Shown here: positions 1 through 64,000 of the stretch, in pieces
Numbering within the stretch: the first letter of the stretch is position 1
How the letters are laid out: every line of letters starts with the position of its first letter
The notes under the pieces: generated by a model
Seen by the model: only the letters and a program-made list of their open reading frames with translations
What the model was told of the DNA's origin: nothing
The model's database searches: none
Position numbers and translations under genes: made by a program
Assembly: GCF_036013935.1 (NCBI RefSeq)
Contig: NZ_CP107902.1
Location: 10,015,001 to 10,079,000 of the forward strand
Direction: 5' to 3'
Source of the DNA: Streptomyces sp. NBC_00461
Lineage (GTDB): Bacteria; Actinomycetota; Actinomycetes; Streptomycetales; Streptomycetaceae
Length of the DNA stretch: 64,000 nt

Positions 1-946
1 AGCGGCCGACGCGGATGCGGGCACCGGCCGCTCCGTAGAAGCCGACGCCGGGGTCGCCGAGGGCGGCCGTGACGGGGTGGCGGCTGATGATGCCGAGGTT
101 CTCGCCGGCCTGGTGGTGGTGCCAGCCCAGCGCCTCGGCGAGTTCCCGGGCCGACGTGCCGGCCGTCTCCTGCAGGCCCACGACGTCGGCCTCGCTGTCC
201 AGGATCACCTTCAGCTGTTTGGCGCGGTGGTCCTCGACCTTGGTGCCGCCGTGCCAGAGGTTCCAGCTCATGACGCGCAGCCGGGGGCCGACCAGGCCCC
301 GCAGCCGGCTCGGGGTCACGTCCTCCAGGCTGTCCACCACGGTCCGTCCGGGTGCCGCGTCGATCGGGGCGAGCGACGGCACCGCCAGCACGGCGCACCC
401 GGCGGCCTCGGCGGAGCTGACCCCGGTGGAGGTGTCCTCCACCGCCACGCAGTGGGCCGGATCGACGTCGAGGGCGCGGCACGCGGCGAGGTAGGGATCG
501 GGGGCGGGCTTGGTGATGACGGTGTCGTCGGCGGTCACGGAGACCGCGAAGCGGTGGGCGCCGAGCGACATCAGTACGGTGTCGGCGACATCCCGGGGCG
601 AGGCGGTGACCAGGGCGGTGGGCACGTCCTCCGCGGCCAGCGCGTCGAGCAGGTCAAGGGCCCCGGGGCGGGGGACGACGCCCGCTCGGATCCGGTCGGC
701 GAACTCGCGGTGCAACGCTCCGGCGACCTCGGCGACGGGCCGTCCGCCGGCCGCGCCCAGCCAGGCCGCGGTGTGCTCGACCGGCCGGCCGAGCACGTCC
801 GGCCGGTCGGCCTCGGTCAGGGCCCGTCCGGCGACCTGCTCCACCGCCTCCCACCAGAGCCGCTCGGTGTCGACGAGCGTGCCGTCCATGTCGAACAGCA
901 CGGCCGCCAACGAGGGGTCAGGAATACGACCCGCAACGCTTTCCAC
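1..946 (-). CDS. HAD phosphatase fused to endonuclease/exonuclease/phosphatase (EEP) domain, 3' end off window
   Basis: This is an open frame from a GTG at 946 to the window edge, so the C-terminus is missing. SD-like AGAAGG lies 5 bases upstream of the GTG. Residues 1-225 are a HAD-IA phosphatase: motif I FDMDGTLVDTE near residue 17, motif II in VTASP, motif III lysine in ITKPAPDPY, and motif IV VEDTSTGV. At residue 226 the same frame passes without a stop into an EEP domain (MSWNLWHGG, then VVGLQET with the metal-binding Glu, then IISRHPV). HAD enzymes hydrolyse phosphomonoesters and EEP enzymes hydrolyse phosphodiesters, so the protein could process a diester in two steps. It is the last visible gene of the transporter operon, 110 bases after the ATPase. 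It is not PhnX-like, because the PhnX motif I differs. The fusion is seen directly; the substrate is inferred. Confidence 0.85.
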   Translation of the reverse strand, partial: MESVAGRIPDPSLAAVLFDMDGTLVDTERLWWEAVEQVAGRALTEADRPDVLGRPVEHTAAWLGAAGGRPVAEVAGALHREFADRIRAGVVPRPGALDLLDALAAEDVPTALVTASPRDVADTVLMSLGAHRFAVSVTADDTVITKPAPDPYLAACRALDVDPAHCVAVEDTSTGVSSAEAAGCAVLAVPSLAPIDAAPGRTVVDSLEDVTPSRLRGLVGPRLRVMSWNLWHGGTKVEDHRAKQLKVILDSEADVVGLQETAGTSARELAEALGWHHHQAGENLGIISRHPVTAALGDPGVGFYGAAGARIRVGR

Positions 947-1056
947 GGAAACCTTCTCTTTCTTCTTTTCCCGAGTCGGGAAACGGCACTCGGCGTCCCG
1001 GAGGACCCGGACGCCGGGGCGACGGTGTGACCACTGCGGCAGCTTCGGGCAGCCGT

Positions 1057-2142
1057 CTACGGCCGCTGCGCCACCAGGACCTCCTGGTCCTGGAGTCCGA
1101 CGGCCACCGGTGTGCCGACGGGCAGTTCACCCGCGCGCCGGGTGGGCACGTCGGACTTGACCTCGACGCCGTCCGGGAGCCGTACCGTGACGCGGGTGGA
1201 CGCGCCCAGGAAGGCGGTGGCCACCACCCGTGCCCCGGCGTCCGGATCGGGCGTGACGTCCACCCCTTCCGGGCGCAGCAGTACGTCGACGTCCGCGCCG
1301 GCGGTGACGCCCTCGCCGGTCGCGGGGACCCGGCGCCCCAGCACCTCGACGGTGTCCGGCGCGGTCATGACCCCCGGGATCCGGCTCGTCGTCCCGACGA
1401 ACTCGGCGACGAACGCGGTGGCCGGGCGGGAGTACAGCTCGGTGGGCGTGGAGCACTGCTCGACCCGGCCGGCCCGCATCACGGCGACCCGGTCCGCCGT
1501 CGACAGGGCCTCTTCCTGGTCGTGCGTGACGAACAGGGTGGTGATGCCGAGTTCCTGCTGCAGTCGGCGGATCTCCTCGCGCAGGGTGGTGCGCACCTTG
1601 GCGTCCAGCGCCGACAGCGGTTCGTCGAGCAGCAGGACCCGCGGGCGCAGGGCGAGCGCCCGGGCGAGCGCGACACGCTGCTGCTGACCGCCGGAGAGCT
1701 GGTGCGGAAACCGCTCGCCCTTGTCGGCGAGCCCGACCAGGTCCAGCAACTCGGCCGCCCGCGAACGCCGTTCGGCCGTGGCCACCTTCCGCATGCGCAG
1801 CCCGAAGGCCACGTTGTCCAGCGCGTTCAGATGCGGGAAGAGGCTGTACGACTGGAAGACCATCCCGGCGTCGCGCCGGTGGGCCGGAACACCGGTGACG
1901 TCCTCCCCGTCGACCAGCAACGCGCCGGAGTCGGGCGTCTCGAACCCGGCGAGCATGCGCAGCGCGGTGGTCTTGCCACAGCCGGACGGGCCGAGCAGGG
2001 CGAGCAGTTCGCCGGGCTGGACGGTCAGGTCGAGGCCGTCGAGCGCGACCGTCGCCCCGAACCGGCGGTGCAGGCCGCGGAACTCGATGGTGGCGGCACC
2101 GTCCCGGACGGTCCTGTCGTTCTCGGGGACTGTGAGAGTCAT
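1057..2142 (-). CDS. ABC transporter ATPase, Fe3+/polyamine/2-aminoethylphosphonate type
   Basis: A 361-residue ATP-binding subunit of an importer. Walker A GPSGCGKTT is near residue 51, followed by the signature LSGGQQQR, Walker B VLLLDEPLSALD and the switch histidine in FVTHDQEEA. The last ~100 residues form a TOBE-type regulatory domain, as in PotA/FbpC/PhnT. The ATG at 2142 overlaps the permease stop as ATGA, so translation is probably coupled. The operon order (binding protein, two permeases, ATPase, phosphatase) and the GntR/UTRA regulator favour a phosphonate or organophosphate substrate. Iron(III) or polyamine uptake uses the same ATPase family and cannot be excluded from sequence alone. 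Confidence 0.9.
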   Translation of the reverse strand: MTLTVPENDRTVRDGAATIEFRGLHRRFGATVALDGLDLTVQPGELLALLGPSGCGKTTALRMLAGFETPDSGALLVDGEDVTGVPAHRRDAGMVFQSYSLFPHLNALDNVAFGLRMRKVATAERRSRAAELLDLVGLADKGERFPHQLSGGQQQRVALARALALRPRVLLLDEPLSALDAKVRTTLREEIRRLQQELGITTLFVTHDQEEALSTADRVAVMRAGRVEQCSTPTELYSRPATAFVAEFVGTTSRIPGVMTAPDTVEVLGRRVPATGEGVTAGADVDVLLRPEGVDVTPDPDAGARVVATAFLGASTRVTVRLPDGVEVKSDVPTRRAGELPVGTPVAVGLQDQEVLVAQRP

Positions 2143-2969
2143 GATGTTGTCTTCCCTCGGGAGACGGTACGGGAGGAGGCACTCCGGCCGCCGAGGGCGG
2201 CGAGGGCCAGCAGCAGCGCCCAGGTCACCAGCAGGCTGAGCACGGAGACGGCGACGGACATCTGGGCCTGGGAGCCGGAGACGTCGACGATCCACACCGC
2301 GAAGGGCTGGAAGCCCAGAAGGTGGGCGACGGTGTACTCGCCGAGCACCAGGGCGAGGGTGAGGAAGGAGGCGTTGAGCAGGGCACCGCGCAGGTTCGGC
2401 AGTACGGCCCGCAGCAGCGCCTGGGTCTGGTTCGCGCCACAGCTGCGGGCGGCCTCGACGAGGGTGGGCACGTCGATCGCGCGCAGTCCGGCGTCCAGGG
2501 CCCGGTAGACGAACGGCAGCGCCATCACGACGTAGGCCAGGACGAGGACGAAGGGGAAGTCCGGGTTCTGGATCGCCACGATCGTCTCGAAGAAGGGCGT
2601 GCGCGAGAGGTAGTCGGGCCCCCACTTCAGGACCGTGCTGATCCCGGCGACGAACGCGATGGGCGGCACGACCAGCGGCAGCGAGCAGACCACCTCGACG
2701 ACCGGCCGCAGCCGGGGCGCGCCGAGCCGCAGGGCCACCATCGCGGGCACCATGAGCAGCAGCACCAGGACGATGGTGGCGGCGGCCAGTTCCAGGGCCA
2801 GCACCAGGCTGGAGACGAAGCCGCCGGTGGAGACGATCTGGCTGTAGGCGCCGAAGGTGATCCGGTCGTTGACGTCGACCGAGAAGATCACGGAGGCGCC
2901 CAGCGGGACGAGGAAGTACAGCGCGGCGAGGCCGAACACGACCCACCGCCACGGGTTCAGGCGAGCCAT
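2139..2969 (-). CDS. ABC transporter permease (second subunit)
   Basis: A 276-residue inner-membrane permease with about six hydrophobic segments starting FGLAALYFLVPLGASVIF. The cytoplasmic EAA loop, which docks on the ATPase, reads EAARSCGANQTQALLR followed by a Pro-containing helix. The start is ATG at 2969 (MARLNPWRW), inside the end of the upstream permease gene (13-base overlap), and the stop overlaps the ATPase start. It belongs to the FbpB/PotC/PhnV-like group and would form a heterodimer with the neighbouring permease. Confidence 0.88.
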   Translation of the reverse strand: MARLNPWRWVVFGLAALYFLVPLGASVIFSVDVNDRITFGAYSQIVSTGGFVSSLVLALELAAATIVLVLLLMVPAMVALRLGAPRLRPVVEVVCSLPLVVPPIAFVAGISTVLKWGPDYLSRTPFFETIVAIQNPDFPFVLVLAYVVMALPFVYRALDAGLRAIDVPTLVEAARSCGANQTQALLRAVLPNLRGALLNASFLTLALVLGEYTVAHLLGFQPFAVWIVDVSGSQAQMSVAVSVLSLLVTWALLLALAALGGRSASSRTVSRGKTTS

Positions 2970-3853
2970 CGCGCGCTCCGTCGTTGCAGGGGCAGGTAGA
3001 CCGCCATCACCAGGCCCGCGACCAGCACCATGTCGAGGCTGAGGGCGAGCGCCACGTTCTCCTGTCCGACCAGGACGTTGCCGGAGATCGCGTCGGCGAT
3101 CTGGAGGGTGACCAGCGGGACGGAGCTGCCCACCATGGCGGCGGCGGTGGCGTAGGCGGCGAACGCGCTGCCGAAGAGCAGCACGAAACCGCCGAGCAGG
3201 GACGGCGTGAGCACCGGCAGGGCCACGTGCCGCCAGTACTGGGCGTGGGTGGCGCCGTTGTTCTGGGCGGCCTCGCGCCACTGGGCGCGCAGCCCCTCCA
3301 GGGCCGGGGTGATGGTGAGCACCATCAGCGGGATGAGGAAGTACAGATAGACCAGGGTCAGGCCCCAGAAGCTGTAGAGGTCCCAGCCCGCGTCCTTGAG
3401 GCCGAGGTGCTGGGTGAGGACGCCGGAGTTGCCGAGGGTGGCGACGAAGGCGAACGCGAGCGGTACGCCACCGAAGTTGGCCAGTACCCCGGAGGCGGTC
3501 AGCACGGCGTCGCGCAGCGCCCGGAACCGCGAGGTCACCACGGCCTGCGCCAGGAACAGGCCGAGCACGGTGGCGAGGGCGGCGGAGAGGGCGGACAGCT
3601 TGACACTGCCGAGCAGGGCCGTCAGGTAGGCGCCCTGCAAGGAGTCCGTGAGGTTCGCCGTGGTGTACGAAGTCGCGCCCGTCGCCTGGTCCTTGACCGT
3701 GAACGCGCCGTTCAGCATGGCCAGCGCCGGGATGCCGAAGGCGATCACGGTGACCACGAGCAGCGGGACGACGGCGAGCCAGCCGGGCGCACGGCGCCGC
3801 CGCTGCGGTGCAGCGGCGGACGCCGTGTCGACCCTCGGGAGGGTGGAGGTCAT
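2957..3853 (-). CDS. ABC transporter permease (first subunit)
   Basis: A 298-residue permease beginning MTSTLPRVDTASAA, with a basic cytoplasmic leader (QRRRRAPG) and then roughly six membrane segments. The EAA loop is visible as EAAQNNGATHAQYW followed by LPVLTPSLLGG. The ATG at 3853 overlaps the stop of the binding-protein gene as ATGA. Family placement is the Fe3+/polyamine/2-AEP permease group. It pairs with the permease encoded just downstream. Confidence 0.88.
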   Translation of the reverse strand: MTSTLPRVDTASAAAPQRRRRAPGWLAVVPLLVVTVIAFGIPALAMLNGAFTVKDQATGATSYTTANLTDSLQGAYLTALLGSVKLSALSAALATVLGLFLAQAVVTSRFRALRDAVLTASGVLANFGGVPLAFAFVATLGNSGVLTQHLGLKDAGWDLYSFWGLTLVYLYFLIPLMVLTITPALEGLRAQWREAAQNNGATHAQYWRHVALPVLTPSLLGGFVLLFGSAFAAYATAAAMVGSSVPLVTLQIADAISGNVLVGQENVALALSLDMVLVAGLVMAVYLPLQRRSARWLA

Positions 3854-5001
3854 CCGGAGATCGCCTTCGCCCAGCCCTCGGCGATGGCAGTCTTGGCCTT
3901 GCTCTGCTGGGCCTCGGTCGGGAAGGACGGCGTCCCGGAGACCTTCGGGAGCTTGGCCGCGGCCGTCTTGTCCAGCGTGCCGGCCTTCTCCAGGGCCGTC
4001 ATCAGTGCCGGACGGGCGTACCCCTTGAGCCACAGGTTCTGGCCCTCGGCGCTGTACAGGTACTCCTGCCACAGGCGGGCGGCCGCCGGGTGCGGGGCGT
4101 CCTTGTTGATGGCCTGGGAGTAGTACTGCGCGTACTGGCCGTCGCTCGGCACCGACACCTTCCAGTCGACGCCCTTGGACTTGAACTCGTCGGCGTAACC
4201 GGCGTTCAGGTAGTCCCAGTCGATGCTGATCGGCGTCTCGCCCTTCTCGACGGTCGCCGGAGTCGACTCGACGGGCGTGTAGTTGCCGTTCTTCTTCAGC
4301 TTCGCGAAGAAGTCCAGGCCGGGCTGGATGTTGTCGAAGGAGCCGCCGTTCGCGAGCGCGGCCGCGTACACACCGCCGAAGGCCGAACCCGACTTGGTGG
4401 GGTTGCCGTTGAGCGCGACCTGGCCCTTGTACTGCGGCTTGAGCAGATCGGCGAACGTGGTCGGGCAGGTCTTGATCCGCTTGGCGTCGCAACCGATGGA
4501 GATGTAGCCGCCGTAGTCGTTGAACCAGCGCCCCTGCGGGTCCTTCTGCCCGGTCGGGATGTCGGCGAAGGAGGCCACCTTGTAGGGCGCGACGAGTCCC
4601 TGCTGGGCGGCGCTGAGCGCGAAGGAACTACCGAGGTCCAGAACGTCGGGCGTGCGGTCCTGGCCCTTGCGCGAGGTGACGGCGTTGATCTCGTCCTGGC
4701 TGGAGCCGTCGGGGTTCTCGACCGTGATCTTGATGCCGTACTTCTTGGTGAAGCCGTCGATGAGGGCGCCGTAGTTGGCCCAGTCGCGGGGCAGCGCGAT
4801 GGCGTGCAGCGTGCCTTCCTTCTTGGCGGCCTTCACGAGGGCGTCGAGGCCACCGAAGTCGGCGGCGGAGGTGGCGGTGGCGGCGTTCTTGCCGTCGGCG
4901 GTCGTCGACGCGTTGTCGGGAGCGGCGCCGCAGGCACTCAGGGCGAGCGCGGCGACGACGGCGAGGGAGCCTGACAGGGCGGCTGTTCTCGACTGGGACA
5001 C
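3850..5001 (-). CDS. ABC transporter substrate-binding lipoprotein, phosphonate/iron/polyamine class
   Basis: A 383-residue extracytoplasmic solute receptor. The GTG start at 5001 has GGAG five bases upstream. The signal peptide ends in a lipobox LSAC (residues ~21-24), so the protein should be lipid-anchored outside the membrane. The mature part shows the periplasmic-binding fold seen in 2-aminoethylphosphonate and iron(III) receptors (PDVLDLGSSFALSAAQQGLV, then ISIDWDYL). It is the first gene of the operon, and the only long leader (about 210 bases, shared with the regulator) lies upstream. The ligand is not determined by the sequence. The linked phosphatase fusion suggests a phosphorus-containing compound. 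Confidence 0.87.
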   Translation of the reverse strand: MSQSRTAALSGSLAVVAALALSACGAAPDNASTTADGKNAATATSAADFGGLDALVKAAKKEGTLHAIALPRDWANYGALIDGFTKKYGIKITVENPDGSSQDEINAVTSRKGQDRTPDVLDLGSSFALSAAQQGLVAPYKVASFADIPTGQKDPQGRWFNDYGGYISIGCDAKRIKTCPTTFADLLKPQYKGQVALNGNPTKSGSAFGGVYAAALANGGSFDNIQPGLDFFAKLKKNGNYTPVESTPATVEKGETPISIDWDYLNAGYADEFKSKGVDWKVSVPSDGQYAQYYSQAINKDAPHPAAARLWQEYLYSAEGQNLWLKGYARPALMTALEKAGTLDKTAAAKLPKVSGTPSFPTEAQQSKAKTAIAEGWAKAISG

Positions 5002-5041
5002 GGTGACTCCAGAAGGGGGCGCAGGGACGCACTAGACTGAG

Positions 5042-5059
5042 AACTTGTCTGAACAAGTT
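5042..5059. promoter_or_regulatory. Palindromic operator for the GntR/UTRA regulator
   Basis: A perfect inverted repeat, AACTTGT-CTGA-ACAAGTT, lies 40 bases upstream of the binding-protein start and about 150 bases before the regulator. It resembles HutC-subfamily operators and is close to the DasR consensus ACTGGTCTAGACCAGT, with TTGT/ACAA half-sites in place of TGGT/ACCA. The likely binder is the divergent regulator at 5212. Confidence 0.7.
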
Positions 5060-5211
5060 GGCCTCAGTAATGCTGCCTGCGGTGACGCGTTCGTAAACAG
5101 TGGCGAAATTGTGACCTCCCAATCCCTGCACAGTTCGGGGAAAGCGCAGTCACCCGGCGGTCTCGATTAGGGTGGTCACGCTGTGCACAGCTGCCGACTC
5201 GGAGGGACACA

Positions 5212-5952
5212 TTGCCGACGCGACACGAGGAGATCGCCGACGAGCTGCGGAGGGCGATCGACCGCGAGGAGTACGCGGTCGGCAGCAGGCTGCCCGCCGA
5301 GACCGAACTCGCCGCGCACTACGGCGTCTCGCGCGGCACCGTCCGTCAGGCCGTCGCGGCACTGACGGCCGAGGGCCTCATCGGCTCCCGGCAGGGCGCC
5401 CGCCGTGTCGTCCTCGCGAGTCGCCGCAGCCAGAGCTTCGCCGAGCTGCGCAGCTTCGCCCAGTGGGCCCGCGCCATGGGCCGGGTAGCGACGGGGCGCG
5501 TGGTGTCGCAGGAGTATCTGCCGGCCACCGCACAGGACGCCGCCCGCCTCCAACTGCGCGAGGGGGCACGGGTGTTGCACGTCCTGCGGGTGCGTGGCCT
5601 GGACGGCGAGCCGGTCCTGGTCGAGCGTACGGTCTACGCCGACTGGATCTCGCCGGCCGTAGAGGCGATCGACCCGGACGCCGCGTCCGTCACCCAGCAG
5701 CTCTTCGAGGACACGGGTCTCGTCTTCGCGTACGGTGAGCACGTCATCGACGCGGTCGCCGCCGGCGCGCAGGACGCAGGCCTTCTCGGCATCCGCCGCA
5801 CCAGCCCGCTGCTGCGCGTCCGGCGCGTCACGACCACCCGCGAAGGACGCCCCGTGGAGTGGTCCGACGACCGCTACCGCTCGGACGCCGTGAGCTTCAG
5901 CGTGCACAACTCGATAGGCAACAACGCGCTGGCCCGCAAGACGGCGGAGTGA
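5212..5952 (+). CDS. GntR-family regulator, HutC/UTRA subfamily
   Basis: 246 residues from a TTG at 5212, with GGAGGG six bases upstream. The N-terminal winged helix (residues ~5-70) contains PAETELAAHYGVSRGTVRQA, the GntR recognition helix. The C-terminal ~170 residues match the UTRA ligand domain (RVLHVLRVRGLDGEPVLVE and a terminal RYRSDAVSFSV). UTRA domains bind small sugars, amino acids or phosphonates and release DNA. The gene is divergent from the transporter operon and most likely represses it through the palindrome at 5042-5059. Confidence 0.9.
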   Translation: MPTRHEEIADELRRAIDREEYAVGSRLPAETELAAHYGVSRGTVRQAVAALTAEGLIGSRQGARRVVLASRRSQSFAELRSFAQWARAMGRVATGRVVSQEYLPATAQDAARLQLREGARVLHVLRVRGLDGEPVLVERTVYADWISPAVEAIDPDAASVTQQLFEDTGLVFAYGEHVIDAVAAGAQDAGLLGIRRTSPLLRVRRVTTTREGRPVEWSDDRYRSDAVSFSVHNSIGNNALARKTAE

Positions 5953-6040
5953 GACGCGTCCTTCAACTCCTGTATGAGCATGGAGAGTTGATCGTCGGCC
6001 GCCCCCGGGCGGCGACCGAAGTACCGGACGTGAAAAGGCC

Positions 6041-6775
6041 TCACCGACTGACCGGGCGGGCCAGGAGCTGGGTGACGTGCTCACGTACGGCGTCCCACGC
6101 CGGGGTGTGGAGCGTGCCGAGGGACGTGTCGCCCAGAGCGTTGATCGCCCGGTCGGCGCCGGCGCCACCGCCGGCGTGGCAGGGGACGTCGTCCGTGAGG
6201 ACCTCGTAACCGTCCCGGACGGCGACGTGGAGGCGGTCGAGTCCGTCGTCGTGGGCGTGCACCGCGGCGGCGACGGCGAGCGGCGGCGCTCCCCCCGCCT
6301 CGCCGGACAGCTTGCGATAGCCGCTGACGAGGGGTTCCCGCCAGTGGAGGCTGAGCAGGAGGTGGTGCTTGGCCACCACCTCGGCCAGGTCGGTCTCGAA
6401 GACCCGGTCCCGGTCGAGCACGATCCCCCGGGCGTTCAGCACCAGCGCGGCCGGCAGCAGACAGCGCAGCGTACTGCCGACCAGGTTGCCGCCGACCGTC
6501 GCCGTGCGGCGCACGGCTCCCGTTCCGACCCCGGCGGCCGCATGGTGCAGCACCTCGGGCACGCGCTCGTCGATCCGGCTCAGCACCACCGCGGCGCCGA
6601 GCGCCCCGCTCGCGATGACATTGGCCTCCGGCACGTTGCGCAGCGACATCGCCCGCTCGGGGAATCCGTCGCGTTGCCAGCCCGCCCAGATCAGCGTCGC
6701 CCCGCCGACGGGTACAGCTCCTTCGGCGATGCACTCCTGCGCTTCGGACACGGATTCGGGCAGACGTAGCAGCAC
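6041..6775 (-). CDS. Orphan FAD-binding subunit of a molybdopterin dehydrogenase (CoxM/XdhB-like)
   Basis: From a GTG at 6775 the protein is 244 residues (VLLRLPESVSEA); an ATG at 6853 would add 26 residues. Two FAD-binding motifs of the xanthine dehydrogenase/CO dehydrogenase medium subunit are present: VPVGGATLIW and TATVGGNLVGSTLRC. The C-terminal part resembles the CO-dehydrogenase flavoprotein C-domain. Such subunits normally sit in an operon with a 2Fe-2S subunit and a large Mo-cofactor subunit, and neither is nearby. It may serve a distant partner or have a different role. It is convergent with the GntR gene and head-to-head with the next hydrolase. Confidence 0.75.
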   Translation of the reverse strand: MLLRLPESVSEAQECIAEGAVPVGGATLIWAGWQRDGFPERAMSLRNVPEANVIASGALGAAVVLSRIDERVPEVLHHAAAGVGTGAVRRTATVGGNLVGSTLRCLLPAALVLNARGIVLDRDRVFETDLAEVVAKHHLLLSLHWREPLVSGYRKLSGEAGGAPPLAVAAAVHAHDDGLDRLHVAVRDGYEVLTDDVPCHAGGGAGADRAINALGDTSLGTLHTPAWDAVREHVTQLLARPVSR

Positions 6776-6993
6776 AGGAGCCGACCTGCTTTCTCGACGA
6801 GTTGGACCTGAGGTACCGGGCGTCCCGGTCAGGAGGCCGCCGACACGGCGCATCTTCCTCACTCGCGTGGCGGCGCGTACAGAGCTCACTGATCCATTGC
6901 GTGCGCCCCCTCCGCGGCGCCGCCCCGGATCTTCGGGGGAGGATGAGGCGTCCGGAGTGGAGAGGTGCCGTACGCGTGAGGAATGGTGGGGTA

Positions 6994-7674
6994 ATGCAGC
7001 GGAACGAGTCCGCGCTGATCGTGCGCCACGCGCCGCCCGCAACGGCGGCCGCGGCGATCATGACACTGCACGGCGGCCTTGAGCTGAGCCGCCGGACGGC
7101 GCGCCCCTGGCAACTCGCCGCGCTCCGCATGCGCCCGGTACTGCGGGCCGCCGCCGCGGACTCACCCCCGGACACCCTGCTCGGGCAGGTCCGCTACCGG
7201 CACCGGGGCTGGAACACCGGTGACCCCGCTGACGACGCCCTGCGGGCGCTCGACGAACTGCAGCGGTCGGCGGGAGCCGTACCCACGGTCCTCGTGGGGC
7301 ACTCGATGGGAGCCAGGGCTGCCCTGCGAGCCGCGTCCCACCCGCTCGTACGCGGCGTGCTGGCGCTGGCGCCCTGGTGCCCGCCCGTGGACTCCGCCCG
7401 CCATCTCGCCGGCGTAGGGCTGTTGGTCCTGCACGGTGACCACGACCGCGTGACCCCTCCCGCCGAATCCGCCGACTACATACGCCGGGCCCGCGAGGCC
7501 GGAGCCCAGGCCGGCATGGTGGTGGTCACGGGCGGCGACCACGCGATGCTCCGCCGCAGCGCCGACTGGCACCGGGCCACGACCGCGATCGTCGCCCACC
7601 TGCTGCGGCCGGAACCGGGCGCCGAGGGGCTGGTCGCGCAGGCGTACGCGGCGGACGGCGCCGTCCACCTGTAG
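6994..7674 (+). CDS. Alpha/beta hydrolase (dienelactone hydrolase-like)
   Basis: 226 residues from ATG 6994 with GGTGGGG just upstream. The nucleophile elbow is VGHSMGARAAL, the acid Asp lies in LHGDHDRVTPP, and the catalytic His is in GGDHAML. This is a complete Ser-Asp-His triad in a short fold without a lid domain. There is no signal peptide, so it is cytoplasmic. The substrate is unknown. The frame continues open upstream, but earlier starts lack a ribosome site and add arginine-rich sequence, so the later ATG was preferred. Confidence 0.82.
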   Translation: MQRNESALIVRHAPPATAAAAIMTLHGGLELSRRTARPWQLAALRMRPVLRAAAADSPPDTLLGQVRYRHRGWNTGDPADDALRALDELQRSAGAVPTVLVGHSMGARAALRAASHPLVRGVLALAPWCPPVDSARHLAGVGLLVLHGDHDRVTPPAESADYIRRAREAGAQAGMVVVTGGDHAMLRRSADWHRATTAIVAHLLRPEPGAEGLVAQAYAADGAVHL

Positions 7675-7677
7675 CGG

Positions 7678-7694
7678 GGCCGGCGCCGCCGGCC
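7678..7694. terminator. Shared terminator-like hairpin between convergent genes
   Basis: GGCCGGC-GCC-GCCGGCC, a 7-bp perfect stem, sits in the 22-base gap between the convergent hydrolase (stop 7674) and lipase (stop 7697). No T-tract follows, as is usual in Streptomyces. Confidence 0.6.
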
Positions 7695-7696
7695 GG

Positions 7697-8923
7697 TCAG
7701 GGCAGGAGCGGCAGGCTGGAGCAGTTGGAGGCGGCGGGACGGGCGTTGAGCCGGTCGATGAGCCAGGAGATCGCGTCGCCCTGGTCGGCGAGCAGTGGGG
7801 CGAAGTGGTTGATCAGAGCGCGTCCCAGGTTGGGCAGGACCACGGGTTTGTAGGCGACGTCGGCACCCTTCGCACACCAGGCGGCGGCGAGGCGTCGCGC
7901 CTGCGCGTGAGGCACGAGGTCGTCGCCGGTGCCGGTGGCGACCCGCACCGGTGACGCGGGTTTCATCGTGCCGATCCGCTGCTCGTCCAGGAAGGCCTTC
8001 AGCGCCGGCTCGGACTGGATGATGTCGCTGACGGATCGCCCGTCCGTGGTCCAACCGGTGCTGTGCACCGAGTTGTAGGCGAGCAGCGCGTCGCCCACGC
8101 ACATCGTCGACAGATCCTTGAGAGCCGCCCGGCCCGCGGCGTTGAGGTGGGCGTCGGCGATCGGCCGGAGGGCGGGGTCGGACTGCAGGAAACCGTTGAC
8201 CGACCAGCCCAGCGCACCCGCCAGGTCGCTGCCGTCAATCGCCTTGGTGACCTCCGTCAGGTCGGCCGGCGGGGCGCCCGAGTAGGTTCCGGCAAGGGTG
8301 ACGTCGGGAGCGTAGGAGGGCTGCAGTTCGGCGGCCGCAGCGGTCGCGCCGCCGCCCTGGCTGTAGCCGAACAGCGCCACGCGCGAACCGGATGTGATCG
8401 AGGTGCCCGGCAGGGAGCGTGCCGCACGGACGGCGTCGAGGACGGCGTGGCCCTCGTCCACTCTGTTGACGTACGTGTGCAGCCGGTCGGTCGCACCCAG
8501 GCCCGGGTAGTCGGTGACGACCACGGCGATGCCCTTGGCCAGCAGGCGGTAGACGGCCAGGTCCTCGTAACCGACCGAGACCGTCCGGCCGTTGAACCGG
8601 AGCGGGTGCTGCATCCCGAGGGAGGCCGCGCACTGGTCGCCCTGACCCATGGTGCCGGGCGCCACGGCGACCAGGGGCCGTGCTCCGCTGCCCTTCCATG
8701 CGGCGGCCGGTTCGATGTAGGCGCCGGTGACCGCCACCGGACGGCCTCCCGAGTCGGTGGACTTGTACATCAGGCGGGTGGCCGTGCCCGGCAGCGGCCC
8801 GTCGATGCCCGGCAGGCTCAGCGCGAGGGGAAGGGGCTCGCTGCGCACCAGGGCGCCGTCGGCCGAGGGCAGGTCGGCGGGCGGGGTGTAGAACTCCGGG
8901 ATCGTCACACCGCGGGAGACCAC
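7697..8923 (-). CDS. Secretory lipase-like alpha/beta hydrolase with damaged or unusual start
   Basis: 408 residues from GTG 8923. The fold is that of the secretory lipase (LIP) family: nucleophile elbow LFGYSQGGGA, acid Asp in ATGTGDDLVPH, and His near the C-terminus in LINHFAPL. Paired Cys residues are consistent with secretion. In frame upstream of the GTG is a clear signal-peptide core and cleavage region (LLAVAVSTATCLGVSS, then LPATAVQPAG). That stretch has no ATG, GTG or TTG and is cut off by an in-frame TAG at 9020-9022. The chitinase stop is only 24 bases further up. So either translation starts at a rare CTG (9004), or the 5' end was lost or mis-sequenced. Starting at 8923 would give a protein without an export signal. 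Confidence 0.75.
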   Translation of the reverse strand: MVSRGVTIPEFYTPPADLPSADGALVRSEPLPLALSLPGIDGPLPGTATRLMYKSTDSGGRPVAVTGAYIEPAAAWKGSGARPLVAVAPGTMGQGDQCAASLGMQHPLRFNGRTVSVGYEDLAVYRLLAKGIAVVVTDYPGLGATDRLHTYVNRVDEGHAVLDAVRAARSLPGTSITSGSRVALFGYSQGGGATAAAAELQPSYAPDVTLAGTYSGAPPADLTEVTKAIDGSDLAGALGWSVNGFLQSDPALRPIADAHLNAAGRAALKDLSTMCVGDALLAYNSVHSTGWTTDGRSVSDIIQSEPALKAFLDEQRIGTMKPASPVRVATGTGDDLVPHAQARRLAAAWCAKGADVAYKPVVLPNLGRALINHFAPLLADQGDAISWLIDRLNARPAASNCSSLPLLP

Positions 8924-9010
8924 GGGACCGGCCGGCTGAACGGCAGTGGCCGGCAGGGAGCTGACGCCGAGACACGTGGCGGTGCTGACGGCGACGGCCA
9001 GCAGATATGG

Positions 9011-9034
9011 CGGCGCCGGCTACGGACGGCGCCG
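9011..9034. terminator. Hairpin after the chitinase gene
   Basis: An 8-bp perfect stem (CGGCGCCG / CGGCGCCG, loop GCTACGGA) lies 12 bases after the chitinase stop, and its left arm overlaps the upstream end of the lipase frame. It probably terminates or attenuates chitinase transcription. Confidence 0.55.
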
Positions 9035-9045
9035 CCCTGTGGCTG

Positions 9046-10278
9046 TCAGCAGGCCCCCTCGTCCTGCCACGGCCCCCAGTCGGAAGCGGTCGGCGCCTCG
9101 TTCTGGGTCCACCACTTGGCCTTCCAGTTGTGCTTGTTGTACGAGGCCTCGTTGCCGGCGGTGTAGACCGCGCTCGAACTCCATGCCGTCTTGCACCCGT
9201 TGGGCGTCGGCGTCGGCGTCGGCGTCGGCGTGGGAGTGGGGGTGGGTGTGGGCGTCGAGGACGGCGGTGTGGCGCCCGCGAACTTCACCGAGTACTTGGC
9301 GAAGTCCCAGGAGTTCTGCGCCACGCTGGAGCAGGTGCCGGAGGTGCGCCCGCCGTTGTCGACCGGAGAGCACTGGCGGTCACGGTTCAGGGACCAGAAG
9401 GTGAAGCGGTCCATGTGGTGACCGGTGGCGTAGTCCAGCACGGTCTGGAAGTCGGCCTGGCTGAACACCTCGCCGGTGTCGCTGCGCCCGTTCATCCCGG
9501 AGAAGCCCTCATGGGCGTAGGCCGTGGCCTGGTCCCAGCCGAACGTCGACTGGAGGATGGAGTTGAAGTTGGTGAGCGCGCTCGTCTGCGAGGCCGCGCC
9601 GTTGAAGCCGCCGTCGAACGGCATGATGGAGAAGTTGTTCGGCGTGAAGCCCTGTGACTTCGCCTCCAGCAGCATCTGCTTGCCGAACCAGCCGGTGCCG
9701 TCGGCCGTGCCGGCCGTGGTCACGGAGACGTACAGGCCCGGGTTGTTCTGCTGGAGTATCTTGGCCGCGCCGATCTCGTTCTTGATCGCCGCCGTGTTCT
9801 CGTACTCCGGTTCCTCCAGGTCGAAGTCGATCGCGTGGAGGCCGTACTTGGTGATGACCTGCTGGTACGCCGCTGCCGTCGCCGCCGCGTCCGAGCATGT
9901 CTGACCGAGCTTGGTGCCCCCGTATCCGCCGATGGAGACGGACACGTCGCCGCCCCTGCCGCGGATGGTGTTGATGACCGACTGGACGGCGGTGTCCGAG
10001 GAGACCGGGGCGGTCCCGCCCCAAGTGGGCGAGCATCCGCCGCCGTTGGGGGCGAGGACGAAGGCGAGCTGGAAGGCCTTGAGCCCCGTGGCGTCCATGA
10101 TGGCGGCCGGGTCGGGCGGGTCGTTGTCGAGCGGCATCAGGTAGGGGGCCGCCGCGTACCAGCGGTTGTCGAGCGCGTTCGTCGCGCCCGAGGCGTTGCC
10201 CGCTACCAGGGCTGTGGTGCCCGCGGCGGTGAGTCCGACGGCGGCTGCTGCGCCCAGACATGCGCGAAGACGTCTCAC
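9046..10278 (-). CDS. Secreted GH18 chitinase with C-terminal chitin-binding module
   Basis: 410 residues from GTG 10278, with GGAGG seven bases upstream. The signal peptide ends around GNASGA (residues ~27-32). The GH18 domain has the substrate motif VSISIGGYGG-like SVSIGGYGG and the catalytic DFDLEE, the DxDxE core with Glu as the acid. The first Asp of the usual DGxDxDxE is replaced by His. A (TP)n linker at about 340-360 leads to a CBM5/12 chitin-binding module with its aromatic residues (NWKAKWWTQNEAPTASDWG). It degrades chitin outside the cell. Two DasR-type operators lie upstream, so it should be induced by N-acetylglucosamine or chitin products. Confidence 0.93.
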   Translation of the reverse strand: MRRLRACLGAAAAVGLTAAGTTALVAGNASGATNALDNRWYAAAPYLMPLDNDPPDPAAIMDATGLKAFQLAFVLAPNGGGCSPTWGGTAPVSSDTAVQSVINTIRGRGGDVSVSIGGYGGTKLGQTCSDAAATAAAYQQVITKYGLHAIDFDLEEPEYENTAAIKNEIGAAKILQQNNPGLYVSVTTAGTADGTGWFGKQMLLEAKSQGFTPNNFSIMPFDGGFNGAASQTSALTNFNSILQSTFGWDQATAYAHEGFSGMNGRSDTGEVFSQADFQTVLDYATGHHMDRFTFWSLNRDRQCSPVDNGGRTSGTCSSVAQNSWDFAKYSVKFAGATPPSSTPTPTPTPTPTPTPTPTPNGCKTAWSSSAVYTAGNEASYNKHNWKAKWWTQNEAPTASDWGPWQDEGAC

Positions 10279-10342
10279 GGTGTGCCTCCGGTGGGGTGGG
10301 GGAATGCCTCAGCTTCCTGCTGTCCGGTGACGACGTCCACGC

Positions 10343-10358
10343 TTTGGACTAGACCAAA
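10343..10358. promoter_or_regulatory. DasR-responsive element (dre)-like site 1
   Basis: TTTGGACTAGACCAAA, a near-perfect palindrome with the TGG-N6-CCA spacing of DasR sites, 65 bases upstream of the chitinase GTG and between it and the divergent TPR gene. Confidence 0.7.
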
Positions 10359-10366
10359 TGCGTTCT

Positions 10367-10378
10367 TGGTCTAGACCA
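10367..10378. promoter_or_regulatory. DasR-responsive element (dre)-like site 2
   Basis: TGGTCTAGACCA, a perfect 12-bp palindrome identical to the core of the DasR consensus and to the classical Streptomyces chitinase promoter repeat. It sits 24 bases (centre to centre) from site 1, a bit over two helical turns, so two dimers could bind side by side. Confidence 0.82.
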
Positions 10379-10459
10379 TGCAATTCCTTTGCGTTGCGTC
10401 CGCTCCCGGCCGGGGGTGGGGGTTGTGCGTTACGGGCGATGTGCGGTATTTCGTGATTG

Positions 10460-12154
10460 ATGAGCTACTACGACCTCGGCAGCCACGGTCGGCGCGTGAC
10501 GACATCGTCCTCCGAGGCGCAGACGTGGTTCGACCGTGGACTGAACTGGACCTACGCCTTCCATCACGAAGAGGCCGTCCGATGTTTCGAGGCCGCCGCT
10601 GCGGCGGATCCCGACTGCGCCATGGCCGACTGGGGCGTGGCCTACGCACTGGGCCCGAACTACAACAAGCCCTGGGAGTTCTTCGACGAGCGGGAACTGG
10701 CGCGGACGGTCGAGCGCACCCACGCCGCGGTACAGCGCGCGCACACCAAGGCCGTCGCTGCCACCCCGGTCGAACGGGCCCTCGTCGACGCCCTGCGCGC
10801 CCGCTATCCGCAGGAGCGGGCCCCTGCCGTCGAGGACTGCTCCGTGTGGAACACCGACTACGCCGACAGCATGCACGCGGTCCACCGACTCGCCCCGGAC
10901 GACCTCGACGTGGCCACCCTGTACGCCGACGCCCTGATGAACCTGACCCCATGGCAACTGTGGGACATCCGTACGGGCACACCCGCCGCGGGCTCGCGCA
11001 CCACGCAGGCCAGGGCCGTCCTTGAGCGGGCGCTCGCCACGGAGGGGGGCGCGCGGCACCCGGGCCTGCTCCACATGTACATCCACCTGATGGAGATGTC
11101 GCCGACCCCCGAAGCCGCCCTGCCGGCCGGTGACCGGCTGCGCGGACTGGTCCCGGACGCCGGACATCTGCAGCACATGCCGTCACATCTGGAGGTGCTC
11201 TGCGGCGACTACCGCCGGGTCGTCTCCGACAACGACACGGCGATCGAGGCCGACGAGAAGTTCCTCGCCAGGGGTGGGGCGATGAACTTCTACACCCTGT
11301 ACCGATGCCACAACCACCACTTCAAGATCTATGGTGCGATGTTCCTCGGCCGCTTCCAGGACGCCGTCGATGCGGTGCACCGGCTCGAAAAGGCCGTGCC
11401 CGAGGACCTGTTGCGGGTACAGAGCCCACCCATGGCGGACTGGCTGGAGGGCTTCCTCGCGATGCGGGTGCACGTGCTCATCCGCTTCGGCCGCTGGGAC
11501 GACATCCTCGGCCTTCCGCTGCCCGCCGACGCGCGGCTCCACTGCGTGAGCACCGCGATGCTGCACTACGCACGCGGGGTCGCCCTCTCGGCCACCGGCC
11601 GGATCAAGGAGGCCGACGCCGAGCGCGCGCTCTTCCACGACGCGGTCACCCGCGTCCCGGAAACCCGGATGCTGTTCAACAACACCTGCGCGGACATCCT
11701 GGCCATCGCCGCGGCGATGCTGGACGGCGAACTCGACTACCGCAAGGGCAAGCGAGAGGCGGCGTTCGCGGCACTGCGCCGGTCGATCGAGCTGGACGAC
11801 GGTCTCCCGTACGACGAGCCGTGGGGCTGGATGCAGCCCACCCGGCACGCCTACGGGGCGCTGCTCCTCGAACAGGGCCTGGTCGCGGAGGCCGAGGCCG
11901 TCTACCGCGCCGACCTGGGCCTCGACGACACCCTGCCGCGCGCCCGCCAGCACCCGGCCAACGTCTGGGCCCTGCACGGCTTCCACGAGTGCCTCGTGCG
12001 GCTCGGCAAGGACGGCGAGGCGCGGATCGTGGCCCAGCAGCTGAAGATCGCCGCGGCGACGGCGGACGTACCGATCGAGGCCTCCTGCTTCTGCCGTCTG
12101 GAGACCGTCCCGAACGTCACCGCCGTCGATCCCTGCTGGGACCAGGAGGCCTGA
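10460..12154 (+). CDS. Large TPR-repeat protein of unknown function
   Basis: 564 residues from ATG 10460; a TTG three bases earlier is possible. No strong ribosome site is seen. Helical repeats with TPR spacing recur throughout, for example HHEEAVRCFEAAAAADPDCA near residue 35, LGRFQDAVDAVHRLEKA, and LLEQGLVAEAEAVYRADLGL near the end. Conserved-looking histidine-rich segments (HMYIHLMEMSPTPEAA, HLQHMPSHLEVLCGDY) are not explained by TPR structure and might bind metal. There is no signal peptide or membrane segment. It is divergent from the chitinase and shares the DasR-site region, so co-regulation is possible. Homologous proteins are usually annotated only as TPR-containing. Confidence 0.8.
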   Translation: MSYYDLGSHGRRVTTSSSEAQTWFDRGLNWTYAFHHEEAVRCFEAAAAADPDCAMADWGVAYALGPNYNKPWEFFDERELARTVERTHAAVQRAHTKAVAATPVERALVDALRARYPQERAPAVEDCSVWNTDYADSMHAVHRLAPDDLDVATLYADALMNLTPWQLWDIRTGTPAAGSRTTQARAVLERALATEGGARHPGLLHMYIHLMEMSPTPEAALPAGDRLRGLVPDAGHLQHMPSHLEVLCGDYRRVVSDNDTAIEADEKFLARGGAMNFYTLYRCHNHHFKIYGAMFLGRFQDAVDAVHRLEKAVPEDLLRVQSPPMADWLEGFLAMRVHVLIRFGRWDDILGLPLPADARLHCVSTAMLHYARGVALSATGRIKEADAERALFHDAVTRVPETRMLFNNTCADILAIAAAMLDGELDYRKGKREAAFAALRRSIELDDGLPYDEPWGWMQPTRHAYGALLLEQGLVAEAEAVYRADLGLDDTLPRARQHPANVWALHGFHECLVRLGKDGEARIVAQQLKIAAATADVPIEASCFCRLETVPNVTAVDPCWDQEA

Positions 12155-12263
12155 GCGCCGCGGAACACCCCCTGCGAGGCGCGGCCCGGTGCGCGGTACG
12201 GGTTTTCCGGGCTTTGTCACGATTCACGGGTGTTCGGCGTCGTACGACTGATCCGCTCGCTCC

Positions 12264-12638
12264 GTGGCCCCGCAGCACAGGAGGCGGCCGGGCGCGTGGG
12301 CTCGTCCGGGCTCGGTGGAGGACCCGCCGGTGGCGGTGGGGCAGCTGCGGACGCTGACGGCCGGGATCGGCACGACGCTCGACGAGGCCACGACCTGTGC
12401 CGAACCGACCCGCGTCGTAGTCGCGCGGCTCGGCTGCTCGGCGGCGGTGATCCGGGGCGACGGAGCGAACGTCACCGGCCACGAGGCGATCGCCGGCGAC
12501 GCGGACGCCCTGCCCGATGCCCGGTGGGCAGCCGCCGGCGCCTGGGACACGGTGGCCCCGTCCGTCGACGGCGGGCGCGGGCAGGCGTCGCCCATCCGGC
12601 CGTCGGCCGCTCCCGCCCCGCGCTCCACGTGCCCCTGA
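12264..12638 (+). CDS. Small hypothetical protein, unrecognised
   Basis: A 124-residue frame from GTG 12264, just after the TPR gene. Nearly every codon ends in G or C through the whole frame, which supports real coding. I recognise no domain. The middle (residues ~22-80) looks folded (VGQLRTLTAGIGTT, VVVARLGCSAAVIRG), while the ends are low complexity. It could be a gene remnant: the N-terminus is arginine/proline-rich and the stop runs straight into the tandem repeat at 12644. A GTG near 12331 is an alternative start. Confidence 0.4.
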   Translation: MAPQHRRRPGAWARPGSVEDPPVAVGQLRTLTAGIGTTLDEATTCAEPTRVVVARLGCSAAVIRGDGANVTGHEAIAGDADALPDARWAAAGAWDTVAPSVDGGRGQASPIRPSAAPAPRSTCP

Positions 12639-12643
12639 CGCCG

Positions 12644-12792
12644 CTGGTCGTGGCGGTTCACCGGGCCCGCTGATCCCGACGCTTCACCGGACCCCCCTGG
12701 CCGAAGCGGATCACCGCACCCACTGATCCCCGCGGGCCGCCGGACCCCACTGGTCGCGGCGCTTCACCGGACCCCGCCGATCCCGGCGCAAC
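12644..12792. repeat. Degenerate 26/27-bp tandem repeat, five copies and a partial
   Basis: Units start at 12644, 12670, 12697, 12723, 12750 and 12777 (partial). Each begins CTGGTC/CTGATC and ends near CACCGGACCC. Lengths alternate 26 and 27, and units 1, 3 and 5 (CTGG) alternate with 2, 4 and 6 (CTGA or CCGA), so the array has a higher-order period of about 53 bases. The array fills the gap between the small frame and the stop of the SGNH hydrolase. Confidence 0.8.
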
Positions 12793-12794
12793 GT

Positions 12795-13583
12795 TCAGCC
12801 CGCGTGCTGCGGCGTCACCGGGCCGGGAACGGGCCGTTTCGCCGTGAAACCGTCGCCCGGCACATGTCCCCGCAGTCGCCGCCACAGCCAGGGGCCGACG
12901 TGGTCCATGGCCCAGCGCACATCGGCCCCGAGCGCCTGCCGGGCGGTGACGGGGGAGCGCGGAGGCAGCGGTTCGGTCCAGTCGTCGTAGCCGGGCAGAC
13001 CGAACGTGTGAGCCATGCCGGCGGCGATCCGTGCGTGCCCGATCGGGCTCGCGTGCAGCCGGTCGTCGCTCCACAGACGCGGATCGGCGGTGAACGGGTG
13101 CGGGAAGACGTCCAGCACGACGACGCCGTGTCGCGCCGCGATGACGCGCACCCGCTCGTTGAGGTCGAGGATCCGGGGCCGCACCCGGCGCGCGACCGGA
13201 GAGATCTTGCCCAGGTCCGGGAAGGTCATGGTGGCGACACGAGCACCCGCCGCGGTCAGCCGCGCGAACGTCTCCTCGATGTTCGCGGCGACCGACTCGG
13301 GGTCGTAGCGCGGTCGTACGACGTCGTTCATGCCTGCCGTCACCGTCACCAGGTCCGGCCGCAGCGCGAGGGCGGGGGCGAGCTGATCCGTCCTGATCTG
13401 CGTGCTGGTCTTGCCCCGCACGGCGAGATTGCCGTAGGTGAGTCTTGGCTGCGCCTGCGCGAGGATCTCGGCGAACCGGTCGGCCCAACCGCGGTGCCCG
13501 CCCGCCGGACCGGGGTCGCCTATGCCCTCCGTCAGACTGTCGCCGATCGCGACGTAGCGCAGATACGGGTGCGAGACGGTCAT
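12795..13583 (-). CDS. SGNH/GDSL hydrolase
   Basis: 262 residues from ATG 13583. Block I is AIGDSLTEGIGD (nucleophile Ser near residue 15), block III is TAGMND with the oxyanion Asn, and block V is DDRLHASPIGHARIA with the catalytic Asp-x-x-His. Gly of block II lies in NLAVRGKTS. No signal peptide is present, so it is a cytoplasmic esterase or lipase-like enzyme of unknown substrate. It lies 33 bases downstream of the LacI regulator on the same strand and may be co-transcribed with it. Confidence 0.9.
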   Translation of the reverse strand: MTVSHPYLRYVAIGDSLTEGIGDPGPAGGHRGWADRFAEILAQAQPRLTYGNLAVRGKTSTQIRTDQLAPALALRPDLVTVTAGMNDVVRPRYDPESVAANIEETFARLTAAGARVATMTFPDLGKISPVARRVRPRILDLNERVRVIAARHGVVVLDVFPHPFTADPRLWSDDRLHASPIGHARIAAGMAHTFGLPGYDDWTEPLPPRSPVTARQALGADVRWAMDHVGPWLWRRLRGHVPGDGFTAKRPVPGPVTPQHAG

Positions 13584-13616
13584 GCCGGATGATTCTATCT
13601 TCAGTACATCCCGAGT

Positions 13617-14621
13617 TCAGACCCGCACGGTCGACCGGCGCTCCCGCATGTGCGGTGCGCACAGCACCCGCTTCTTGCGCACCCGCTTGCCTTCGATCGC
13701 CGCGACGGTCAGCCGCGCCGCCTCCGCCGCGATCTCGCCGAGGCCCCAGTCCACCGTGGTCAGGGGAGGCGTGAGCACCCGCGACACCGGATGGTCGTCG
13801 AAGCCGACCACGGAGACGTCCCGGCCCACCTCCAGCGAGTCCTCGGCCGCGGCCGCGTACACCCCGTACGCCAGCGAGTCCGAGAAGCAGAACACGGCCG
13901 TCGGCGAGTGCGCGCTCTGCAGGACGCGCCGCGCTACCGCCGTCGCCTCGCTCAACTCCTGTGGACAGGGCACCAGTTCGGCCCGCAGCCCGAGCCGGTC
14001 GGCCGCCTCGCCGACATAGACGTCGGCCGGCCGGTCCGGTGTGCTCGGCCGGGTCGGCGTCAGGACGGTCACCCGGCGGTGGCCGAGTCCGTGCAGATAC
14101 TCCATCACCGTGTCGATGCCCGAACGGTTGTCGAAGATGACCTGGCCGGCCGTCCGGGCCCGGCTCAGGGAGTCGCCGACGGCCACCACCGGCAGTGCCT
14201 CGGCGATCGCCGCCCAGCCTTTCGCCGAGGGGTCCACGGGAGACACCAGCAGCGCGTCGACCCGCTGGTCGCGCAACTGCTTGGCGAGGACCAGCTCCCG
14301 GTCGGGGTCACCTCCCGCGTCCAGGATCAGCGCGTACCGGTCACCGGCCAGCAACTCCCGGCCGATGGCCGCCATCAACTGCTGCTGCCACAGGTCCTGG
14401 AGGTCGCCCGCGAGGACGCCGACCATGCTGGTGCGGCCGCTGGCCAGCGCACGGGCGATGGGATCGGCCTCGTAACCGAGCTCGGCGGCGGCCCTGCGCA
14501 CCCGCTCCTCCGTCTCCTTGGAGACGTGCTTGCCGCGCAGGGCATAGGAGACGGCTGCGGTGGAGAGGCCCGTGGCCTCGGCCACCTCCCGGAGGGTGGT
14601 GCGCTTGGTGGGCCTGGCCAT
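13617..14621 (-). CDS. LacI-family transcriptional regulator
   Basis: 334 residues from ATG 14621 (MARPTKRTTLREVA). The N-terminal helix-turn-helix is TLREVAEATGLSTAAVSYALRG, followed by the hinge helix (IARALASGRTSMVGVLAG). The remainder is a periplasmic-binding-protein-like effector domain. It is divergent from the amidohydrolase and dioxygenase pair, and several LacI-style palindromes lie between them, so it probably represses that pair and itself. The ligand is unknown. Confidence 0.92.
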   Translation of the reverse strand: MARPTKRTTLREVAEATGLSTAAVSYALRGKHVSKETEERVRRAAAELGYEADPIARALASGRTSMVGVLAGDLQDLWQQQLMAAIGRELLAGDRYALILDAGGDPDRELVLAKQLRDQRVDALLVSPVDPSAKGWAAIAEALPVVAVGDSLSRARTAGQVIFDNRSGIDTVMEYLHGLGHRRVTVLTPTRPSTPDRPADVYVGEAADRLGLRAELVPCPQELSEATAVARRVLQSAHSPTAVFCFSDSLAYGVYAAAAEDSLEVGRDVSVVGFDDHPVSRVLTPPLTTVDWGLGEIAAEAARLTVAAIEGKRVRKKRVLCAPHMRERRSTVRV

Positions 14622-14742
14622 GCCGCGAAGCCTACCGGGATGCGCGCACGTCGGGGGCACACGGCCCGCCGCCCACGTCCCCGAAAGCCTGTCAGCAGCC
14701 GCGAGACGGCCTTGGCCGCAGTGCCTCCGGATCTCCGAACCC

Positions 14743-14800
14743 TTGACAGACCTCTTTGTTAAGCGGTTAAGTTAACCGCATAAGTGAAACGCTTAACAAA
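14743..14800 (+). promoter_or_regulatory. Promoter with overlapping LacI-type operators
   Basis: A consensus -35 TTGACA sits at 14743-14748. Over the expected -10 region lies a perfect palindrome CGGTTAAGTTAACCG (14764-14778). It is nested between 11-bp inverted arms TTTGTTAAGCG (14755-14765) and CGCTTAACAAA (14790-14800). Three AA-N-CG-N-TT-like half-site pairs, typical of LacI operators, can be read. A repressor bound here would cover the promoter of the genes at 14849 and 15782. The block is AT-rich against its surroundings. Confidence 0.75.
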
Positions 14801-14848
14801 CCGTGGCCAATCGTTCCAACCACTTGCCCGCCCAGAGGACCGCCCCGC

Positions 14849-15769
14849 GTGCCCATCGACGTTCACCAGCACATCTGGCCGCCCGCCCTCATCGAGCTGC
14901 TGCGCTCCCGCACGACACCCCCCTGCCTGGACGGCTGGACCCTGCACCTGACGGGCGAACCGCCCTACACCGTCGACCCGGCCGACCACGACATCGTGGC
15001 CCGTACCCGCCTCGCCGCCACCGACGGTCTCGACCTGGCCCTGGTGTCCCTCTCCAGCCCCCTCGGCATCGAGGGCCTCCCGGCCGCCGAAGCCGCCCTG
15101 CTGCTGGCCGCGTTCCACGACGGCGCCCTCGCCCTCCCCGCACCCTTCGCCGTGTGGGCCTCCTGCTGCCTGTCGGCACCGGACCCCGACGCCGTGGAAC
15201 GCGAACTGCGGCGCGGCTGCGTGGGCCTCCAGCTCCCCGCCACAGCACTCCTCGACGCCGAGGGCTGGGCCCGCTGCGCACCACTCCTCGACCTCCTCGC
15301 CCGCCACGACAAGCCTCTGTTCGTCCATCCCGGCGCGGCCCCGCCCGCCCCCGGCACCCCACCGTGGTGGCCCGCCCTGGTCCCGTACCTGCAGCAGATG
15401 CACGCCTCCTGGTACGCCTTCCGCGCCTTCGGCCGCGCTCGACACCCGCGACTGCGCGTCTGCTTCGCCGCGCTCGCGGGCCTCGCACCCCTGCACGGCG
15501 AACGGCTCGCCGCCCGGGGCGGAGGGCGCGGCGAGATCGACTTCGACGTGTTCTACGAGACCTCCTCCTACGGCACCCGAGCCGTCGACGTACTCGTCCG
15601 CACCGTCGGCATCGACGTGATCGTCAGCGGCAGCGACCGCCCCTACGCACCGCCCGCCCTCCCCGACCTCGGCGCGGACGCCGCCCTCCACGCGCTGCGC
15701 ACCGCCAACCCCGCACGTCTGCTGCACGGCCGCACCCGAATCCCCGCCCCCGTGCCCACGCAGCCCTGA
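14849..15769 (+). CDS. Amidohydrolase-family metal-dependent hydrolase
   Basis: 306 residues from GTG 14849. The N-terminal metal motif is MPIDVHQHIW (HxH), a further metal His lies in KPLFVHPG, and the conserved Asp is in VSGSDRPY near residue 265. This pattern is that of the TIM-barrel amidohydrolase_2 family (ACMSD/ligJ-like hydrolases or decarboxylases). The protein is cytoplasmic. It is followed 12 bases later by a cysteine-dioxygenase-like gene and controlled by the LacI regulator upstream. The pairing suggests a small catabolic or detoxifying route for a thiol or sulfur-containing carboxylic acid, which is inference only. Confidence 0.82.
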   Translation: MPIDVHQHIWPPALIELLRSRTTPPCLDGWTLHLTGEPPYTVDPADHDIVARTRLAATDGLDLALVSLSSPLGIEGLPAAEAALLLAAFHDGALALPAPFAVWASCCLSAPDPDAVERELRRGCVGLQLPATALLDAEGWARCAPLLDLLARHDKPLFVHPGAAPPAPGTPPWWPALVPYLQQMHASWYAFRAFGRARHPRLRVCFAALAGLAPLHGERLAARGGGRGEIDFDVFYETSSYGTRAVDVLVRTVGIDVIVSGSDRPYAPPALPDLGADAALHALRTANPARLLHGRTRIPAPVPTQP

Positions 15770-15781
15770 GAGGAGCCACTC

Positions 15782-16282
15782 ATGACGTACGAGTCCCTGC
15801 CCGAGCGAACCCTCCACAAGCGCGAACTCCAGGCGCTCGTGACGGACCTGGCGGCCCACCCGGACCTCTGGCGTGGGCACGTGGCCTTCTCCGACAGCCG
15901 GCGGCACTACGCGTCCCTGCACCGCGACGAGTACGTCGACATCTGGCTGCTGTGCTGGACCCGCCAGAACGACACCGGGTGGCACGACCACGACACGTCC
16001 GGGGGCGCCGTCGCCGTCGTACAGGGCCAACTCAACGAGTCCACGCCACGTATCGGCGGCAGCCACCACCGCGTCACCTTCGAGACCGGCGAGTCCTTCT
16101 GCTTCGGCCCCGAACACATCCACCGGCTCACCGGCGCGACCGACGACGCCGTCTCGATCCACGCCTACTCGCCGCCACTGTGGCGCCTGGGCCAGTACGA
16201 CATCGCCGAGGACGGCCTGATGCGCCGCCTCTCCGTCTCGTACGCGGACGAACTGCGGCCGCTGGACACCCCGGCCGCCTGA
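15782..16282 (+). CDS. Cysteine dioxygenase type I family protein
   Basis: 166 residues from ATG 15782, with GAGAGGAG seven bases upstream. It is a cupin with the iron ligands His-x-His in TGWHDHDTSGGAVAV and the third His in FGPEHIHRLTG. CDO enzymes insert O2 into the thiol of cysteine or related thiols (3-mercaptopropionate, for example) to give sulfinates. At 166 residues it is shorter than mammalian CDO but normal for bacterial members. It is coupled to the amidohydrolase gene. The exact thiol substrate cannot be read from the sequence. Confidence 0.87.
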   Translation: MTYESLPERTLHKRELQALVTDLAAHPDLWRGHVAFSDSRRHYASLHRDEYVDIWLLCWTRQNDTGWHDHDTSGGAVAVVQGQLNESTPRIGGSHHRVTFETGESFCFGPEHIHRLTGATDDAVSIHAYSPPLWRLGQYDIAEDGLMRRLSVSYADELRPLDTPAA

Positions 16283-16290
16283 CGGCGTGG

Positions 16291-16459
16291 CTAGTGCCGC
16301 AACAGGCAACGTTCGCCCCGTCGGGACGCCCGGCACGCACTCTCACCGCACGGGCCGAAAGCCCAAGTACGTCCAGTACGAGGACTTCCGGCCGGCACGC
16401 CGAGAGCACGCACCGGACGCCGCTCCTTGACGGGCAAACGTTCCCTGCCGCGGCACTAG
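16291..16459. repeat. 169-bp MITE-like near-palindrome bounded by CTAG
   Basis: Both ends are CTAGTGCCGC in inverted orientation (16291-16300 and 16450-16459). Terminal arms of 28 bases match at about 24 positions, and the inverted symmetry continues imperfectly almost to the centre, so the whole element can fold into one long hairpin. There is no coding potential. CTAG at both ends could be a target duplication of the YTAR kind used by some IS5-type elements, or simply part of the repeat. It lies between the convergent dioxygenase and anti-sigma genes. Its right end supplies the TAG stop of the latter. Confidence 0.75.
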
Positions 16460-16881
16460 TTGGAAAGGGCCAGGACCGCGCGCACCCGCTTGCCGCCACC
16501 CGTGACCGACGTGACGTCCAGATGCTGTGTCAGGCAGCGCACCATGGCCAGCCCCCGGCCGCTCTCACCGTCGGCGGTGAACGGCCGTACACGAGGCGGG
16601 AGCGGGCTTTCGTCGTAGACCTCGACGGTCACCCGCTCCTCGGACACCCGCAGCCGCAGTCGGCAGGCGCTGCGGCCGTGCCGGGTGGCGTTGGCGACCA
16701 GCTCCGAGACCACGAGTTTCACGTCGTCGATCTGCTCGGCCTCCACCTGCGCCGTCCGCAGCCGGGAGCACGCCAGAAACTTCGAAGCGAGCCCTCGTGC
16801 CCGACGTGCCGACGCGGCCTCGTCGAGCAGCAGGTACTCCACTCGCACGGAACGCCCATGGGTACGCCTGTGCGCACGCAT
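16456..16881 (-). CDS. RsbW/SpoIIAB-like ATP-binding regulatory kinase
   Basis: 141 residues from ATG 16881. It is a single GHKL ATPase domain: N-box VVSELVANATRHG (residues ~57-69), G1 box region EVYDESPLPP, and G2 box GESGRGLAMV. Such stand-alone proteins phosphorylate STAS anti-anti-sigma factors and sequester sigma factors. The stop codon TAG lies inside the terminal repeat of the adjacent MITE-like element, so the last residues may have been altered by its insertion. It is head-to-head with the SpoIIE phosphatase gene, a plausible opposing partner. Confidence 0.88.
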   Translation of the reverse strand: MRAHRRTHGRSVRVEYLLLDEAASARRARGLASKFLACSRLRTAQVEAEQIDDVKLVVSELVANATRHGRSACRLRLRVSEERVTVEVYDESPLPPRVRPFTADGESGRGLAMVRCLTQHLDVTSVTGGGKRVRAVLALSN

Positions 16882-17184
16882 GGCGGATCACATCCCCTCC
16901 TAGGACACCCGGCTTCCCCGCGGCCAGTCCGCCCACCGGGGCCGCGGCATCTCTTGCGCGGCCGGTCCTGCCCACTCGTGATGCCCGGTGCCCGTGATCG
17001 GCAACCCTTGCGGCTCAACTCCGGGCGTGAACGGGTCAGGAAATATCAGCTCCCGGCCTCAATTGGGTAAAGCGCCGGGCCGCAGGCCGGGATTGCCTGG
17101 CAGCCTGTGGAGCGTCCGAAGGTGGGAATGGGGCGCCTGCGGAAAACGGCATCCTCGGGTGCCACGATGTCGATGGAGCACTCC
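16882..17184. other. Intergenic region, divergent promoters
   Basis: 303 bases between the divergent ATPase and phosphatase genes. AGGAGGGG for the ATPase gene is visible near 16900. I see no convincing gene, repeat or strong palindrome in the rest. Confidence 0.5.
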
Positions 17185-18276
17185 ATGACTGCAAAGAGGA
17201 CGCAGCGCAGTCATACGGTGCTGACCTGGCTGCCGGTCGTGGTGATGGCGGTGGTCGCGGTCGGGGACGTCCTGACGGGACCCGGGGTGGGCTTCCTGCC
17301 CCTCGCCTCACTCGGCCCGGCCTTCGCCGGACTGGTCGGAGGATGGCGGCGTACGGCATGGTTCGGCGCGGCCGCCCTGCTGCTGTGCGTGGCGCTCGGC
17401 CTCTACGACGGGCTGTTCCAGGAACGCCGGGGCTTCATGGCGGTGGTGTCGGTGGTGGGCGTTACCGGCGCGAGCATCGCAGCCGCGGTGATGCGCCGAC
17501 GCCGGGAGGCCGAACTCGCCAGCGTGCGGTCGATCGCGGAGGTCGCCCAGCGTGTGCTGCTGCGGCCGGTGCCGCTGACCGCGGGACCGCTCCAGGCGGC
17601 GGTGTCCTACACCTCGGCCGTGGCGGAGGCCCGTATCGGCGGCGATCTGTACGAGGTGGTGGCCTCCCCGCACGGCGTGCGGATGATCGTGGGTGACGTG
17701 CAGGGCAAAGGACTGGCCGCCGTCGAGACGGCCGCCGTGGTTCTCGGCGCGTTCCGGGAGGCGGCGCACGACGAGCCCGACCTGGTCGGTCTGGGCGAAC
17801 GCCTGGAGCGCAGCGTGTCGCGTGTGCTGGAGGGCGAGAAGTTCGTCACCGCGGTCCTCGCCGAGGTCGGTCCCCGTCACGAGGTCGTCTTCCTCAACTA
17901 CGGCCACCCGCCCCCGATGGTCGTACGCGAGGACGGCACCGCCGACTTCCCGCAACCATCGGCCTACGCCCTGCCCCTCGGCCTGGGCCTGCAGGGTAGC
18001 GGCAGCCCCGAACCGTTCTCGGTCGGCTTCGCCCCCGGCGAGCAACTGCTGCTGTACACCGACGGCGTGACCGAGGCACGCGACGAGAACGGTGACTTCT
18101 ATCCGCTCGGTGAGAGGGCCCACCTCCTCAAGGAGGCCGACGCCCAGAGCGCCCTGGACACCCTGCGCGAGGACCTGGTCCGTCACGCCGCGGGACCGCC
18201 GCACGACGACGCGGCGATGCTCCTGATCCGCTACCACCAGCACGCGCCCGGAGAATCCGCCGGGGCGGCCGGGTGA
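17185..18276 (+). CDS. Membrane-anchored SpoIIE-type PP2C phosphatase
   Basis: 363 residues from ATG 17185, chosen because GGAG lies six bases upstream; ATGs at 17167 and 17173 are alternatives. Three or four hydrophobic segments span residues ~12-105. The SpoIIE/PP2C domain follows, with metal-binding motifs GGDLYEV, VGDVQGKGLAAVE and YTDGVTEARD and a final HDDAAMLLI. Such enzymes dephosphorylate anti-anti-sigma factors in response to signals. The divergent RsbW-like gene suggests a local partner-switch pair, though no STAS gene is adjacent. Confidence 0.9.
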   Translation: MTAKRTQRSHTVLTWLPVVVMAVVAVGDVLTGPGVGFLPLASLGPAFAGLVGGWRRTAWFGAAALLLCVALGLYDGLFQERRGFMAVVSVVGVTGASIAAAVMRRRREAELASVRSIAEVAQRVLLRPVPLTAGPLQAAVSYTSAVAEARIGGDLYEVVASPHGVRMIVGDVQGKGLAAVETAAVVLGAFREAAHDEPDLVGLGERLERSVSRVLEGEKFVTAVLAEVGPRHEVVFLNYGHPPPMVVREDGTADFPQPSAYALPLGLGLQGSGSPEPFSVGFAPGEQLLLYTDGVTEARDENGDFYPLGERAHLLKEADAQSALDTLREDLVRHAAGPPHDDAAMLLIRYHQHAPGESAGAAG

Positions 18277-18325
18277 GTTCCGGGCCACCACCGGCACCCG
18301 CAGCCGCCCTTGCGCGAGCCACGTC

Positions 18326-18724
18326 CTACGTCGCCCTCCGGGTGACGCGGGCGCCGGCTCGGATCGCCTTCGGGATCTCGGCGACCTCGTCCACGACCTC
18401 CATCAGCCGGTCCAGGTCCGCGGCAGGCGCGGTCGAGTCCAGCACGACCGAGTAACTGATGCCGGTCGAGGCCCAGTTCTCCGTGTCGAACCCGCCGGCC
18501 GCACTGACGCGCACACCGTCGAGCACGATGCCCGAGCCGGCGGCCTCGCGGTACAGGTCGTTGAGCACACAGCCGGCGGCGGCCAGATGAAGCAGATGCG
18601 CCCCGGTGAAGTCCGCCTCGACGGTGACGCCCTCCGTGGTCCACCGATGAGGGAAGCCGACAGCGTGCTCGTCGAGGGAGCGGAGGCTCCCGGCACTGAC
18701 CACGACGCCGAATCCGTCAGCCAT
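18326..18724 (-). CDS. OsmC-family protein, single-cysteine variant
   Basis: 132 residues from ATG 18724. It shows the OsmC helix with the first redox Cys (AAAGCVLNDLYREA, near residue 52) and the following beta strand (VRVSAAGGFD). The second, resolving Cys of OsmC/Ohr peroxidases is not present in the C-terminal half (AEIPKAIRAGARVTRRAT). A peroxidase function is therefore doubtful. It is divergent from a second, two-Cys OsmC gene at 18926. Confidence 0.78.
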   Translation of the reverse strand: MADGFGVVVSAGSLRSLDEHAVGFPHRWTTEGVTVEADFTGAHLLHLAAAGCVLNDLYREAAGSGIVLDGVRVSAAGGFDTENWASTGISYSVVLDSTAPAADLDRLMEVVDEVAEIPKAIRAGARVTRRAT

Positions 18725-18925
18725 CCCCGGTCCTTCCGTGGTCGGCGGGCGACGGCCGGTTCAGCGCACGCCGCGTGCGCAATTCAAGCAGAATCGGCCC
18801 GGCGCGCATCCGGCGGCGGTGAGGCTATCAACCTGCTGAAGATCGAGGTCTACGGTTCTGTCCTGCGCCAAGTGGCCTCGGACCGCGAACTGAACGGCAC
18901 CGGTAACGGCACTAATGTCGTCCGC

Positions 18926-19372
18926 ATGACCGAAGACTCCCTGCGCTCCGTCACCGTCGAGCGAACCAGCACCGGACACTTCGTCGCCACGAACGCCCGC
19001 GGCGGCACGATCAGCTTCGGGACCGCTTCCGATTCCGATCCGCACGGGGAGAGCGAGTTCACCCCGGTCGAACTGCTGCTGGCCGCGATCGGAGGCTGTA
19101 CGGCGGTGGACGTGGACATCGCCGTCAGCCGCCACGCGGAGCCCGCCAGGTTCTCCCTCGGGGTGTCCGGCAACAAGATCAATGACGAGCTGGGCAACCG
19201 GATGACCGATCTGCACGTCACCTTCAGCGTCGCCTTCCCGGACGGCGAGGGCGCGGAGCGGGCGCGGGCGATCCTTCCCCGGGCGGTCAAGACGTCCCAC
19301 GACCGGCTCTGCACGGTCAGCCGCACGGTCGAGATCGGCACACCGGTCACCGCGACGGTCGAGGACGCCTGA
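18926..19372 (+). CDS. OsmC-family thiol peroxidase
   Basis: 148 residues from ATG 18926. The first Cys is in LLAAIGGCTAVDVD and the second in HDRLCTVSRTVE, the pair used to reduce organic hydroperoxides in OsmC/Ohr proteins. The start ATG is preceded by a longer open frame, but only this start gives a normal OsmC length. It is divergent from the one-Cys OsmC gene. Confidence 0.85.
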   Translation: MTEDSLRSVTVERTSTGHFVATNARGGTISFGTASDSDPHGESEFTPVELLLAAIGGCTAVDVDIAVSRHAEPARFSLGVSGNKINDELGNRMTDLHVTFSVAFPDGEGAERARAILPRAVKTSHDRLCTVSRTVEIGTPVTATVEDA

Positions 19373-19389
19373 CCTGACCTCGTCGCGCT

Positions 19390-19410
19390 CGACGACCGAG
19401 CAGGTCGTCG
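19390..19410. terminator. Shared terminator-like hairpin
   Basis: CGACGACC-GAGCA-GGTCGTCG, an 8-bp perfect stem in the 39-base gap between the convergent OsmC and PfkB genes. Confidence 0.65.
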
Positions 19411-19411
19411 G

Positions 19412-20308
19412 TCACCCCTCCCGCATCCAGGCCCGGGTGCCGAACGAGGTGCATGCCCGCGAGGCCACCGCCACCGCGCCGCGCAGCGCCTCGACGAAGC
19501 CCTCCGCCGTCAGCCGGCCCTGAACGGCGAGGTGATGGGCGAGTGCCCCGTGCAGCACGTCACCCGCCCCCAGCGTGTCCGCCACACGGACCGCGGGCAC
19601 CTCCACCGTGCCACCGCCGTCGTGACCCGCCCACACGAGGGGCCGCCCTCCCCGGCTGACGGCCGACCAGAGGACCCCGTACTCCCGCAGGACCCGCAGG
19701 GTGTCCGCCGGAGTTCCCGCGCCGGGCGGGTGGAAGTCGGCCGAGCAGACGGCCACGTCCACGAACGGCAGCAGCTTCTCCGTGCCGTCCTTCCAACTCC
19801 CGCCGTCCAGCACGGTCACCCGGCCGGCGGTACGCGCGGCCCGGGCTGCGGACAGCGCAAGTTCCATGTGGTGGCCGTCGAACTCGACGACGTCACAGGC
19901 CGCCACCAACGCGTCGAGATCGGCGGGCGGGGTGAGCCGGTGGCCCGTGGCATTGGTGGAGGCGACGGCACGTTCCCCGGTGGAGGCGGTCACCAGAACG
20001 GAGGACACGGCAGGCGGCTCGACCGAGTCCGCCGCGAGGTCCGAAACGGTCACTCCCAGCCGGCTCAGGTCAGCGGTCGCCGCACGTCCCAGCGGATGGG
20101 AGCCGATGGCGGTCAGCAACCTCGCCGAGCCACCCAGGTGGCTGAAGGCCGCTGCCGCGTTCGCCGCCGGGCCGCCCGCGGCGACGACCTGCTCACGAGC
20201 CGTGAGTTTCTCGTCGGAGGCCGGCGCATGGTCCACGAGCTGGATGACGTCCAGCGTGCACAGGCCGACGAACAGCCCCTCAGGACGCCCCCTCGTCGCC
20301 GGCTCCAC
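19412..20308 (-). CDS. PfkB-family carbohydrate kinase
   Basis: 298 residues from GTG 20308 (VEPATRGRPEGLFVGL), with AGGAGGAGG upstream. The N-terminal PfkB signature is AAGGPAANAAAAFSHLGG, and the anion-hole/catalytic motif DTLGAGDVLHGA (Asp as general base) is near residue 245. It phosphorylates a sugar or nucleoside, probably ribokinase-like; the exact substrate is unclear. It stands alone on its strand. Confidence 0.87.
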   Translation of the reverse strand: MEPATRGRPEGLFVGLCTLDVIQLVDHAPASDEKLTAREQVVAAGGPAANAAAAFSHLGGSARLLTAIGSHPLGRAATADLSRLGVTVSDLAADSVEPPAVSSVLVTASTGERAVASTNATGHRLTPPADLDALVAACDVVEFDGHHMELALSAARAARTAGRVTVLDGGSWKDGTEKLLPFVDVAVCSADFHPPGAGTPADTLRVLREYGVLWSAVSRGGRPLVWAGHDGGGTVEVPAVRVADTLGAGDVLHGALAHHLAVQGRLTAEGFVEALRGAVAVASRACTSFGTRAWMREG

Positions 20309-20443
20309 CCACCAGCACCTCCTCCTGCCCGGGCCTGCGGTCAGTGTACGAACCGATGGAAACGACGCCACTGCCGTGCCGGGATGCCTGCGTTGGGCGG
20401 TACTTGACGTGCGGTCCGGGACTCCTCGGGGTCAGATGATTGC

Positions 20444-21304
20444 GTGCGAAGATCCATAAGCTCCCAGTACGGCCGCTCGTGCCTGCGTCTCATCGCGGCC
20501 ATGGCCGGCCTTCTCCTCGCTCTGTCCGGACTGCAGGCCGCACCCGCGGCGGCCGAGCCCGTCCCCAGCCCCGTACGCGGCAGCGCCTACATGGGCATGG
20601 GCGTCAGAGCCCACGACACGGTCAGTGACCCGCCCGACGTCACGGCCCCGACCGTCACAGCGCCGACCGTCAAGGCCACTCAGACCGAGGGCGTGGACGT
20701 CGCCAGCTACCAGGGCGATGTCGCCTGGGCCACTCTGTGGAGCGGCGGCGTCAGATGGGCCTACACCAAGGCCACGGAGGGCACGTCCTACCAGAACCCC
20801 TACTTCGCCCAGCAGTACGACGGCGCCTACGACGTCGGCATGATCCGCGGGGCGTACCACTTCGCGGCGCCGGACTCCAGCAGCGGCACCGCACAGGCCG
20901 ACTACTTCGTCGACCACGGCGGGGGCTGGTCCGCCGACGGCCTGACACTGCCCGGCGTACTCGACATCGAGTGGAACCCCTACGGTGACGCCTGCTACGG
21001 CAAGTCCACCAGCGCCATGGTCACCTGGATCCGCGACTTCCTGAAGCGCTACAAGGACCGCACGCATCGCGACGCCGTCATCTACACGGCCACGGCCTGG
21101 TGGGACAGCTGCACCGGCAGCTACAGCGGCTTCGGTGCCACCAACCCCCTATGGGTCGCCCGCTACGCCTCGTCGGTGGGGGCGCTGCCGGCAGGCTGGA
21201 AGACGTACACCATGTGGCAGTACACCTCGTCCGGGGCGATCGTGGGCGACCGTGACAAGTTCAACGGCGCCGTGGACGTGTTGCGCAAGTTCGCCACCGG
21301 TTGA
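20444..21304 (+). CDS. Secreted GH25 lysozyme (N-acetylmuramidase)
   Basis: 286 residues from GTG 20444. The signal peptide (basic RRSISSQYGR, hydrophobic MAGLLLALSGL, cleavage near APAAA) ends around residue 37. The GH25 domain begins at EGVDVASYQGDV with its first catalytic Asp, and the second acidic pair is in PGVLDIEW. The C-terminal strand WQYTSSGAIVGDRDKFNG is typical. It cleaves the beta-1,4 bond of peptidoglycan. There is no separate cell-wall-binding module. Confidence 0.92.
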   Translation: MRRSISSQYGRSCLRLIAAMAGLLLALSGLQAAPAAAEPVPSPVRGSAYMGMGVRAHDTVSDPPDVTAPTVTAPTVKATQTEGVDVASYQGDVAWATLWSGGVRWAYTKATEGTSYQNPYFAQQYDGAYDVGMIRGAYHFAAPDSSSGTAQADYFVDHGGGWSADGLTLPGVLDIEWNPYGDACYGKSTSAMVTWIRDFLKRYKDRTHRDAVIYTATAWWDSCTGSYSGFGATNPLWVARYASSVGALPAGWKTYTMWQYTSSGAIVGDRDKFNGAVDVLRKFATG

Positions 21305-21363
21305 CCTTCCCGCGCCGCCGACCTGCGTGAACGCCGGTCCCGGTGCACTGAGATACTCCGGCG

Positions 21364-21894
21364 GTGGATGCTGAGTTGACGGGGAACGGCGGGGAGTCCG
21401 ACGCGACGTCGCCTGTGCGGAGCGCGTCGGCACCCGCCGTGGGCTGGGCGCTGCGCCCTGCGGTGACGGCGGACATCGAGGTCGTCGCGGAGTTGCGGGC
21501 CGAGGTCATGCGCGCCGACCTGGAGCGCCTCGGGCGCTACGACGAGCACCGTGTACGGCAGCGGCTCCGGGACTCGTTCTCCCCGCGGCACACCTCGATC
21601 ATCACGGTCGAGGGTGAACTCGCGGGATGCGTCACGGTCCGGCCCGCCCGAGGCCGCCAGTGGCTGGAGCACTTCTACCTCGCCCCGCACTGCCAGGGCC
21701 GAGGCCTGGGTTCCGCCGTCCTGCGCACGGTGCTGGAGCGGACGGACACGCAGGGCATGACCGTGGCGTTGAACGTCCTGCAGGGCAGCGCCGCCCGCCG
21801 CCTCTACGAGCGCCATGGCTTCGTCGTCGAAACGCAGGATCCGGTCGACGTGTTCATGGTGCGGCCGCCGGACCGCTCGGACCGCGTGCCGTAG
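21364..21894 (+). CDS. GNAT-family N-acetyltransferase
   Basis: 176 residues from GTG 21364. The acetyl-CoA-binding motif A is LAPHCQGRGLGSAVLRTVLE (residues ~110-128), followed by ALNVLQGSAARRLYERHGF, the usual motif B. A disordered leader of ~28 residues precedes the fold. The substrate is unknown. Confidence 0.87.
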   Translation: MDAELTGNGGESDATSPVRSASAPAVGWALRPAVTADIEVVAELRAEVMRADLERLGRYDEHRVRQRLRDSFSPRHTSIITVEGELAGCVTVRPARGRQWLEHFYLAPHCQGRGLGSAVLRTVLERTDTQGMTVALNVLQGSAARRLYERHGFVVETQDPVDVFMVRPPDRSDRVP

Positions 21895-22043
21895 GAACGC
21901 GTGGCGCAGGACGACGTGGTCCGACCGGTCCGGCGGAGCGCGAGGCGGGCCGGCAGCGGTCCGGAAGATCAACAGCGCAGCGAACATGGCGGCAGACCTG
22001 CTCATGCGCGTTTGAGTCGCGCCGAGGCGTGTACGCGTTATGT

Positions 22044-23582
22044 ATGGCCCACACGAAGATGGAGACAGAACGAAAGTACGAAGCCCCGCCTACCGGTGAC
22101 ACCTCGTGGCTGGCGGAGCTGACCGGTGTGGGCGGCATCGCGTCGGTTCAAGAAGAGGGCACTGACGAGCTGGACGCCGTCTACTACGACACCGAGGACC
22201 TGCGCCTGGCGGGCGCATCGGCCACACTGCGGCGAAGGACCGGCGGATCCGACGCCGGCTGGCACCTCAAACTTCCCGGGTCCGGGGACAGCCGGGAGGA
22301 GATCCAGGCCCCCCTGTCCGATGCGATTCCGGACCCGCTGCGGGACCTGGCGCTGTCCCGTACCCGAGGGGCGGAGCTGAGGCCTGTCGTCCGGATCCGC
22401 TCCACCCGCGGCACGCGGCACCTCGTCGATTCCGACGGCGCGCTCCTCGCGGAGCTGACCGTCGACCGGGTTCGGGCCGAGCCCTCGTCGGTCACGACCA
22501 CCTGTGCCGAATGGACCGAGATGGAGGTCGAGCTCGCTGAGGACGCCGACCCCTCACTCCTCGACGTCGTGGACAAGACACTGAGCAAGAGCGGCATCGG
22601 CCGTGCGGCCGGCCCGTCCAAGCTGGCCCGGGCCCTGGAGGAGACGGGAGTCGGCGCGCCCCGCCTGCCGGACATGCGTACCGAGGCCGTCACCCCGGGT
22701 TCGGCCGGCGAGCAGTTCCTGACGTATGTGGACGAGCAGGTCCGCGCCCTCGTCGATCTCGATCCGGCGGTACGCCGCGACCTGCCCGATGCCGTGCACA
22801 AGATGCGCGTCACCTGCCGCCGGCTGCGCAGCACCCTGCGTTCCTACCGCTCCGTACTGGCTCGCGAGGTCACCGATCCGATCCGCGAGGAACTGAAGTG
22901 GCTCGGCGGCGAACTGGGCGCGGCGCGCGACCACGAGGTCCTCATGGACCGGCTCGGCTCGCGCATCGACGCCCTGCCTCCCGAACTGATCCTGGGACCC
23001 GTGGACGCCCGCTTGCAGGTGTGGAACGTCGCCCGGACAGTGAAGGCCCGTGAACGCACCCTCGATGCCCTGCACTCGCCCCGCTACCTGGCTCTCCTGG
23101 AGTCCCTGACCCTGCTCACCGAGCAGCCTCCGCTGCGTCGGAAGGCCGCCAGCAAGCCGCGCAAGGTGATGGCCAAGGCGGTCCTCAAGGAGTACGAGCG
23201 GCTGTCCGTCCGGATGACACACGCGCTGGAGCTGTCCCCGGGCACAGAACGCGACGTGGCGCTCCACCAGGCCCGCAAGGCCGCCAAGAAGACGCGGTAC
23301 GCCACCGAACCGGCGCGCGCCTCACTCGGCAATCCCGCCAAGCGGCTCGGCCAGCGGGTCAAGCGCGTTCAGAAGGTCCTGGGGGACCATCAGGACAGCG
23401 TCGTGGCACGGGACGCCCTGCGTGAGCTGGCCGTTGCCGCGCACACGGCAGGAGAAGGAGGCTTCACCTGGGGCCTGTTGTACGGCCACGAGCAGGCCAC
23501 GGCCGCGGGCCGTGAACGGGAACTGCCGGGCGCGTGGGCCGACGCGTCGAAGCCGAAGCTGCGCAAGAAGCTCGCCGACTGA
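22044..23582 (+). CDS. CYTH-CHAD domain protein (polyphosphate-related)
   Basis: 512 residues from ATG 22044; ATG 22059 is an alternative. The N-terminal CYTH domain opens with the ExExK motif (METERKYE). Paired acidic and basic strands follow, as in inorganic triphosphatases (YYDTEDLRLAGASATLRRR, EMEVELAE). From about residue 225 a CHAD domain has conserved histidines and arginines (VHKMRVTCRRLRSTLRSYR, LHQARKAAKKTRYA). CHAD domains bind polyphosphate, and the CYTH domain would hydrolyse tripolyphosphate or be a pseudo-enzyme. The protein is cytoplasmic. Confidence 0.92.
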   Translation: MAHTKMETERKYEAPPTGDTSWLAELTGVGGIASVQEEGTDELDAVYYDTEDLRLAGASATLRRRTGGSDAGWHLKLPGSGDSREEIQAPLSDAIPDPLRDLALSRTRGAELRPVVRIRSTRGTRHLVDSDGALLAELTVDRVRAEPSSVTTTCAEWTEMEVELAEDADPSLLDVVDKTLSKSGIGRAAGPSKLARALEETGVGAPRLPDMRTEAVTPGSAGEQFLTYVDEQVRALVDLDPAVRRDLPDAVHKMRVTCRRLRSTLRSYRSVLAREVTDPIREELKWLGGELGAARDHEVLMDRLGSRIDALPPELILGPVDARLQVWNVARTVKARERTLDALHSPRYLALLESLTLLTEQPPLRRKAASKPRKVMAKAVLKEYERLSVRMTHALELSPGTERDVALHQARKAAKKTRYATEPARASLGNPAKRLGQRVKRVQKVLGDHQDSVVARDALRELAVAAHTAGEGGFTWGLLYGHEQATAAGRERELPGAWADASKPKLRKKLAD

Positions 23583-23732
23583 CCACGCGTTCCCGGACGC
23601 AGGCAACCGCAATACATCGGATGAGTCAAGTGCTGCGGGCCGGGGTTGTTGATGTGGGTGTGTTGTGCCAACTTGCCCGTCGATCTGCCGAGTTCGGCTG
23701 GCCATGACCCGCTCTCGTAATTGTTAAGGTTG

Positions 23733-23761
23733 TTGACAGGTTCACGAGGTGTGCCTACGTT
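23733..23761 (+). promoter_or_regulatory. Probable sigma-70-type promoter of the GH97 gene
   Basis: TTGACA (23733-23738) and TACGTT (23756-23761) are separated by exactly 17 bases, 50 bases upstream of the GH97 start. Confidence 0.6.
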
Positions 23762-23810
23762 CGCCAAGACACCCGATGTATCGATGATCCATCAGGTCTG
23801 GAGGACGACG

Positions 23811-25751
23811 ATGACCTCGCAGCCGGGAAAGCGCTCGCCGGTTCCGATCAGAGCCGCGGTCGCCGCGCTCTGCGCCGGACTGGCCGCCGCGCTCTGCACG
23901 ACCGTGCCCGCCCGGGCCGACCAGGACGCCGGCTCCCAGCCGCACGTCTGGGCGGTGGCGGGCCCCGAACGCGCCGCGGCGGCGCACGAACCACGCGCCA
24001 AGGTGTCGCTGGACGCCACTACCGGAACGCTGAGCCTGTCCGTCTCCCGTGCCGGCAGGACGGTCATCGAGCCGTCACCCGTGGGCATGGTCACCGAACA
24101 GGCCGACTTCTCCCACGACGTGCACTTCCTGCGGCGGGCGGACCGGCTGGTCAGCGAGCGGTACCGCACGAAGTCCGGCAAGCGGCTGGAACGCCGGGTC
24201 CTGATGAACGAGTCCCGTCTGTCCTTCGCCACCGCCACCGGCGCCCGCCTCGACCTCGTCGTCCGTGCCTCCGCCGACGGCGTCGCCTACCGCTACGTCC
24301 TGCCCGCCGGTCATGGCGACGTGCTCGGCGAGACCTCGGCCTTCCGCCTGCCGCCGGACGCGAGCGCCTGGCTGAGCACCTACCGCGTCGACAACGAGGG
24401 CCCGTTCGCCCAGTACACCGCTGCGAGCGCCCCCACCGGCGAGTACTCCGACCAGGCGCTCTTCGCGACCGACGGTGGCTACACCCTGCTCGCCGAATCC
24501 GACCTCACCGGCCGGTACTCCGGCGCCCGCCTCGCACACGACCAGGGCACCGGCACCTACCGCGTCAAGCTCGCCGACGATCGCGTCCACACCGACGGCC
24601 CCCTCACCACCCCCTGGCGGGCCATGGTCACCGGCGACCTCGCCACCGTCACCCGCTCCACCTTCACCGACGACCTGGCCCCCGCCTCCGAGGTCGCCAA
24701 CTCCTCCTGGATCAGGCCCGGCACGGTCCTGTGGACCTGGCTCGCCGGCGGCAAGGAGGCAGGCCAGAGCCTGGCCGCCCAGAAGGCCTATGTCGACTAC
24801 GCCGCCGAGCGCCACTGGCCCTACGAGGCCGTCGACGCCGGCTGGTACTTCAAGACCGACGCCTGGGACACCACCGACCCGAACTGGCAGACCGACAGCT
24901 GGATGCCCCAACTCGTCGACTACGCCCGGGCCAAGGGCGTCGGCATCGTCGTCTGGATCCACCAGCGCGACCTCGACACGCCCGAGGAACGCGCCCAGTG
25001 GCTGCCCACCCTGGAGCGCTGGGGCGTCAAGGGCGTCAAGATCGACTTCATGAACTCGGAGGCGCAGTCCATGCTCCAGTGGTACGACGCCATCCTCCCG
25101 GAGACCGCTGCCCACCACCTCATGGTCGACTTCCACGGCTCCACGATCCCCAAGGGCATCCAGCGCACCTGGCCGCAGGTCATGAGCCTGGAGAGCGTCG
25201 GCGGCGAGGAGAAGCGCACCAACACCGCCGCCCATCTCACCACCCTGCCCTTCACCCGCAATGTCATCGGCTCGATGGACTTCACCCCCGGCGCCTTCCA
25301 GCGCGTCGGTCTGCGCCCCAACTCGGACGCGGCCGAGGTCGGGCTCACCGTCGCGTACGAGTCGGGCCTGCAGATGTTCGCGGGCACCCCCGAGTCGTAC
25401 GACGCCCGGCCGCTCGCCCGGGCCTACTTCGACCAGGTCCCGGCCGCCTGGGACGACACGCGGCTGCTCGCCGGACAACCGGGCCAGGAGGCCGTCCTCG
25501 CCCGACGCAGCGGCGACCGCTGGTTCCTGGGCGGGGTGTATGCCGGCGCCGCCCGCACGGCCGAGGTACCGCTCGCCGTCGGATCCGGACGGTGGCTGGT
25601 CGAGACGATCCGGGACGGCGCCGACGGCCTCGTCCAGGAGCGGCAGGTGCTGCGCGGCGGCGACACGCTCGCCGTCGACGTCGTGGCCAACGGCGGCTTC
25701 GCAGGAATCGCCTGCCGCTGGCACCCGGGCGTGACGACCTGCTATCGGTGA
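23811..25751 (+). CDS. Secreted GH97 glycoside hydrolase
   Basis: 646 residues from ATG 23811 with GGAGG six bases upstream. The signal peptide (IRAAVAALCAGLAAALC, cleavage near VPARA) covers residues 1-36. An N-terminal beta-sandwich domain precedes a catalytic TIM barrel starting near VLWTWLAGGKEAG. Conserved acidic residues are in DAGWYFKTD, KGVKIDFMNSEAQ and SLESVGGEE. GH97 includes inverting alpha-glucosidases and retaining alpha-galactosidases, and the subgroup is not settled here. A C-terminal beta-sandwich ends the protein. It acts outside the cell on alpha-linked oligosaccharides. Confidence 0.9.
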   Translation: MTSQPGKRSPVPIRAAVAALCAGLAAALCTTVPARADQDAGSQPHVWAVAGPERAAAAHEPRAKVSLDATTGTLSLSVSRAGRTVIEPSPVGMVTEQADFSHDVHFLRRADRLVSERYRTKSGKRLERRVLMNESRLSFATATGARLDLVVRASADGVAYRYVLPAGHGDVLGETSAFRLPPDASAWLSTYRVDNEGPFAQYTAASAPTGEYSDQALFATDGGYTLLAESDLTGRYSGARLAHDQGTGTYRVKLADDRVHTDGPLTTPWRAMVTGDLATVTRSTFTDDLAPASEVANSSWIRPGTVLWTWLAGGKEAGQSLAAQKAYVDYAAERHWPYEAVDAGWYFKTDAWDTTDPNWQTDSWMPQLVDYARAKGVGIVVWIHQRDLDTPEERAQWLPTLERWGVKGVKIDFMNSEAQSMLQWYDAILPETAAHHLMVDFHGSTIPKGIQRTWPQVMSLESVGGEEKRTNTAAHLTTLPFTRNVIGSMDFTPGAFQRVGLRPNSDAAEVGLTVAYESGLQMFAGTPESYDARPLARAYFDQVPAAWDDTRLLAGQPGQEAVLARRSGDRWFLGGVYAGAARTAEVPLAVGSGRWLVETIRDGADGLVQERQVLRGGDTLAVDVVANGGFAGIACRWHPGVTTCYR

Positions 25752-25787
25752 GTCCTGCGCACGGACCGGTGGTGATGCCGGCGGCGA

Positions 25788-25818
25788 GGGCGGTGGGAGC
25801 CACATCGGCCCACCGCCC
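25788..25818. terminator. Strong shared terminator hairpin
   Basis: GGGCGGTGGG (25788-25797) pairs perfectly with CCCACCGCCC (25809-25818) across an 11-base loop, between the convergent GH97 and aminopeptidase genes. Confidence 0.75.
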
Positions 25819-25860
25819 CCGCTCCACAGAGACCCGCGGTCGGGTACGACCCGCGTCGGT

Positions 25861-28307
25861 TCAGCTGCGGCCGTTGCGGGCGTGGAGCATGCGGCGGACC
25901 GAGTCCGAGCGTTCGAGGAGCGTGTTGCGGACCACCGGGGCCGCCTTGTCGGCGGTGAGCCGGGCGGTTTCGATGTAGGCAGGATCGATGGCGTACGGCG
26001 GGAAGAGATGGTTCGTGAAGACCATCGCCGGGATCATGCCGCCCTGGTGCAGGTGGGGGACCGCGTCAAGGTAGTGCTGGGCGTAGGGGGCCAGCAGGGC
26101 GTCCTGCGCGGGGCGCCAGAAGGCCGCCGCCACCTGGCCGACCGCGTGGAGGGGAACGGCGCGGTCGACAGCGAGCCGCTGCCAGACCTCCGCCTTCGTG
26201 GCGGCATCGGGCAGAGCGGCTCGTACGGTGAGAGCGCGGACCCAGGCGTCCGGATCCGGGTCGCGTTCCAGCAGCAGGGTGGCCTCGGACGAGACGTCCC
26301 CTCCCAGTTCCGCCTCGCGGACCAGCGCACGCCAGTGCAAGTCCACGTCGTCGCCCGCCTGTTCACGCAGCCAGGCCAGGTCGTCCGCGGTCGTCGCGGT
26401 ACGGGCCAGACCGCGCAGAGCGACCTGGCGGCGGCCGGGTTCCGCCGCGAGGTCCCGACACGCTCGGGCCACCGCCGCTGTCAGGTCGCCGCGCTCGCCC
26501 GGCGCAGCCCACAGCTCGGCGACGGTCGCGGCGAGGGTCAGACAGGGCTCGATCACGGCGTCGGACGTCTCGGCCGCAAGGACCGCGGTGATGCACTGCC
26601 CGGCCTCCGCAGCCGTGGCCTCACCGGTCGTCAGCATGTCCCACACGGTGGCAACGGCCACGCCCCGGGAGATGGCCGTGGGCAGGCGTGCCGCCGTACG
26701 GAAGAAGGCGTCCCTCGCCCTGGCGTCCGGGCGGATCGTGGCGAAGGTGAGGTCGTCGTCGTTGATGAGCAGGAGGTCGGCCGAGGGCGGAAGACCGGGG
26801 ACGGCGGTACGTGGCTGCGTCACCTCGACCCGCACCAGCGCCGTACGCTTCAGCGCTCCGCCCTCTTCGCCGTCCGTGCTGTACGCGCCCACCGCGAGCA
26901 CCTGCGGGCGGGGATTGCCGGCGGTGACGAGAGTGACGGTGTCGCCGGCACGCTCCAGTGAGAACCGGTCGGTGCCGGCCGTCGCGAGCCAGGCCGTGCG
27001 CCAGGCGTCCAGGTCGCGCCCGCTGGCCTCGGACAGTGCGTCGATGAGGTCCTGCAGCGTGGTGTTGCCCCAGGCGTGGCGGGCGAAGTAGCCGGCCATG
27101 CCCGCCCTGAACTGCTCCTCACCGACGTATGTCATGAGCTGCTGGAGGACGGAGGCGCCCTTGGGATAGGTGATGTTGTCGAAGATCGACGCGGCCTGGG
27201 CGACGTCGTGGATGGGCTGGTGGATGGGGTGGGAGACCGGGCCCTGGTCGGCCAGGTACGCCTTGAGCTTGTCGCCCACCAGGTGGCCGGCCCAGGCGTC
27301 GGTGTACCGCGTGGCACGCTCGGCGGCCCAGTGGCAGGCGAACTCGGCGAACGCCTCGTTCAGCCACAGGTCGTCCCACCAGCGCATGGTGACGATGTTG
27401 CCGAACCACATGTGCGCCATCTCGTGCAGCAGCACCTTGGCGAACAACTCCCGCTCGGCGGGCGTCGGATCGGCCCGTCGCAGGAACCCGTCCGACCAGG
27501 ACACACAGCCGTAGTTCTCTCCATCGCCCCGCCGAACTCGGGCATGAACACCTGGTCGTACTTGCGCTGCGGGAACGGCATCGCGAAGACCTCGCCGAAG
27601 AAGGCGAGACCCTGCCGGGTGACGGTGAAGATCTCGTCGGCGTCGCGTTCGAGGACCTCGGCGAGGGAGCGACGGGCGAACAGCCCCAGGTCGTGGCCGT
27701 CGATCTCGCGACGGATCTCGTGGAGTGGGCCCGCGTTGATGACGGTGTTGTACACGGACAGCGGCGGCGTGTCCGGGAAGACCCAGCGGCGGGCCTGCGC
27801 CAGTTCCTCGACGCGCGCCCCGCCCGAGTTGCTGGTGACGGTCCAGGCGGCCGGGGCCGTGACGGTGAAGGCGTGCGGGGCCTTGAGATCGGGCTGGTCG
27901 AAGCACGCCCACACGAACCGGGCCTCGTCCGGTTCGAAGCTCATCCACACGTAGACCTCGCCGTCCGCGGGGTCGGTCGCCTTGTGCACGCCCTCACCCG
28001 TTGCCGTGTCGGCCTGGACGCTCTCCACGCGCAGCACATTGTGCTCGGCCAGGCCGGACAAGGGGATACGGCCGTCACCGGTGGCAGTGACCGCGATGCC
28101 GTTCAGCGTGGCGCTGCGTACCTGCGCCGCGCAGTCCACGAAAGTCTGCGCGCCCGGCTCGCGGCAGGTGAAGGTCACGGTGGAGACGCAGCGGACCTCG
28201 GGCCCTTTCGGCAGGGCCGTGAGGTCGATGTCCACCTCATACCGTTCGACGGTCAACAGCGCGGCCCGGCGCTCGGCTTCGATACGGGTCAGGCTCCGGA
28301 TCCCCAT
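25861..28307 (-). pseudogene. pepN: Aminopeptidase N (M1), frameshifted inside the GAMEN motif
   Basis: The coding region from ATG 28307 (GGGAGG nine bases upstream) to 25861 would encode about 814 residues of a cytoplasmic M1 zinc aminopeptidase. The N-terminal ~262 residues are in one frame, up to EFGGAM. The rest is in another frame starting NYGCVSWSDGF, with the zinc motif HEMAHMWFGN and the third ligand in NEAFAEF. At the join the expected GAMENYG is broken because the sequence reads GAG-AGA-ACT instead of GAG-AAC. This is an extra AG/GA dinucleotide at 27517-27521. Without correction the product stops being PepN at its catalytic exopeptidase motif. Both halves are otherwise intact with normal codon use, so the lesion is very recent or an assembly error. 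Confidence 0.88.
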
Positions 28308-28518
28308 GCATCCTCCCTCGGCAGACAACGGCCGCCAGCGTATGACGGAGTGCCGCGGCGAACGCAGCGGTTTTTGATCTCGAACGGGGGCGCGGGGCCT
28401 GGGAGTTGGCGCGGAGGCGGGCATACGCGCACATGGTGGGGCCCTGTTGGTCCGGCCCTGACGGCGTGCCCGCCTCCCACCGGACGCCTATGCTGCGGCG
28501 AGGCAACGGGAGGCAGGC

Positions 28519-29148
28519 ATGCGTAAACCAGGCGTCCGGGCCCTGACCTGGGCTTGGGCGGCAATGCTGGCGTTTGTGACCATGGTGGCGTGCGGTCACC
28601 AGGACTCGGCGGCCCGAGCCCCCTCCGGAAGCGCCTCCCCGAACTCCTCGGACTCCTCGGACTCCCCGGACTCCTCGGACTCCGGGGTGTACGCCTTCCC
28701 ACTGGAGAAGAGCGACCTTCCCTGGAGCGGCAGTCCGAGCCCGTACAACGCCCAGGTCAAACTCGATGACGGCCGCCGGGTGGCCATGCACTACCGCCGG
28801 GGCGAGGGGCTCGTCGAGCAGCACTACAGCCCCCGGGCGAAGGCCTGGACGAAACCGACGGTCATCCACCGCACCAGGACCGACGCATGCCAGGGCATCG
28901 AACTGCGGACCAGCGCAGGAACCGTCGCGGCGATCGCGGACTTCGGCGCCTACTGCTACGACGGCGAGCCCCCGACCGAGTCTCTCGCGGCCGTCGGCAC
29001 CGGCAGCCTGACCACGTGGGACGTCGACATCAAAAAGGACTTCGACGGCTGGGAGCGGGTCTCCGTCTCCGACGACGGAAGTCGGGTCGTCTTCGGGCGG
29101 GACGTCACCCTCCGCTGGAACCGGGCCGACGGGTTCGAAACGGAGTAA
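28519..29148 (+). CDS. Hypothetical lipoprotein
   Basis: 209 residues from ATG 28519 with GGGAGG upstream. The signal peptide ends in a lipobox VACG (Cys at ~25), so it is a surface lipoprotein. A Ser/Asp-rich spacer (SSDSSDSPDSSDSG, ~44-57) is encoded by imperfect 9-base repeats. The C-terminal domain (~60-209) has paired Cys residues (DACQGIEL, GAYCYDGE), probably a disulfide, and beta-rich sequence. I recognise no family. Confidence 0.75.
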   Translation: MRKPGVRALTWAWAAMLAFVTMVACGHQDSAARAPSGSASPNSSDSSDSPDSSDSGVYAFPLEKSDLPWSGSPSPYNAQVKLDDGRRVAMHYRRGEGLVEQHYSPRAKAWTKPTVIHRTRTDACQGIELRTSAGTVAAIADFGAYCYDGEPPTESLAAVGTGSLTTWDVDIKKDFDGWERVSVSDDGSRVVFGRDVTLRWNRADGFETE

Positions 29149-29292
29149 CCGACTGCCGGATTCATGACCTCAGCGGCAGACTGGAACGGGCGATGCCGGG
29201 AGGCCCGCACGGACCTCCCTCCCGGCTGGGACGCCGCGGCGAGGATCCCGACATGATGGGCACTGCTCCGGGCATATGGATCACGCAGTGCG

Positions 29293-30711
29293 ATGATGAC
29301 AGTCCGATCCAGTGGTGACCGGGAAGTGACATTGAACGCGACCGGAACGACGAGTGAGACGGAGCCCGACGGCTCCGGCCGAGGTGCGGCTGCGGCGCGA
29401 GCGCTGGCACGACTCGCCCTTCTCTGCGTTGCCGGAGCCGTCGCGGCGGTGGTGGCGGGCGCCGGCCAGTGGCTGATCCTTCTGCTCGGCCTGGCCGGAC
29501 TCGCCGTGGCCGGCGCGGGCATCTGGTGGGCGCTGGCGCATCACGGAACCGCCCGGCTCCTCGGCGCGCTGCTCGCGATCGCCGCACCCGTCGGTGTCCT
29601 GGTGCTGTACGCGGCGTCGGGTCTGTGGGTGGTGGCCGTGACGGCGCTCGCGGCGTGGACGACCGCGCTGGCCTGCGCCAGGAGTGCACTGCGCAGACTG
29701 CGTACGCCGCAGCACATGCACTCCCACTCGGCCCGGCCGCCCCGCCGCGCCGTACTGATCATGAATCCGCGATCGGGGGGCGGAAAGGTCGGCCGGTACA
29801 GGCTGGTGGAGCGGGCCGAGGAACTGGGCGCCCGGGTGATCCTGCTCGATCTGGACACCCATCCCGACCCGGTGGCGCTGGCCCGGCAGGCCGTGGCCGA
29901 GGGCGCGGACCTGCTCGGCGTGGCCGGTGGCGACGGCACCCAGGCCCTGGTGGCGGAAGTGGCCGCAGAACACGGCCTGCCGTTCATGGTCGTGGCCGCC
30001 GGAACACGCAACCACTTCGCCATGGACCTCGGCCTCGACCGTGAAGACCCGTCGAGCAGTCTCGACGCCCTCACGGACGGCGTGGAACTCCGTGTCGACC
30101 TGGGCGACGTGGGAGGCCTGCCCTTCGTCAACACGGCTTCGTTCGGCGCGTACGCGGAGATAGTGCAGAGCCCCGAATACCGCGACGCCAAGGCGGCCAC
30201 GGCGCTCGATCAACTGCCTGACCTGCTGGCGGGCGAGGCGGGAGCCCCCCTGAACGCACAGGCTGACGAGGAGCGTCTGGAGGCCCCGCAGACCCTGCTG
30301 GTGAGCAACAACCCCTACGCACGGGCCGATCCGCTCGGTGGCGGACGCAGACCACGGCTCGACACGGGCACGCTCGGCGTGATCGCGGTCCGGGTCGTCG
30401 GAGCGGCACAGGCAGCCGAACTGGCACTGCTCGGGGAGCGGGCCAGCGGCATCACCTCACTGACCGCCCGTCGCGTGGTGGTCGAGTCCGACGAGCAGCT
30501 CATTCCGGTGGCCGTCGACGGTGAGGCACTCACCCTGCCCGCGCCCGTCGTCTGCACGGTACGGCCGGGCGGCCTGCGGATGCGGGTCCCCAGACATCGT
30601 CCCGGCGCCCCGTACGTCGCACCGTCCGTCGACTGGCGGCGCATCGTCCGGCTCGCGTTCGCCCGAACTCCCGACCCGCGCGAGAAGAACCAGGAGCAGA
30701 GCGATGACTGA
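29293..30711 (+). CDS. Membrane diacylglycerol/sphingosine-type lipid kinase
   Basis: 472 residues from ATG 29293; GTG 29326 is an alternative start and no site has a strong ribosome signal. Residues ~35-130 carry four hydrophobic segments. The DAGK catalytic domain then begins with RRAVLIMNPRSGGGKV and has the ATP motif GVAGGDGTQALVA and AAGTRNHFAMDLG. The C-terminal half is the YegS/DgkB-like beta domain. It should phosphorylate a membrane lipid at the inner leaflet. It overlaps the PAP2 phosphatase gene by 8 bases. Confidence 0.9.
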   Translation: MMTVRSSGDREVTLNATGTTSETEPDGSGRGAAAARALARLALLCVAGAVAAVVAGAGQWLILLLGLAGLAVAGAGIWWALAHHGTARLLGALLAIAAPVGVLVLYAASGLWVVAVTALAAWTTALACARSALRRLRTPQHMHSHSARPPRRAVLIMNPRSGGGKVGRYRLVERAEELGARVILLDLDTHPDPVALARQAVAEGADLLGVAGGDGTQALVAEVAAEHGLPFMVVAAGTRNHFAMDLGLDREDPSSSLDALTDGVELRVDLGDVGGLPFVNTASFGAYAEIVQSPEYRDAKAATALDQLPDLLAGEAGAPLNAQADEERLEAPQTLLVSNNPYARADPLGGGRRPRLDTGTLGVIAVRVVGAAQAAELALLGERASGITSLTARRVVVESDEQLIPVAVDGEALTLPAPVVCTVRPGGLRMRVPRHRPGAPYVAPSVDWRRIVRLAFARTPDPREKNQEQSDD

Positions 30712-31357
30712 CCGCCCGCCTCGGGAACAGCGGGAACTGCGGGGGCAGCAGGAGCCGCGGGGACAGCGGCTTCCGCGGGGCCTGTTGCGTGATCTCGCCG
30801 CCCTCGACCAAGCGCTCTACGAGTCCGTGACCGTCACCAGCACACCCGCGCTGGATTCCGCCCTGCGTCGGCTGTCCGCGGCGGCGGACCACTCCAAGAT
30901 CTCGTTCGCGGTGGCAGGAGCCCTGGCGGTGTGCCCCGGCCGATCACGCCGCGCCGCCGCTCTCGGCCTCGCGGCGATCGGCGTCGCCTCGACGACGGCA
31001 AACCTGCTCGGCAAGCGTCTCGTCCGACGACGACGCCCGCACCGCGCCGAGGACTCGCCGTTCCCGGGCCGGCACGTTCCCATGCCGAAATCCGCCTCGT
31101 TCCCCTCGGGCCACACGGCCTCGGCAGTCGCCTTCGCCGCGGCCGTGGGCCCCGCGTTCCCGGCGGCCACAGTGCCGCTCGGCCTGCTGGCCTGCGCCGT
31201 GGGCTACTCCCGCGTTCACACCGGGGTGCACTACCCGGGCGACGTCATCGCCGGCGCCGTACTCGGAACCGGCGCTGCGGCCGCGGTCCTCGCGGCAGCC
31301 CGCTGGGACGGCCTGAGCGGCACGGCGTTTCGCCCCTCCGAGCTGCTGGCTCGATGA
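30704..31357 (+). CDS. PAP2-family membrane lipid phosphatase
   Basis: 217 residues from ATG 30704. All three PAP2 signature motifs are present: KRLVRRRRPHR, SFPSGHTASA and SRVHTGVHYPGDV. Several membrane spans surround them. The N-terminus is a hydrophilic Arg/Gln/Glu-rich tail. The overlap with the lipid kinase gene implies co-translation. Together they could interconvert a phospholipid and its dephosphorylated form, such as phosphatidic acid and diacylglycerol, or act on an isoprenoid phosphate. Confidence 0.92.
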   Translation: MTDRPPREQRELRGQQEPRGQRLPRGLLRDLAALDQALYESVTVTSTPALDSALRRLSAAADHSKISFAVAGALAVCPGRSRRAAALGLAAIGVASTTANLLGKRLVRRRRPHRAEDSPFPGRHVPMPKSASFPSGHTASAVAFAAAVGPAFPAATVPLGLLACAVGYSRVHTGVHYPGDVIAGAVLGTGAAAAVLAAARWDGLSGTAFRPSELLAR

Positions 31358-31608
31358 CGATGCGGTGACGACTTCCACGTAGGGTCCGCCGGGCCCCACC
31401 TTCCCGAGCTCACCCACGGAGCGCTGAGCCGGCAGCTTCGGCTCGCGCCGATGTGCGACCACCCCGTGCCCAGCCTTGGGCAGGCAGCACTCCCGCAATG
31501 GCGGCTTCCCGACCTCCGGACGCCCCAGTTCCGAATTCCAAGGGGTCATGAAGATTCTGTGCGGGATGCCTGTTTAGGATCTGGAGCCTGTACGGAGAGG
31601 GAACACAC

Positions 31609-32559
31609 GTGAGTGAAGCGGCAGGCCCCAGCTGTCCGGAGTGCGGCGAGCCCCGAGCAGCGGACGGCACTCCGGCCTGCTCCTGCGCGCGCCGCGCGTC
31701 CGACGCCCACCGCGAGACGAGGACGGCGGAGGCGGCGGACGCCGAGGACTTTGACCCGGTGCGCATACGGCCGTTCGTCGAAATCGATGTCAACTCCGGC
31801 CCAGTGGAGGACCTTTCGGCCGATACCAGGGCCGAGGAGACACAGTCGCCCAGTTCAGTGGGATCGGGCGCCGCACCCGCCGCGCCGGCCGACGAAGCCG
31901 ACGAAGACATACCGATCCCCTCAACCTCCGACGAGCCGACGCCACAACCCCCCTCCGGCATCGTTCCGGACCGCCGGCGACGGCAGCGGGCGCTGATGGT
32001 CAGCGGCGCTGGAGCCGCCGTGGCCGTCCTGGTGACGGGCGGCATCATCGGGGGCCTGCTCTGGTACGACAGCCCCTCGCGCGACGACTCGGTGTCCGGC
32101 GGCGTCCGGGCGGGCCTGCCGCAAGAACGGCCCTCGGGCAACAATCCGTCGCCACAGGACCCTTCCCGTACGGCGGCCTCGCCGCAGTCGTCCGCCACGT
32201 CGACGCCCTCACCGAGCGCACCCCCGATCGGCGGCCAGGCGACACGGACCGGTGCCGACGGACCGAGCGGGAGTGCGCCCAGCGCCACGGCCACTGCCCC
32301 AGGCGCCCCCACGCCGAGCAAGCCGAGCCACCAGGCACCTGTCCTCCGCCTCGGCGACAAAGGACCGGAGGTCGTCGAACTCCAGTTGCGGCTGCGGCAG
32401 ATCGGCCTCTACGACGGGGACGCCGACGGCGACTACGACCGCCCGCTCGAAGCCGCGGTCCGCGGCTACCAGCTCACCCGAGTCATCCTCCAGGACGAGT
32501 CGGGCGTCTACGGCGCGGCAACCCGAGCATCACTCGAATCCGAGACGAAGGAGCCGTGA
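31609..32559 (+). CDS. Membrane-anchored peptidoglycan-binding protein with N-terminal zinc ribbon
   Basis: 316 residues from GTG 31609. A Cys4-type motif (CPECGEP...CSC, residues ~8-28) suggests a zinc ribbon. An acidic/proline spacer is followed by one transmembrane helix (GAGAAVAVLVTGGIIGGLLWY, ~131-151). A Ser/Thr/Pro-rich extracellular stalk then leads to a PG_binding_1 domain (LRLGDKGPEVVELQLRLRQI, ~245-310). The layout is zinc ribbon inside and wall anchor outside. It is transcribed after a ~250-base gap that holds no gene I can support. Confidence 0.85.
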   Translation: MSEAAGPSCPECGEPRAADGTPACSCARRASDAHRETRTAEAADAEDFDPVRIRPFVEIDVNSGPVEDLSADTRAEETQSPSSVGSGAAPAAPADEADEDIPIPSTSDEPTPQPPSGIVPDRRRRQRALMVSGAGAAVAVLVTGGIIGGLLWYDSPSRDDSVSGGVRAGLPQERPSGNNPSPQDPSRTAASPQSSATSTPSPSAPPIGGQATRTGADGPSGSAPSATATAPGAPTPSKPSHQAPVLRLGDKGPEVVELQLRLRQIGLYDGDADGDYDRPLEAAVRGYQLTRVILQDESGVYGAATRASLESETKEP

Positions 32560-32785
32560 GAAACGACCGACCAGGGGAGTTCGTTCGGCAGGGGCCGGCC
32601 GACTGAACGGGCGTCTCTCCGGCGAGCCGGGGCATCCGTAGAAGCACGGAGAAGATGAGCCCGCCTCATCCGCCCGCAGGGCCTACCGAGGGCAGCAGCA
32701 ATACTCCCTGGCAGAACCGGCCAGTTGACTCAGCCGTGTGCCCGCCCGGAGCCGGTAGATTGTCCGGGGCGAAGGAGGAACACGC

Positions 32786-33361
32786 GTGCCTGAGCACACC
32801 ATCGAGTTCGGCAAGTACGGTGCCCGCGGCATCAAGGGTCACGAAGCCGTGGCCCGTCAGCTCGACGCCCTCGCCCACTTCATCACCACGCCGATCACGG
32901 CACGCCGTGGGCTCACGGCCCGCCTGCACTACCTGACCCGTACGGACCATGCCCGCATCGCCGCCCGCGAGGCGGGTCTGACCGTCGCCGACCGCACCCT
33001 CAGGGCGTGGCTGGAAGGCAGTCGCAGCCCGTCGAGGAAGAACCTGGAGCGCATCGAGACCGCCTACCGGGCGGTGCGTCGGCACAATGTCGCCCGCTAT
33101 CTGCTCACCCGCCTCAACCGTGAGGGCCGGGGGACCAGGGTCGAGTTCCACCCGCTCAACCAGTCCCAGGTCGACCGTCCCCGCCAGCGCGCAATGGAGT
33201 ACCGCACGCTCAACGTGCGTCACTGGGACCGCATCGTGCAGGCCTGGGCCGACGAGGACGAGCAGGCCCTGGACGATGCCTGGGTGAACGACGTCGCTGT
33301 CGACCTCGGCTCGCAGTGGGGCCAGTACGAGTACGTCACGAACATCGGTTTCGCCGCATAG
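32786..33361 (+). CDS. Helix-turn-helix protein, possibly distantly Tpg-like
   Basis: 191 residues from GTG 32786, with GAAGGAGG eight bases upstream. Residues ~55-95 form a likely helix-turn-helix (AAREAGLTVADRTLRAWLEG), followed by basic SRSPSRKNLERIETAY. The C-terminal ~70 residues are acidic and aromatic (QWGQYEYVTNIGFAA). The order of an HTH near residue 70, a basic linker and an aromatic tail, and the overall length, resemble the telomere terminal protein Tpg of linear Streptomyces replicons, but residue identity is low. It could equally be a plasmid- or element-derived regulator. Confidence 0.6.
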   Translation: MPEHTIEFGKYGARGIKGHEAVARQLDALAHFITTPITARRGLTARLHYLTRTDHARIAAREAGLTVADRTLRAWLEGSRSPSRKNLERIETAYRAVRRHNVARYLLTRLNREGRGTRVEFHPLNQSQVDRPRQRAMEYRTLNVRHWDRIVQAWADEDEQALDDAWVNDVAVDLGSQWGQYEYVTNIGFAA

Positions 33362-33460
33362 ACCGCATGGGAGTCGCAGGAACACACCCACGGAACCGTG
33401 AAGGTGGCCGAACTGCCGACCTGCCGCGGTTGGGGGACCGCAGCCGTCGACGAAGGGTGA

Positions 33461-34078
33461 TCAGGCGGACTGCTCGGGACTCTGCTCGTCCTTTGCGGCC
33501 GACTCGGCGTCGTCCGGGGTCGTGTAGAAGACGGACCTGCCCTGTTTGGTGCGCTGGGCGTGGTTCTTGGCCACCAGTCCTTCGAGTGTGGTGCGCACGA
33601 CGGTGGCCTTGATGGCGCGCTCGGGGTGCTGCTCTGCGAGCGCGGTGGTGATCTCGGCGGCGGAACGTGGCTCGCTCTGGCTCGCCAGATGTTCGCCGAC
33701 CAGGTCGACGAGCGTGGGGGCAGATCGTCCGGCCGTGGTCTTGGCGGCGCTCTTCTCGGCAGTTCGCTTCTTGGCGGGGGCCGTGGACCTCCTGGCCTTG
33801 GTCTGCTTGCCCTCGCCCGATGCGCGCGCAGCCTTCTTGCGGGGGGCAGGCACCGTCGCGACGGCTTCGGGGGCGGCGGGCTCCGCCGGGATGCCCAGTG
33901 CCTGCTGGATGTTCAGCAGAATGCTGTGGTCGTGCTGAAGGGAGGCCAACTGCTCCTGCAGCGCCTCGATTTCAGCGTCGAGGCGTTCCTGCTCCTTGAG
34001 GTTGCGTTCAAGGTCGCCGGTGACCTGCGCGCTGTACTGCGAAGTCAATCCGGTGATCCCGGTAGCGTTTTCGGACAC
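33461..34078 (-). CDS. Coiled-coil/H1-like basic linker/winged-helix protein
   Basis: 205 residues from GTG 34078 (MSENATGITG), with GAAGAGG upstream; GTG 34087 adds three. Three parts are visible. An N-terminal coiled coil spans ~12-60 (LERNLKEQERLDAEIEALQE). A Lys/Ala/Pro-rich histone-H1-like linker follows (KKAARASGEGKQTKARRS, AKKRTAEKSAAK). A C-terminal winged helix spans ~130-195 (EPRSAAEITTALAEQHPERA then VYYTT-like FYTTP wing). This resembles nucleoid-associated proteins that oligomerise and bind DNA without much specificity. It was not recognised as a named family. Confidence 0.78.
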   Translation of the reverse strand: MSENATGITGLTSQYSAQVTGDLERNLKEQERLDAEIEALQEQLASLQHDHSILLNIQQALGIPAEPAAPEAVATVPAPRKKAARASGEGKQTKARRSTAPAKKRTAEKSAAKTTAGRSAPTLVDLVGEHLASQSEPRSAAEITTALAEQHPERAIKATVVRTTLEGLVAKNHAQRTKQGRSVFYTTPDDAESAAKDEQSPEQSA

Positions 34079-34289
34079 GATGCTCACACCTCTTCCTGGA
34101 TGCCGTGCTCGGTCGGCAACGAGCCCACGGCGTATGCGAAATCTAACGTGTGTGTGCTGTTCCGCATGCTGCCGTGCGAGAAGCAGACGTTGCTGCCGCA
34201 CATCTATGTCGTAGTGATGCTACGGAACACATGTCTCCAGGCCCCGAGCAATCCGTATGTTGGGGCTTCTGGGAATTATGTGAACAGGC

Positions 34290-34366
34290 GACGAGGGCTG
34301 GATTCGAACCTGAGTCTCCCCGGGACAAAAGCCGACCCGGTCTCCATTCACCCGGCCCGCCGCGTC
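34290..34366 (-). tRNA. Degenerate tRNA-like sequence
   Basis: The 77-base minus strand has a 7-bp acceptor-like stem (GACGCGG with CCTCGTC, six of seven paired), a perfect T-loop TTCGAAT, and a D-arm-like GGCC...GACC. The T stem has two mismatches and the anticodon stem is weak (GGGTC/GTCCC), with a loop reading GGCTTTT that lacks U33. No 3' CCA follows. It is more likely a decayed tRNA or an old integration scar than a working gene. Its 5' end overlaps the stop of the upstream Stealth gene. Confidence 0.35.
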
Positions 34367-36212
34367 ATCGCCCTTGGCCTTCGCGCTGCACACCCGCGTC
34401 ATGACGCTGCGCGCTCTCGGGTGTGGGCTGTCGCGGGAGCCGCGTCACGAACGGTGCGACCGGGCGTGGGGCGGGACGAGCCACCCCTTCGAAGCGACTC
34501 GGGAAAGGGAACTTGCGCTCCAGGAAGTCATGGATCGCGGCCTGGGCCGCCTCCCTGGCCGCGGGGGAGGTGTCCACGTCGTTGAGGCAGAAGAAGTCGA
34601 TGTCCTCCCCGGCCGCGAGACGAGCCAGGCGCCGACCCATGTCCGGCGTGCCCAACTGCACATAGCGGAAGCGGTAGTCGGCCGGGACGGCGCGCCCGGT
34701 CGCGATCGCCCAGTGGTGGTGGAGCGTGGACGCCGGAGCGACGTCGGAGGTGGAGCGGAAACGGGAATAGGCGGTCCGCTCCAGTTCCTCGATTCCGAGA
34801 CTCTCCATCTCCCGCATGACAGACAGCAGTTGGGGATGCGGGGTGTGCAGCGACTTGTGCGTGACGTGTCTGCCGTGGAAGCGCCTGATCACCTCACGGG
34901 CGTTCTTGCCCGCGGAGTTCGGCGCCGGCTCCAGTGGGTGCGGGGCGCCGAGGCCGAGTTTCAGCGGGGACAGGGGGATACGGGCGATGCCGTTGCCGTG
35001 GAAGAAGTGCTCGGCCCGGACGGGGCGGTTGACGAAGACGTCGTCGTTCACATAGAGATAGCGCTCCGACAGCCCCGGTATGTGATGCAGTCGGCTCTCT
35101 ATCGCGTGTGAGTTGAAGACGGGGAGCGCATCCGCCGGGAGTATGTCCTGGTGGTCGACCACCGTCAGGCCCGTCGCGTCACGGTTCAGCCATGCGGGGA
35201 CCTGGGAGTCGGTCACGAGGTAGACGTGCCGGACGAACCCGGCGTACATCTCGAGCGAACGCAGCGCGTATCTCAGTTCGTCGTGGCTGGTGTAGCGGGA
35301 GGCGCCGGTCTCGCGTGGGGCGATGCCGTCGTCCAGGAGCGCGTGGTAGGCACGGCGCTTCGCCACCATCGTCGGCTCGTCCCCGTCGACCCATGTGAAC
35401 ACGACGTCGACGGGGAAGCGCACCTCGTCGATGCCCGGCTCGGAGAAGACCGCGAACGTCGGCACGCTGCGACGGCGGGTCGCCACCGAGGCCGGCTGTT
35501 GCGCCGCCACGGGGAGCACCTCCGACACGGGGTTGCGGCGCGGGGCGACGAGCGCAGGAGCGAACACGTCCTCCAGCCGGCTGCCGGGCACCGTCAGCCA
35601 CGAGGGGTCCCGGTCCGGTGCCCCGCCCACGTCCCGACCGCGGCGCCAGAACTCGATGTCACACCCCGCCTCCAGGCCGCTGAGCACCTGCCCGGTGGGG
35701 CCGAGGCGCACCACACCGATACGCAGCACCGTCGCCCGTCCCAGCGCCCGCGGCAGCTTCCCGTCGGCCCACAGCACCGCGCCTGTCACGACCCCGTCCC
35801 GTCCGACGGCGCCGACGTACGCGGGGGTGCCGCCGAGGCGCTGCGCGGCCCGGGCGAGGACCGCAGCACGGTAGGCCTCCTCGACACCGAGCACCTGCCG
35901 GGACCCTCCGTGCCCGTGGTCGGCGGGGATGAGGAAGTAGGGGACGTCGTCCACTTCCAGCAGCGTGCACACCCGATCGAGGTCGGCTGCAGCGGCGTCC
36001 GCGACCGTGTAGTCGGCGACCACGGGACCGTACAGCCGTATCGGGCCACACATGACGCGGCGCAGCCCGGGGACGGCGGCCCGCAGGCGCCGCCTGGCCC
36101 GCGCCGTACGCAGCGTCCACAGGCGGGTCGACAGGATGAGCCGGAAGCGCCCCAGAAGGTCCCGGGCGGCCCGCGATCCCGCGGACGTCGCGAGGCGGTG
36201 GCGGAGGTCCAT
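34365..36212 (-). CDS. Stealth-family sugar-phosphate transferase, copy B
   Basis: 615 residues from ATG 36212. The four Stealth conserved regions are visible: CR1 VDVVFTWVDGDEP, CR2 ASRYTSHDELRYALRSLEMY with VTDSQVPAWL and YLYVNDDVFV, CR3 HKSLHTPHPQL, and CR4 DIDFFCLNDVD. Stealth proteins are hexose-1-phosphotransferases that make phosphate-linked capsule or wall polysaccharides. The N-terminal ~250 residues are a poorly conserved accessory domain shared with copy A. The C-terminal ~30 residues are Arg/Pro/Gln-rich. It lies 13 bases after copy A, so the two are co-transcribed. Confidence 0.92.
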   Translation of the reverse strand: MDLRHRLATSAGSRAARDLLGRFRLILSTRLWTLRTARARRRLRAAVPGLRRVMCGPIRLYGPVVADYTVADAAAADLDRVCTLLEVDDVPYFLIPADHGHGGSRQVLGVEEAYRAAVLARAAQRLGGTPAYVGAVGRDGVVTGAVLWADGKLPRALGRATVLRIGVVRLGPTGQVLSGLEAGCDIEFWRRGRDVGGAPDRDPSWLTVPGSRLEDVFAPALVAPRRNPVSEVLPVAAQQPASVATRRRSVPTFAVFSEPGIDEVRFPVDVVFTWVDGDEPTMVAKRRAYHALLDDGIAPRETGASRYTSHDELRYALRSLEMYAGFVRHVYLVTDSQVPAWLNRDATGLTVVDHQDILPADALPVFNSHAIESRLHHIPGLSERYLYVNDDVFVNRPVRAEHFFHGNGIARIPLSPLKLGLGAPHPLEPAPNSAGKNAREVIRRFHGRHVTHKSLHTPHPQLLSVMREMESLGIEELERTAYSRFRSTSDVAPASTLHHHWAIATGRAVPADYRFRYVQLGTPDMGRRLARLAAGEDIDFFCLNDVDTSPAAREAAQAAIHDFLERKFPFPSRFEGVARPAPRPVAPFVTRLPRQPTPESAQRHDAGVQREGQGR

Positions 36213-36225
36213 GCGCGCGGCCCCG

Positions 36226-37923
36226 TCAGTTCCGCTTCTCGAAGGGACTCGGGAACGGGAAGTAGTTCTCCAGGAACTCGCTCATCCCGACGCCGACCCG
36301 TTCCCGGTCCTCGGGCGGAACATCGACGTCGTTGAGGCAGAAGAAGTCGAAGCGGCGGCTGCGGCGCAGGTCGTCCAGGCGTGCTTCGGCGTCAGAGCGG
36401 CTGATGTTCACGTAGCGGAAGTTGAACCTGCCCGGCACGCCGCGGCCGGTCATCAGCGCGTACTGGTAGAGCAGCGGGGCCGTCATGGCGATGTCCTGCG
36501 GCGAGCGGAATCGGGACGCCGTCGTACGGCGGACGTCCTGCGGGAAGAGCTCCTCCAGCGCCTGCAACGTCCCGCGCTGCTGCGGCAGCGGGGTGTGCAT
36601 GAAGTTGTTCGTGGTCATCCGCCCGAACCGCTCCCACAGCAGCCGTCTCACGTTCTTGCCGGCGGAGTTGGTGGCCGTCTCCTCGGCGTGCGGCTTGCCG
36701 ACACCGATCTTCAGTGGGGACACCGGAATTCTCATGAGCCCACTGCCGTGGAAGAAGTGCTCGGCGGTGACCCGGCGACCGACGAACACGTCGTCGTTGA
36801 AGTACAGGTAGTGCTCCGACAGCCCCGGGATGTGGTGCAGCCGGGTCTCGATCGCGTGCGAGTTGAACACCGGCAGGACGCCCGGCGGGAAGATGTCGCG
36901 GTGGTCCACGACAGTGATCCCCGGGGCCTCGGCGTCGAGCCAGTGCGGCTTCTGGCCGTCGGTCACGAGATAGATGTGGCGGACGAAGTCGGCGTACATC
37001 GCCAACGAACGCAGCGAGTACCGCAGTTCGTCGTGGCTGGTGTAGCGGGAGGCGTTGGTCTCCTTGTCGAGGATCTCTGCGGTGCCCTGCTGCTGGTACC
37101 GGGCACGCTTGGCGCGCATCTCCGGCTCCTCGCCGTCCACCCAGGTGTAGACGACGTCGACGGGGAAGGTCACCTCGTTCACCGTCGGCATGGTGAAGGG
37201 GACGAAGGTCGGCAGCTCGCGGTCGCCGACCCGCACCACGGCAGGCTTCTGCTCGGACGCCGGAAGCACGTCCGTGATGCCGTTGTTCCGTGGCGCGACA
37301 AGGGACTCGGCGAAGATGTCCTCGGACGCCTGCGGCTGCACCCTGGCCAGCCGCCGCGGCCCGTCATCGGAGGCGAGCAGCTGCGCCCCGTCCTCCCAGA
37401 ACTCGACATCACAGGCAAGCTCCGGGCCGGCGAGCAACTGGCCGGCGGGGCCGAGGTGGTTCTCCCCGATCCGCAGCGCGGAAGCCGCGCGCAACGGCGT
37501 GGGCAGCACACCGTCCATGAACAGTGCGGGGTGCTGGAGCCGCCCACCGGGCAGCGGCCTGCCGATGAACACCGCCTTCCCCGCGTTCCGAGCTTCGAGT
37601 GCGGTGAGGAAACGCTCCCGGTCGACGGCGTTCACACCGACCGTGTGACGCGTACGCGAGGCCGGCAGCAAAAAGTGGGGGATACCCTCCTGCTCCAACG
37701 CGGCCACGACCAGGCCGAGATTGGCGGCAGCGGCGTCAGCCGCGCTGAACCGGCTCACGACCCGCCCGTACAACTGCTGACCGCGCACCGACACCGGGCG
37801 CAGCAGAGGATCGGCGACCGCGGCCCTGCGCCGCCGCCGCATCGTACGCAGCTGCCACGCCCCCTCCGCGGCCTTCCGCTTCACGCGTGGTCGCATCCGC
37901 CGGGCAAAGGAACGCACGGTCAC
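36226..37923 (-). CDS. Stealth-family sugar-phosphate transferase, copy A
   Basis: 565 residues from GTG 37923, with GAGGAG eight bases upstream. Conserved regions: CR1 VDVVYTWVDGEEP, CR2 ASRYTSHDELRYSLRSLAMY with VTDGQKPHWL and YLYFNDDVFV, CR3 NFMHTPLPQQ, and CR4 RFDFFCLNDVD. It has the same domain plan as the downstream copy, which points to tandem duplication with divergence. In CR3 the usual His-Lys/His pattern differs between the two copies (NNFMHT against HKSLHT), so their acceptors may differ. No other capsule genes are adjacent. Confidence 0.92.
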   Translation of the reverse strand: MTVRSFARRMRPRVKRKAAEGAWQLRTMRRRRRAAVADPLLRPVSVRGQQLYGRVVSRFSAADAAAANLGLVVAALEQEGIPHFLLPASRTRHTVGVNAVDRERFLTALEARNAGKAVFIGRPLPGGRLQHPALFMDGVLPTPLRAASALRIGENHLGPAGQLLAGPELACDVEFWEDGAQLLASDDGPRRLARVQPQASEDIFAESLVAPRNNGITDVLPASEQKPAVVRVGDRELPTFVPFTMPTVNEVTFPVDVVYTWVDGEEPEMRAKRARYQQQGTAEILDKETNASRYTSHDELRYSLRSLAMYADFVRHIYLVTDGQKPHWLDAEAPGITVVDHRDIFPPGVLPVFNSHAIETRLHHIPGLSEHYLYFNDDVFVGRRVTAEHFFHGSGLMRIPVSPLKIGVGKPHAEETATNSAGKNVRRLLWERFGRMTTNNFMHTPLPQQRGTLQALEELFPQDVRRTTASRFRSPQDIAMTAPLLYQYALMTGRGVPGRFNFRYVNISRSDAEARLDDLRRSRRFDFFCLNDVDVPPEDRERVGVGMSEFLENYFPFPSPFEKRN

Positions 37924-38049
37924 GTTCGCAGCTCCTCTTCATCAACCCTGCACGTACCTGCCTTAGCCAGACCGGCACTTGTGGCCAATGGTTGTAAGAG
38001 ATGTCGCTGAAAGTTAACGTGCCGCACAGCCGGGGCATGGCTTGGCCTG

Positions 38050-38340
38050 CTATGCCCGAGTGCGCGTCGCGGTGTCGTCGCTACGCGGTCGCAGAGGCCC
38101 CGCGGGCCCGCCCTTGAGGCGCAGCGCGGCCGGACCTCCGGGATCGTGCCCGGCGACGGCGAACCTGGTGTGGCCCAGGGAGCGCATCACCGCGACCACG
38201 TCATCGGCGACGGCCCGCTTGGAGTACCCGGCGTGATCCGCGGTGGGCGCCGGGCCGCCGACCCGGCCGTATCCGCGCAGGTCAGCACAGACCACCTGGA
38301 AACCGCACGCGACGAGGAGCGGGGCGCCAGGCGGATCGAC
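38050..38340 (-). pseudogene. Truncated epoxide hydrolase/haloalkane dehalogenase-like alpha/beta hydrolase
   Basis: A fragment of about 90 residues reads PLLVACGFQVVCADLRGYGR, then HAGYSKRAVADDVVAVMRSL, then the nucleophile elbow VAGHDPGG, and ends at AALRLK. This is the core of an alpha/beta hydrolase of the epoxide-hydrolase group with Asp nucleophile. The N-terminal third and everything after the elbow are missing. No start codon precedes the homologous part. It sits against the stop of the MpaB-type gene. Confidence 0.75.
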
Positions 38341-38365
38341 GTCGGTGAGGCATCGGTGTTCGCAC

Positions 38366-39256
38366 TCACCTCCGGGTGGACATCGTCGCCGGTCGTGACG
38401 GCGCCATCACCCAGCGCACCGCGGACGTGACGGCGAATCCCAGCGGTCTGACGCACCACTCGTCGACGACCGGCAGCCTGGGCAGGCCGAGCTCCCGGGC
38501 GGCCCAAGTGGGCAGCAGGGAGACGGCGTTGGCGGCCAGGACCCCGTAGGGAAGCCGAGCGGCCAGCGGGACGGGCGGATTCAGAAGCAGAAAGCGAGCG
38601 GCCTCCCGCGCCTGTGCGGTGGCCCGGAGCTCCGGACGGTAGGCGGCGAGCAGCCGAGCGAGTTCCGCGCGGTCGCGCGGCGGATCGAGCACGCCCAACT
38701 CGCCGGCAATACGAGCGGTGTCGGCGATGTATCCGTCGCAGCCTTCCTCGGACAGAGGATTCGTCCCGTAGCGCTGGTGCGCCCGGAGGAAGCTGTCGAT
38801 CTCGGCGGCGTGCACCCAGCCAAGCAGATGGGGATCGGCGGCGTGGTACTCGTCGCCGTCGACGGTGAGCCCGCGAATGCGTTCGTGCACCGACCGGACC
38901 TGCTCACACGCCTGCTCCGCGTGCGCGGCGGTGCCGAAGGTGGTCGTGGCCAGGAACGTGCTCGTACGGTGCAACCGACCCCAAGGATCTCCGCGATAAC
39001 CGGAGTGCGCCGCAACGGCAGCCATGGCCACCGGGTGCAGGGACTGCAGCAGCAAGGCGGACAGCCCACCGATGAACATCGAGGCATCCGCGTGCACTCG
39101 CCGGACGGGGCGTTCAGGCCCGAACCAACGCGGACCAGGGGTGCCATGGATGAGGGCGCGATTGCGCCGGCCGTCCGGACCGGCGACGCGGGCGAAAATG
39201 CCACGGCTCAATTGCTCTCGCAGTCCGGACCCGCCGGATGGAATGAGTCTCACCAC
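38366..39256 (-). CDS. MpaB/rubber-oxygenase-like protein (DUF2236)
   Basis: 296 residues from GTG 39256, with GGGAGGAGG eight bases upstream. The family core is visible: HADASMFIGGLSALLLQSLHP followed by AAHSGYRGDPWGRLHRTSTF, then GWVHAAEIDSFL. Members such as latex-clearing protein Lcp and MpaB are haem proteins that oxidise carbon-carbon bonds. Conserved histidines are candidates for haem ligation. The substrate here is unknown. Confidence 0.85.
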   Translation of the reverse strand: MVRLIPSGGSGLREQLSRGIFARVAGPDGRRNRALIHGTPGPRWFGPERPVRRVHADASMFIGGLSALLLQSLHPVAMAAVAAHSGYRGDPWGRLHRTSTFLATTTFGTAAHAEQACEQVRSVHERIRGLTVDGDEYHAADPHLLGWVHAAEIDSFLRAHQRYGTNPLSEEGCDGYIADTARIAGELGVLDPPRDRAELARLLAAYRPELRATAQAREAARFLLLNPPVPLAARLPYGVLAANAVSLLPTWAARELGLPRLPVVDEWCVRPLGFAVTSAVRWVMAPSRPATMSTRR

Positions 39257-39420
39257 CGTGCGGCCCTCCTCCCGGTCGACTGCGGCGGGGCACGACACCG
39301 GCCGTCGCCCTCCAGTGTCCCGTGGCGGTCGGAGCAGGTGAACGGGCCAGTCGGCCTGATCAAGGACGAGCGGGCCCCGCCGGCTCTGCGCCTGCGGGGC
39401 CCGCTCACCTGTCGCCACAC

Positions 39421-39591
39421 CTACCAGCGATACCAGCGGCCCTTACGACCGCCGTGCCCCGCGGGCCGGACCAGGAATCCCAGCAGCCACAGCACCAAAA
39501 CGATGACCGCGATCCACCATAGCGCCTTGAGCGCGAAACCGGCACCGAAAAGAACCAGGGCGAGCAACAGAACCAGAAGCAAGGGAATCAT
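39421..39591 (-). CDS. Small hydrophobic membrane protein
   Basis: 56 residues from ATG 39591, with GGAGGTG nine bases upstream. Two adjacent hydrophobic stretches (IPLLLVLLLALVLFGAGFAL and WWIAVIVLVLWLLGFLV) are followed by a basic Gly/Arg/Trp tail (GHGGRKGRWYRW). This kind of 55-residue hydrophobic protein is common in Streptomyces and often linked to stress responses. It is too short for the ORF search threshold but has a good ribosome site and a family-like layout. Confidence 0.75.
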   Translation of the reverse strand: MIPLLLVLLLALVLFGAGFALKALWWIAVIVLVLWLLGFLVRPAGHGGRKGRWYRW

Positions 39592-39716
39592 TCTTTATGC
39601 ACCTCCGCCGATTCAAGTGCCCCGGGTAAAGCGCCTCACGCACCGAATTCCCCTTGTTTGTTTCGGGCGCTTCCGGGAATTCGGATTTGTTTCCGCGGGC
39701 CCTCCAGTTCCTCGGG

Positions 39717-40274
39717 TCAGGACTTCGCGGCCCTGGCTGCGTCTTCCTCCGTCTCGGCCAGAGCCGTGGTCAGAGTGCCGCCGGCGTTCTCGAGGTGGGC
39801 TCGGACGAACCACTGGAACTGCTCCAGGTCCCGCAGGTGTTCGATGAGCAGGTCCTCCGTTGCCGGGTCGATCTCGCCGACGACCTTGATCGCCGCGCGG
39901 ACGTCCTCGATGAGGCCGGTGTAGACGACGTTCAGCGCACCGAGGTGGGCGATGGCGTCCTCGCGGCCGATGGAGTAGTCGTCCCAGGTCCGTTCACTGA
40001 CCAGGGCGCCGGGTGTGCCCTGGGCGACCCCACCGAGTGCGGCGATGCGTTCGGCGACGTCGTCGGCCATGTCACGGACCCTGTCGACCTGAGGGTCGAC
40101 CATCTGGTGCACGGCGATGAAGTGCGGCCCCACGACGTTCCAGTGCACATGCTTCAGCGTGAGGTGGAGGTCGTTGAGGGCGTGCAGTCGCAGGCGGAGG
40201 ACATCGATGAGCCGACCGGACGCCTCGCGCTCGATGCCCGGCACCGTGTACTCGGGGGTGAGGTTCTTCGCCAT
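39717..40274 (-). CDS. dps: Dps-family DNA-binding ferritin-like protein
   Basis: 185 residues from ATG 40274, with AAGGAG upstream (GTG 40280 possible). The ferroxidase site is visible as LKHVHWNVVGPHFIAVHQMVD with the downstream acidic residues, then DDVAERIAALGG. Dps dodecamers oxidise and store iron and protect DNA. The C-terminal tail (ETEEDAARAAKS) is short and mixed-charge rather than Lys-rich. Confidence 0.93.
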   Translation of the reverse strand: MAKNLTPEYTVPGIEREASGRLIDVLRLRLHALNDLHLTLKHVHWNVVGPHFIAVHQMVDPQVDRVRDMADDVAERIAALGGVAQGTPGALVSERTWDDYSIGREDAIAHLGALNVVYTGLIEDVRAAIKVVGEIDPATEDLLIEHLRDLEQFQWFVRAHLENAGGTLTTALAETEEDAARAAKS

Positions 40275-40461
40275 CACAGTCACTCCTTCTCCAGTGGATG
40301 GGGTAGGTGTTCCTGGTGCCCCACCTGCGCTCCGACAGACCTGTGAACTCGGTCTCCGGAGGCGGACACCGCCCCCAGGGCGTTGGGTGCGTGTGCTGGT
40401 CGCCCGGTGAACCGGTGGGTGGCAGGCTGCTGTGATCGGTGCGCTGAGACATGGAGTGCGA

Positions 40462-41433
40462 ATGGCGAAGCCCGTGACCGTATTCACGCTGGGCGGGACG
40501 ATCTCCGCCGCTCGGGGAGGCGCCGGGCGACTGACCGGTGCCCAGGTGCTGGCGGACCTGACCGTCGCCGCGGACGTCGACGTACGATTGCGGGACTTCC
40601 GGCGGCTCCCCAGCTCGGCACTGACCGTGGACGACCTCGCGGAACTCGCCGAGCTGATCGACGCGGCCGGAGTCCTTGGCTCAGGTGCAGTCGTCGTTCA
40701 GGGCACGGACACGATCGAGGAATCGGCCTTCCTCCTCGACCTGTTGTGCACGCATCGCGAGCCCCTCGTGGTCACCGGCGCCATGCGGCGCCCCGACTCA
40801 CCAGGGGCGGACGGTGCCGCGAACCTGGCCTCGGCCATCGCCGTGGCCGGCGATCCGAGGTTCCGTGACGCAGGTGCCGTCGTGGTGATGGCGGACGAGA
40901 TCCACGCCGCACGATACGTCCGCAAGGCACACACGACGTCGATCGCCACCTTCGCCTCGCCCGGCGCCGGACCGCTCGGAACCGTGGTGGAGGGCAGACC
41001 CCGCGTCCTGCTCCAGCCCCCGGCGCCCACTGTCCCCAGCCCTCTGCGCATCAACCGGGCGGTGCGGGTCGCCCTGGTCACGCTGTCGCTGGGCGATCAA
41101 GGAGAACTCATCGACGCCGTGGACGACCGTTTCGACGGGCTTGTCGTGGCGGCCTTCGGGGCGGGGCATGTGCCCGGGTGGCTGGTCCCGTCACTGGAGG
41201 ACCTCGCTACGCGCATGCCGGTGGTCCTCGCCTCCCGCGCCGGCGCCGGATCGATCCTGGGTACGACGTACCGAGGACCTGGATCGGAGTTCGACCTTCT
41301 CCGTCGAGGCCTCATCTCGGCCGGTGTCCTCGACGCACCGAAGGCACGGTTGCTCCTGCATGCGCTGCTGGCCGACGGGGCGGACCGCGCACTCATCGCA
41401 CTGACCTTTGCAGATCTGACCGGGGAACGCTGA
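40462..41433 (+). CDS. L-asparaginase
   Basis: 323 residues from ATG 40462, with GGAG six bases upstream. The first catalytic Thr region is VFTLGGTIS, and the second is VVQGTDTIEESAF with Thr-Asp. Typical TGAMR follows (VVTGAMRRPDSPGADG). There is no signal peptide, so it is cytoplasmic. It hydrolyses asparagine to aspartate and ammonia. It is divergent from dps. Confidence 0.9.
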   Translation: MAKPVTVFTLGGTISAARGGAGRLTGAQVLADLTVAADVDVRLRDFRRLPSSALTVDDLAELAELIDAAGVLGSGAVVVQGTDTIEESAFLLDLLCTHREPLVVTGAMRRPDSPGADGAANLASAIAVAGDPRFRDAGAVVVMADEIHAARYVRKAHTTSIATFASPGAGPLGTVVEGRPRVLLQPPAPTVPSPLRINRAVRVALVTLSLGDQGELIDAVDDRFDGLVVAAFGAGHVPGWLVPSLEDLATRMPVVLASRAGAGSILGTTYRGPGSEFDLLRRGLISAGVLDAPKARLLLHALLADGADRALIALTFADLTGER

Positions 41434-41475
41434 GGCCGCGGCCTTCATGGGGCTGTCTTTAGCGTCGAGTTGCGG

Positions 41476-42432
41476 CTACCGTCGGACGCCGGTGCTCTCA
41501 CTGGAGTGACGCTGCCGACTGCGCGCGGTGAGGTACTGGCGCCCCAGAAGTCGTACGGTCGCTGACACCTTGGGACGCGCACCGTGCGCCAGCAGCGCGC
41601 TCCCCTTGCGCTCTACGTCCTGCAGGCGCAGGCGTTGCACCGCGATCAGGGTGTCGAGGAATGGCTGAAGCTCGGGTTCGACGAGACGCGGCAGGCCGTC
41701 GCAGGAATCCAGCGCCGTGCCGGCGAGGCGCGCCTGGGCGGTGACCAGGCGGTCGACGGCCGGCAAGTGGTCGCCTGTGCCGTGCGCCAGGTCTTCGGTG
41801 CCGAGACCGAACCGGTCCAGTGCGTCACGGGGGATGCCGACCCGTCCCTCAGCGGCGTCCTCGGCCAGGTCCGCCAGGAAATCTGTGCGCTGCATCGCCT
41901 CGATCAAAGTCCGGCAGCCGTCCTGGAACTTCAACGCGTCCGCCTGGGACGGCGGTTCGAGCAGCGAAGCCGTGAGCATGAGGGCAGGCAACGAGTAACC
42001 GTCCACATACGCCTGGAAGTCGTTCTCCGTCTCGAAGCCGTTCCAGGCGACCTCAACCGACGCCCCGTCGAGGAAGTCCCGCACACGCGCCGCCATGAAC
42101 GGATGCCGACGCGCGGTGTCCGCAAGGGCCCTCAGCATGGGCTGCTCCACGCTGCCGCGACACTCGACAGCGGCCGTGACCGTCCGATCCCAGGAGCGGA
42201 GAGCCGCCAGCCGAGCGTCGCTCTCGCCTGTGTCGATGCGGTTGTCCGTCTCGTGCATGAAGGCGACAGCCGCCACGACGGAGGGGTGGAGCCGTGCGGG
42301 GAGCAGCAGCCGAACCGCAATGTACTCAGCCGCTGCGAACCGGCGAACCATCGTGCGTTGCGAGCTGTAGTCCCTGCGCAGAGAGGGATCACTGATTCCG
42401 CACTGGTCCAGGGCGGCGGGCCACCTGCTCAC
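41476..42432 (-). CDS. Squalene/phytoene synthase-family prenyl synthase
   Basis: 318 residues from GTG 42432, with GAGGAG upstream. The first Asp-rich motif is FMHETDNRIDTG and the second is MQRTDFLADLAEDAAEG (DxxxDxxxD). SRRDYSSQ-like LRRDYSSQ near residue 20 is the usual N-terminal substrate loop. It should condense two prenyl diphosphates (FPP or GGPP). No carotenoid or hopanoid genes are adjacent, so the product is unknown. Confidence 0.87.
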   Translation of the reverse strand: MSRWPAALDQCGISDPSLRRDYSSQRTMVRRFAAAEYIAVRLLLPARLHPSVVAAVAFMHETDNRIDTGESDARLAALRSWDRTVTAAVECRGSVEQPMLRALADTARRHPFMAARVRDFLDGASVEVAWNGFETENDFQAYVDGYSLPALMLTASLLEPPSQADALKFQDGCRTLIEAMQRTDFLADLAEDAAEGRVGIPRDALDRFGLGTEDLAHGTGDHLPAVDRLVTAQARLAGTALDSCDGLPRLVEPELQPFLDTLIAVQRLRLQDVERKGSALLAHGARPKVSATVRLLGRQYLTARSRQRHSSESTGVRR

Positions 42433-42517
42433 GCGTCTCCTCGCTACGGGAACTGTCCGATGATCACGCAGACGTCAGCGTATCGGCACGGCGTCGGCCG
42501 GAAGGCAGCCCGTGGCT

Positions 42518-43365
42518 TCACCGTGCGAGCTCGACGAGAGCCTGTACCGCCCGGCTCAGCACCAGCACACCCGTGACGATCAGCAGGGCACCCAGCATCA
42601 TGGGCACCAGCCACCAACCCGTGCGGATCTCCTCGTCGAACAGGGTGATGCCCAGTGCCAGGCTCACCGCCGCGTCGCCGATGGTGAGCGCGGGCTGAGA
42701 TGCGGCGAGTGGGCCCGCCTGGAGGGCGTTCTCCAGCAGGAGCACCGCGGTCACTCCGGCCAGTGCGAAACCGTAGGTCTGCCAGGACGTGAGGAACGCC
42801 GCGAAGCCGTGGTCGGCGAACGTGCCCGTCGCGGACTTCAGCAGAGCGGCCGTGAGGGCGTTCCCGATCGCTGCCGCGGCACCGAGGAGAGCAGCCCGTA
42901 CGGCTGCCGGACGTCCTCGCCCCGCCAGGAGAACGGCTGCGGCCATCGCGCCCAGGCACAGGCAGAGCGCCGGGATCCATCGCGTCAGGGGGCTTGGTCC
43001 GTGGCTCCGTGCGGGGCGGCGGAGGCCAGGACCAGCGCGAGGCCGGCCACCACGCCGAGCACTCCCCACCAGCCCAGTCCGGCAGCCGGCGGTGCATCAG
43101 CGGTGCGGCAATGAGCAGAGCGAAGGGCAGTTCCAGGATGAACAGCGGCTGTACGAGGGCCAGGGGGCCGTTGACCAGGGCCAGGCTGAAACACCGCCGC
43201 GCCGATCACCCCGGCCATGCCGATCACCCAGGCGGCCCGGTGGACCAGTTCCGCAAGCAGGCGCAGCCCGCTCCTGCTGGTGGCGGCCGCCTTGCGCTGG
43301 AAGGCGGTTCCCATGGCATTGCTCGCGGCGCCCGCGACGGCGAATACCGCGGCCAGCTCGATCAT
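42518..43365 (-). pseudogene. EamA/DMT-family transporter, three frameshifts
   Basis: A single ~280-residue protein can be read in order across frames from ATG 43365 (MIELAAVFAVAGAASNAMG). The frame changes after VIGAAVFQ (extra base near 43183-43186). It changes back near 43068-43076 (one base missing before WWGVLGVVAGLALVL), and again in a five-G run at 42988-42992 (one base missing before LTRWIPALCLCLG). The last frame runs to the stop at 42518. About ten membrane segments are recognisable. The first two changes are compensating, replacing ~40 residues by Pro/Arg-rich sequence. The third gives an early stop after about half the protein. Confidence 0.75.
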
Positions 43366-43464
43366 GCGGTGCCTCGGACGGGAGGAGTCAGTGCAGCATC
43401 CGTTCTCGTGGTCGACCCCCCGCTGTCCTCAGCGTACGCAGCGGTCGGTGGGGACGCCCACGCT

Positions 43465-43572
<108 letters not shown>

Positions 43573-43576
<4 letters not shown>

Positions 43577-43618
43577 ACAATGCCCGCCGGGGTCTCTCCC
43601 CGGGCGGGCACTGTCATG
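43573..43618. terminator. Very strong hairpin, terminator of the secreted-protein gene
   Basis: CATGACA-A-TGCCCGCC-GGGG pairs with its complement across a TCTCT loop, giving about 19 base pairs with one mismatch and one bulge. It lies ~80 bases after the stop at 43700 and abuts the microsatellite. Confidence 0.8.
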
Positions 43619-43699
43619 CGTCAAGGACGGGCAGGTGCTGGGTCGGCCGAAGCGCTCAGTCTGCAAGGCCATCGATGACGGACGGGCGCGACCAGTACT

Positions 43700-44188
43700 T
43701 CAGCAGTTGCGGATGGACCACACGGGATTCCAGTCCTGGGTTCCCACCTGTGGCGGGGAGAAGGCCCTCAGGACCTGCCCCTGGGCGCCGTAGAAGTACG
43801 AAGTGACCGACCCGGTCTGCTTGTTGAGGTAGTAGCCGTCGCCGAGCCAGTGGGACAGGGAGTAGCGGTTGCAGTTGTAGAGGAAGAAGATCTTCCACTT
43901 CGAGACGGTCGGATCCCACACCTCGACGCAGAGGTTTCCCGCCGTACAGTCGAACAGCTCGCCCTCCGCCCGGTGAATCCAGTTGGCCGCGGGAGAGATG
44001 GTGGGAGATACGGCGGCCGGTGCCGAACGGGACGCGGCGCCGTGGGGCGCAGGCGGCGCGACCTGGACACGGTCGCCGGCGTGGGTGGCGGGGGTGGTCG
44101 CTGCCTGAGCCGATCCGGTGGAGAAGGCGGCCGGCAGGGCCCAGGCCACCACAGCGATGATGCTGAGCAAGGAGCGCTTCGCGCGCAT
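43700..44188 (-). CDS. Secreted small protein, I36-inhibitor or crystallin-like fold
   Basis: 162 residues from ATG 44188, with GGAGG eight bases upstream. The signal peptide ends at GSAQA (residue ~31). After a Pro/Ala-rich stretch, a C-terminal domain carries four Cys (FDCTAGNLCVEVWD, FLYNCNRYSL, IRNC). Its aromatic beta strands resemble peptidase inhibitor I36 or beta/gamma-crystallin-like secreted proteins. The frame continues upstream, but the start was fixed by the ribosome site and signal peptide. It is the third member of a run of small secreted proteins. Confidence 0.78.
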   Translation of the reverse strand: MRAKRSLLSIIAVVAWALPAAFSTGSAQAATTPATHAGDRVQVAPPAPHGAASRSAPAAVSPTISPAANWIHRAEGELFDCTAGNLCVEVWDPTVSKWKIFFLYNCNRYSLSHWLGDGYYLNKQTGSVTSYFYGAQGQVLRAFSPPQVGTQDWNPVWSIRNC

Positions 44189-44342
44189 GGATGAGACCTC
44201 CGTCAGGACGACACCGGGACGTCGGACAGCGGCACCGATCGGGCCGTCCCACATCCCGTCGGGAATGACGGTGCGGGCCGGACCGGTGACCCACACCGGC
44301 CCGCACCTCTGCTGTGTCTGATGTATCTGCTGTGTCAGTGGC

Positions 44343-44729
44343 TCAGCACTCGCCGCGCCACACGACACGGGTGATGGTGAGTCCCGCCTCGCCGTTGGCC
44401 TTGTAGCGGCCAGGGCCGGGGTTGTAGTGGAAGCAGTCGGTCGACGGCTGCCCGCCGAGGTACGACGTCACGTCGACGTGGTCGGCGCCCGCAAAGGCGA
44501 CACCGTTGTTGAAGATGGAGCCGACGCCCAGATTGCCGGACCAGTTGCCGGCGACCTTCAGGACGAGCCGGCCGGTCTGGTTGGGGCCGCTGTAGGCGCA
44601 GAAGTAACCCTTGCCGCAACTGGGCGGGTTGGGTTCCGCGGAGGCCGCCGGCGCAGTCGCGAGGACGCCGGTGAACGCCACCGCGACAGCCCCGACTCCC
44701 AGTGCGCCGAGTCGCTTTCCGGTCAGCAT
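44343..44729 (-). CDS. Secreted peptidase-inhibitor I36-like protein, copy 1
   Basis: 128 residues from ATG 44729, with AGGGGG eight bases upstream; ATG 44738 is in frame too. The signal peptide ends around APAASA. The mature protein begins EPNPPSCGKGYFCAYSGPNQ, the I36 cysteine pattern, and ends with RVVWRGEC. The Streptomyces I36 founder (SMPI) inhibits metalloproteases. It is closely similar to copy 2, 32 bases upstream, so it is a recent tandem duplicate. Confidence 0.85.
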   Translation of the reverse strand: MLTGKRLGALGVGAVAVAFTGVLATAPAASAEPNPPSCGKGYFCAYSGPNQTGRLVLKVAGNWSGNLGVGSIFNNGVAFAGADHVDVTSYLGGQPSTDCFHYNPGPGRYKANGEAGLTITRVVWRGEC

Positions 44730-44761
44730 GGAGCGCATCCCCCTGTTTATCAGCACGTTTA

Positions 44762-45136
44762 TCAGCACTCGCCGCGCCATACGACTTTGACGACACGGGT
44801 GCCCGCAACGGCGTTCACCTTGTATGTGCCGGGACCCGGGTTGTAGTGAAGGCAGCCGATTTCCGTTCCGCCCTCCACGGTGTACGTCACGTCGACGTGG
44901 TCGGCGCCCGGGAATCGGATCCCGTTGTTGAACGCGGACCGGAAGGCGACGTTCCCAGTCCAGTTCCCGGCGGTTTTCATGACGAGTTGACCGGTCTGGT
45001 TCTCTCCGCTGTAGACGCAGAAGTATTCCTTCGGGCAACCGGGCGGATTGGGTTCCGCCGATGCTCCCGGCGCGGTCACCAGCACGGTGGTGAAGGCGGC
45101 GGCTGCCACCGCACCGAACGCAGCACGTTTGCGCAT
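44762..45136 (-). CDS. Secreted peptidase-inhibitor I36-like protein, copy 2
   Basis: 124 residues from ATG 45136, with GAGGGGG ten bases upstream. The signal peptide ends around APGASA. The mature part EPNPPGCPKEYFCVYSGENQ to VVKVVWRGEC aligns with copy 1 along its length. Differences cluster in the middle loop (VEGGTEIGCLH against LGGQPSTDCFH). It is divergent from the ArsR-type regulator at 45354. Confidence 0.85.
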   Translation of the reverse strand: MRKRAAFGAVAAAAFTTVLVTAPGASAEPNPPGCPKEYFCVYSGENQTGQLVMKTAGNWTGNVAFRSAFNNGIRFPGADHVDVTYTVEGGTEIGCLHYNPGPGTYKVNAVAGTRVVKVVWRGEC

Positions 45137-45353
45137 GCCGTTGTTCCCCCTCTTGTCGGTACTGCGCGGATCTTGGTCACGTGCGACTTCAGGCTGCCTG
45201 CCACCGGCGCCGCGCGCCAGGTGATTCGACCCTTGTCGAAAACGCCTGCTGATGCGCCTGATTGGGCGTGCACCGAGGCTGGATAAGCGAGGCCGGTTGG
45301 CGTGAAAGCACATGTCGAGGCATTTGATTCCAGGGGACCATCAGGAGCACCGT

Positions 45354-46415
45354 ATGCCCCCTACTTCAGTTGATCACGTGACCGACTGTGAGATTTCCGT
45401 GCTCCGAGTGCATTTCACGCGCGAAGACTTGCTCAGGACTCGTGTCGCTTCCGCTCCCGATCCCTTGTGGGAGATTGTGCTCAGTCTGAATCTGCTGGCG
45501 ACGCGTCAGGGACGGGCTGTCTTCGACACGTGGCGCGCCCAGGCGCGCACCCGGCTGCGAAGCCTGCCTCAGCAGCAGCTGCACCTGGTCAGGGCACTGG
45601 CCCCGCCGCGCGGCAGCTTCCCGGACTTCCTCAATCCGGCCGAGGCCTCGCAAGGGTTGTCGGAGGGCGTCCAGGCGATTCTTGGCACGTCGCGCCGGAG
45701 GCTGCGCGAGGAGATGAACGTGCTCACCGTGGCGCCGGCGTGGTTGCGTCCGCTCGCGGACGGCGAGCCCACGGCGCTGGAGACTCTCGGGCAGGCAGTG
45801 CACGGCTACTTCGACGCGGCCCTGACTCCTTACTGGTCTGCGGTGCGTGCACAGATCGAGGCGGATCGCGCCGTGCGTGCCCGGGACATGCTTCGGGGCG
45901 GTGTCGACGCGTTGCTGTCGGCACTCGGCCCGTCAATGCGCTGGCGTCCGCCGGTGCTGGAAACGGTGTACCCCCTCGACCGTGACCTCCGCCTGGACGG
46001 CAGGGGGCTGCTTCTGGTGCCCTCCGTCTTCTGCTGGCAGGCACCCATCACGCTGACCGACCCGAGGCTGCCGCCCGTGCTGGTCTACCCCGTCGCCCGG
46101 ACACACCACTGGTGGTCGCCACAGCGGGCGAGCGGCCAGACCCGTACGACGCTCGAACGACTTCTCGGCCACGGACGGGCCGCCGTACTCCGCGCCCTGG
46201 AGGACGGGTGCACCACCAGCGAGGCGGCCCGACGGGCCGGCGTGACCGCCGCGACAGCCAGCGAACACGTCAGGATCCTTCGGGAGGGGGAGCTGGCCGC
46301 TTCGGTCCGTGATCGGAACACCGTGCTGCACGTTCTCACTCCGCTGGGCCTCACCCTGCTGAGGGCCAACCGGTCGGGGCAGCCCATCGCGTCGACGGAC
46401 AGGATGAGGATGTGA
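45354..46415 (+). CDS. ArsR-type winged-helix regulator with DUF5937-like N-terminus
   Basis: 353 residues from ATG 45354, with AGGAG seven bases upstream. The C-terminal ~75 residues are an ArsR-type winged helix (LGHGRAAVLRALEDGCTTSE, then AGVTAATASEHVRILREGEL). The long N-terminal domain (residues 1-260) opens with ISVLRVHFTREDLLRTRVA, as in the actinobacterial DUF5937 regulators, and shows no Cys metal site. It is divergent from the I36 genes and may control them. Confidence 0.85.
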   Translation: MPPTSVDHVTDCEISVLRVHFTREDLLRTRVASAPDPLWEIVLSLNLLATRQGRAVFDTWRAQARTRLRSLPQQQLHLVRALAPPRGSFPDFLNPAEASQGLSEGVQAILGTSRRRLREEMNVLTVAPAWLRPLADGEPTALETLGQAVHGYFDAALTPYWSAVRAQIEADRAVRARDMLRGGVDALLSALGPSMRWRPPVLETVYPLDRDLRLDGRGLLLVPSVFCWQAPITLTDPRLPPVLVYPVARTHHWWSPQRASGQTRTTLERLLGHGRAAVLRALEDGCTTSEAARRAGVTAATASEHVRILREGELAASVRDRNTVLHVLTPLGLTLLRANRSGQPIASTDRMRM

Positions 46416-46543
46416 GACACGCCGGAGGGCGGTGGATCGCAGGGTATGGAGGCGCTCCCTGCCGTCGGCTTTGTGGCAGGGCCCCGCGAAAGCTGTGACG
46501 ATGGCATACAGGCTGCAGACCCGACGGCAACGTGGGAGATGAC

Positions 46544-47599
46544 ATGCCGATCAGCCGGTTGGGACTCGTCGTGCACGGAGGTCGTCCCGAGGCGGTGTCG
46601 GGAGCGCGGACCGTGCGTGAGTGGTGCGCGCGGTACGGCATCGGCTGCGTCGACATCGACGTGTGGCAGGGCCAGGGAAGCCGGCGCAGCGGACGTGACG
46701 AGATGCGGGCCGCGGGCAGTCCCGACCTCATCGTGACGCTCGGCGGAGACGGCACCTTCCTTCGCGGCGCCCGCATCGCCGCGAAGAAGAACAGCAAAGT
46801 CCTCGGCGTCGACCTCGGCAAGGTCGGATTTCTGACGGAGACCGCGGTCACCGACGTCGAGCGGGCACTGGATGCCATACACGCAGGGCAGTCCGAGTGC
46901 GAGGAGCGCATGACTCTCACCGTGCAGGCGTCGAGGCTGCTGGAGATGCCCACGGACCTGGAGCAGTTCCTCTGCTACGGCCGCGGGCCCGCTCTTCCAC
47001 CGCCACCACCGCAGTCGGATCCAGCGCTGGAGGAAGGCGGGGGCATCGCGCTCGACGTCACCGCCCTCAACGACGTCGTGGTGGAGAAACTGGCCCGGGA
47101 CCGCCAGGTCGGTCTGGGCGTCTACATCGCCGGCAGGCTGCTGGCTTCGTACTCGGCGGACGGCGTCATCATCGCCACCCCGACGGGTTCGACCGCCTAC
47201 AGCTTCGCCGCCGGTGGACCGGTGCTGTCTCCCCGGATGCGAGCGGTGATCTTCACCCCCGTCGCCCCGCACATGACGTTCAACCGCACCGTGGTCGCGA
47301 GCGCGGACGAGCCGATCGTCCTTCGCGTGCTGCCACACTCCGGGCGGGCCGCGATGAGCGTGGACGGGCAGCCGCGAGGCATCCTCGACCCCGGCGACTG
47401 GATCGGGGTGACGGCGGCGCCCGAGCCCTTGCGCCTGGTCAGGCTCAACCCCGCCAACTTCTACGGGCGCCTGCGGGAGCGCATGCGGCTGACCGACGCC
47501 CCCGCCACAGCCGCGGACGGTGAGGCGGCGCCGCAGTTCATGTCCAGCCGACCTGTTCGGGACGGCGTACGCCCTCTTGACGCCCCGCCGCTGCCCTGA
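46544..47599 (+). CDS. NAD kinase paralogue
   Basis: 351 residues from ATG 46544, with GGGAG five bases upstream. The diphosphate motif is VTLGGDGTFLRGAR (Asp near residue 66), followed by LGVDLGKVGFLTE, the NE/D motif ALNDVVVEK, and TPTGSTAYSFAAGGP. It phosphorylates NAD+ to NADP+. An insertion with six consecutive prolines (residues ~147-155) interrupts the middle domain, and there is a ~40-residue disordered tail. Streptomyces carry several nadK copies, and this looks like an accessory one. Confidence 0.9.
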   Translation: MPISRLGLVVHGGRPEAVSGARTVREWCARYGIGCVDIDVWQGQGSRRSGRDEMRAAGSPDLIVTLGGDGTFLRGARIAAKKNSKVLGVDLGKVGFLTETAVTDVERALDAIHAGQSECEERMTLTVQASRLLEMPTDLEQFLCYGRGPALPPPPPQSDPALEEGGGIALDVTALNDVVVEKLARDRQVGLGVYIAGRLLASYSADGVIIATPTGSTAYSFAAGGPVLSPRMRAVIFTPVAPHMTFNRTVVASADEPIVLRVLPHSGRAAMSVDGQPRGILDPGDWIGVTAAPEPLRLVRLNPANFYGRLRERMRLTDAPATAADGEAAPQFMSSRPVRDGVRPLDAPPLP

Positions 47600-47900
47600 C
47601 GAGCCGGACCACTCGGCCGGGTCGGGCGACCTGTCGACAACCGATGCGCCGAACTTGCCCGGCTGGTGCGCCATTTGAGCGTGAAGTGTGGCCTCCGGTA
47701 CGTGCCGGGCTTCGTCGATGATCCGGGCGGCGAACACCGCGGTGGTGTCCCACCCGCCGCCGCCCTCCGAGGCCGCGCCGGAGCCGGCGCGCGCGCCGGC
47801 TCCGCCGGCCGGCGGGGACACCTCGCCTGAGCACGCCTCAGTCGTACGGGCCTCCGCCGGCCGTGGGACGCACATCCCCGGAACGGGAAGGAGGAACGCG
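47600..47900. other. Intergenic region with one large palindrome
   Basis: About 300 bases between convergent genes. Apart from the 26-bp palindrome (listed separately) I find no supported gene. A long minus-strand open frame here overlaps nadK and has Arg/Gly-rich shadow composition. Confidence 0.5.
47779..47804. terminator. 26-bp perfect palindrome, terminator-like
   Basis: CGGAGCCGGCGCG followed directly by its complement CGCGCCGGCTCCG, between the convergent NAD kinase and GNAT genes. Almost pure G and C, so the hairpin would be very stable. Confidence 0.65.
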
Positions 47901-48575
47901 TCAGCCCGGCACGGTGCCTGTCGCCGCGGCGGTACGGGTGGGACGCCTGGGGCTGGATCGGACCGCATCCCCTGCTTGCGGCGGTTCTCCGCGCGGCATT
48001 ACCAGCGCGCGCAGCACGACCGGCCCGGGGAACGCGGCGACCTCCCCGATGTCCTGCCAGCCCCACGACTCGAACGCGGCCCGGGCGGCCCGGTCGGCCG
48101 GATGGACCAGGGTGAGCCCGAGTGTGGCGTGTCGTGCGGTCAGCAGGCGCTGCTGGAGCCGGTGGGCGATGGCGCGGTTTTGTCCGTGGGGATCGGCGAC
48201 AACCTGGGTGAGCGCGAAAGCCTGTCCCGCGGCGGTGAGTCGTGCCACGCTCCGCTGTGGCGCCGGGTCGACCCCGCGCCACCACAGGTCCCTGCGGCCC
48301 ACTGGAACGCCGAAGGCGCAGCCGACCACGGTCGTCGTCTCCGCGAGAACGAGGGCGAACCCGGGACGCCGGACATCGCCGGCCAGACGACGTAGGAAGT
48401 CCCGTCGGCCGCGGCACCTCTCGACGACCGATCCCGGGGTGGACTCGACGTACAGGTCCGCGAGGTCTTCCCGCAGGTCCTGGGCCTGCTGGCGGCTGAG
48501 CCGGCGCAGGCGGATCGCGTCCTTGAAGGCCGGCGCACGAGTGCCGCCGTCGAATGTCCCCGTGCCGCTGTTCAT
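47901..48575 (-). CDS. GNAT-family acetyltransferase coupled to the STAS gene
   Basis: 224 residues from ATG 48575, overlapping the upstream stop as ATGA. The fold is recognisable from FALVLAETTTVVGCAFGVPV, then FALTQVVADPHGQNRAIAHRLQQRLL (acetyl-CoA loop with Gln/Gly-Gln in place of QGxGxG) and LTLVHPADRAARAAFESWGW. A long, basic, Pro/Arg-rich tail (~190-224) follows. There is no ribosome site of its own, so translation depends on the upstream gene. Confidence 0.8.
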   Translation of the reverse strand: MNSGTGTFDGGTRAPAFKDAIRLRRLSRQQAQDLREDLADLYVESTPGSVVERCRGRRDFLRRLAGDVRRPGFALVLAETTTVVGCAFGVPVGRRDLWWRGVDPAPQRSVARLTAAGQAFALTQVVADPHGQNRAIAHRLQQRLLTARHATLGLTLVHPADRAARAAFESWGWQDIGEVAAFPGPVVLRALVMPRGEPPQAGDAVRSSPRRPTRTAAATGTVPG

Positions 48576-49330
48576 TGCGGGCTCGGCGGGGGAGCCGCCG
48601 TGTGGAGGTCGTGCAGGAGGGAGGGCGGCACCGGAGCCGATGGAGGGCCGAGGAGCAGGGGAGCGGAACCGGTGTGCGCGAGGAGCCGAGCCGTCTGCGG
48701 GGACGGGTGGTGCAGGCGCAGGGACGCGTGGGCCGCGGTCGCGTGCTGTGACGCGTCGACGAAGACGTCCGTACCGGTGCCGTCGCAGTGCCCGAGGGCC
48801 GTCAGATCGACGTCGATGGTGACGATCCCGTCGTGCAGGCATCGCTCCAGCGCGTCGCGCACGAGGGGAGCGGTGGCCGGGCCGATGTCTCCGGCCAGGG
48901 TGATCAGTGCACGCGTGCCCCGGTCGTGCCGGTAGATGTTCAGCGGTGGAAGAGTCATGACGCCTCGGTTCGTGGGATCCACCGGGTCGGATACGGCGGT
49001 CATCAGGCGGGCGGCCGACGCCGCGTCGGTCTCGGGCGGGATGACCAGCAGGTCCCGGCGGCCCGTATGGGAGGAGAGCAGCAGCGGCGTGTGCGGGACG
49101 ACCGGCCGGAGTGCGGGGTTGACGGCGACCCGGGTGACACGACCGCACAGCGGGTCCAACAGGTCCGTCAGCGACGGCAGTTCGTGCAACAGGTGGCGGG
49201 AGCGTGGCCACCAGGAGCCGTCGAGGAGACCGGGGGAGGGGCCCTCGGTCCTCAGCCTGAGGCCGGCGGCCGGGCTGGTGATGGGTGTGCGGGGCGGCAG
49301 GGATGCTGTTGCCTCGAACGAAGCGGACAT
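48572..49330 (-). CDS. DUF5994-STAS fusion protein
   Basis: 252 residues from ATG 49330. Residues ~20-135 match the actinobacterial DUF5994 pattern (PGLLDGSWWPRSRHLLHELP, then LLVIPPETDAASAARLM). Residues ~145-240 form a STAS domain (TRALITLAGDIGPATAPLVR, DVDLTALGHCDGTGTDVF). The usual DSSG phosphoacceptor loop reads DGTG, so the Ser phosphorylated by RsbW-type kinases is missing (a Thr is nearby). DUF5994 is normally a separate gene; here both are in one frame. It is the first gene of a two-gene unit with the GNAT enzyme. Confidence 0.82.
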   Translation of the reverse strand: MSASFEATASLPPRTPITSPAAGLRLRTEGPSPGLLDGSWWPRSRHLLHELPSLTDLLDPLCGRVTRVAVNPALRPVVPHTPLLLSSHTGRRDLLVIPPETDAASAARLMTAVSDPVDPTNRGVMTLPPLNIYRHDRGTRALITLAGDIGPATAPLVRDALERCLHDGIVTIDVDLTALGHCDGTGTDVFVDASQHATAAHASLRLHHPSPQTARLLAHTGSAPLLLGPPSAPVPPSLLHDLHTAAPPPSPQ

Positions 49331-49618
49331 GACATGCGCCTGTCTCCCGGCCGTCCGGTGCGGGCGTGATCCGGGTTTCGTCGCTCACCGAGAACGACCC
49401 GGCGCGGAAGCCGGTATGCGAGTGCCCTCGATGTCATCCACGGTACTCCCGCCCGCATCACGGCGACTGTCCCGGCAGTCAGGAGGATGGCAGGAGTCAG
49501 AAGGGCGGCAGGAGTACGGTGGGGTTATCGAGGGCACCTCGCACACCGGTGACCGAACCGGTCTCGTCCTCGTCGTGCGCCGACACGGACCGCTCCGGTC
49601 CGGGGCAGGGTCCGCCCT

Positions 49619-49927
49619 ATGACATCCGAAACTGCGCGCCCTGCGCACCCTCCGCACCGTCCCGAGGCACTGGACGAGCCGAACGGGCGCGGCCGGGTGG
49701 AGGTGCGCATCGTCTCCGACGACGCCGAAGCGGCCCGGCGCGTCGCGGACGCGCTCCGGCTGTTGTTCGCCGGTGACGAGCAGCGCAGTTATCCGGTGGG
49801 TCCCTCCGGGACGGGGACGCGACTGCACCTCACGCTGGATGCCACAGGCGCCGTCGGCCCGCTCCGCTCCTGGCTCGACACCAGCAGGGCGCCCGTCGAC
49901 CGAACCCACCACGGTGAGACAGCCTGA
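49619..49927 (+). CDS. Small hypothetical protein
   Basis: 102 residues from ATG 49619. The C-terminal two-thirds looks like a small alpha/beta domain (GRVEVRIVSDDAEAARRVAD, then RLHLTLDATG), resembling short proteins often found next to actinobacterial effectors. The N-terminal ~24 residues are Pro/His-rich and probably disordered. No family is recognised. Its frame is the same as that of the next small frame after the TGA at 49925. Confidence 0.6.
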   Translation: MTSETARPAHPPHRPEALDEPNGRGRVEVRIVSDDAEAARRVADALRLLFAGDEQRSYPVGPSGTGTRLHLTLDATGAVGPLRSWLDTSRAPVDRTHHGETA

Positions 49928-50050
49928 CGGCTCGCAAACTCCCTCCCCACACCCCTTCGGCAGCCCCGTTGGAGCGGCGAGCCCGGCCAGGCCCTGGCGT
50001 TCGCCCGTGATGCGTTCGACGGCGCACCCGAGGGCCATCGGCTCGGCTGT

Positions 50051-50353
50051 GTGATCGCCATGGCGCACATCGAGGACTGGGTGGAGTCGGACGACAAGAA
50101 CTGCCTCGTAACCCCGGAGATCCAGGACGAGTTGCTGGACGCGGCCGAGCGCAGCATCCTCCACCCCGCCTACGTGTCCCGCCCTGGCTGGCAGGAGGAC
50201 TTCAACATTTTTGCGATGGCCCTGTCACTGGCGGCCGAGAGGATCGCGTTGCCGCGCGTCTTCGACCAGCTGCAAGGCGCCTGCACATCGTGGCCCTGGA
50301 AGTACATGGCGCAGCCGGAAAAGGCGTACGCCCGCGCCCGGCGCAACGCCTGA
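50051..50353 (+). CDS. Small conserved-looking protein, probably 5'-truncated
   Basis: 100 residues from GTG 50051 (ATG 50060 possible). It is helical with several Trp (AHIEDWVESDDKNC, RPGWQEDFNIFAMALSL, TSWPWKYMAQPEKAY). The same frame extends upstream with equally protein-like sequence (GEPGQALAFARDAFDG, then HRLGC) back to the preceding TGA. It holds no ATG, GTG or TTG before 50051. This suggests the C-terminal part of a longer gene whose start has been lost. No family is recognised. Confidence 0.5.
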   Translation: MIAMAHIEDWVESDDKNCLVTPEIQDELLDAAERSILHPAYVSRPGWQEDFNIFAMALSLAAERIALPRVFDQLQGACTSWPWKYMAQPEKAYARARRNA

Positions 50354-50415
50354 ATCCGCCACCCCTTCACCCCGCCAGCCACTGCTCGTCACCTCACCTC
50401 ACCCCGGACTGCCCG

Positions 50416-52311
50416 ATGACTCTGCCCCACACCCCTTCGAGCCCGGCCGACGCCGACCGCACCTTCCAGGTGGATCTGCGCGGCCTCGTCGATCTCCTCT
50501 CCCACCACCTCTACTCCAGCCCTCGCGTCTACCTGCGCGAACTCCTCCAGAACGCGGTGGACGCGCTGACCGCGCGGCACGGCCTCGAACCGGACGCCCC
50601 CGCCGATGCCTCCGCCGACGCCTTCGGCATCCGCGTGTACGCCGACGGTTCGGTGGTGCGCGTCGAGGACGACGGAGTCGGTCTCACCGAGGCCGACGTG
50701 CACACCTTCCTCGCCACGATCGGCCGCAGCAGCAAGCGCGCCATGGGGGTCCCCCCGGCCGAGCCCATTCGAGGCTGGGGGAGGATCGCCGAGCAACGCG
50801 CCGATTTCATCGGCCAGTTCGGCATCGGCCTGCTCTCCTGCTTCCTGGTCGCGGACGAGATCCACGTCCTGAGTCGTTCCGCCCGTACCCCGGACGCGCC
50901 CGCCGTGGAGTGGCGGGGACGCGGCGACGGCAGCTACACCGTCCGCACCCTGCCCGCCTCCGCACGCCCCCGGCCCGGCACCACCGTCACGCTGACGCCG
51001 CGCGCCGAAGCGGCCGAGTGGACCCGGCCGGTACGGGTCCACGAGCTGGCCCGGCACTTCGGTTCCCTGCTGCGTCACCCCGTGACCTTCCACGACGGCA
51101 CGGCCGGCCCGGGCGCACCCGTGAACGCCGAGCCCGCACCCTGGGCGCGTACCCACCCCACACCGGGAACCCGTTCGCGCGCACTGGCCGCATACGGCGA
51201 GGACGTCTTCGGGTTCACGCCGCTGGACACCATCGAGCTGGACCTCCCGGCCGTGGGGCTGAAGGGCATCGCGTGCGTACTGCCCGAGGCCGTACCGGCC
51301 GGACGACGACACGGTCACCGCGTGCACGTCAAGGGCATGCTGCTGTCCGAGCATGCCGAGGAGATCCTGCCGGAGTGGGCGTTCTTCGTCCGCTGCGTCG
51401 TCGACGCCGAGAGCCTGCGCCCGACGGCATCCCGCGAGTCGCTGTACGAGGACGACACCCTCGCCGCGGTCCGTGACGCCCTCGCCGAGCGGCTGCGCGC
51501 GTGGATCGCCCGGACCGCCGCAAGCGACCCGGACCTCCTCGGCCGCTTCCTCCAGGCCCACCACCTGGCCGTGAAGTCCCTCGCCGTGCACGACGACGAG
51601 ATCCTGCGGATGCTGCTGCCCTGGCTGCCGTTCGAGACCACCGACGGGCACGCCACACTGGACGAGTTCGCACGCAGCCATCGCACCGTGCTCGTGACAG
51701 CCAGCGTGGAGGAGTTCCGGCAGGTCGCCGCGATCGCCTCGGCCGCCGGACTCGGCGTCGTCAACGGCGGCTACACCTACGACCGTCAACTGGTCCACCG
51801 GCTGCCGGAGATCAGACCCGAGGTCTCCGTCGCCGACCTCGACCCGGCAACCCTCACCGCCCATCTCGACCCCGTGGACCGGGAGACGGAACTGGCCGCC
51901 GCGGCCTACCTCGCTCAGGCCCGCGACGCCCTCGCCGTCTTCGACTGCGACGTCGCGCTGCGCACCTTCCAGCCCGCCTCCGCCCCGGCCCTCCTCCTGG
52001 ACAGCCGCGAGGCCCGGCACGAGCGCACCCGCTCCCAGCTCGCGCGCGAGCAGCAGGGCGGCCTGTGGGGCGACATCCTCGGCCACCTGCGCCAGGAAGC
52101 CCCGAGGGCCCAGCTGATCCTCAACCAGCTCAATCCGCTGGTCCGTACCGCCGTCACCATCGACGAACCCGAACTGGCCCGCACCAGCGCCGAAGCCCTC
52201 TACGGGCAGGCGGCGATGCTGTCCCGGCGCCCGCTCAGGCCGGCCGAATCGAGCCTGATCAACCGCTCCTTCCTCGACCTCCTCGCCCACGCCCTCCGCA
52301 AGGACAGCTGA
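50416..52311 (+). CDS. HSP90-like (HtpG-related) ATPase
   Basis: 631 residues from ATG 50416; no clear ribosome site. The N-terminal GHKL ATPase has the N-box YLRELLQNAVDA (Glu and Asn for Mg-ATP), VRVEDDGVGLTEADV (DxGxG), and the lid end FIGQFGIGLLSCFLV. The HSP90 middle-domain signature includes SLRPTASRESLYED with its ATP-contacting Arg near 335. The C-terminal ~250 residues differ from HtpG and carry no MEEVD-type tail. It is followed by a TPR protein two bases later. In eukaryotes TPR proteins are HSP90 co-chaperones, so a dedicated chaperone/co-chaperone pair is a fair inference. Confidence 0.9.
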   Translation: MTLPHTPSSPADADRTFQVDLRGLVDLLSHHLYSSPRVYLRELLQNAVDALTARHGLEPDAPADASADAFGIRVYADGSVVRVEDDGVGLTEADVHTFLATIGRSSKRAMGVPPAEPIRGWGRIAEQRADFIGQFGIGLLSCFLVADEIHVLSRSARTPDAPAVEWRGRGDGSYTVRTLPASARPRPGTTVTLTPRAEAAEWTRPVRVHELARHFGSLLRHPVTFHDGTAGPGAPVNAEPAPWARTHPTPGTRSRALAAYGEDVFGFTPLDTIELDLPAVGLKGIACVLPEAVPAGRRHGHRVHVKGMLLSEHAEEILPEWAFFVRCVVDAESLRPTASRESLYEDDTLAAVRDALAERLRAWIARTAASDPDLLGRFLQAHHLAVKSLAVHDDEILRMLLPWLPFETTDGHATLDEFARSHRTVLVTASVEEFRQVAAIASAAGLGVVNGGYTYDRQLVHRLPEIRPEVSVADLDPATLTAHLDPVDRETELAAAAYLAQARDALAVFDCDVALRTFQPASAPALLLDSREARHERTRSQLAREQQGGLWGDILGHLRQEAPRAQLILNQLNPLVRTAVTIDEPELARTSAEALYGQAAMLSRRPLRPAESSLINRSFLDLLAHALRKDS

Positions 52312-52313
52312 CG

Positions 52314-55253
52314 ATGCCGACCGCACCCCTTCCCCGGAACACAGACGAGCTGTACCGGGCACTCCAGGAGAACGACCGGCGCCCCTACGGCCGCACCCGC
52401 ACCGTCACCGCAGAGGAACTCGTCGACGCCGCCGAGCAGTTCGCCGAGCCCGTCCCGCTCGTCCACGCGCTCCTGGAACTCCAGGAGGCGTACACCTACG
52501 GCTCCGAGCCCCGCAAGTCACCCGTCGTCTTCGCCCGCCTGCTCACCCTCTTCGACGAGCAGCCCGACGTCTTCGACGAGCGCCTGCGCCACCAGCTGTT
52601 CTGGCGGTTCAAGTGGGTGGCCAACGCCCTGCGCGCCCTGCCCGAGGTACCGCTGAGCAGCCTGCGGCAGTGGCAGACGGAGATGCGCGACCGGTACGAG
52701 AAGGCCGGCCTCGGCCTGCAGCCGTACTACGGACAGGCCTACCAACTCGCCGCCCACATCGGCGAGGACACCACCCGCGCCTACGAGCTGTGGGCGGCCC
52801 GCAGCCGCACCCGGCTCAGCGACTGCGAGGCCTGCGAGATCTGCGAGCAGGCCCTCCACCACCTGACGACCGGCGACGACGAACGGGCGCTGCGCACCTG
52901 GGAGCCCGTCCTGGCCGGGAAGGAATCCTGCCAGGAGGAGCCCGCCCGCTCCGTCTCGTACGCCCTGCTGCCCCTGCTGCGCACCGGACGCACCGACCGG
53001 GCCCGCGAGCTGCACCTCGCCGGTTACCGCGGCTGCCGCCGCAACCCCTCGATGCCCGGGGAGGTCGGCCGGCACCTGGAATTCTGTGCGCTGACCGGCA
53101 ACGAGGCACGCGGCCTGGAGCTGCTCGCCGAAAACCGGAACCTGTTCGACGAGGTCGACTCGCCGCTGGACGTGCTCAGCTTCCTCACCGGCGTGGAGGT
53201 CCTCCTCCAGCGTGTCGAACTCCTCGGCCACGGTGGACTGCCCGCCGCCGGATACGCGGGCCGCACCTGGACGGTGGCCGGCCTGCGCGCCGAGATACGG
53301 GACCGTGCCGACGAACTCGCCGCCCGATTCGACGCCCGCAACAACACCAGCGCCCACACCGACCGCCGCACGGCCCGCCTCAAGCGCGCGCCGCTCCTGG
53401 ACGCGCTGGAACTGACCCTGCGCACCCGCAGCCTCGGCACCGTCGCCCCGGCCGTCCAGGCTGCCCCGCCCGCCGCTCCCGCGGCCACCACCGCACCCGA
53501 GCCGCTGCCCGAACTCATCCTTCGGGCAAGGGCGTTGAGCGAGCAGGGACACCCTGACGCACAGGCCTGCTGGACGCGCCTGCGCACGCTGGTCGCCGCC
53601 CCCGACTACACCCACCCCGACGACGCGGCCGTGGGCCCGCTCGCCCGCCTGCGCGCCGACCTGCTGACCGAGGATGCGAGCGCGGCGGGCGAGAAGGACC
53701 AGTTCACCGTCGCGGCAGCCCTCCACGAGCAGGCCGCGGGCCTGTACGACGACGCCGGGGAGCCGGGGCACGCGGCGCTCGCCCGCGCCTGCGCCCTGGT
53801 CGCCATCGCAGAGACCCCTGGGCAGGGCGCTGACGGAGCAGAGACGAAGACCGCCGCGCTCACCGCAGCACACGCGTCCCTCGTCGGCCTCCACGAGAAG
53901 ACATCCGGCCTCACCCCCTACCAGGAGGTCCGTCTGCTGCGACTGCGGGCGACCGTGCTCGGCCTGCGACTTCAGGCGTCGCGGAACGAGGAGCACGTCG
54001 CGCCGGTCCTCGCCGAGGCCGACCTGCTGCACGAATTCGCCACCCGGTACGACGTCGTCGGGCAGATCTCCGGCGCCCTGCTGCTGCGGGCCGGCACCCA
54101 CGCCCTCTCCGGCGACCTGCCCGCCGCGGTCACCGAGATCGACGCCCTCCGGGACCGGCTTGAGGCACACGGCCCCGCCTGGCACCTGCCCCGCACGCTC
54201 GGACTGCGAGGCCGGTTCCAGCTGGGCCTGCGAGACGCGCAGGCAGCCCACACGGACCTGGCCGAGGCTCTTCGCCTGGCCGCCGAGTGGCCCGCCAAAA
54301 CGGTCGGCACCGCCCGCCTGCACGCTGATCTGGCCGAGGCCTGCCTGCACCTGGGCCGCCCGGACGAGGCACTGCGGCACCTCACGCGCTCCGCGGAACT
54401 GGAACTGCGCCACGGAAACCGCACGGAGGCGTTCTGCACCTACAGCAACGCGGCCCAGCTCAGCCTCGACCTGGGCCGGGTCGAGGACTGCATCGCGCTG
54501 CTCGACTCGCTTCTGACCGAACCGGACGTCGCGTCGGGGGAGTTGGACGACCGGCTCGCCGCCCAGCTGCGCCTGACCCGCGCCCGCGCGCTGCACGCGG
54601 GCGATGACCTGAAGGCCGCCACGGCGGAGTTCGCCGCCCTCGCGGCCGAGTCGGCAGGCTGGGACGACGACCCGGGAAGCCACGCCATGATCGCCGCGGA
54701 GACGGCCGTACTCCTCGGTGAGTCCGGCGAGTTCGACCGCGCCCGCGAGGCCGTCGACCAGGCACTCGCCGCCCACGTCCACGAGCCGCGCTACGAGCAG
54801 CTCAGCAACTGCCTGCGCGAACTCGCCCGCCTCAAGGCGAACCAGCACGGCCCCGACGGCCTGGCCGACGCCCTCGCCTTCCTCGCCGACGCCGGCCGGG
54901 TCGCGGACGAGGCCCGCGCCGCCGCCTTCGAGGCCCGCGGCCGTTCCCTGGACACCGCGCTGGCCTACGAACACGGTCGGGTCAACGCCTACGCCGGTCA
55001 GCACGAGGACGCCTTGGCCGCCCTGGACAAGGCACTCGCGCTGCTCGGCGAGCCGGGGCCACAGGACGACCACGCCGGCGAGTGGGCCGAGTGCGTCCGT
55101 CTCGCCGGTGCCGTGGAAGGGCTCTACCTGAAACGTCCTGCCCCCGCGCTCACCCGCCTCGACGCGGCGGTCACCCGCCTGACCGCCCTGGGCCACACCG
55201 AGGAAACCGAACCGCTCACCTCCTTGGCGACCCGTCTGCGCGACGAACAGTGA
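52314..55253 (+). CDS. Giant TPR protein coupled to the HSP90-like gene
   Basis: 979 residues from ATG 52314, two bases after the HSP90-like stop. The N-terminal ~370 residues are helical with a Cys cluster (RLSDCEACEICEQALHHL near 165-180, and KESCQEE), possibly a metal site. A Pro/Ala/Thr linker (~385-400) leads to ~560 residues of TPR-like helices (DAQAAHTDLAEALRLAAEW, RPDEALRHLTRSAELE, HEDALAALDKALALLGEPG). There is no signal peptide or membrane helix. Translation is tied to that of the HSP90-like protein, so the two probably act together. No nuclease, TIR or other effector domain is obvious. Confidence 0.88.
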   Translation: MPTAPLPRNTDELYRALQENDRRPYGRTRTVTAEELVDAAEQFAEPVPLVHALLELQEAYTYGSEPRKSPVVFARLLTLFDEQPDVFDERLRHQLFWRFKWVANALRALPEVPLSSLRQWQTEMRDRYEKAGLGLQPYYGQAYQLAAHIGEDTTRAYELWAARSRTRLSDCEACEICEQALHHLTTGDDERALRTWEPVLAGKESCQEEPARSVSYALLPLLRTGRTDRARELHLAGYRGCRRNPSMPGEVGRHLEFCALTGNEARGLELLAENRNLFDEVDSPLDVLSFLTGVEVLLQRVELLGHGGLPAAGYAGRTWTVAGLRAEIRDRADELAARFDARNNTSAHTDRRTARLKRAPLLDALELTLRTRSLGTVAPAVQAAPPAAPAATTAPEPLPELILRARALSEQGHPDAQACWTRLRTLVAAPDYTHPDDAAVGPLARLRADLLTEDASAAGEKDQFTVAAALHEQAAGLYDDAGEPGHAALARACALVAIAETPGQGADGAETKTAALTAAHASLVGLHEKTSGLTPYQEVRLLRLRATVLGLRLQASRNEEHVAPVLAEADLLHEFATRYDVVGQISGALLLRAGTHALSGDLPAAVTEIDALRDRLEAHGPAWHLPRTLGLRGRFQLGLRDAQAAHTDLAEALRLAAEWPAKTVGTARLHADLAEACLHLGRPDEALRHLTRSAELELRHGNRTEAFCTYSNAAQLSLDLGRVEDCIALLDSLLTEPDVASGELDDRLAAQLRLTRARALHAGDDLKAATAEFAALAAESAGWDDDPGSHAMIAAETAVLLGESGEFDRAREAVDQALAAHVHEPRYEQLSNCLRELARLKANQHGPDGLADALAFLADAGRVADEARAAAFEARGRSLDTALAYEHGRVNAYAGQHEDALAALDKALALLGEPGPQDDHAGEWAECVRLAGAVEGLYLKRPAPALTRLDAAVTRLTALGHTEETEPLTSLATRLRDEQ

Positions 55254-55459
55254 TCCACAGGTAGTGGCGTGGTGCCGGGTCGGGCTGTCGACCCGGCACC
55301 ACGACCCCGTCGTGGCTGTCCACCGTGGGCTGTCCACCAGGGAGCGGCCGGGGCTGGCAGGGGCACGGCAGGGAGTCGGGCAGCCAGGCGGGCGTGATGT
55401 GGCACTCCGGACCTGCGGGTTCGGACGAGCGCGACGGCCGACTTCGATCCTTCACCGGG

Positions 55460-55830
55460 TTTGCGACAGCCGCGGGCGAGCAGAGCACGGCCGCAATGCT
55501 GATGCTCGGGCTGTCGCTGGGGTGCCTGCGCGGCACCATGTCCGCGACACTGCCGGCACTGTTCCCGACCCAGGTGCGCTACGGCCCCCTGTCCATCGGC
55601 TACAACCTCGCTGTCTCCCTGTTCGGCGGCACCACCCCCTTCGTCATCACCGCGCTGATCTCCGTGACCGGGAACGACCTCATGCCCGCCTTCTACGTGA
55701 TGGCCGCGTCCGTCGTCGGTGTGATCGCCGTGGCGTGCATGCGGGAGACGGCACGACGGCCTCTGGCCGCCTCGCCGCCCTCCGTGGCCACCCCGAGGAG
55801 GCCGCCCGCATGGTGGAGAGCCGGGCACCG
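55460..55830 (+). pseudogene. C-terminal relic of an MHS-type MFS transporter
   Basis: About 120 residues match the end of proline/betaine-type metabolite:H+ symporters: CLRGTMSATLPALFPTQVRY, then LSIGYNLAVSLFGGTTPFVI, then VIAVACMRETARRPL. At least two-thirds of the gene is missing upstream. The stretch follows the HSP90-TPR pair directly and ends against the DHA2 exporter. Confidence 0.75.
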
Positions 55831-55919
55831 ACGCCGAGGTTCTGACGCGCGCGTGGTGTGCCCTCCGCCGGGCGGGAACCCTGATGCAATCAGGTCGACA
55901 CACAGGCGAAGGAGAAGCG

Positions 55920-57398
55920 GTGCCGACGCAGGCTGACGCCGACGGACCCGACCCACGGCGCTGGAAGGCGCTGTGGGTCACGCTGGTGGCCGGGTTCATG
56001 AGCCTGCTGGACGTGACGATCGTGGCGGTCGCGCTCCCGTCCATGCAGCGCGACCTGCACGCTTCGGCACCCGCCATCCAGTGGGTGGTCTCCGGCTACG
56101 CCCTCACCTTCGCCCTGGTCCTGGTGACCGCCGGCCGCGTCGGTGACGCGATCGGCAGGCGCCGTATCTTCCTGCTGGCCCTGGCGGCCTTCGTCCTGTG
56201 CAGCGCGGCGGCGGGCGCGGCACCCGGCATCGCGTTCCTGATCGCCGCCCGCCTCGCCCAGGGCGTCGCGGCGGGCTGCCTCGCCCCGCAGAACTCCGCC
56301 CTCATCCAGCAGATGTTCAGAGGAGCCGAACGCGGGCGCGCCTTCGGTCTGTTCGGCGCCGTCGTGGGCATCTCCAGCGCCGTGGGCCCGATCGTGGGCG
56401 GCCTCATCCTGACACTCGCCGACGGCCCTCAGGGCTGGCGCTGGATCTTCTACGTCAATGTCCCGGTCGGCGCCGTCGCCCTGCTGCTTGGCATGCGGCT
56501 GCTGCCCAGGACGGCCCCCGGCCGCCGGGAGCCACTCGACCTGGGCGGCGTCGCCCTCCTCGGGTGCGGGGTCCTGGCGCTGATGCTGCCGCTGGTCCTG
56601 GCCGAGTCGGGCGGCGTAGGACGACTGTGGTGGCTGTTCCCGGTGGGGGCGGCCTTGCTGGCCGGCTTCGTACGGTGGGAGCGGCGCGTCGCCGCCGGCA
56701 ACGGCCAACCGCTGCTGGACCCCCGGCTCGTCACGACCACACGCGGCTATGCCGTCGGCGCGGCCATCGCCACGCTGTACTTCGTCGGCTTCAGCGGAGT
56801 GTGGCTGGTCTTCGCCCTCTACTTCCAGAACGGCCTCGACTACTCGCCCCTGCGCTCAGGACTGGCGGTGACGCCGTTCGCGATCGGATCGGCCTGCGCG
56901 GCGGCACTGGCAGGCCGCCTCGTGGACCGATGGGGCCGCCTGCTGACCGTGTGCGGCCTGGTCGGCGTGACGCTGGGCCTGGGCGGCACCGCGCTGATCC
57001 TCCTCCTGGCACCCGCCCACGTGGCCGCCTGGCTCACCGTGCCCGTGCTGTTCGCAGGCGGCCTGGGCAGCGGATGTGTCATCTCCCCGAACATCACCAT
57101 GACCCTGCGCGATGTACCGGTGCGCATGGCCGGCGCGGCCGGCGGCGCCCTGCAGACCGGGCAGCGGCTCGGCGGATCGGTGGGCACGGCGGCGCTGCCC
57201 GGCCTCTTCTACGTCGTGCTGGGCGCCGGCGCCCACGACTACCGCACCGCCGTGGCGACCGCCGTCGGCCTCGGCATCCTCCCCGTCGTGTGCTCGCTCA
57301 CCCTCGCGGTCCACGACTGGCGCCACGATCGCCGCGCCGACCGGCACCAGAGTCCACCGGACGTCTCGCACGGCCACTCGCACGCGGGTCAGGGCTGA
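55920..57398 (+). CDS. DHA2-family MFS drug exporter (EmrB/QacA type)
   Basis: 492 residues from GTG 55920, with AAGGAG six bases upstream. Motif A-like GRVGDAIGRRRIFLLAL, motif C-like AVGPIVGGLILTLAD, and the first-helix motif LDVTIVAVALPSMQRDL are all present. About 12-14 membrane segments are visible. It should export a hydrophobic compound by proton antiport. No TetR/MarR regulator is adjacent. Confidence 0.9.
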   Translation: MPTQADADGPDPRRWKALWVTLVAGFMSLLDVTIVAVALPSMQRDLHASAPAIQWVVSGYALTFALVLVTAGRVGDAIGRRRIFLLALAAFVLCSAAAGAAPGIAFLIAARLAQGVAAGCLAPQNSALIQQMFRGAERGRAFGLFGAVVGISSAVGPIVGGLILTLADGPQGWRWIFYVNVPVGAVALLLGMRLLPRTAPGRREPLDLGGVALLGCGVLALMLPLVLAESGGVGRLWWLFPVGAALLAGFVRWERRVAAGNGQPLLDPRLVTTTRGYAVGAAIATLYFVGFSGVWLVFALYFQNGLDYSPLRSGLAVTPFAIGSACAAALAGRLVDRWGRLLTVCGLVGVTLGLGGTALILLLAPAHVAAWLTVPVLFAGGLGSGCVISPNITMTLRDVPVRMAGAAGGALQTGQRLGGSVGTAALPGLFYVVLGAGAHDYRTAVATAVGLGILPVVCSLTLAVHDWRHDRRADRHQSPPDVSHGHSHAGQG

Positions 57399-57591
57399 GG
57401 CACGTAGCGGCTGCGGGAGCCGTGTGCCGCGTGCCTACCTGCGTCGGCGAACATGGTGCGGCGAATGCCCAGGGTGTCGCCGGTGACCGGCACATGTCGT
57501 CGCCGGCCGGGATCGCGGCTCTCCGTAGGGATCGATCCCGGCCCGGCGTCGCCTCAGACACCGGCGTGGCTCCGAAGGAGTGGACTCAGCC

Positions 57592-57603
57592 GATATACAT
57601 ATC
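57592..57603. promoter_or_regulatory. AT-rich palindrome upstream of the beta-lactamase-type gene
   Basis: GATATACATATC, a perfect 5-bp inverted repeat with a 2-base centre, AT-rich in otherwise ~70% GC sequence, 77 bases upstream of the ATG at 57680. It could be an operator or -10 region. The rest of the gap 57399-57679 shows nothing I can support. Confidence 0.35.
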
Positions 57604-57679
57604 GCAGAGGGGCCTTCGCGACGCATTGCCAATGATGATGTTGCCGCCCGAGCCCGGTAACTGGAAGAGGCGCCCCGAC

Positions 57680-58966
57680 ATGCGACGTACCCCTCACCGC
57701 CGTCTGCTTGCCGCAGCGCTCGTCGCGTCGGCTGTTCTGGTTCCGATGGCGGCAGCTCCCGCCACGGCCGTCCACGCCAAGAGCGTTGACCGGCAAGACC
57801 CGTACGACCGGCAGGACCGGAACGACTACCCGCCGGGCGGTCTCGGCCCCGAGGTCACCGCCCGACTGGACGAGACGATCGAGGATGTCCGTCGGCGGGC
57901 AGGCATCCCCGGCGTCATCGTCGGCCTGTGGATGCCGGGCCAGGGAAGCTATGTCCGCGCGACCGGCGTCGCCGACACCGTCACCCGCAGGCCGATGACC
58001 ACCAGCCCCTTCGTGCGGATCGGCAGCGAGACGAAGACCTTCACGGTCACCGCCCTGCTCGAGCTCGTGGACGATCATCGGGTACGACTGGACGACCCGA
58101 TCTCCCGTTACGTGCACGGCGTCCCTGACGGTGACCGGATCACCCTGCGTCAGCTCGCCGAGATGCGCAGCGGCCTGTTCCCGTACACCTCCGATCCGGA
58201 CTTCACGCATGACCTGCTGAGCAACCCGACGCGCTTCTTCACCCCTCGGGAAGTACTCGCGTACGGCTTCAGACACGCGAACACCTTCGCGCCGGGCACG
58301 CAGTTCCAGTACTCCAACACCAACCTCGTCCTGCTCGGCCTGGTGATCGAGAAGGTGAGTGGTCACCGGCTCGCCGACTTCATCGCTACGCGGGTGCTCC
58401 GGCCGGCCAGGCTGAGCCACACGTTTCTCCCGCAGGGGGCGGAGTTCCCCGAGCCGCATCCCCACGGCTACACCGACCAGACGCTGAGCGGTGCGGTCGC
58501 CGACGCTACGGACTGGAACCCCAGCTGGGCCTGGGCGGCCGGAGCGATGATCTCGAACCTGCACGACCTGCGCCGCTGGGCGGAAATCGTCGCGACCGGG
58601 AAACTGCTCAGCCCGCAGACCCAAGCTCAGCGCCTCAAGACGTTGCCGACCGGATTCCCCGGCACCAGCTACGGCCTCGGCATCTTCGAGACCAACGGGT
58701 GGATCGGGCACAACGGCTCCATCCCCGGCTACGAAACCGTGACCGTCCATCTTCCTTCGCGGAAGGCCACTCTGGTCATCATGATCAACACGGACTCCAC
58801 CAGCGAGGGCCAGGAACCGTCCACGCTGCTGGCCCGGGCGATCACGGCGGTCGTCACCCCGGACAACGTCTACGACGGCGCGGTTGTCACGCGTGCCTCG
58901 CGCCAGACGAACGGCCCGGTGGCCGGCAAGGTGAATCGAGATCGGACAGGCCTGCATCACCTGTGA
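57680..58966 (+). CDS. Secreted serine beta-lactamase/D-Ala-D-Ala carboxypeptidase-family protein
   Basis: 428 residues from ATG 57680. The signal peptide (RRLLAAALVASAVLVPMAAA, cleavage near ATAVHA) covers ~38 residues. The active-site SxxK is IGSETKTF (Ser near residue 116), the second motif is FQYSNTN (Tyr-x-Asn), and the third is IGHNGSIPG (HxG). This is the class C/peptidase S12 pattern, as in Streptomyces R61 DD-peptidase. It probably acts on peptidoglycan peptides or as an esterase, and antibiotic resistance is not implied by sequence alone. Confidence 0.92.
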   Translation: MRRTPHRRLLAAALVASAVLVPMAAAPATAVHAKSVDRQDPYDRQDRNDYPPGGLGPEVTARLDETIEDVRRRAGIPGVIVGLWMPGQGSYVRATGVADTVTRRPMTTSPFVRIGSETKTFTVTALLELVDDHRVRLDDPISRYVHGVPDGDRITLRQLAEMRSGLFPYTSDPDFTHDLLSNPTRFFTPREVLAYGFRHANTFAPGTQFQYSNTNLVLLGLVIEKVSGHRLADFIATRVLRPARLSHTFLPQGAEFPEPHPHGYTDQTLSGAVADATDWNPSWAWAAGAMISNLHDLRRWAEIVATGKLLSPQTQAQRLKTLPTGFPGTSYGLGIFETNGWIGHNGSIPGYETVTVHLPSRKATLVIMINTDSTSEGQEPSTLLARAITAVVTPDNVYDGAVVTRASRQTNGPVAGKVNRDRTGLHHL

Positions 58967-59068
58967 GACGTCTCTGTTCGTGGACGGTCCCACAGCCCTC
59001 GCGTGCGCGATCTACAGTGGACCCTCCCCCGGCGGAGAGGCCGGCTGCACAGGAAACGGTGTTGATCG

Positions 59069-59914
59069 GTGGTTACCGTCGCGTATCAGGGTGAGTTCGG
59101 CTCCAATTCGGCGGCGGCCACGCAGAGCCTGTTTCCCGACGGCACGCAGATGCCGTGCACGAGTTTCGAGCAGGCACTGGACGCGGTGACTCTCGGCAGC
59201 GTCGATCTGGCGGTGATCCCGGTGGACAACTCCGCCGCCGGCCGGGTGGCGGACGTGCACCACCTGCTGCCGGAGTCGGGCCTGTTCGTCATCGGCGAGT
59301 ACTTCCTGGCCATCCACTTCGACCTGATGGGCGTACCGGGGACGTCGTTGGCCGACGTCGAGTGCGTGCGCAGCCACGTGCATGCCTTGGGACAGTGCCG
59401 GAAGGTGCTGCGGGAGGGCGGCTGGCGCACGCTGGTCTCCGATGACACCGCGGGTGCCGCCCGCGAGGTGGCGGAGCTGGGCGACGTGCGGCACGCGGCA
59501 CTGGCCCCGCCTGCCGCGGCCCGGCACCATGGCCTGACGGTGCTGCGCGAGGGCGTCGAGGACGATCCGGACAACACCACGCGGTTCGTGGTCCTGTCCC
59601 GCGAGGCCGCCTTCGCGCCGGTCACGGACGAGCCGACGATGACGAGCCTCTTCTTCGCCGTGCGGAACATTCCCAGTGCGCTCTACAAGGCCCTGGGCGG
59701 TTTCGCCAGCAGCGCGGTGAACCTCACGAAGATCGAGAGCTATCAGATGGCGGCCGGGTTCAATCCCAGTTGCTTCTACGTGGAGATCGAGGGCCACCCG
59801 GAACAGCCCCATGTCGCGCTGGCCCTGCAGGAGTTGCGCTTCTTCTCCAGCGAGGTCCGGATTCTGGGCGTGTATGCGGCACACCCTCACCGCGTACGGG
59901 AACGCATCGGCTGA
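59069..59914 (+). CDS. pheA: Prephenate dehydratase with ACT domain
   Basis: 281 residues from GTG 59069. The catalytic domain shows VAYQGEFGSNSAAA, AVIPVDNSAAGRV and the signature NTTRFVVLSRE (Thr-Arg-Phe near residue 172). The ACT domain (SLFFAVRNIPSALYKALGGF) has IESYQ where the phenylalanine-binding ESRP motif usually stands, so feedback control may be altered. It converts prephenate to phenylpyruvate. It is unlikely to be the only pheA of the genome. Confidence 0.9.
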   Translation: MVTVAYQGEFGSNSAAATQSLFPDGTQMPCTSFEQALDAVTLGSVDLAVIPVDNSAAGRVADVHHLLPESGLFVIGEYFLAIHFDLMGVPGTSLADVECVRSHVHALGQCRKVLREGGWRTLVSDDTAGAAREVAELGDVRHAALAPPAAARHHGLTVLREGVEDDPDNTTRFVVLSREAAFAPVTDEPTMTSLFFAVRNIPSALYKALGGFASSAVNLTKIESYQMAAGFNPSCFYVEIEGHPEQPHVALALQELRFFSSEVRILGVYAAHPHRVRERIG

Positions 59915-60123
59915 GCGCCGCCCGCGGCCGTCGGCGCGCGGCCACGGGCTTGAGGCACGTCACTGCGCCTGCGTCGGCTGCGAGTGAGCATGCTCAGGCT
60001 GGCCTGCGTCAGGAGCAGGTGACGCGTTCGCGCTGCGACGCCCCTGCCGAGCTGGCACCGTGGGTGCCGGGCCGCGCCGTTTCCCGGTCGTGCCCCACCG
60101 TCCCCGTCCAAGGAGCCGATGTC

Positions 60124-60903
60124 GTGGGCAACGAACTACAGGGCAGGACCGCCGTCGTCACCGGTGCGAGCAAGGGCATCGGGCTGGCGGTGACGCAGGC
60201 TCTGACCGAGGCGGGAGCAGCCGTGGTAGCCGGGTCCCGCACCGCGTCGAAAGACCTGGACGAACTGGTCGAGCAGGGCTCGGTGACCTGGGTGCCCGTC
60301 GATCTGAGCGAGTCGGCCGCGGCCGAGCGGCTGATCGAGGCCGCCCAGGGACAGGTGGACATCCTCGTCAACAACGTCGGTACGGCGCCGCCCCGCACCG
60401 GCGGCTTCCTCACGGTGACCGACGAGGAGTGGCGACGCACGCTCGACTTGAACCTCCTCGCGGCCGTACGGGTCACGCGAGCGGCCCTGCCGGCGATGCT
60501 TGCGGCGGGCCGGGGCTCGGTCGTCACGATCGCCTCGGTCAACGCCACCCTGCCCGACCCGCTGGTGATCGACTACAGCGCGGGCAAGGCGGCCCTCGTC
60601 GCGTTCTCCAAGGCCCTGTCCAAGGAGTTCGGTCCCAAGGGCATCCGCCTCAACACGGTGAGCCCGGGGCCGGTGGAGACCGATCTGTGGCTCGGCGGGG
60701 GTGGAGTGGCCCACACCGTGTCGGCCGCGGTGGGCGCTGCTCCCGAGGACATCGTGGCCGAGGCGAAGTCAGCCATGGTCACGGGTCGCTTCACCAAGCC
60801 CAGGGAGGTGGCCGAGCTGGCCGTGTTCCTGGCCGGGGACCGCTCGGCCAACATCACCGGCAGCGACTTCGTGATCGACGGCGGCATGATCCCCACCTGG
60901 TAG
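60124..60903 (+). CDS. Short-chain dehydrogenase/reductase
   Basis: 259 residues from GTG 60124, with AAGGAG eight bases upstream. The cofactor motif is VVTGASKGIGLAV, the structural motif is LVNNVGTAPP, and the catalytic YSAGK (Tyr-x3-Lys) has Ser 13 residues earlier in IASVNA. The C-terminus (SDFVIDGGMIPTW) is typical of classical FabG-like SDRs. The substrate is unknown. Confidence 0.9.
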   Translation: MGNELQGRTAVVTGASKGIGLAVTQALTEAGAAVVAGSRTASKDLDELVEQGSVTWVPVDLSESAAAERLIEAAQGQVDILVNNVGTAPPRTGGFLTVTDEEWRRTLDLNLLAAVRVTRAALPAMLAAGRGSVVTIASVNATLPDPLVIDYSAGKAALVAFSKALSKEFGPKGIRLNTVSPGPVETDLWLGGGGVAHTVSAAVGAAPEDIVAEAKSAMVTGRFTKPREVAELAVFLAGDRSANITGSDFVIDGGMIPTW

Positions 60904-61197
60904 TCACTCGGCGAGGGCGGCCGGAGCTGTCCTTGAACACGGTGCCGTGGGTGGCAAGTGATGCCACGTCAATTCCCGTCTCCCAGCGGCATGTTCGGAG
61001 TCACCCCCCACACCCCCACATCCCCGCATCCCGCATCTCGTGTCGCCTTCGTGATCATGTCATCGTTCTGTGACGGTGCTGTGCTGGAACGAAGGCGCCG
61101 GGATCCCTTCGAGTCGCAACCCCCTCATAGTGATCAAGGAAGCACGAGAGAGCCGAACCCGCTTCGGCCTCAACTACGCAACTATCAGGGGGATTTC
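60904..61197. other. Intergenic region with a C-rich tract
   Basis: 294 bases without a supportable gene. A strongly C-biased stretch (ACCCCCCACACCCCCACATCC) lies near 61003-61030, followed by AT-richer sequence that may hold the promoter of the downstream lipoprotein gene. Confidence 0.4.
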
Positions 61198-61875
61198 ATG
61201 TCCGGCCACCACCGCAAGGCCATCCTCGTCTCCGCAGCCCTCGTGGGCGGCGCCATGCTGATGACCGCCTGCCAGGGCACGGACACGGCCACGGACACCG
61301 GCGCCACGCAGAGTTCTTCGGCCGCCGCTGGGGCCGATAACGCGGCCACCCCGTCCGGCACGTCGACCGCGGGCGGCGGCCAGAGCGCAGACAAGGGTTC
61401 CGGCGCCACAGGCAAGGGACGCAAGGACGGAGCCGGCTCCGGCGCCGACACCGGCAACGGCGAGCGACAGCCGGTCGGGCAGAGCTGCGGCGCCAACGAC
61501 ATCTCCTGGAGCACCAAGCCCGAGACCCAGGCCGGCGGATACATCCTGATCATCGCGAAGGCGAAGTCGGGGATCACCTGCTACCTGCCCGCCGCGCTGC
61601 CGACCGTGGCGTTCGGATCCGACGGCACCCAGGCAGGTCCCGCGGAGCAGAGCGCCGCCAAGCAGATCAAGCTGAGCGGGACCACCACCGCCTACGCCGG
61701 AGTGAACCCGAAGACCACCAACGGAAACGGCGGCAAGGAGCTGGACAGCATCATCGTCGGCGTCGGTGACAACGACCCCAACCCGGTGTCCCTGCCGGTC
61801 GGCACCATCACCGTCGAGCACCCGATCGTCACCAACTGGCACACCGCCCCGGCGGACGCCGTTCCCTTCGGCTGA
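61198..61875 (+). CDS. DUF4232 lipoprotein
   Basis: 225 residues from ATG 61198, with AGGGGG seven bases upstream. The lipobox is MTAC (Cys near 25). A long Ser/Gly/Thr/Lys-rich spacer (~26-95) precedes the DUF4232 domain (GQSCGANDISWS, GITCYLPAALPTVAFG, and a final VEHPIVTNWHTAP). These actinobacterial surface lipoproteins have no assigned function. Two Cys residues probably form a disulfide. Confidence 0.87.
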   Translation: MSGHHRKAILVSAALVGGAMLMTACQGTDTATDTGATQSSSAAAGADNAATPSGTSTAGGGQSADKGSGATGKGRKDGAGSGADTGNGERQPVGQSCGANDISWSTKPETQAGGYILIIAKAKSGITCYLPAALPTVAFGSDGTQAGPAEQSAAKQIKLSGTTTAYAGVNPKTTNGNGGKELDSIIVGVGDNDPNPVSLPVGTITVEHPIVTNWHTAPADAVPFG

Positions 61876-62022
61876 CAGAACTGCTGGACGTTCACCGAAC
61901 ACGATGGCACCGCCACGAGACCCGCACTCGTCGTCCCGGCTCAGCTGCCCGTGTGTTCCGTCCAGTTGGGGGCATTCGGAGGGCACACGGTATGCGCCCG
62001 ACTCACCGAACGGACGGACATC

Positions 62023-62193
62023 ATGCTGGCGATCCTCTCGGCGGTCCTGTTCTTCATCGCCTTCCTGATCAATGCTGCGGACATCTCCACCAACGACACC
62101 TTCACCTCGACCAACGTGATGCTTCTCGGCCTTACCGCGTTGGCTCTGCACGTGGCGGGTATCGGCAGTGGATGGTCCTGGCGCAGACGCTGA
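62023..62193 (+). CDS. Small membrane protein
   Basis: 56 residues from ATG 62023. Two hydrophobic segments (MLAILSAVLFFIAFLI and VMLLGLTALALHVAGIG) flank a polar loop (NAADISTNDTFTSTN), and a basic RRR tail follows. Such short actinobacterial proteins are often annotated as hypothetical membrane proteins. It is convergent with the sensor kinase gene. Confidence 0.7.
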   Translation: MLAILSAVLFFIAFLINAADISTNDTFTSTNVMLLGLTALALHVAGIGSGWSWRRR

Positions 62194-62238
62194 AGACCAC
62201 GCGCCTGCCGCACTGGCGGCGCATCAACCCCTCATTCC

Positions 62239-63321
62239 TCACCCTTCTGTCTGCGGGGCTGTCGCGGGTAGTTCCACAGTGATGCGGATCCCGCCGGCAG
62301 AGCGTGGGGTGAGGGTGAGTGTTCCGTCGTGTGCGTGGGTGATGGTCTTGACGATGGCCAGGCCGAGGCCGACGCCTGCGTGGTCGGTGTGTATGCGCTC
62401 GGTGCCGCGCTGGAATGGTTCGGTGAGTGTCGAGACCAGCTCCGGTGTGAGTTTCTCACCGGTGTTTTCGACAGTGAGCACCACGGTCTTGGGGCGAACG
62501 CCGGTATTGACCCAGACGGTGCCCTGTCGCGGCAGGTTGTGGATGATCGCGTTGTGTACGAGGTTCGTGGTCAACTGCAGCAGGAGCGCTTGCGATCCGA
62601 GCGTGGGCGCGATGTCGCCGGAGGTCTCGATGGTGACGCCGTGCTTTTCCGCGAGGGGCAGCAGTGTTTCGGTGGCTTCTTCCGCCAGGAGAGACAGGTC
62701 GACTTGTTCTCGGGTGAAGGATCGCTGCTCAGCGCGGCTCACCAGGAGCAGTGCCTCCGTAAGGCCGATGGCTCGGGTGTTGACTGCGTCGAGGCGGTCG
62801 ATGAGTTCGCCGGTATCGCGGTTCGGATCGGTGCGGGCCACTTCGAGAAGTGCCTTCGAGATCGCCAGCGGGGTGCGCAGTTCGTGAGAGGCGTTGGCGG
62901 CGAACCTCTGCTGTTCGGCGACGTGTGCTTCGAGCCGTGCGAGCATCGCGTCGAAGGCGTCGGCGAGTTCACGGAACTCGTCTCTGTGGCCAGGCAACCG
63001 GATTCGGTGGGAAAGCGATCCGTTCGTGGCCATGCGTGTGGCGTCCGTGATGCGAGTCAGCGGTGCGAGCATCCGGCCGGCGAGAAACCACCCTCCCCCG
63101 AGACCGAATACCAGCAGGAACGCCAGCACGACGGCCGCGGTCGGAGCGAAGGCGCGCAGCACGGCGAGGCGGTAGCTGGGCACCATGATGAGCCCGACGT
63201 GGGGCACACGAGTCAGGAACACCCACCCGGCCGCGAGCAGCACAACGCCGGCAAGCATGAGGAACCCGGCGTAGCTGAGGGTGAGTTTGAGGCGAACGCT
63301 CAACCCGGGCGCCCTGTCCAC
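62239..63321 (-). CDS. Two-component sensor histidine kinase
   Basis: 360 residues from GTG 63321, chosen for AGGGAGGAG just upstream; a GTG at 63354 would overlap the regulator gene. There are two membrane segments (~12-35 and ~50-75), then a HAMP-like linker (LAPLTRITDATRMA). The phosphoacceptor box is NASHELRTPLAI, followed by the N-box LTTNLVHNAII and G2 box HAGVGLGLAIVKT. It lies 10 bases after the response regulator gene. The extracytoplasmic loop is very short, so it probably senses the membrane. Confidence 0.92.
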   Translation of the reverse strand: MDRAPGLSVRLKLTLSYAGFLMLAGVVLLAAGWVFLTRVPHVGLIMVPSYRLAVLRAFAPTAAVVLAFLLVFGLGGGWFLAGRMLAPLTRITDATRMATNGSLSHRIRLPGHRDEFRELADAFDAMLARLEAHVAEQQRFAANASHELRTPLAISKALLEVARTDPNRDTGELIDRLDAVNTRAIGLTEALLLVSRAEQRSFTREQVDLSLLAEEATETLLPLAEKHGVTIETSGDIAPTLGSQALLLQLTTNLVHNAIIHNLPRQGTVWVNTGVRPKTVVLTVENTGEKLTPELVSTLTEPFQRGTERIHTDHAGVGLGLAIVKTITHAHDGTLTLTPRSAGGIRITVELPATAPQTEG

Positions 63322-63331
63322 GGTCTCCTCC

Positions 63332-64000
63332 CTATCCACGGTCTCCGCCCTCACGTGCGGTGCCGGGTGCTGTGTCGATGCGGTAGCCGACGCCCGGCAC
63401 GGTGGCGATGATCCATGGTGCGCCAAGTCGCTTGCGCAGTGCAGAGACGGTGATGCGCACGGCGTTGGTGAACGGGTCGGCGTTCTCGTCCCACGCGCGT
63501 TCCAGGAGTTCTTCGGCGCTGACGACACCGCCCTCGGCAGCGACCAGGACCTCGAGCACTGCGAACTGCTTCCTGGTCAGCGCGACGTAGCGGCCGTCCC
63601 GGTAGACCTCTCGGCGGAACGGGTCAAGGCGCAGACCTGCGATCTCTCGTACGGGAGGCCTGTTGTGGGCGCGTCTGCGGTCGAGTGCTCTGAGCCGCAG
63701 CGCGAGTTCTTGGAGTTCGAAGGGCTTCGTGAGGTAGTCGTCGGCCCCGAGTTCGAACCCGGAGGCCTTGTCGTCGAGACGGTCGGCCGCGGTGAGCATG
63801 AGGATCGGCATGCCGCTGCCGGAGCCGACGATGCGTTTGGCGATCTCGTCACCGGACGGTCCGGGGATGTCGCGGTCGAGTACGGCGATGTCGTACGTGT
63901 GGATGCTCAGCATTTCCAGAGCTGTGTCGCCGTCGCCCGCGATGTCGGCCGCGATCGCTTCCAGGCGTAGGCCATCGCGAATGGCCTCTGCCATATAGAT
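63332..64000 (-). CDS. OmpR-family response regulator, 5' end off window
   Basis: At least 222 residues; the frame is open to the window edge and the first ~10 residues (the usual VVEDE strand) are missing. The phosphoacceptor Asp is in IAVLDRDIPGPSGDE, the switch Thr in LMLTAADR, and the Lys in YLTKPFELQELALRL. The C-terminal winged helix has LTRKQFAVLEVL and TNAVRITVSALRKRLG. It is co-transcribed with the kinase. The Asp motif LDRDIPG instead of LDLxLPG is common in CutR/CseB-type actinobacterial regulators. Confidence 0.92.
   Translation of the reverse strand: MYMAEAIRDGLRLEAIAADIAGDGDTALEMLSIHTYDIAVLDRDIPGPSGDEIAKRIVGSGSGMPILMLTAADRLDDKASGFELGADDYLTKPFELQELALRLRALDRRRAHNRPPVREIAGLRLDPFRREVYRDGRYVALTRKQFAVLEVLVAAEGGVVSAEELLERAWDENADPFTNAVRITVSALRKRLGAPWIIATVPGVGYRIDTAPGTAREGGDRG

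Follow-up and report, generated by a model that had tools for sequence, protein, structure and literature searches.

Bacterial HSP90 proteins have been divided into HTPG groups A, B, and C, and S. coelicolor carries two HTPG genes belonging to different groups, as laid out in a section of PMC1525184. Groups hsp90B and hsp90C were left out of the analysis presented in part of PMC3708813, a section of which also states that no obligate Hsp90 co-chaperone has been identified in bacteria; for Escherichia coli HtpG, an excerpt of PMC4428384 likewise reports no identified co-chaperone. HtpG has partners too, since the Mycobacterium tuberculosis protein is reported, in a portion of PMC10269695, to bind DnaJ2. 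Regulation has been touched upon in part of PMC2631018, where htpG SCO7516 is lowered by acid shock.

The locus described here resembles these systems in different ways. Like HTPG groups A to C, its HSP90 is an ancient bacterial HSP90 paralogue, but it comes with a partner gene; the sections consulted of PMC1525184 and PMC3708813 describe no partner gene for those groups, and the main text of neither contains the term “TPR”. The NTP-dependent conflict systems of PMC7159879, found in multicellular bacteria, are alike in joining NTPases to TPR scaffolds; neither “hsp90” nor “ghkl” occurs in that text, and no effector domain was found in the pair described here. Eukaryotic Hsp90 and its TPR co-chaperones (Hop, FKBP51, PP5, and AIPL1) likewise combine an HSP90 with a TPR helical-repeat protein, whereas in the pair described here the genes are adjacent, the HSP90 lacks the EEVD tail, and the partner is unmatched in sequence among solved structures. 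In the literature searched, which took in a minority of subscription papers and no bioRxiv preprints, we found no description of the pair.

An HSP90-type ATPase and its neighbour

The window, the 64,000-nucleotide stretch of DNA analysed here, covers positions 10015001 to 10079000 of a 10.37 Mb single-contig genome. Two intact, co-oriented genes on its forward strand, separated by a 2-base gap as the initial annotation had seen, encode a 631-aa HSP90 family protein (50416..52311) and a 979-aa TPR partner protein, T (52314..55253). Among the best 120 relatives listed for each protein, nearly all named ones are from Streptomyces. The pair is a second copy, accessory and patchy, located roughly 0.3 Mb from the end of the contig, and a core-type HSP90/T pair lies at 6.97 Mb in the same genome. 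A PF00183 scan of this genome returned two matches, both of them NF010683-type genes, and no canonical HtpG. Downstream of T, the open reading frame at 55325-55936 resembles by eye the 3' portion of a gene for an MFS transporter and has no Pfam match.

The HSP90 protein scores 813.4 bits against the NCBIfam model NF010683 (PRK14083, “HSP90 family protein”; cut-off, 455) and 189.1 bits against the HtpG model NF003555 (cut-off, 371), and on these profile scores it is assigned to NF010683 and not to HtpG. The NF010683 model names the protein only, and its description line is silent on any partner. E. coli-type HtpG shares the three-domain HSP90 fold and the ATPase residues but, besides the score, differs in falling on a separate side of a tree built from 27 of the 116 aligned HSP90s. 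These 116 sequences comprise 113 actinobacterial loci (the window, 32 from a first genome set, and 80 from a second, named collection, with the same HSP90 occurring within two locus pairs, L036/L120 and L040/L133) in addition to Paenibacillus, Listeria, and a faecal clone.

Judging boundaries from the structure model, we place a GHKL N-domain at about residues 15-230, a middle domain at about 250-430, and a C-terminal domain at about 505-628. In the GHKL N-box region R41-A50 (50536..50565, forward strand), E42, N46, and D49 are kept in 116/116 sequences, as is the middle-domain R340-E341 (51433..51438, forward strand), and D85, G89, G133, G136, and G138 are equally invariant. The ATP-binding residues E42, N46, D85, G87, G89, and the GQFGxG loop are present in 115 to 116 of the 116. 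By analogy with other HSP90s and from the alignment with TRAP1, E42 is the putative catalytic residue; R340, which aligns with the SRE motif of TRAP1, is at the position of the HSP90 catalytic arginine. With its ATPase residues intact, the protein would be expected to hydrolyse ATP, and it probably dimerises. None of the 116 aligned HSP90s (0/116) ends in an EEVD-like tail.

The C terminus had been described as unlike that of HtpG; that it is a non-HSP90 one we reject on the NF010683 score and on the structure model. In many of the fold-search matches, the monomer model, made with AlphaFold2 from a hand-picked alignment of 28/33 locus HSP90s and five database proteins, aligns with TRAP1/Hsp90 up to residues 622-631, so that the whole chain, C-terminal domain included, is predicted to adopt the HSP90 fold. 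Between the window and seven arm-type relatives, dN/dS of the HSP90 gene is 0.11-0.17, about 0.13.

A conserved N-terminal core in the partner protein

T consists of a conserved N-domain (about residues 4-361; 52323..53396), an Ala/Pro-rich linker (about residues 365-397; 53406..53504) in which residues 376-394 have a pLDDT below 50, and a C-domain (residues 398-979; 53505..55250) forming a TPR superhelix that is missing in some relatives, all on the forward strand. Matches to TPR_2 (32.2; cut-off, 27) and TPR_12 (31.6; cut-off, 30.1) lie within residues 628-697 of the C-half; the N-terminal 371 residues, searched by themselves, match no Pfam family, and T has no match among the sequences of solved structures. 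In the AlphaFold2 model, based on a hand-picked alignment of 25/32 locus T proteins and five database proteins, the C-half appears as a TPR superhelix resembling those of peptide-binding proteins, and fold-search results for T were taken up by this C-half and by long solenoids.

A cysteine cluster in the N-terminal half had been noted from the window sequence, and it is borne out by the alignment: in C171-x2-C174 ... C206 (52824..52931, forward strand), C171 and C174 are found in 113 of 115 aligned T proteins and C206 in 114, across both phyla. The 115 omit L050, which has a different TPR protein, and L078, whose contig ends early. The exceptions are L095, whose N terminus was not recovered, and L107, in whose T protein none of the three is left.

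The 979-residue size of the window protein is owed to the C-terminal TPR array. As T forms of 320-353 aa follow HSP90 in Paenibacillus and Listeria, the conserved core is the N-terminal ~350 residues. Two short actinobacterial T genes (L141, 355 aa; L104, 367 aa), each followed by other genes, are consistent with a core of this length. What is shared is thus a partner protein of roughly 350 residues with three cysteines, equivalent to the N-terminal part of the window T, and the C-terminal TPR superhelix is variable. Identity to the window T falls to 22-26% in distant actinobacterial sequences. Against the seven arm-type relatives, dN/dS of T is 0.32-0.38 overall, and in each comparison the N-half (0.25-0.32) is lower than the C-half (0.33-0.43).

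HSP90 and T are co-conserved in two phyla

Among 296 class genomes, 36 contain an HSP90 over the NF010683 cut-off and 38 contain T: both are present in 35, HSP90 alone in one, T alone in three, and neither in 257. T lies directly downstream in 41/42 over-cut-off HSP90 loci. At the remaining locus, in G149, HSP90 is followed by a 297-aa protein that has TPR_2 and TPR_8 over cut-off and matches the T N-domain poorly (E 0.13). In the named collection T is downstream in 80/80 HSP90 loci, overlapping HSP90 by 4 nt in 52/80; these are the best 80 of 560 confirmed loci, biased to relatives of the query and therefore no random sample, and two of them repeat HSP90s of the first genome set. They include Kribbella, Crossiella, Actinoplanes, Micromonospora, Amycolatopsis, Nocardia, Actinomadura, Kitasatospora, and Segniliparus.

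A tblastn search of a plasmid collection with the window HSP90 matched six records, three from Streptomyces, one from Paenibacillus cellulosilyticus, and two from Listeria monocytogenes, of which those of 0.4-2.9 Mb may be chromosomal. In Paenibacillus a 353-aa gene overlaps HSP90 by 4 nt, and in the annotated Listeria record HSP90 is followed after 11 nt by a 324-aa gene, with a 320-aa gene behind it. These small Bacillota proteins are homologous to T residues 15-352 (probability, 100; E 3.4e-45), sharing the blocks D-C-x-x-C, G-K-x-x-C, and F-D-x-R-N. Searching with them gave 198 proteins, and the 120 listed include Listeria, Paenibacillus, and one Bacillota MAG.

The gene-neighbourhood analysis proposed earlier as a check thus found the two genes to be co-conserved, and the idea of a self-contained HSP90/partner module gains support from 41/42 loci, from 80/80 among the best of 560, and from the homologous Bacillota partners. 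A simple replacement of HtpG is rejected, since an HtpG-like match (175-201 bits) is also present in 10 or more of the 36 genomes that carry the HSP90 (G018, G057, G107, G112, G123, G182, G196, G199, G261, and G269); in the tree, the HtpG-like proteins of G018, G057, G107, G112, G196, and G261 group with HtpG.

T also occurs in other contexts. It is found without this HSP90 in G089, G095, and G295 (3/38 genomes), as an extra copy in G196, and on a plasmid record of Actinomyces oris. The T gene of G095 and the extra one of G196 lie behind a YbjN-domain gene (PF10722; E 2.5e-26 and 2e-28), and that of the A. oris record lies two genes behind one (T-type proteins at L148, L149, and L161). As T follows a YbjN-type gene in three HSP90-less places, it is not bound to HSP90 alone.

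An upstream gene accompanies the arm-type operon

The relic upstream of the pair, which had been read as a gene relic of the kind seen in accessory islands, is a 5'-truncated remnant of an operon gene, c2 (49928..50353, forward strand; similarity from 49961). The window keeps c2 residues 261-387 alone (49961-50344; 67% identity), preceded by an in-frame stop. In seven arm-type relatives and one more distant relative c2 (329-505 aa as called) is directly upstream of HSP90, and in three examples it matched no Pfam family. Reading match rows by eye, we counted the HSP90 in 75/121 Streptomyces genomes, 13 of them with both types, and the arm type (≥66% identity) in 29, with a c2 match upstream in 29/29, a count that takes in the truncated c2 of the window and another c2 that lies at a contig edge. 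In G386 and G400 the c2 match contains a stop codon, and G325 has c2 without this HSP90.

The island reading is therefore rejected in part, the relic being the operon's own c2 and neighbours elsewhere being family-specific. What stands of it is that the window holds a second copy, patchy in distribution, whose relatives occur on three Streptomyces plasmid records. One of the three is typed mobilizable: on this Streptomyces globosus plasmid (L157), an HSP90 of 66% identity lies between a 325-aa “hypothetical protein” upstream and a 1033-aa one directly downstream, so that the operon can be plasmid-borne.

A putative dedicated chaperone machine

Gene order, the 4-nt overlap of many loci, the homologous pairs of both phyla, intact ATPase residues, and the modelled HSP90 fold and TPR superhelix lead us to consider it rather likely that HSP90 and T form a dedicated chaperone machine, with T as its private co-chaperone. 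Conserved adjacency in many Gram-positive bacteria suggests a bacterial HSP90 with a partner of its own. Operon conservation is not proof of a complex, and the physical interaction of the two proteins is inferred from their co-conservation. In such a machine the HSP90, whose lineage is distinct from that of HtpG, would act as an ATP-driven clamp. The T N-domain would be its HSP90-facing part, docking on the clamp and tuning or gating its cycle; the three cysteines may be a metal site or a thiol switch; and the C-terminal TPR superhelix, where present, would face and capture clients or client peptides. As 0/116 HSP90s end in EEVD, docking should not be of the eukaryotic type.

More tentatively, at somewhat less than an even chance, we propose that the machine is ancient: a non-HtpG lineage with a cysteine-bearing helical-repeat partner, its docking invented independently of the EEVD/TPR clamp, which either arose before Actinomycetota and Bacillota diverged or was exchanged between the two phyla. 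If so, together with the HSP90-like/TPR operons of Cyanobacteriota and Pseudomonadota, HSP90 would have gained TPR partners several times. A partner-encoding neighbour with homologues in two phyla offers a concrete, genetically tractable candidate, and the pair could reveal by what means an HSP90 lacking the EEVD motif of eukaryotes has its cycle steered.

Against a private co-chaperone we count the patchy distribution of the pair in the class genomes, the three genomes with T alone, the other T contexts behind YbjN-type genes, the loss of the three cysteines in the T protein of L107, and a Bacillota sample of two genera (Paenibacillus and Listeria). It also counts against it that CIRCE, HAIR, and RheA-type operators each gave 0 matches upstream of the 113 HSP90 genes; the motif GAAC-N4-GTTC is found upstream of 5/113, compared with a shuffled mean of 1.2.

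The patchiness (36/296) would also suit a specialised role in which a single enzyme or complex is matured by HSP90, with T as a client-specific adaptor or as the client itself, as would the variable C-half of T and its YbjN-protein contexts. No third gene recurs across families as a client, however, the commonest neighbour family being present in 24/113 loci, and we regard this role as unlikely.

Less likely still is a conflict or phage-defence module with HSP90 as NTP-driven sensor and T as recognition platform. A defence role was a guess of the initial annotation, whose observations are partly confirmed here and whose interpretation is partly supported. Such a module would fit the accessory nature of the window copy near the contig end, the HSP90s on Streptomyces plasmid records, and two further plasmid-borne genes. 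On a Pseudanabaena plasmid (L162, 3956-8819), an 877-aa HSP90-like protein with a C-terminal extension has TIR, DEAD-helicase, and TPR genes nearby and looks like a conflict-type version; on a Xanthomonas plasmid (L163, 3947-8170), an HSP90-like gene is followed after 24 nt by a gene for a 774-aa TPR protein with no match to T. In the tree, however, both HSP90-like proteins branch outside the clade of the window protein. As stated earlier from the window sequence, no effector domain was found in the pair. PADLOC gave weak TmtA matches for HSP90 (best E 5e-5, in the GHKL part) and none for T, a scan of viral contigs returned 65 pattern matches and no relative of the pair, 12 neighbour-family representatives read by eye included 0 defence genes, and the HSP90 dN/dS of about 0.13 also argues against defence. 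Five records of a phage collection match the window HSP90 and five match the Listeria T protein, mostly short fragments labelled Listeria phage, Bacteriophage sp., or Salmonella; we take the Listeria and Bacteriophage records (unannotated, 1.5-6.6 kb) for bacterial fragments. A 6.6 kb “Bacteriophage sp.” record with HSP90 and T (L159, MT837560.1) is perhaps a bacterial contig filed as phage.

Most improbable is a redox or metal stress sensor in which C171/C174/C206 would bind zinc or form a disulphide and thereby switch HSP90 activity: the cysteines are kept in both phyla although T identity falls to 22-26% in distant actinobacterial sequences, but nothing found here ties them to oxidative stress, and such a sensor is compatible with a dedicated chaperone machine and no exclusive alternative to it.

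The Listeria locus

Two T-like genes stand in tandem behind the Listeria HSP90 gene (L156, 5797-7762). As lmo0942 adjoins fri according to a section of PMC3534079, lmo0941 is probably a T-like gene; it is called hypothetical and flagged with selection signals in part of PMC6901971.
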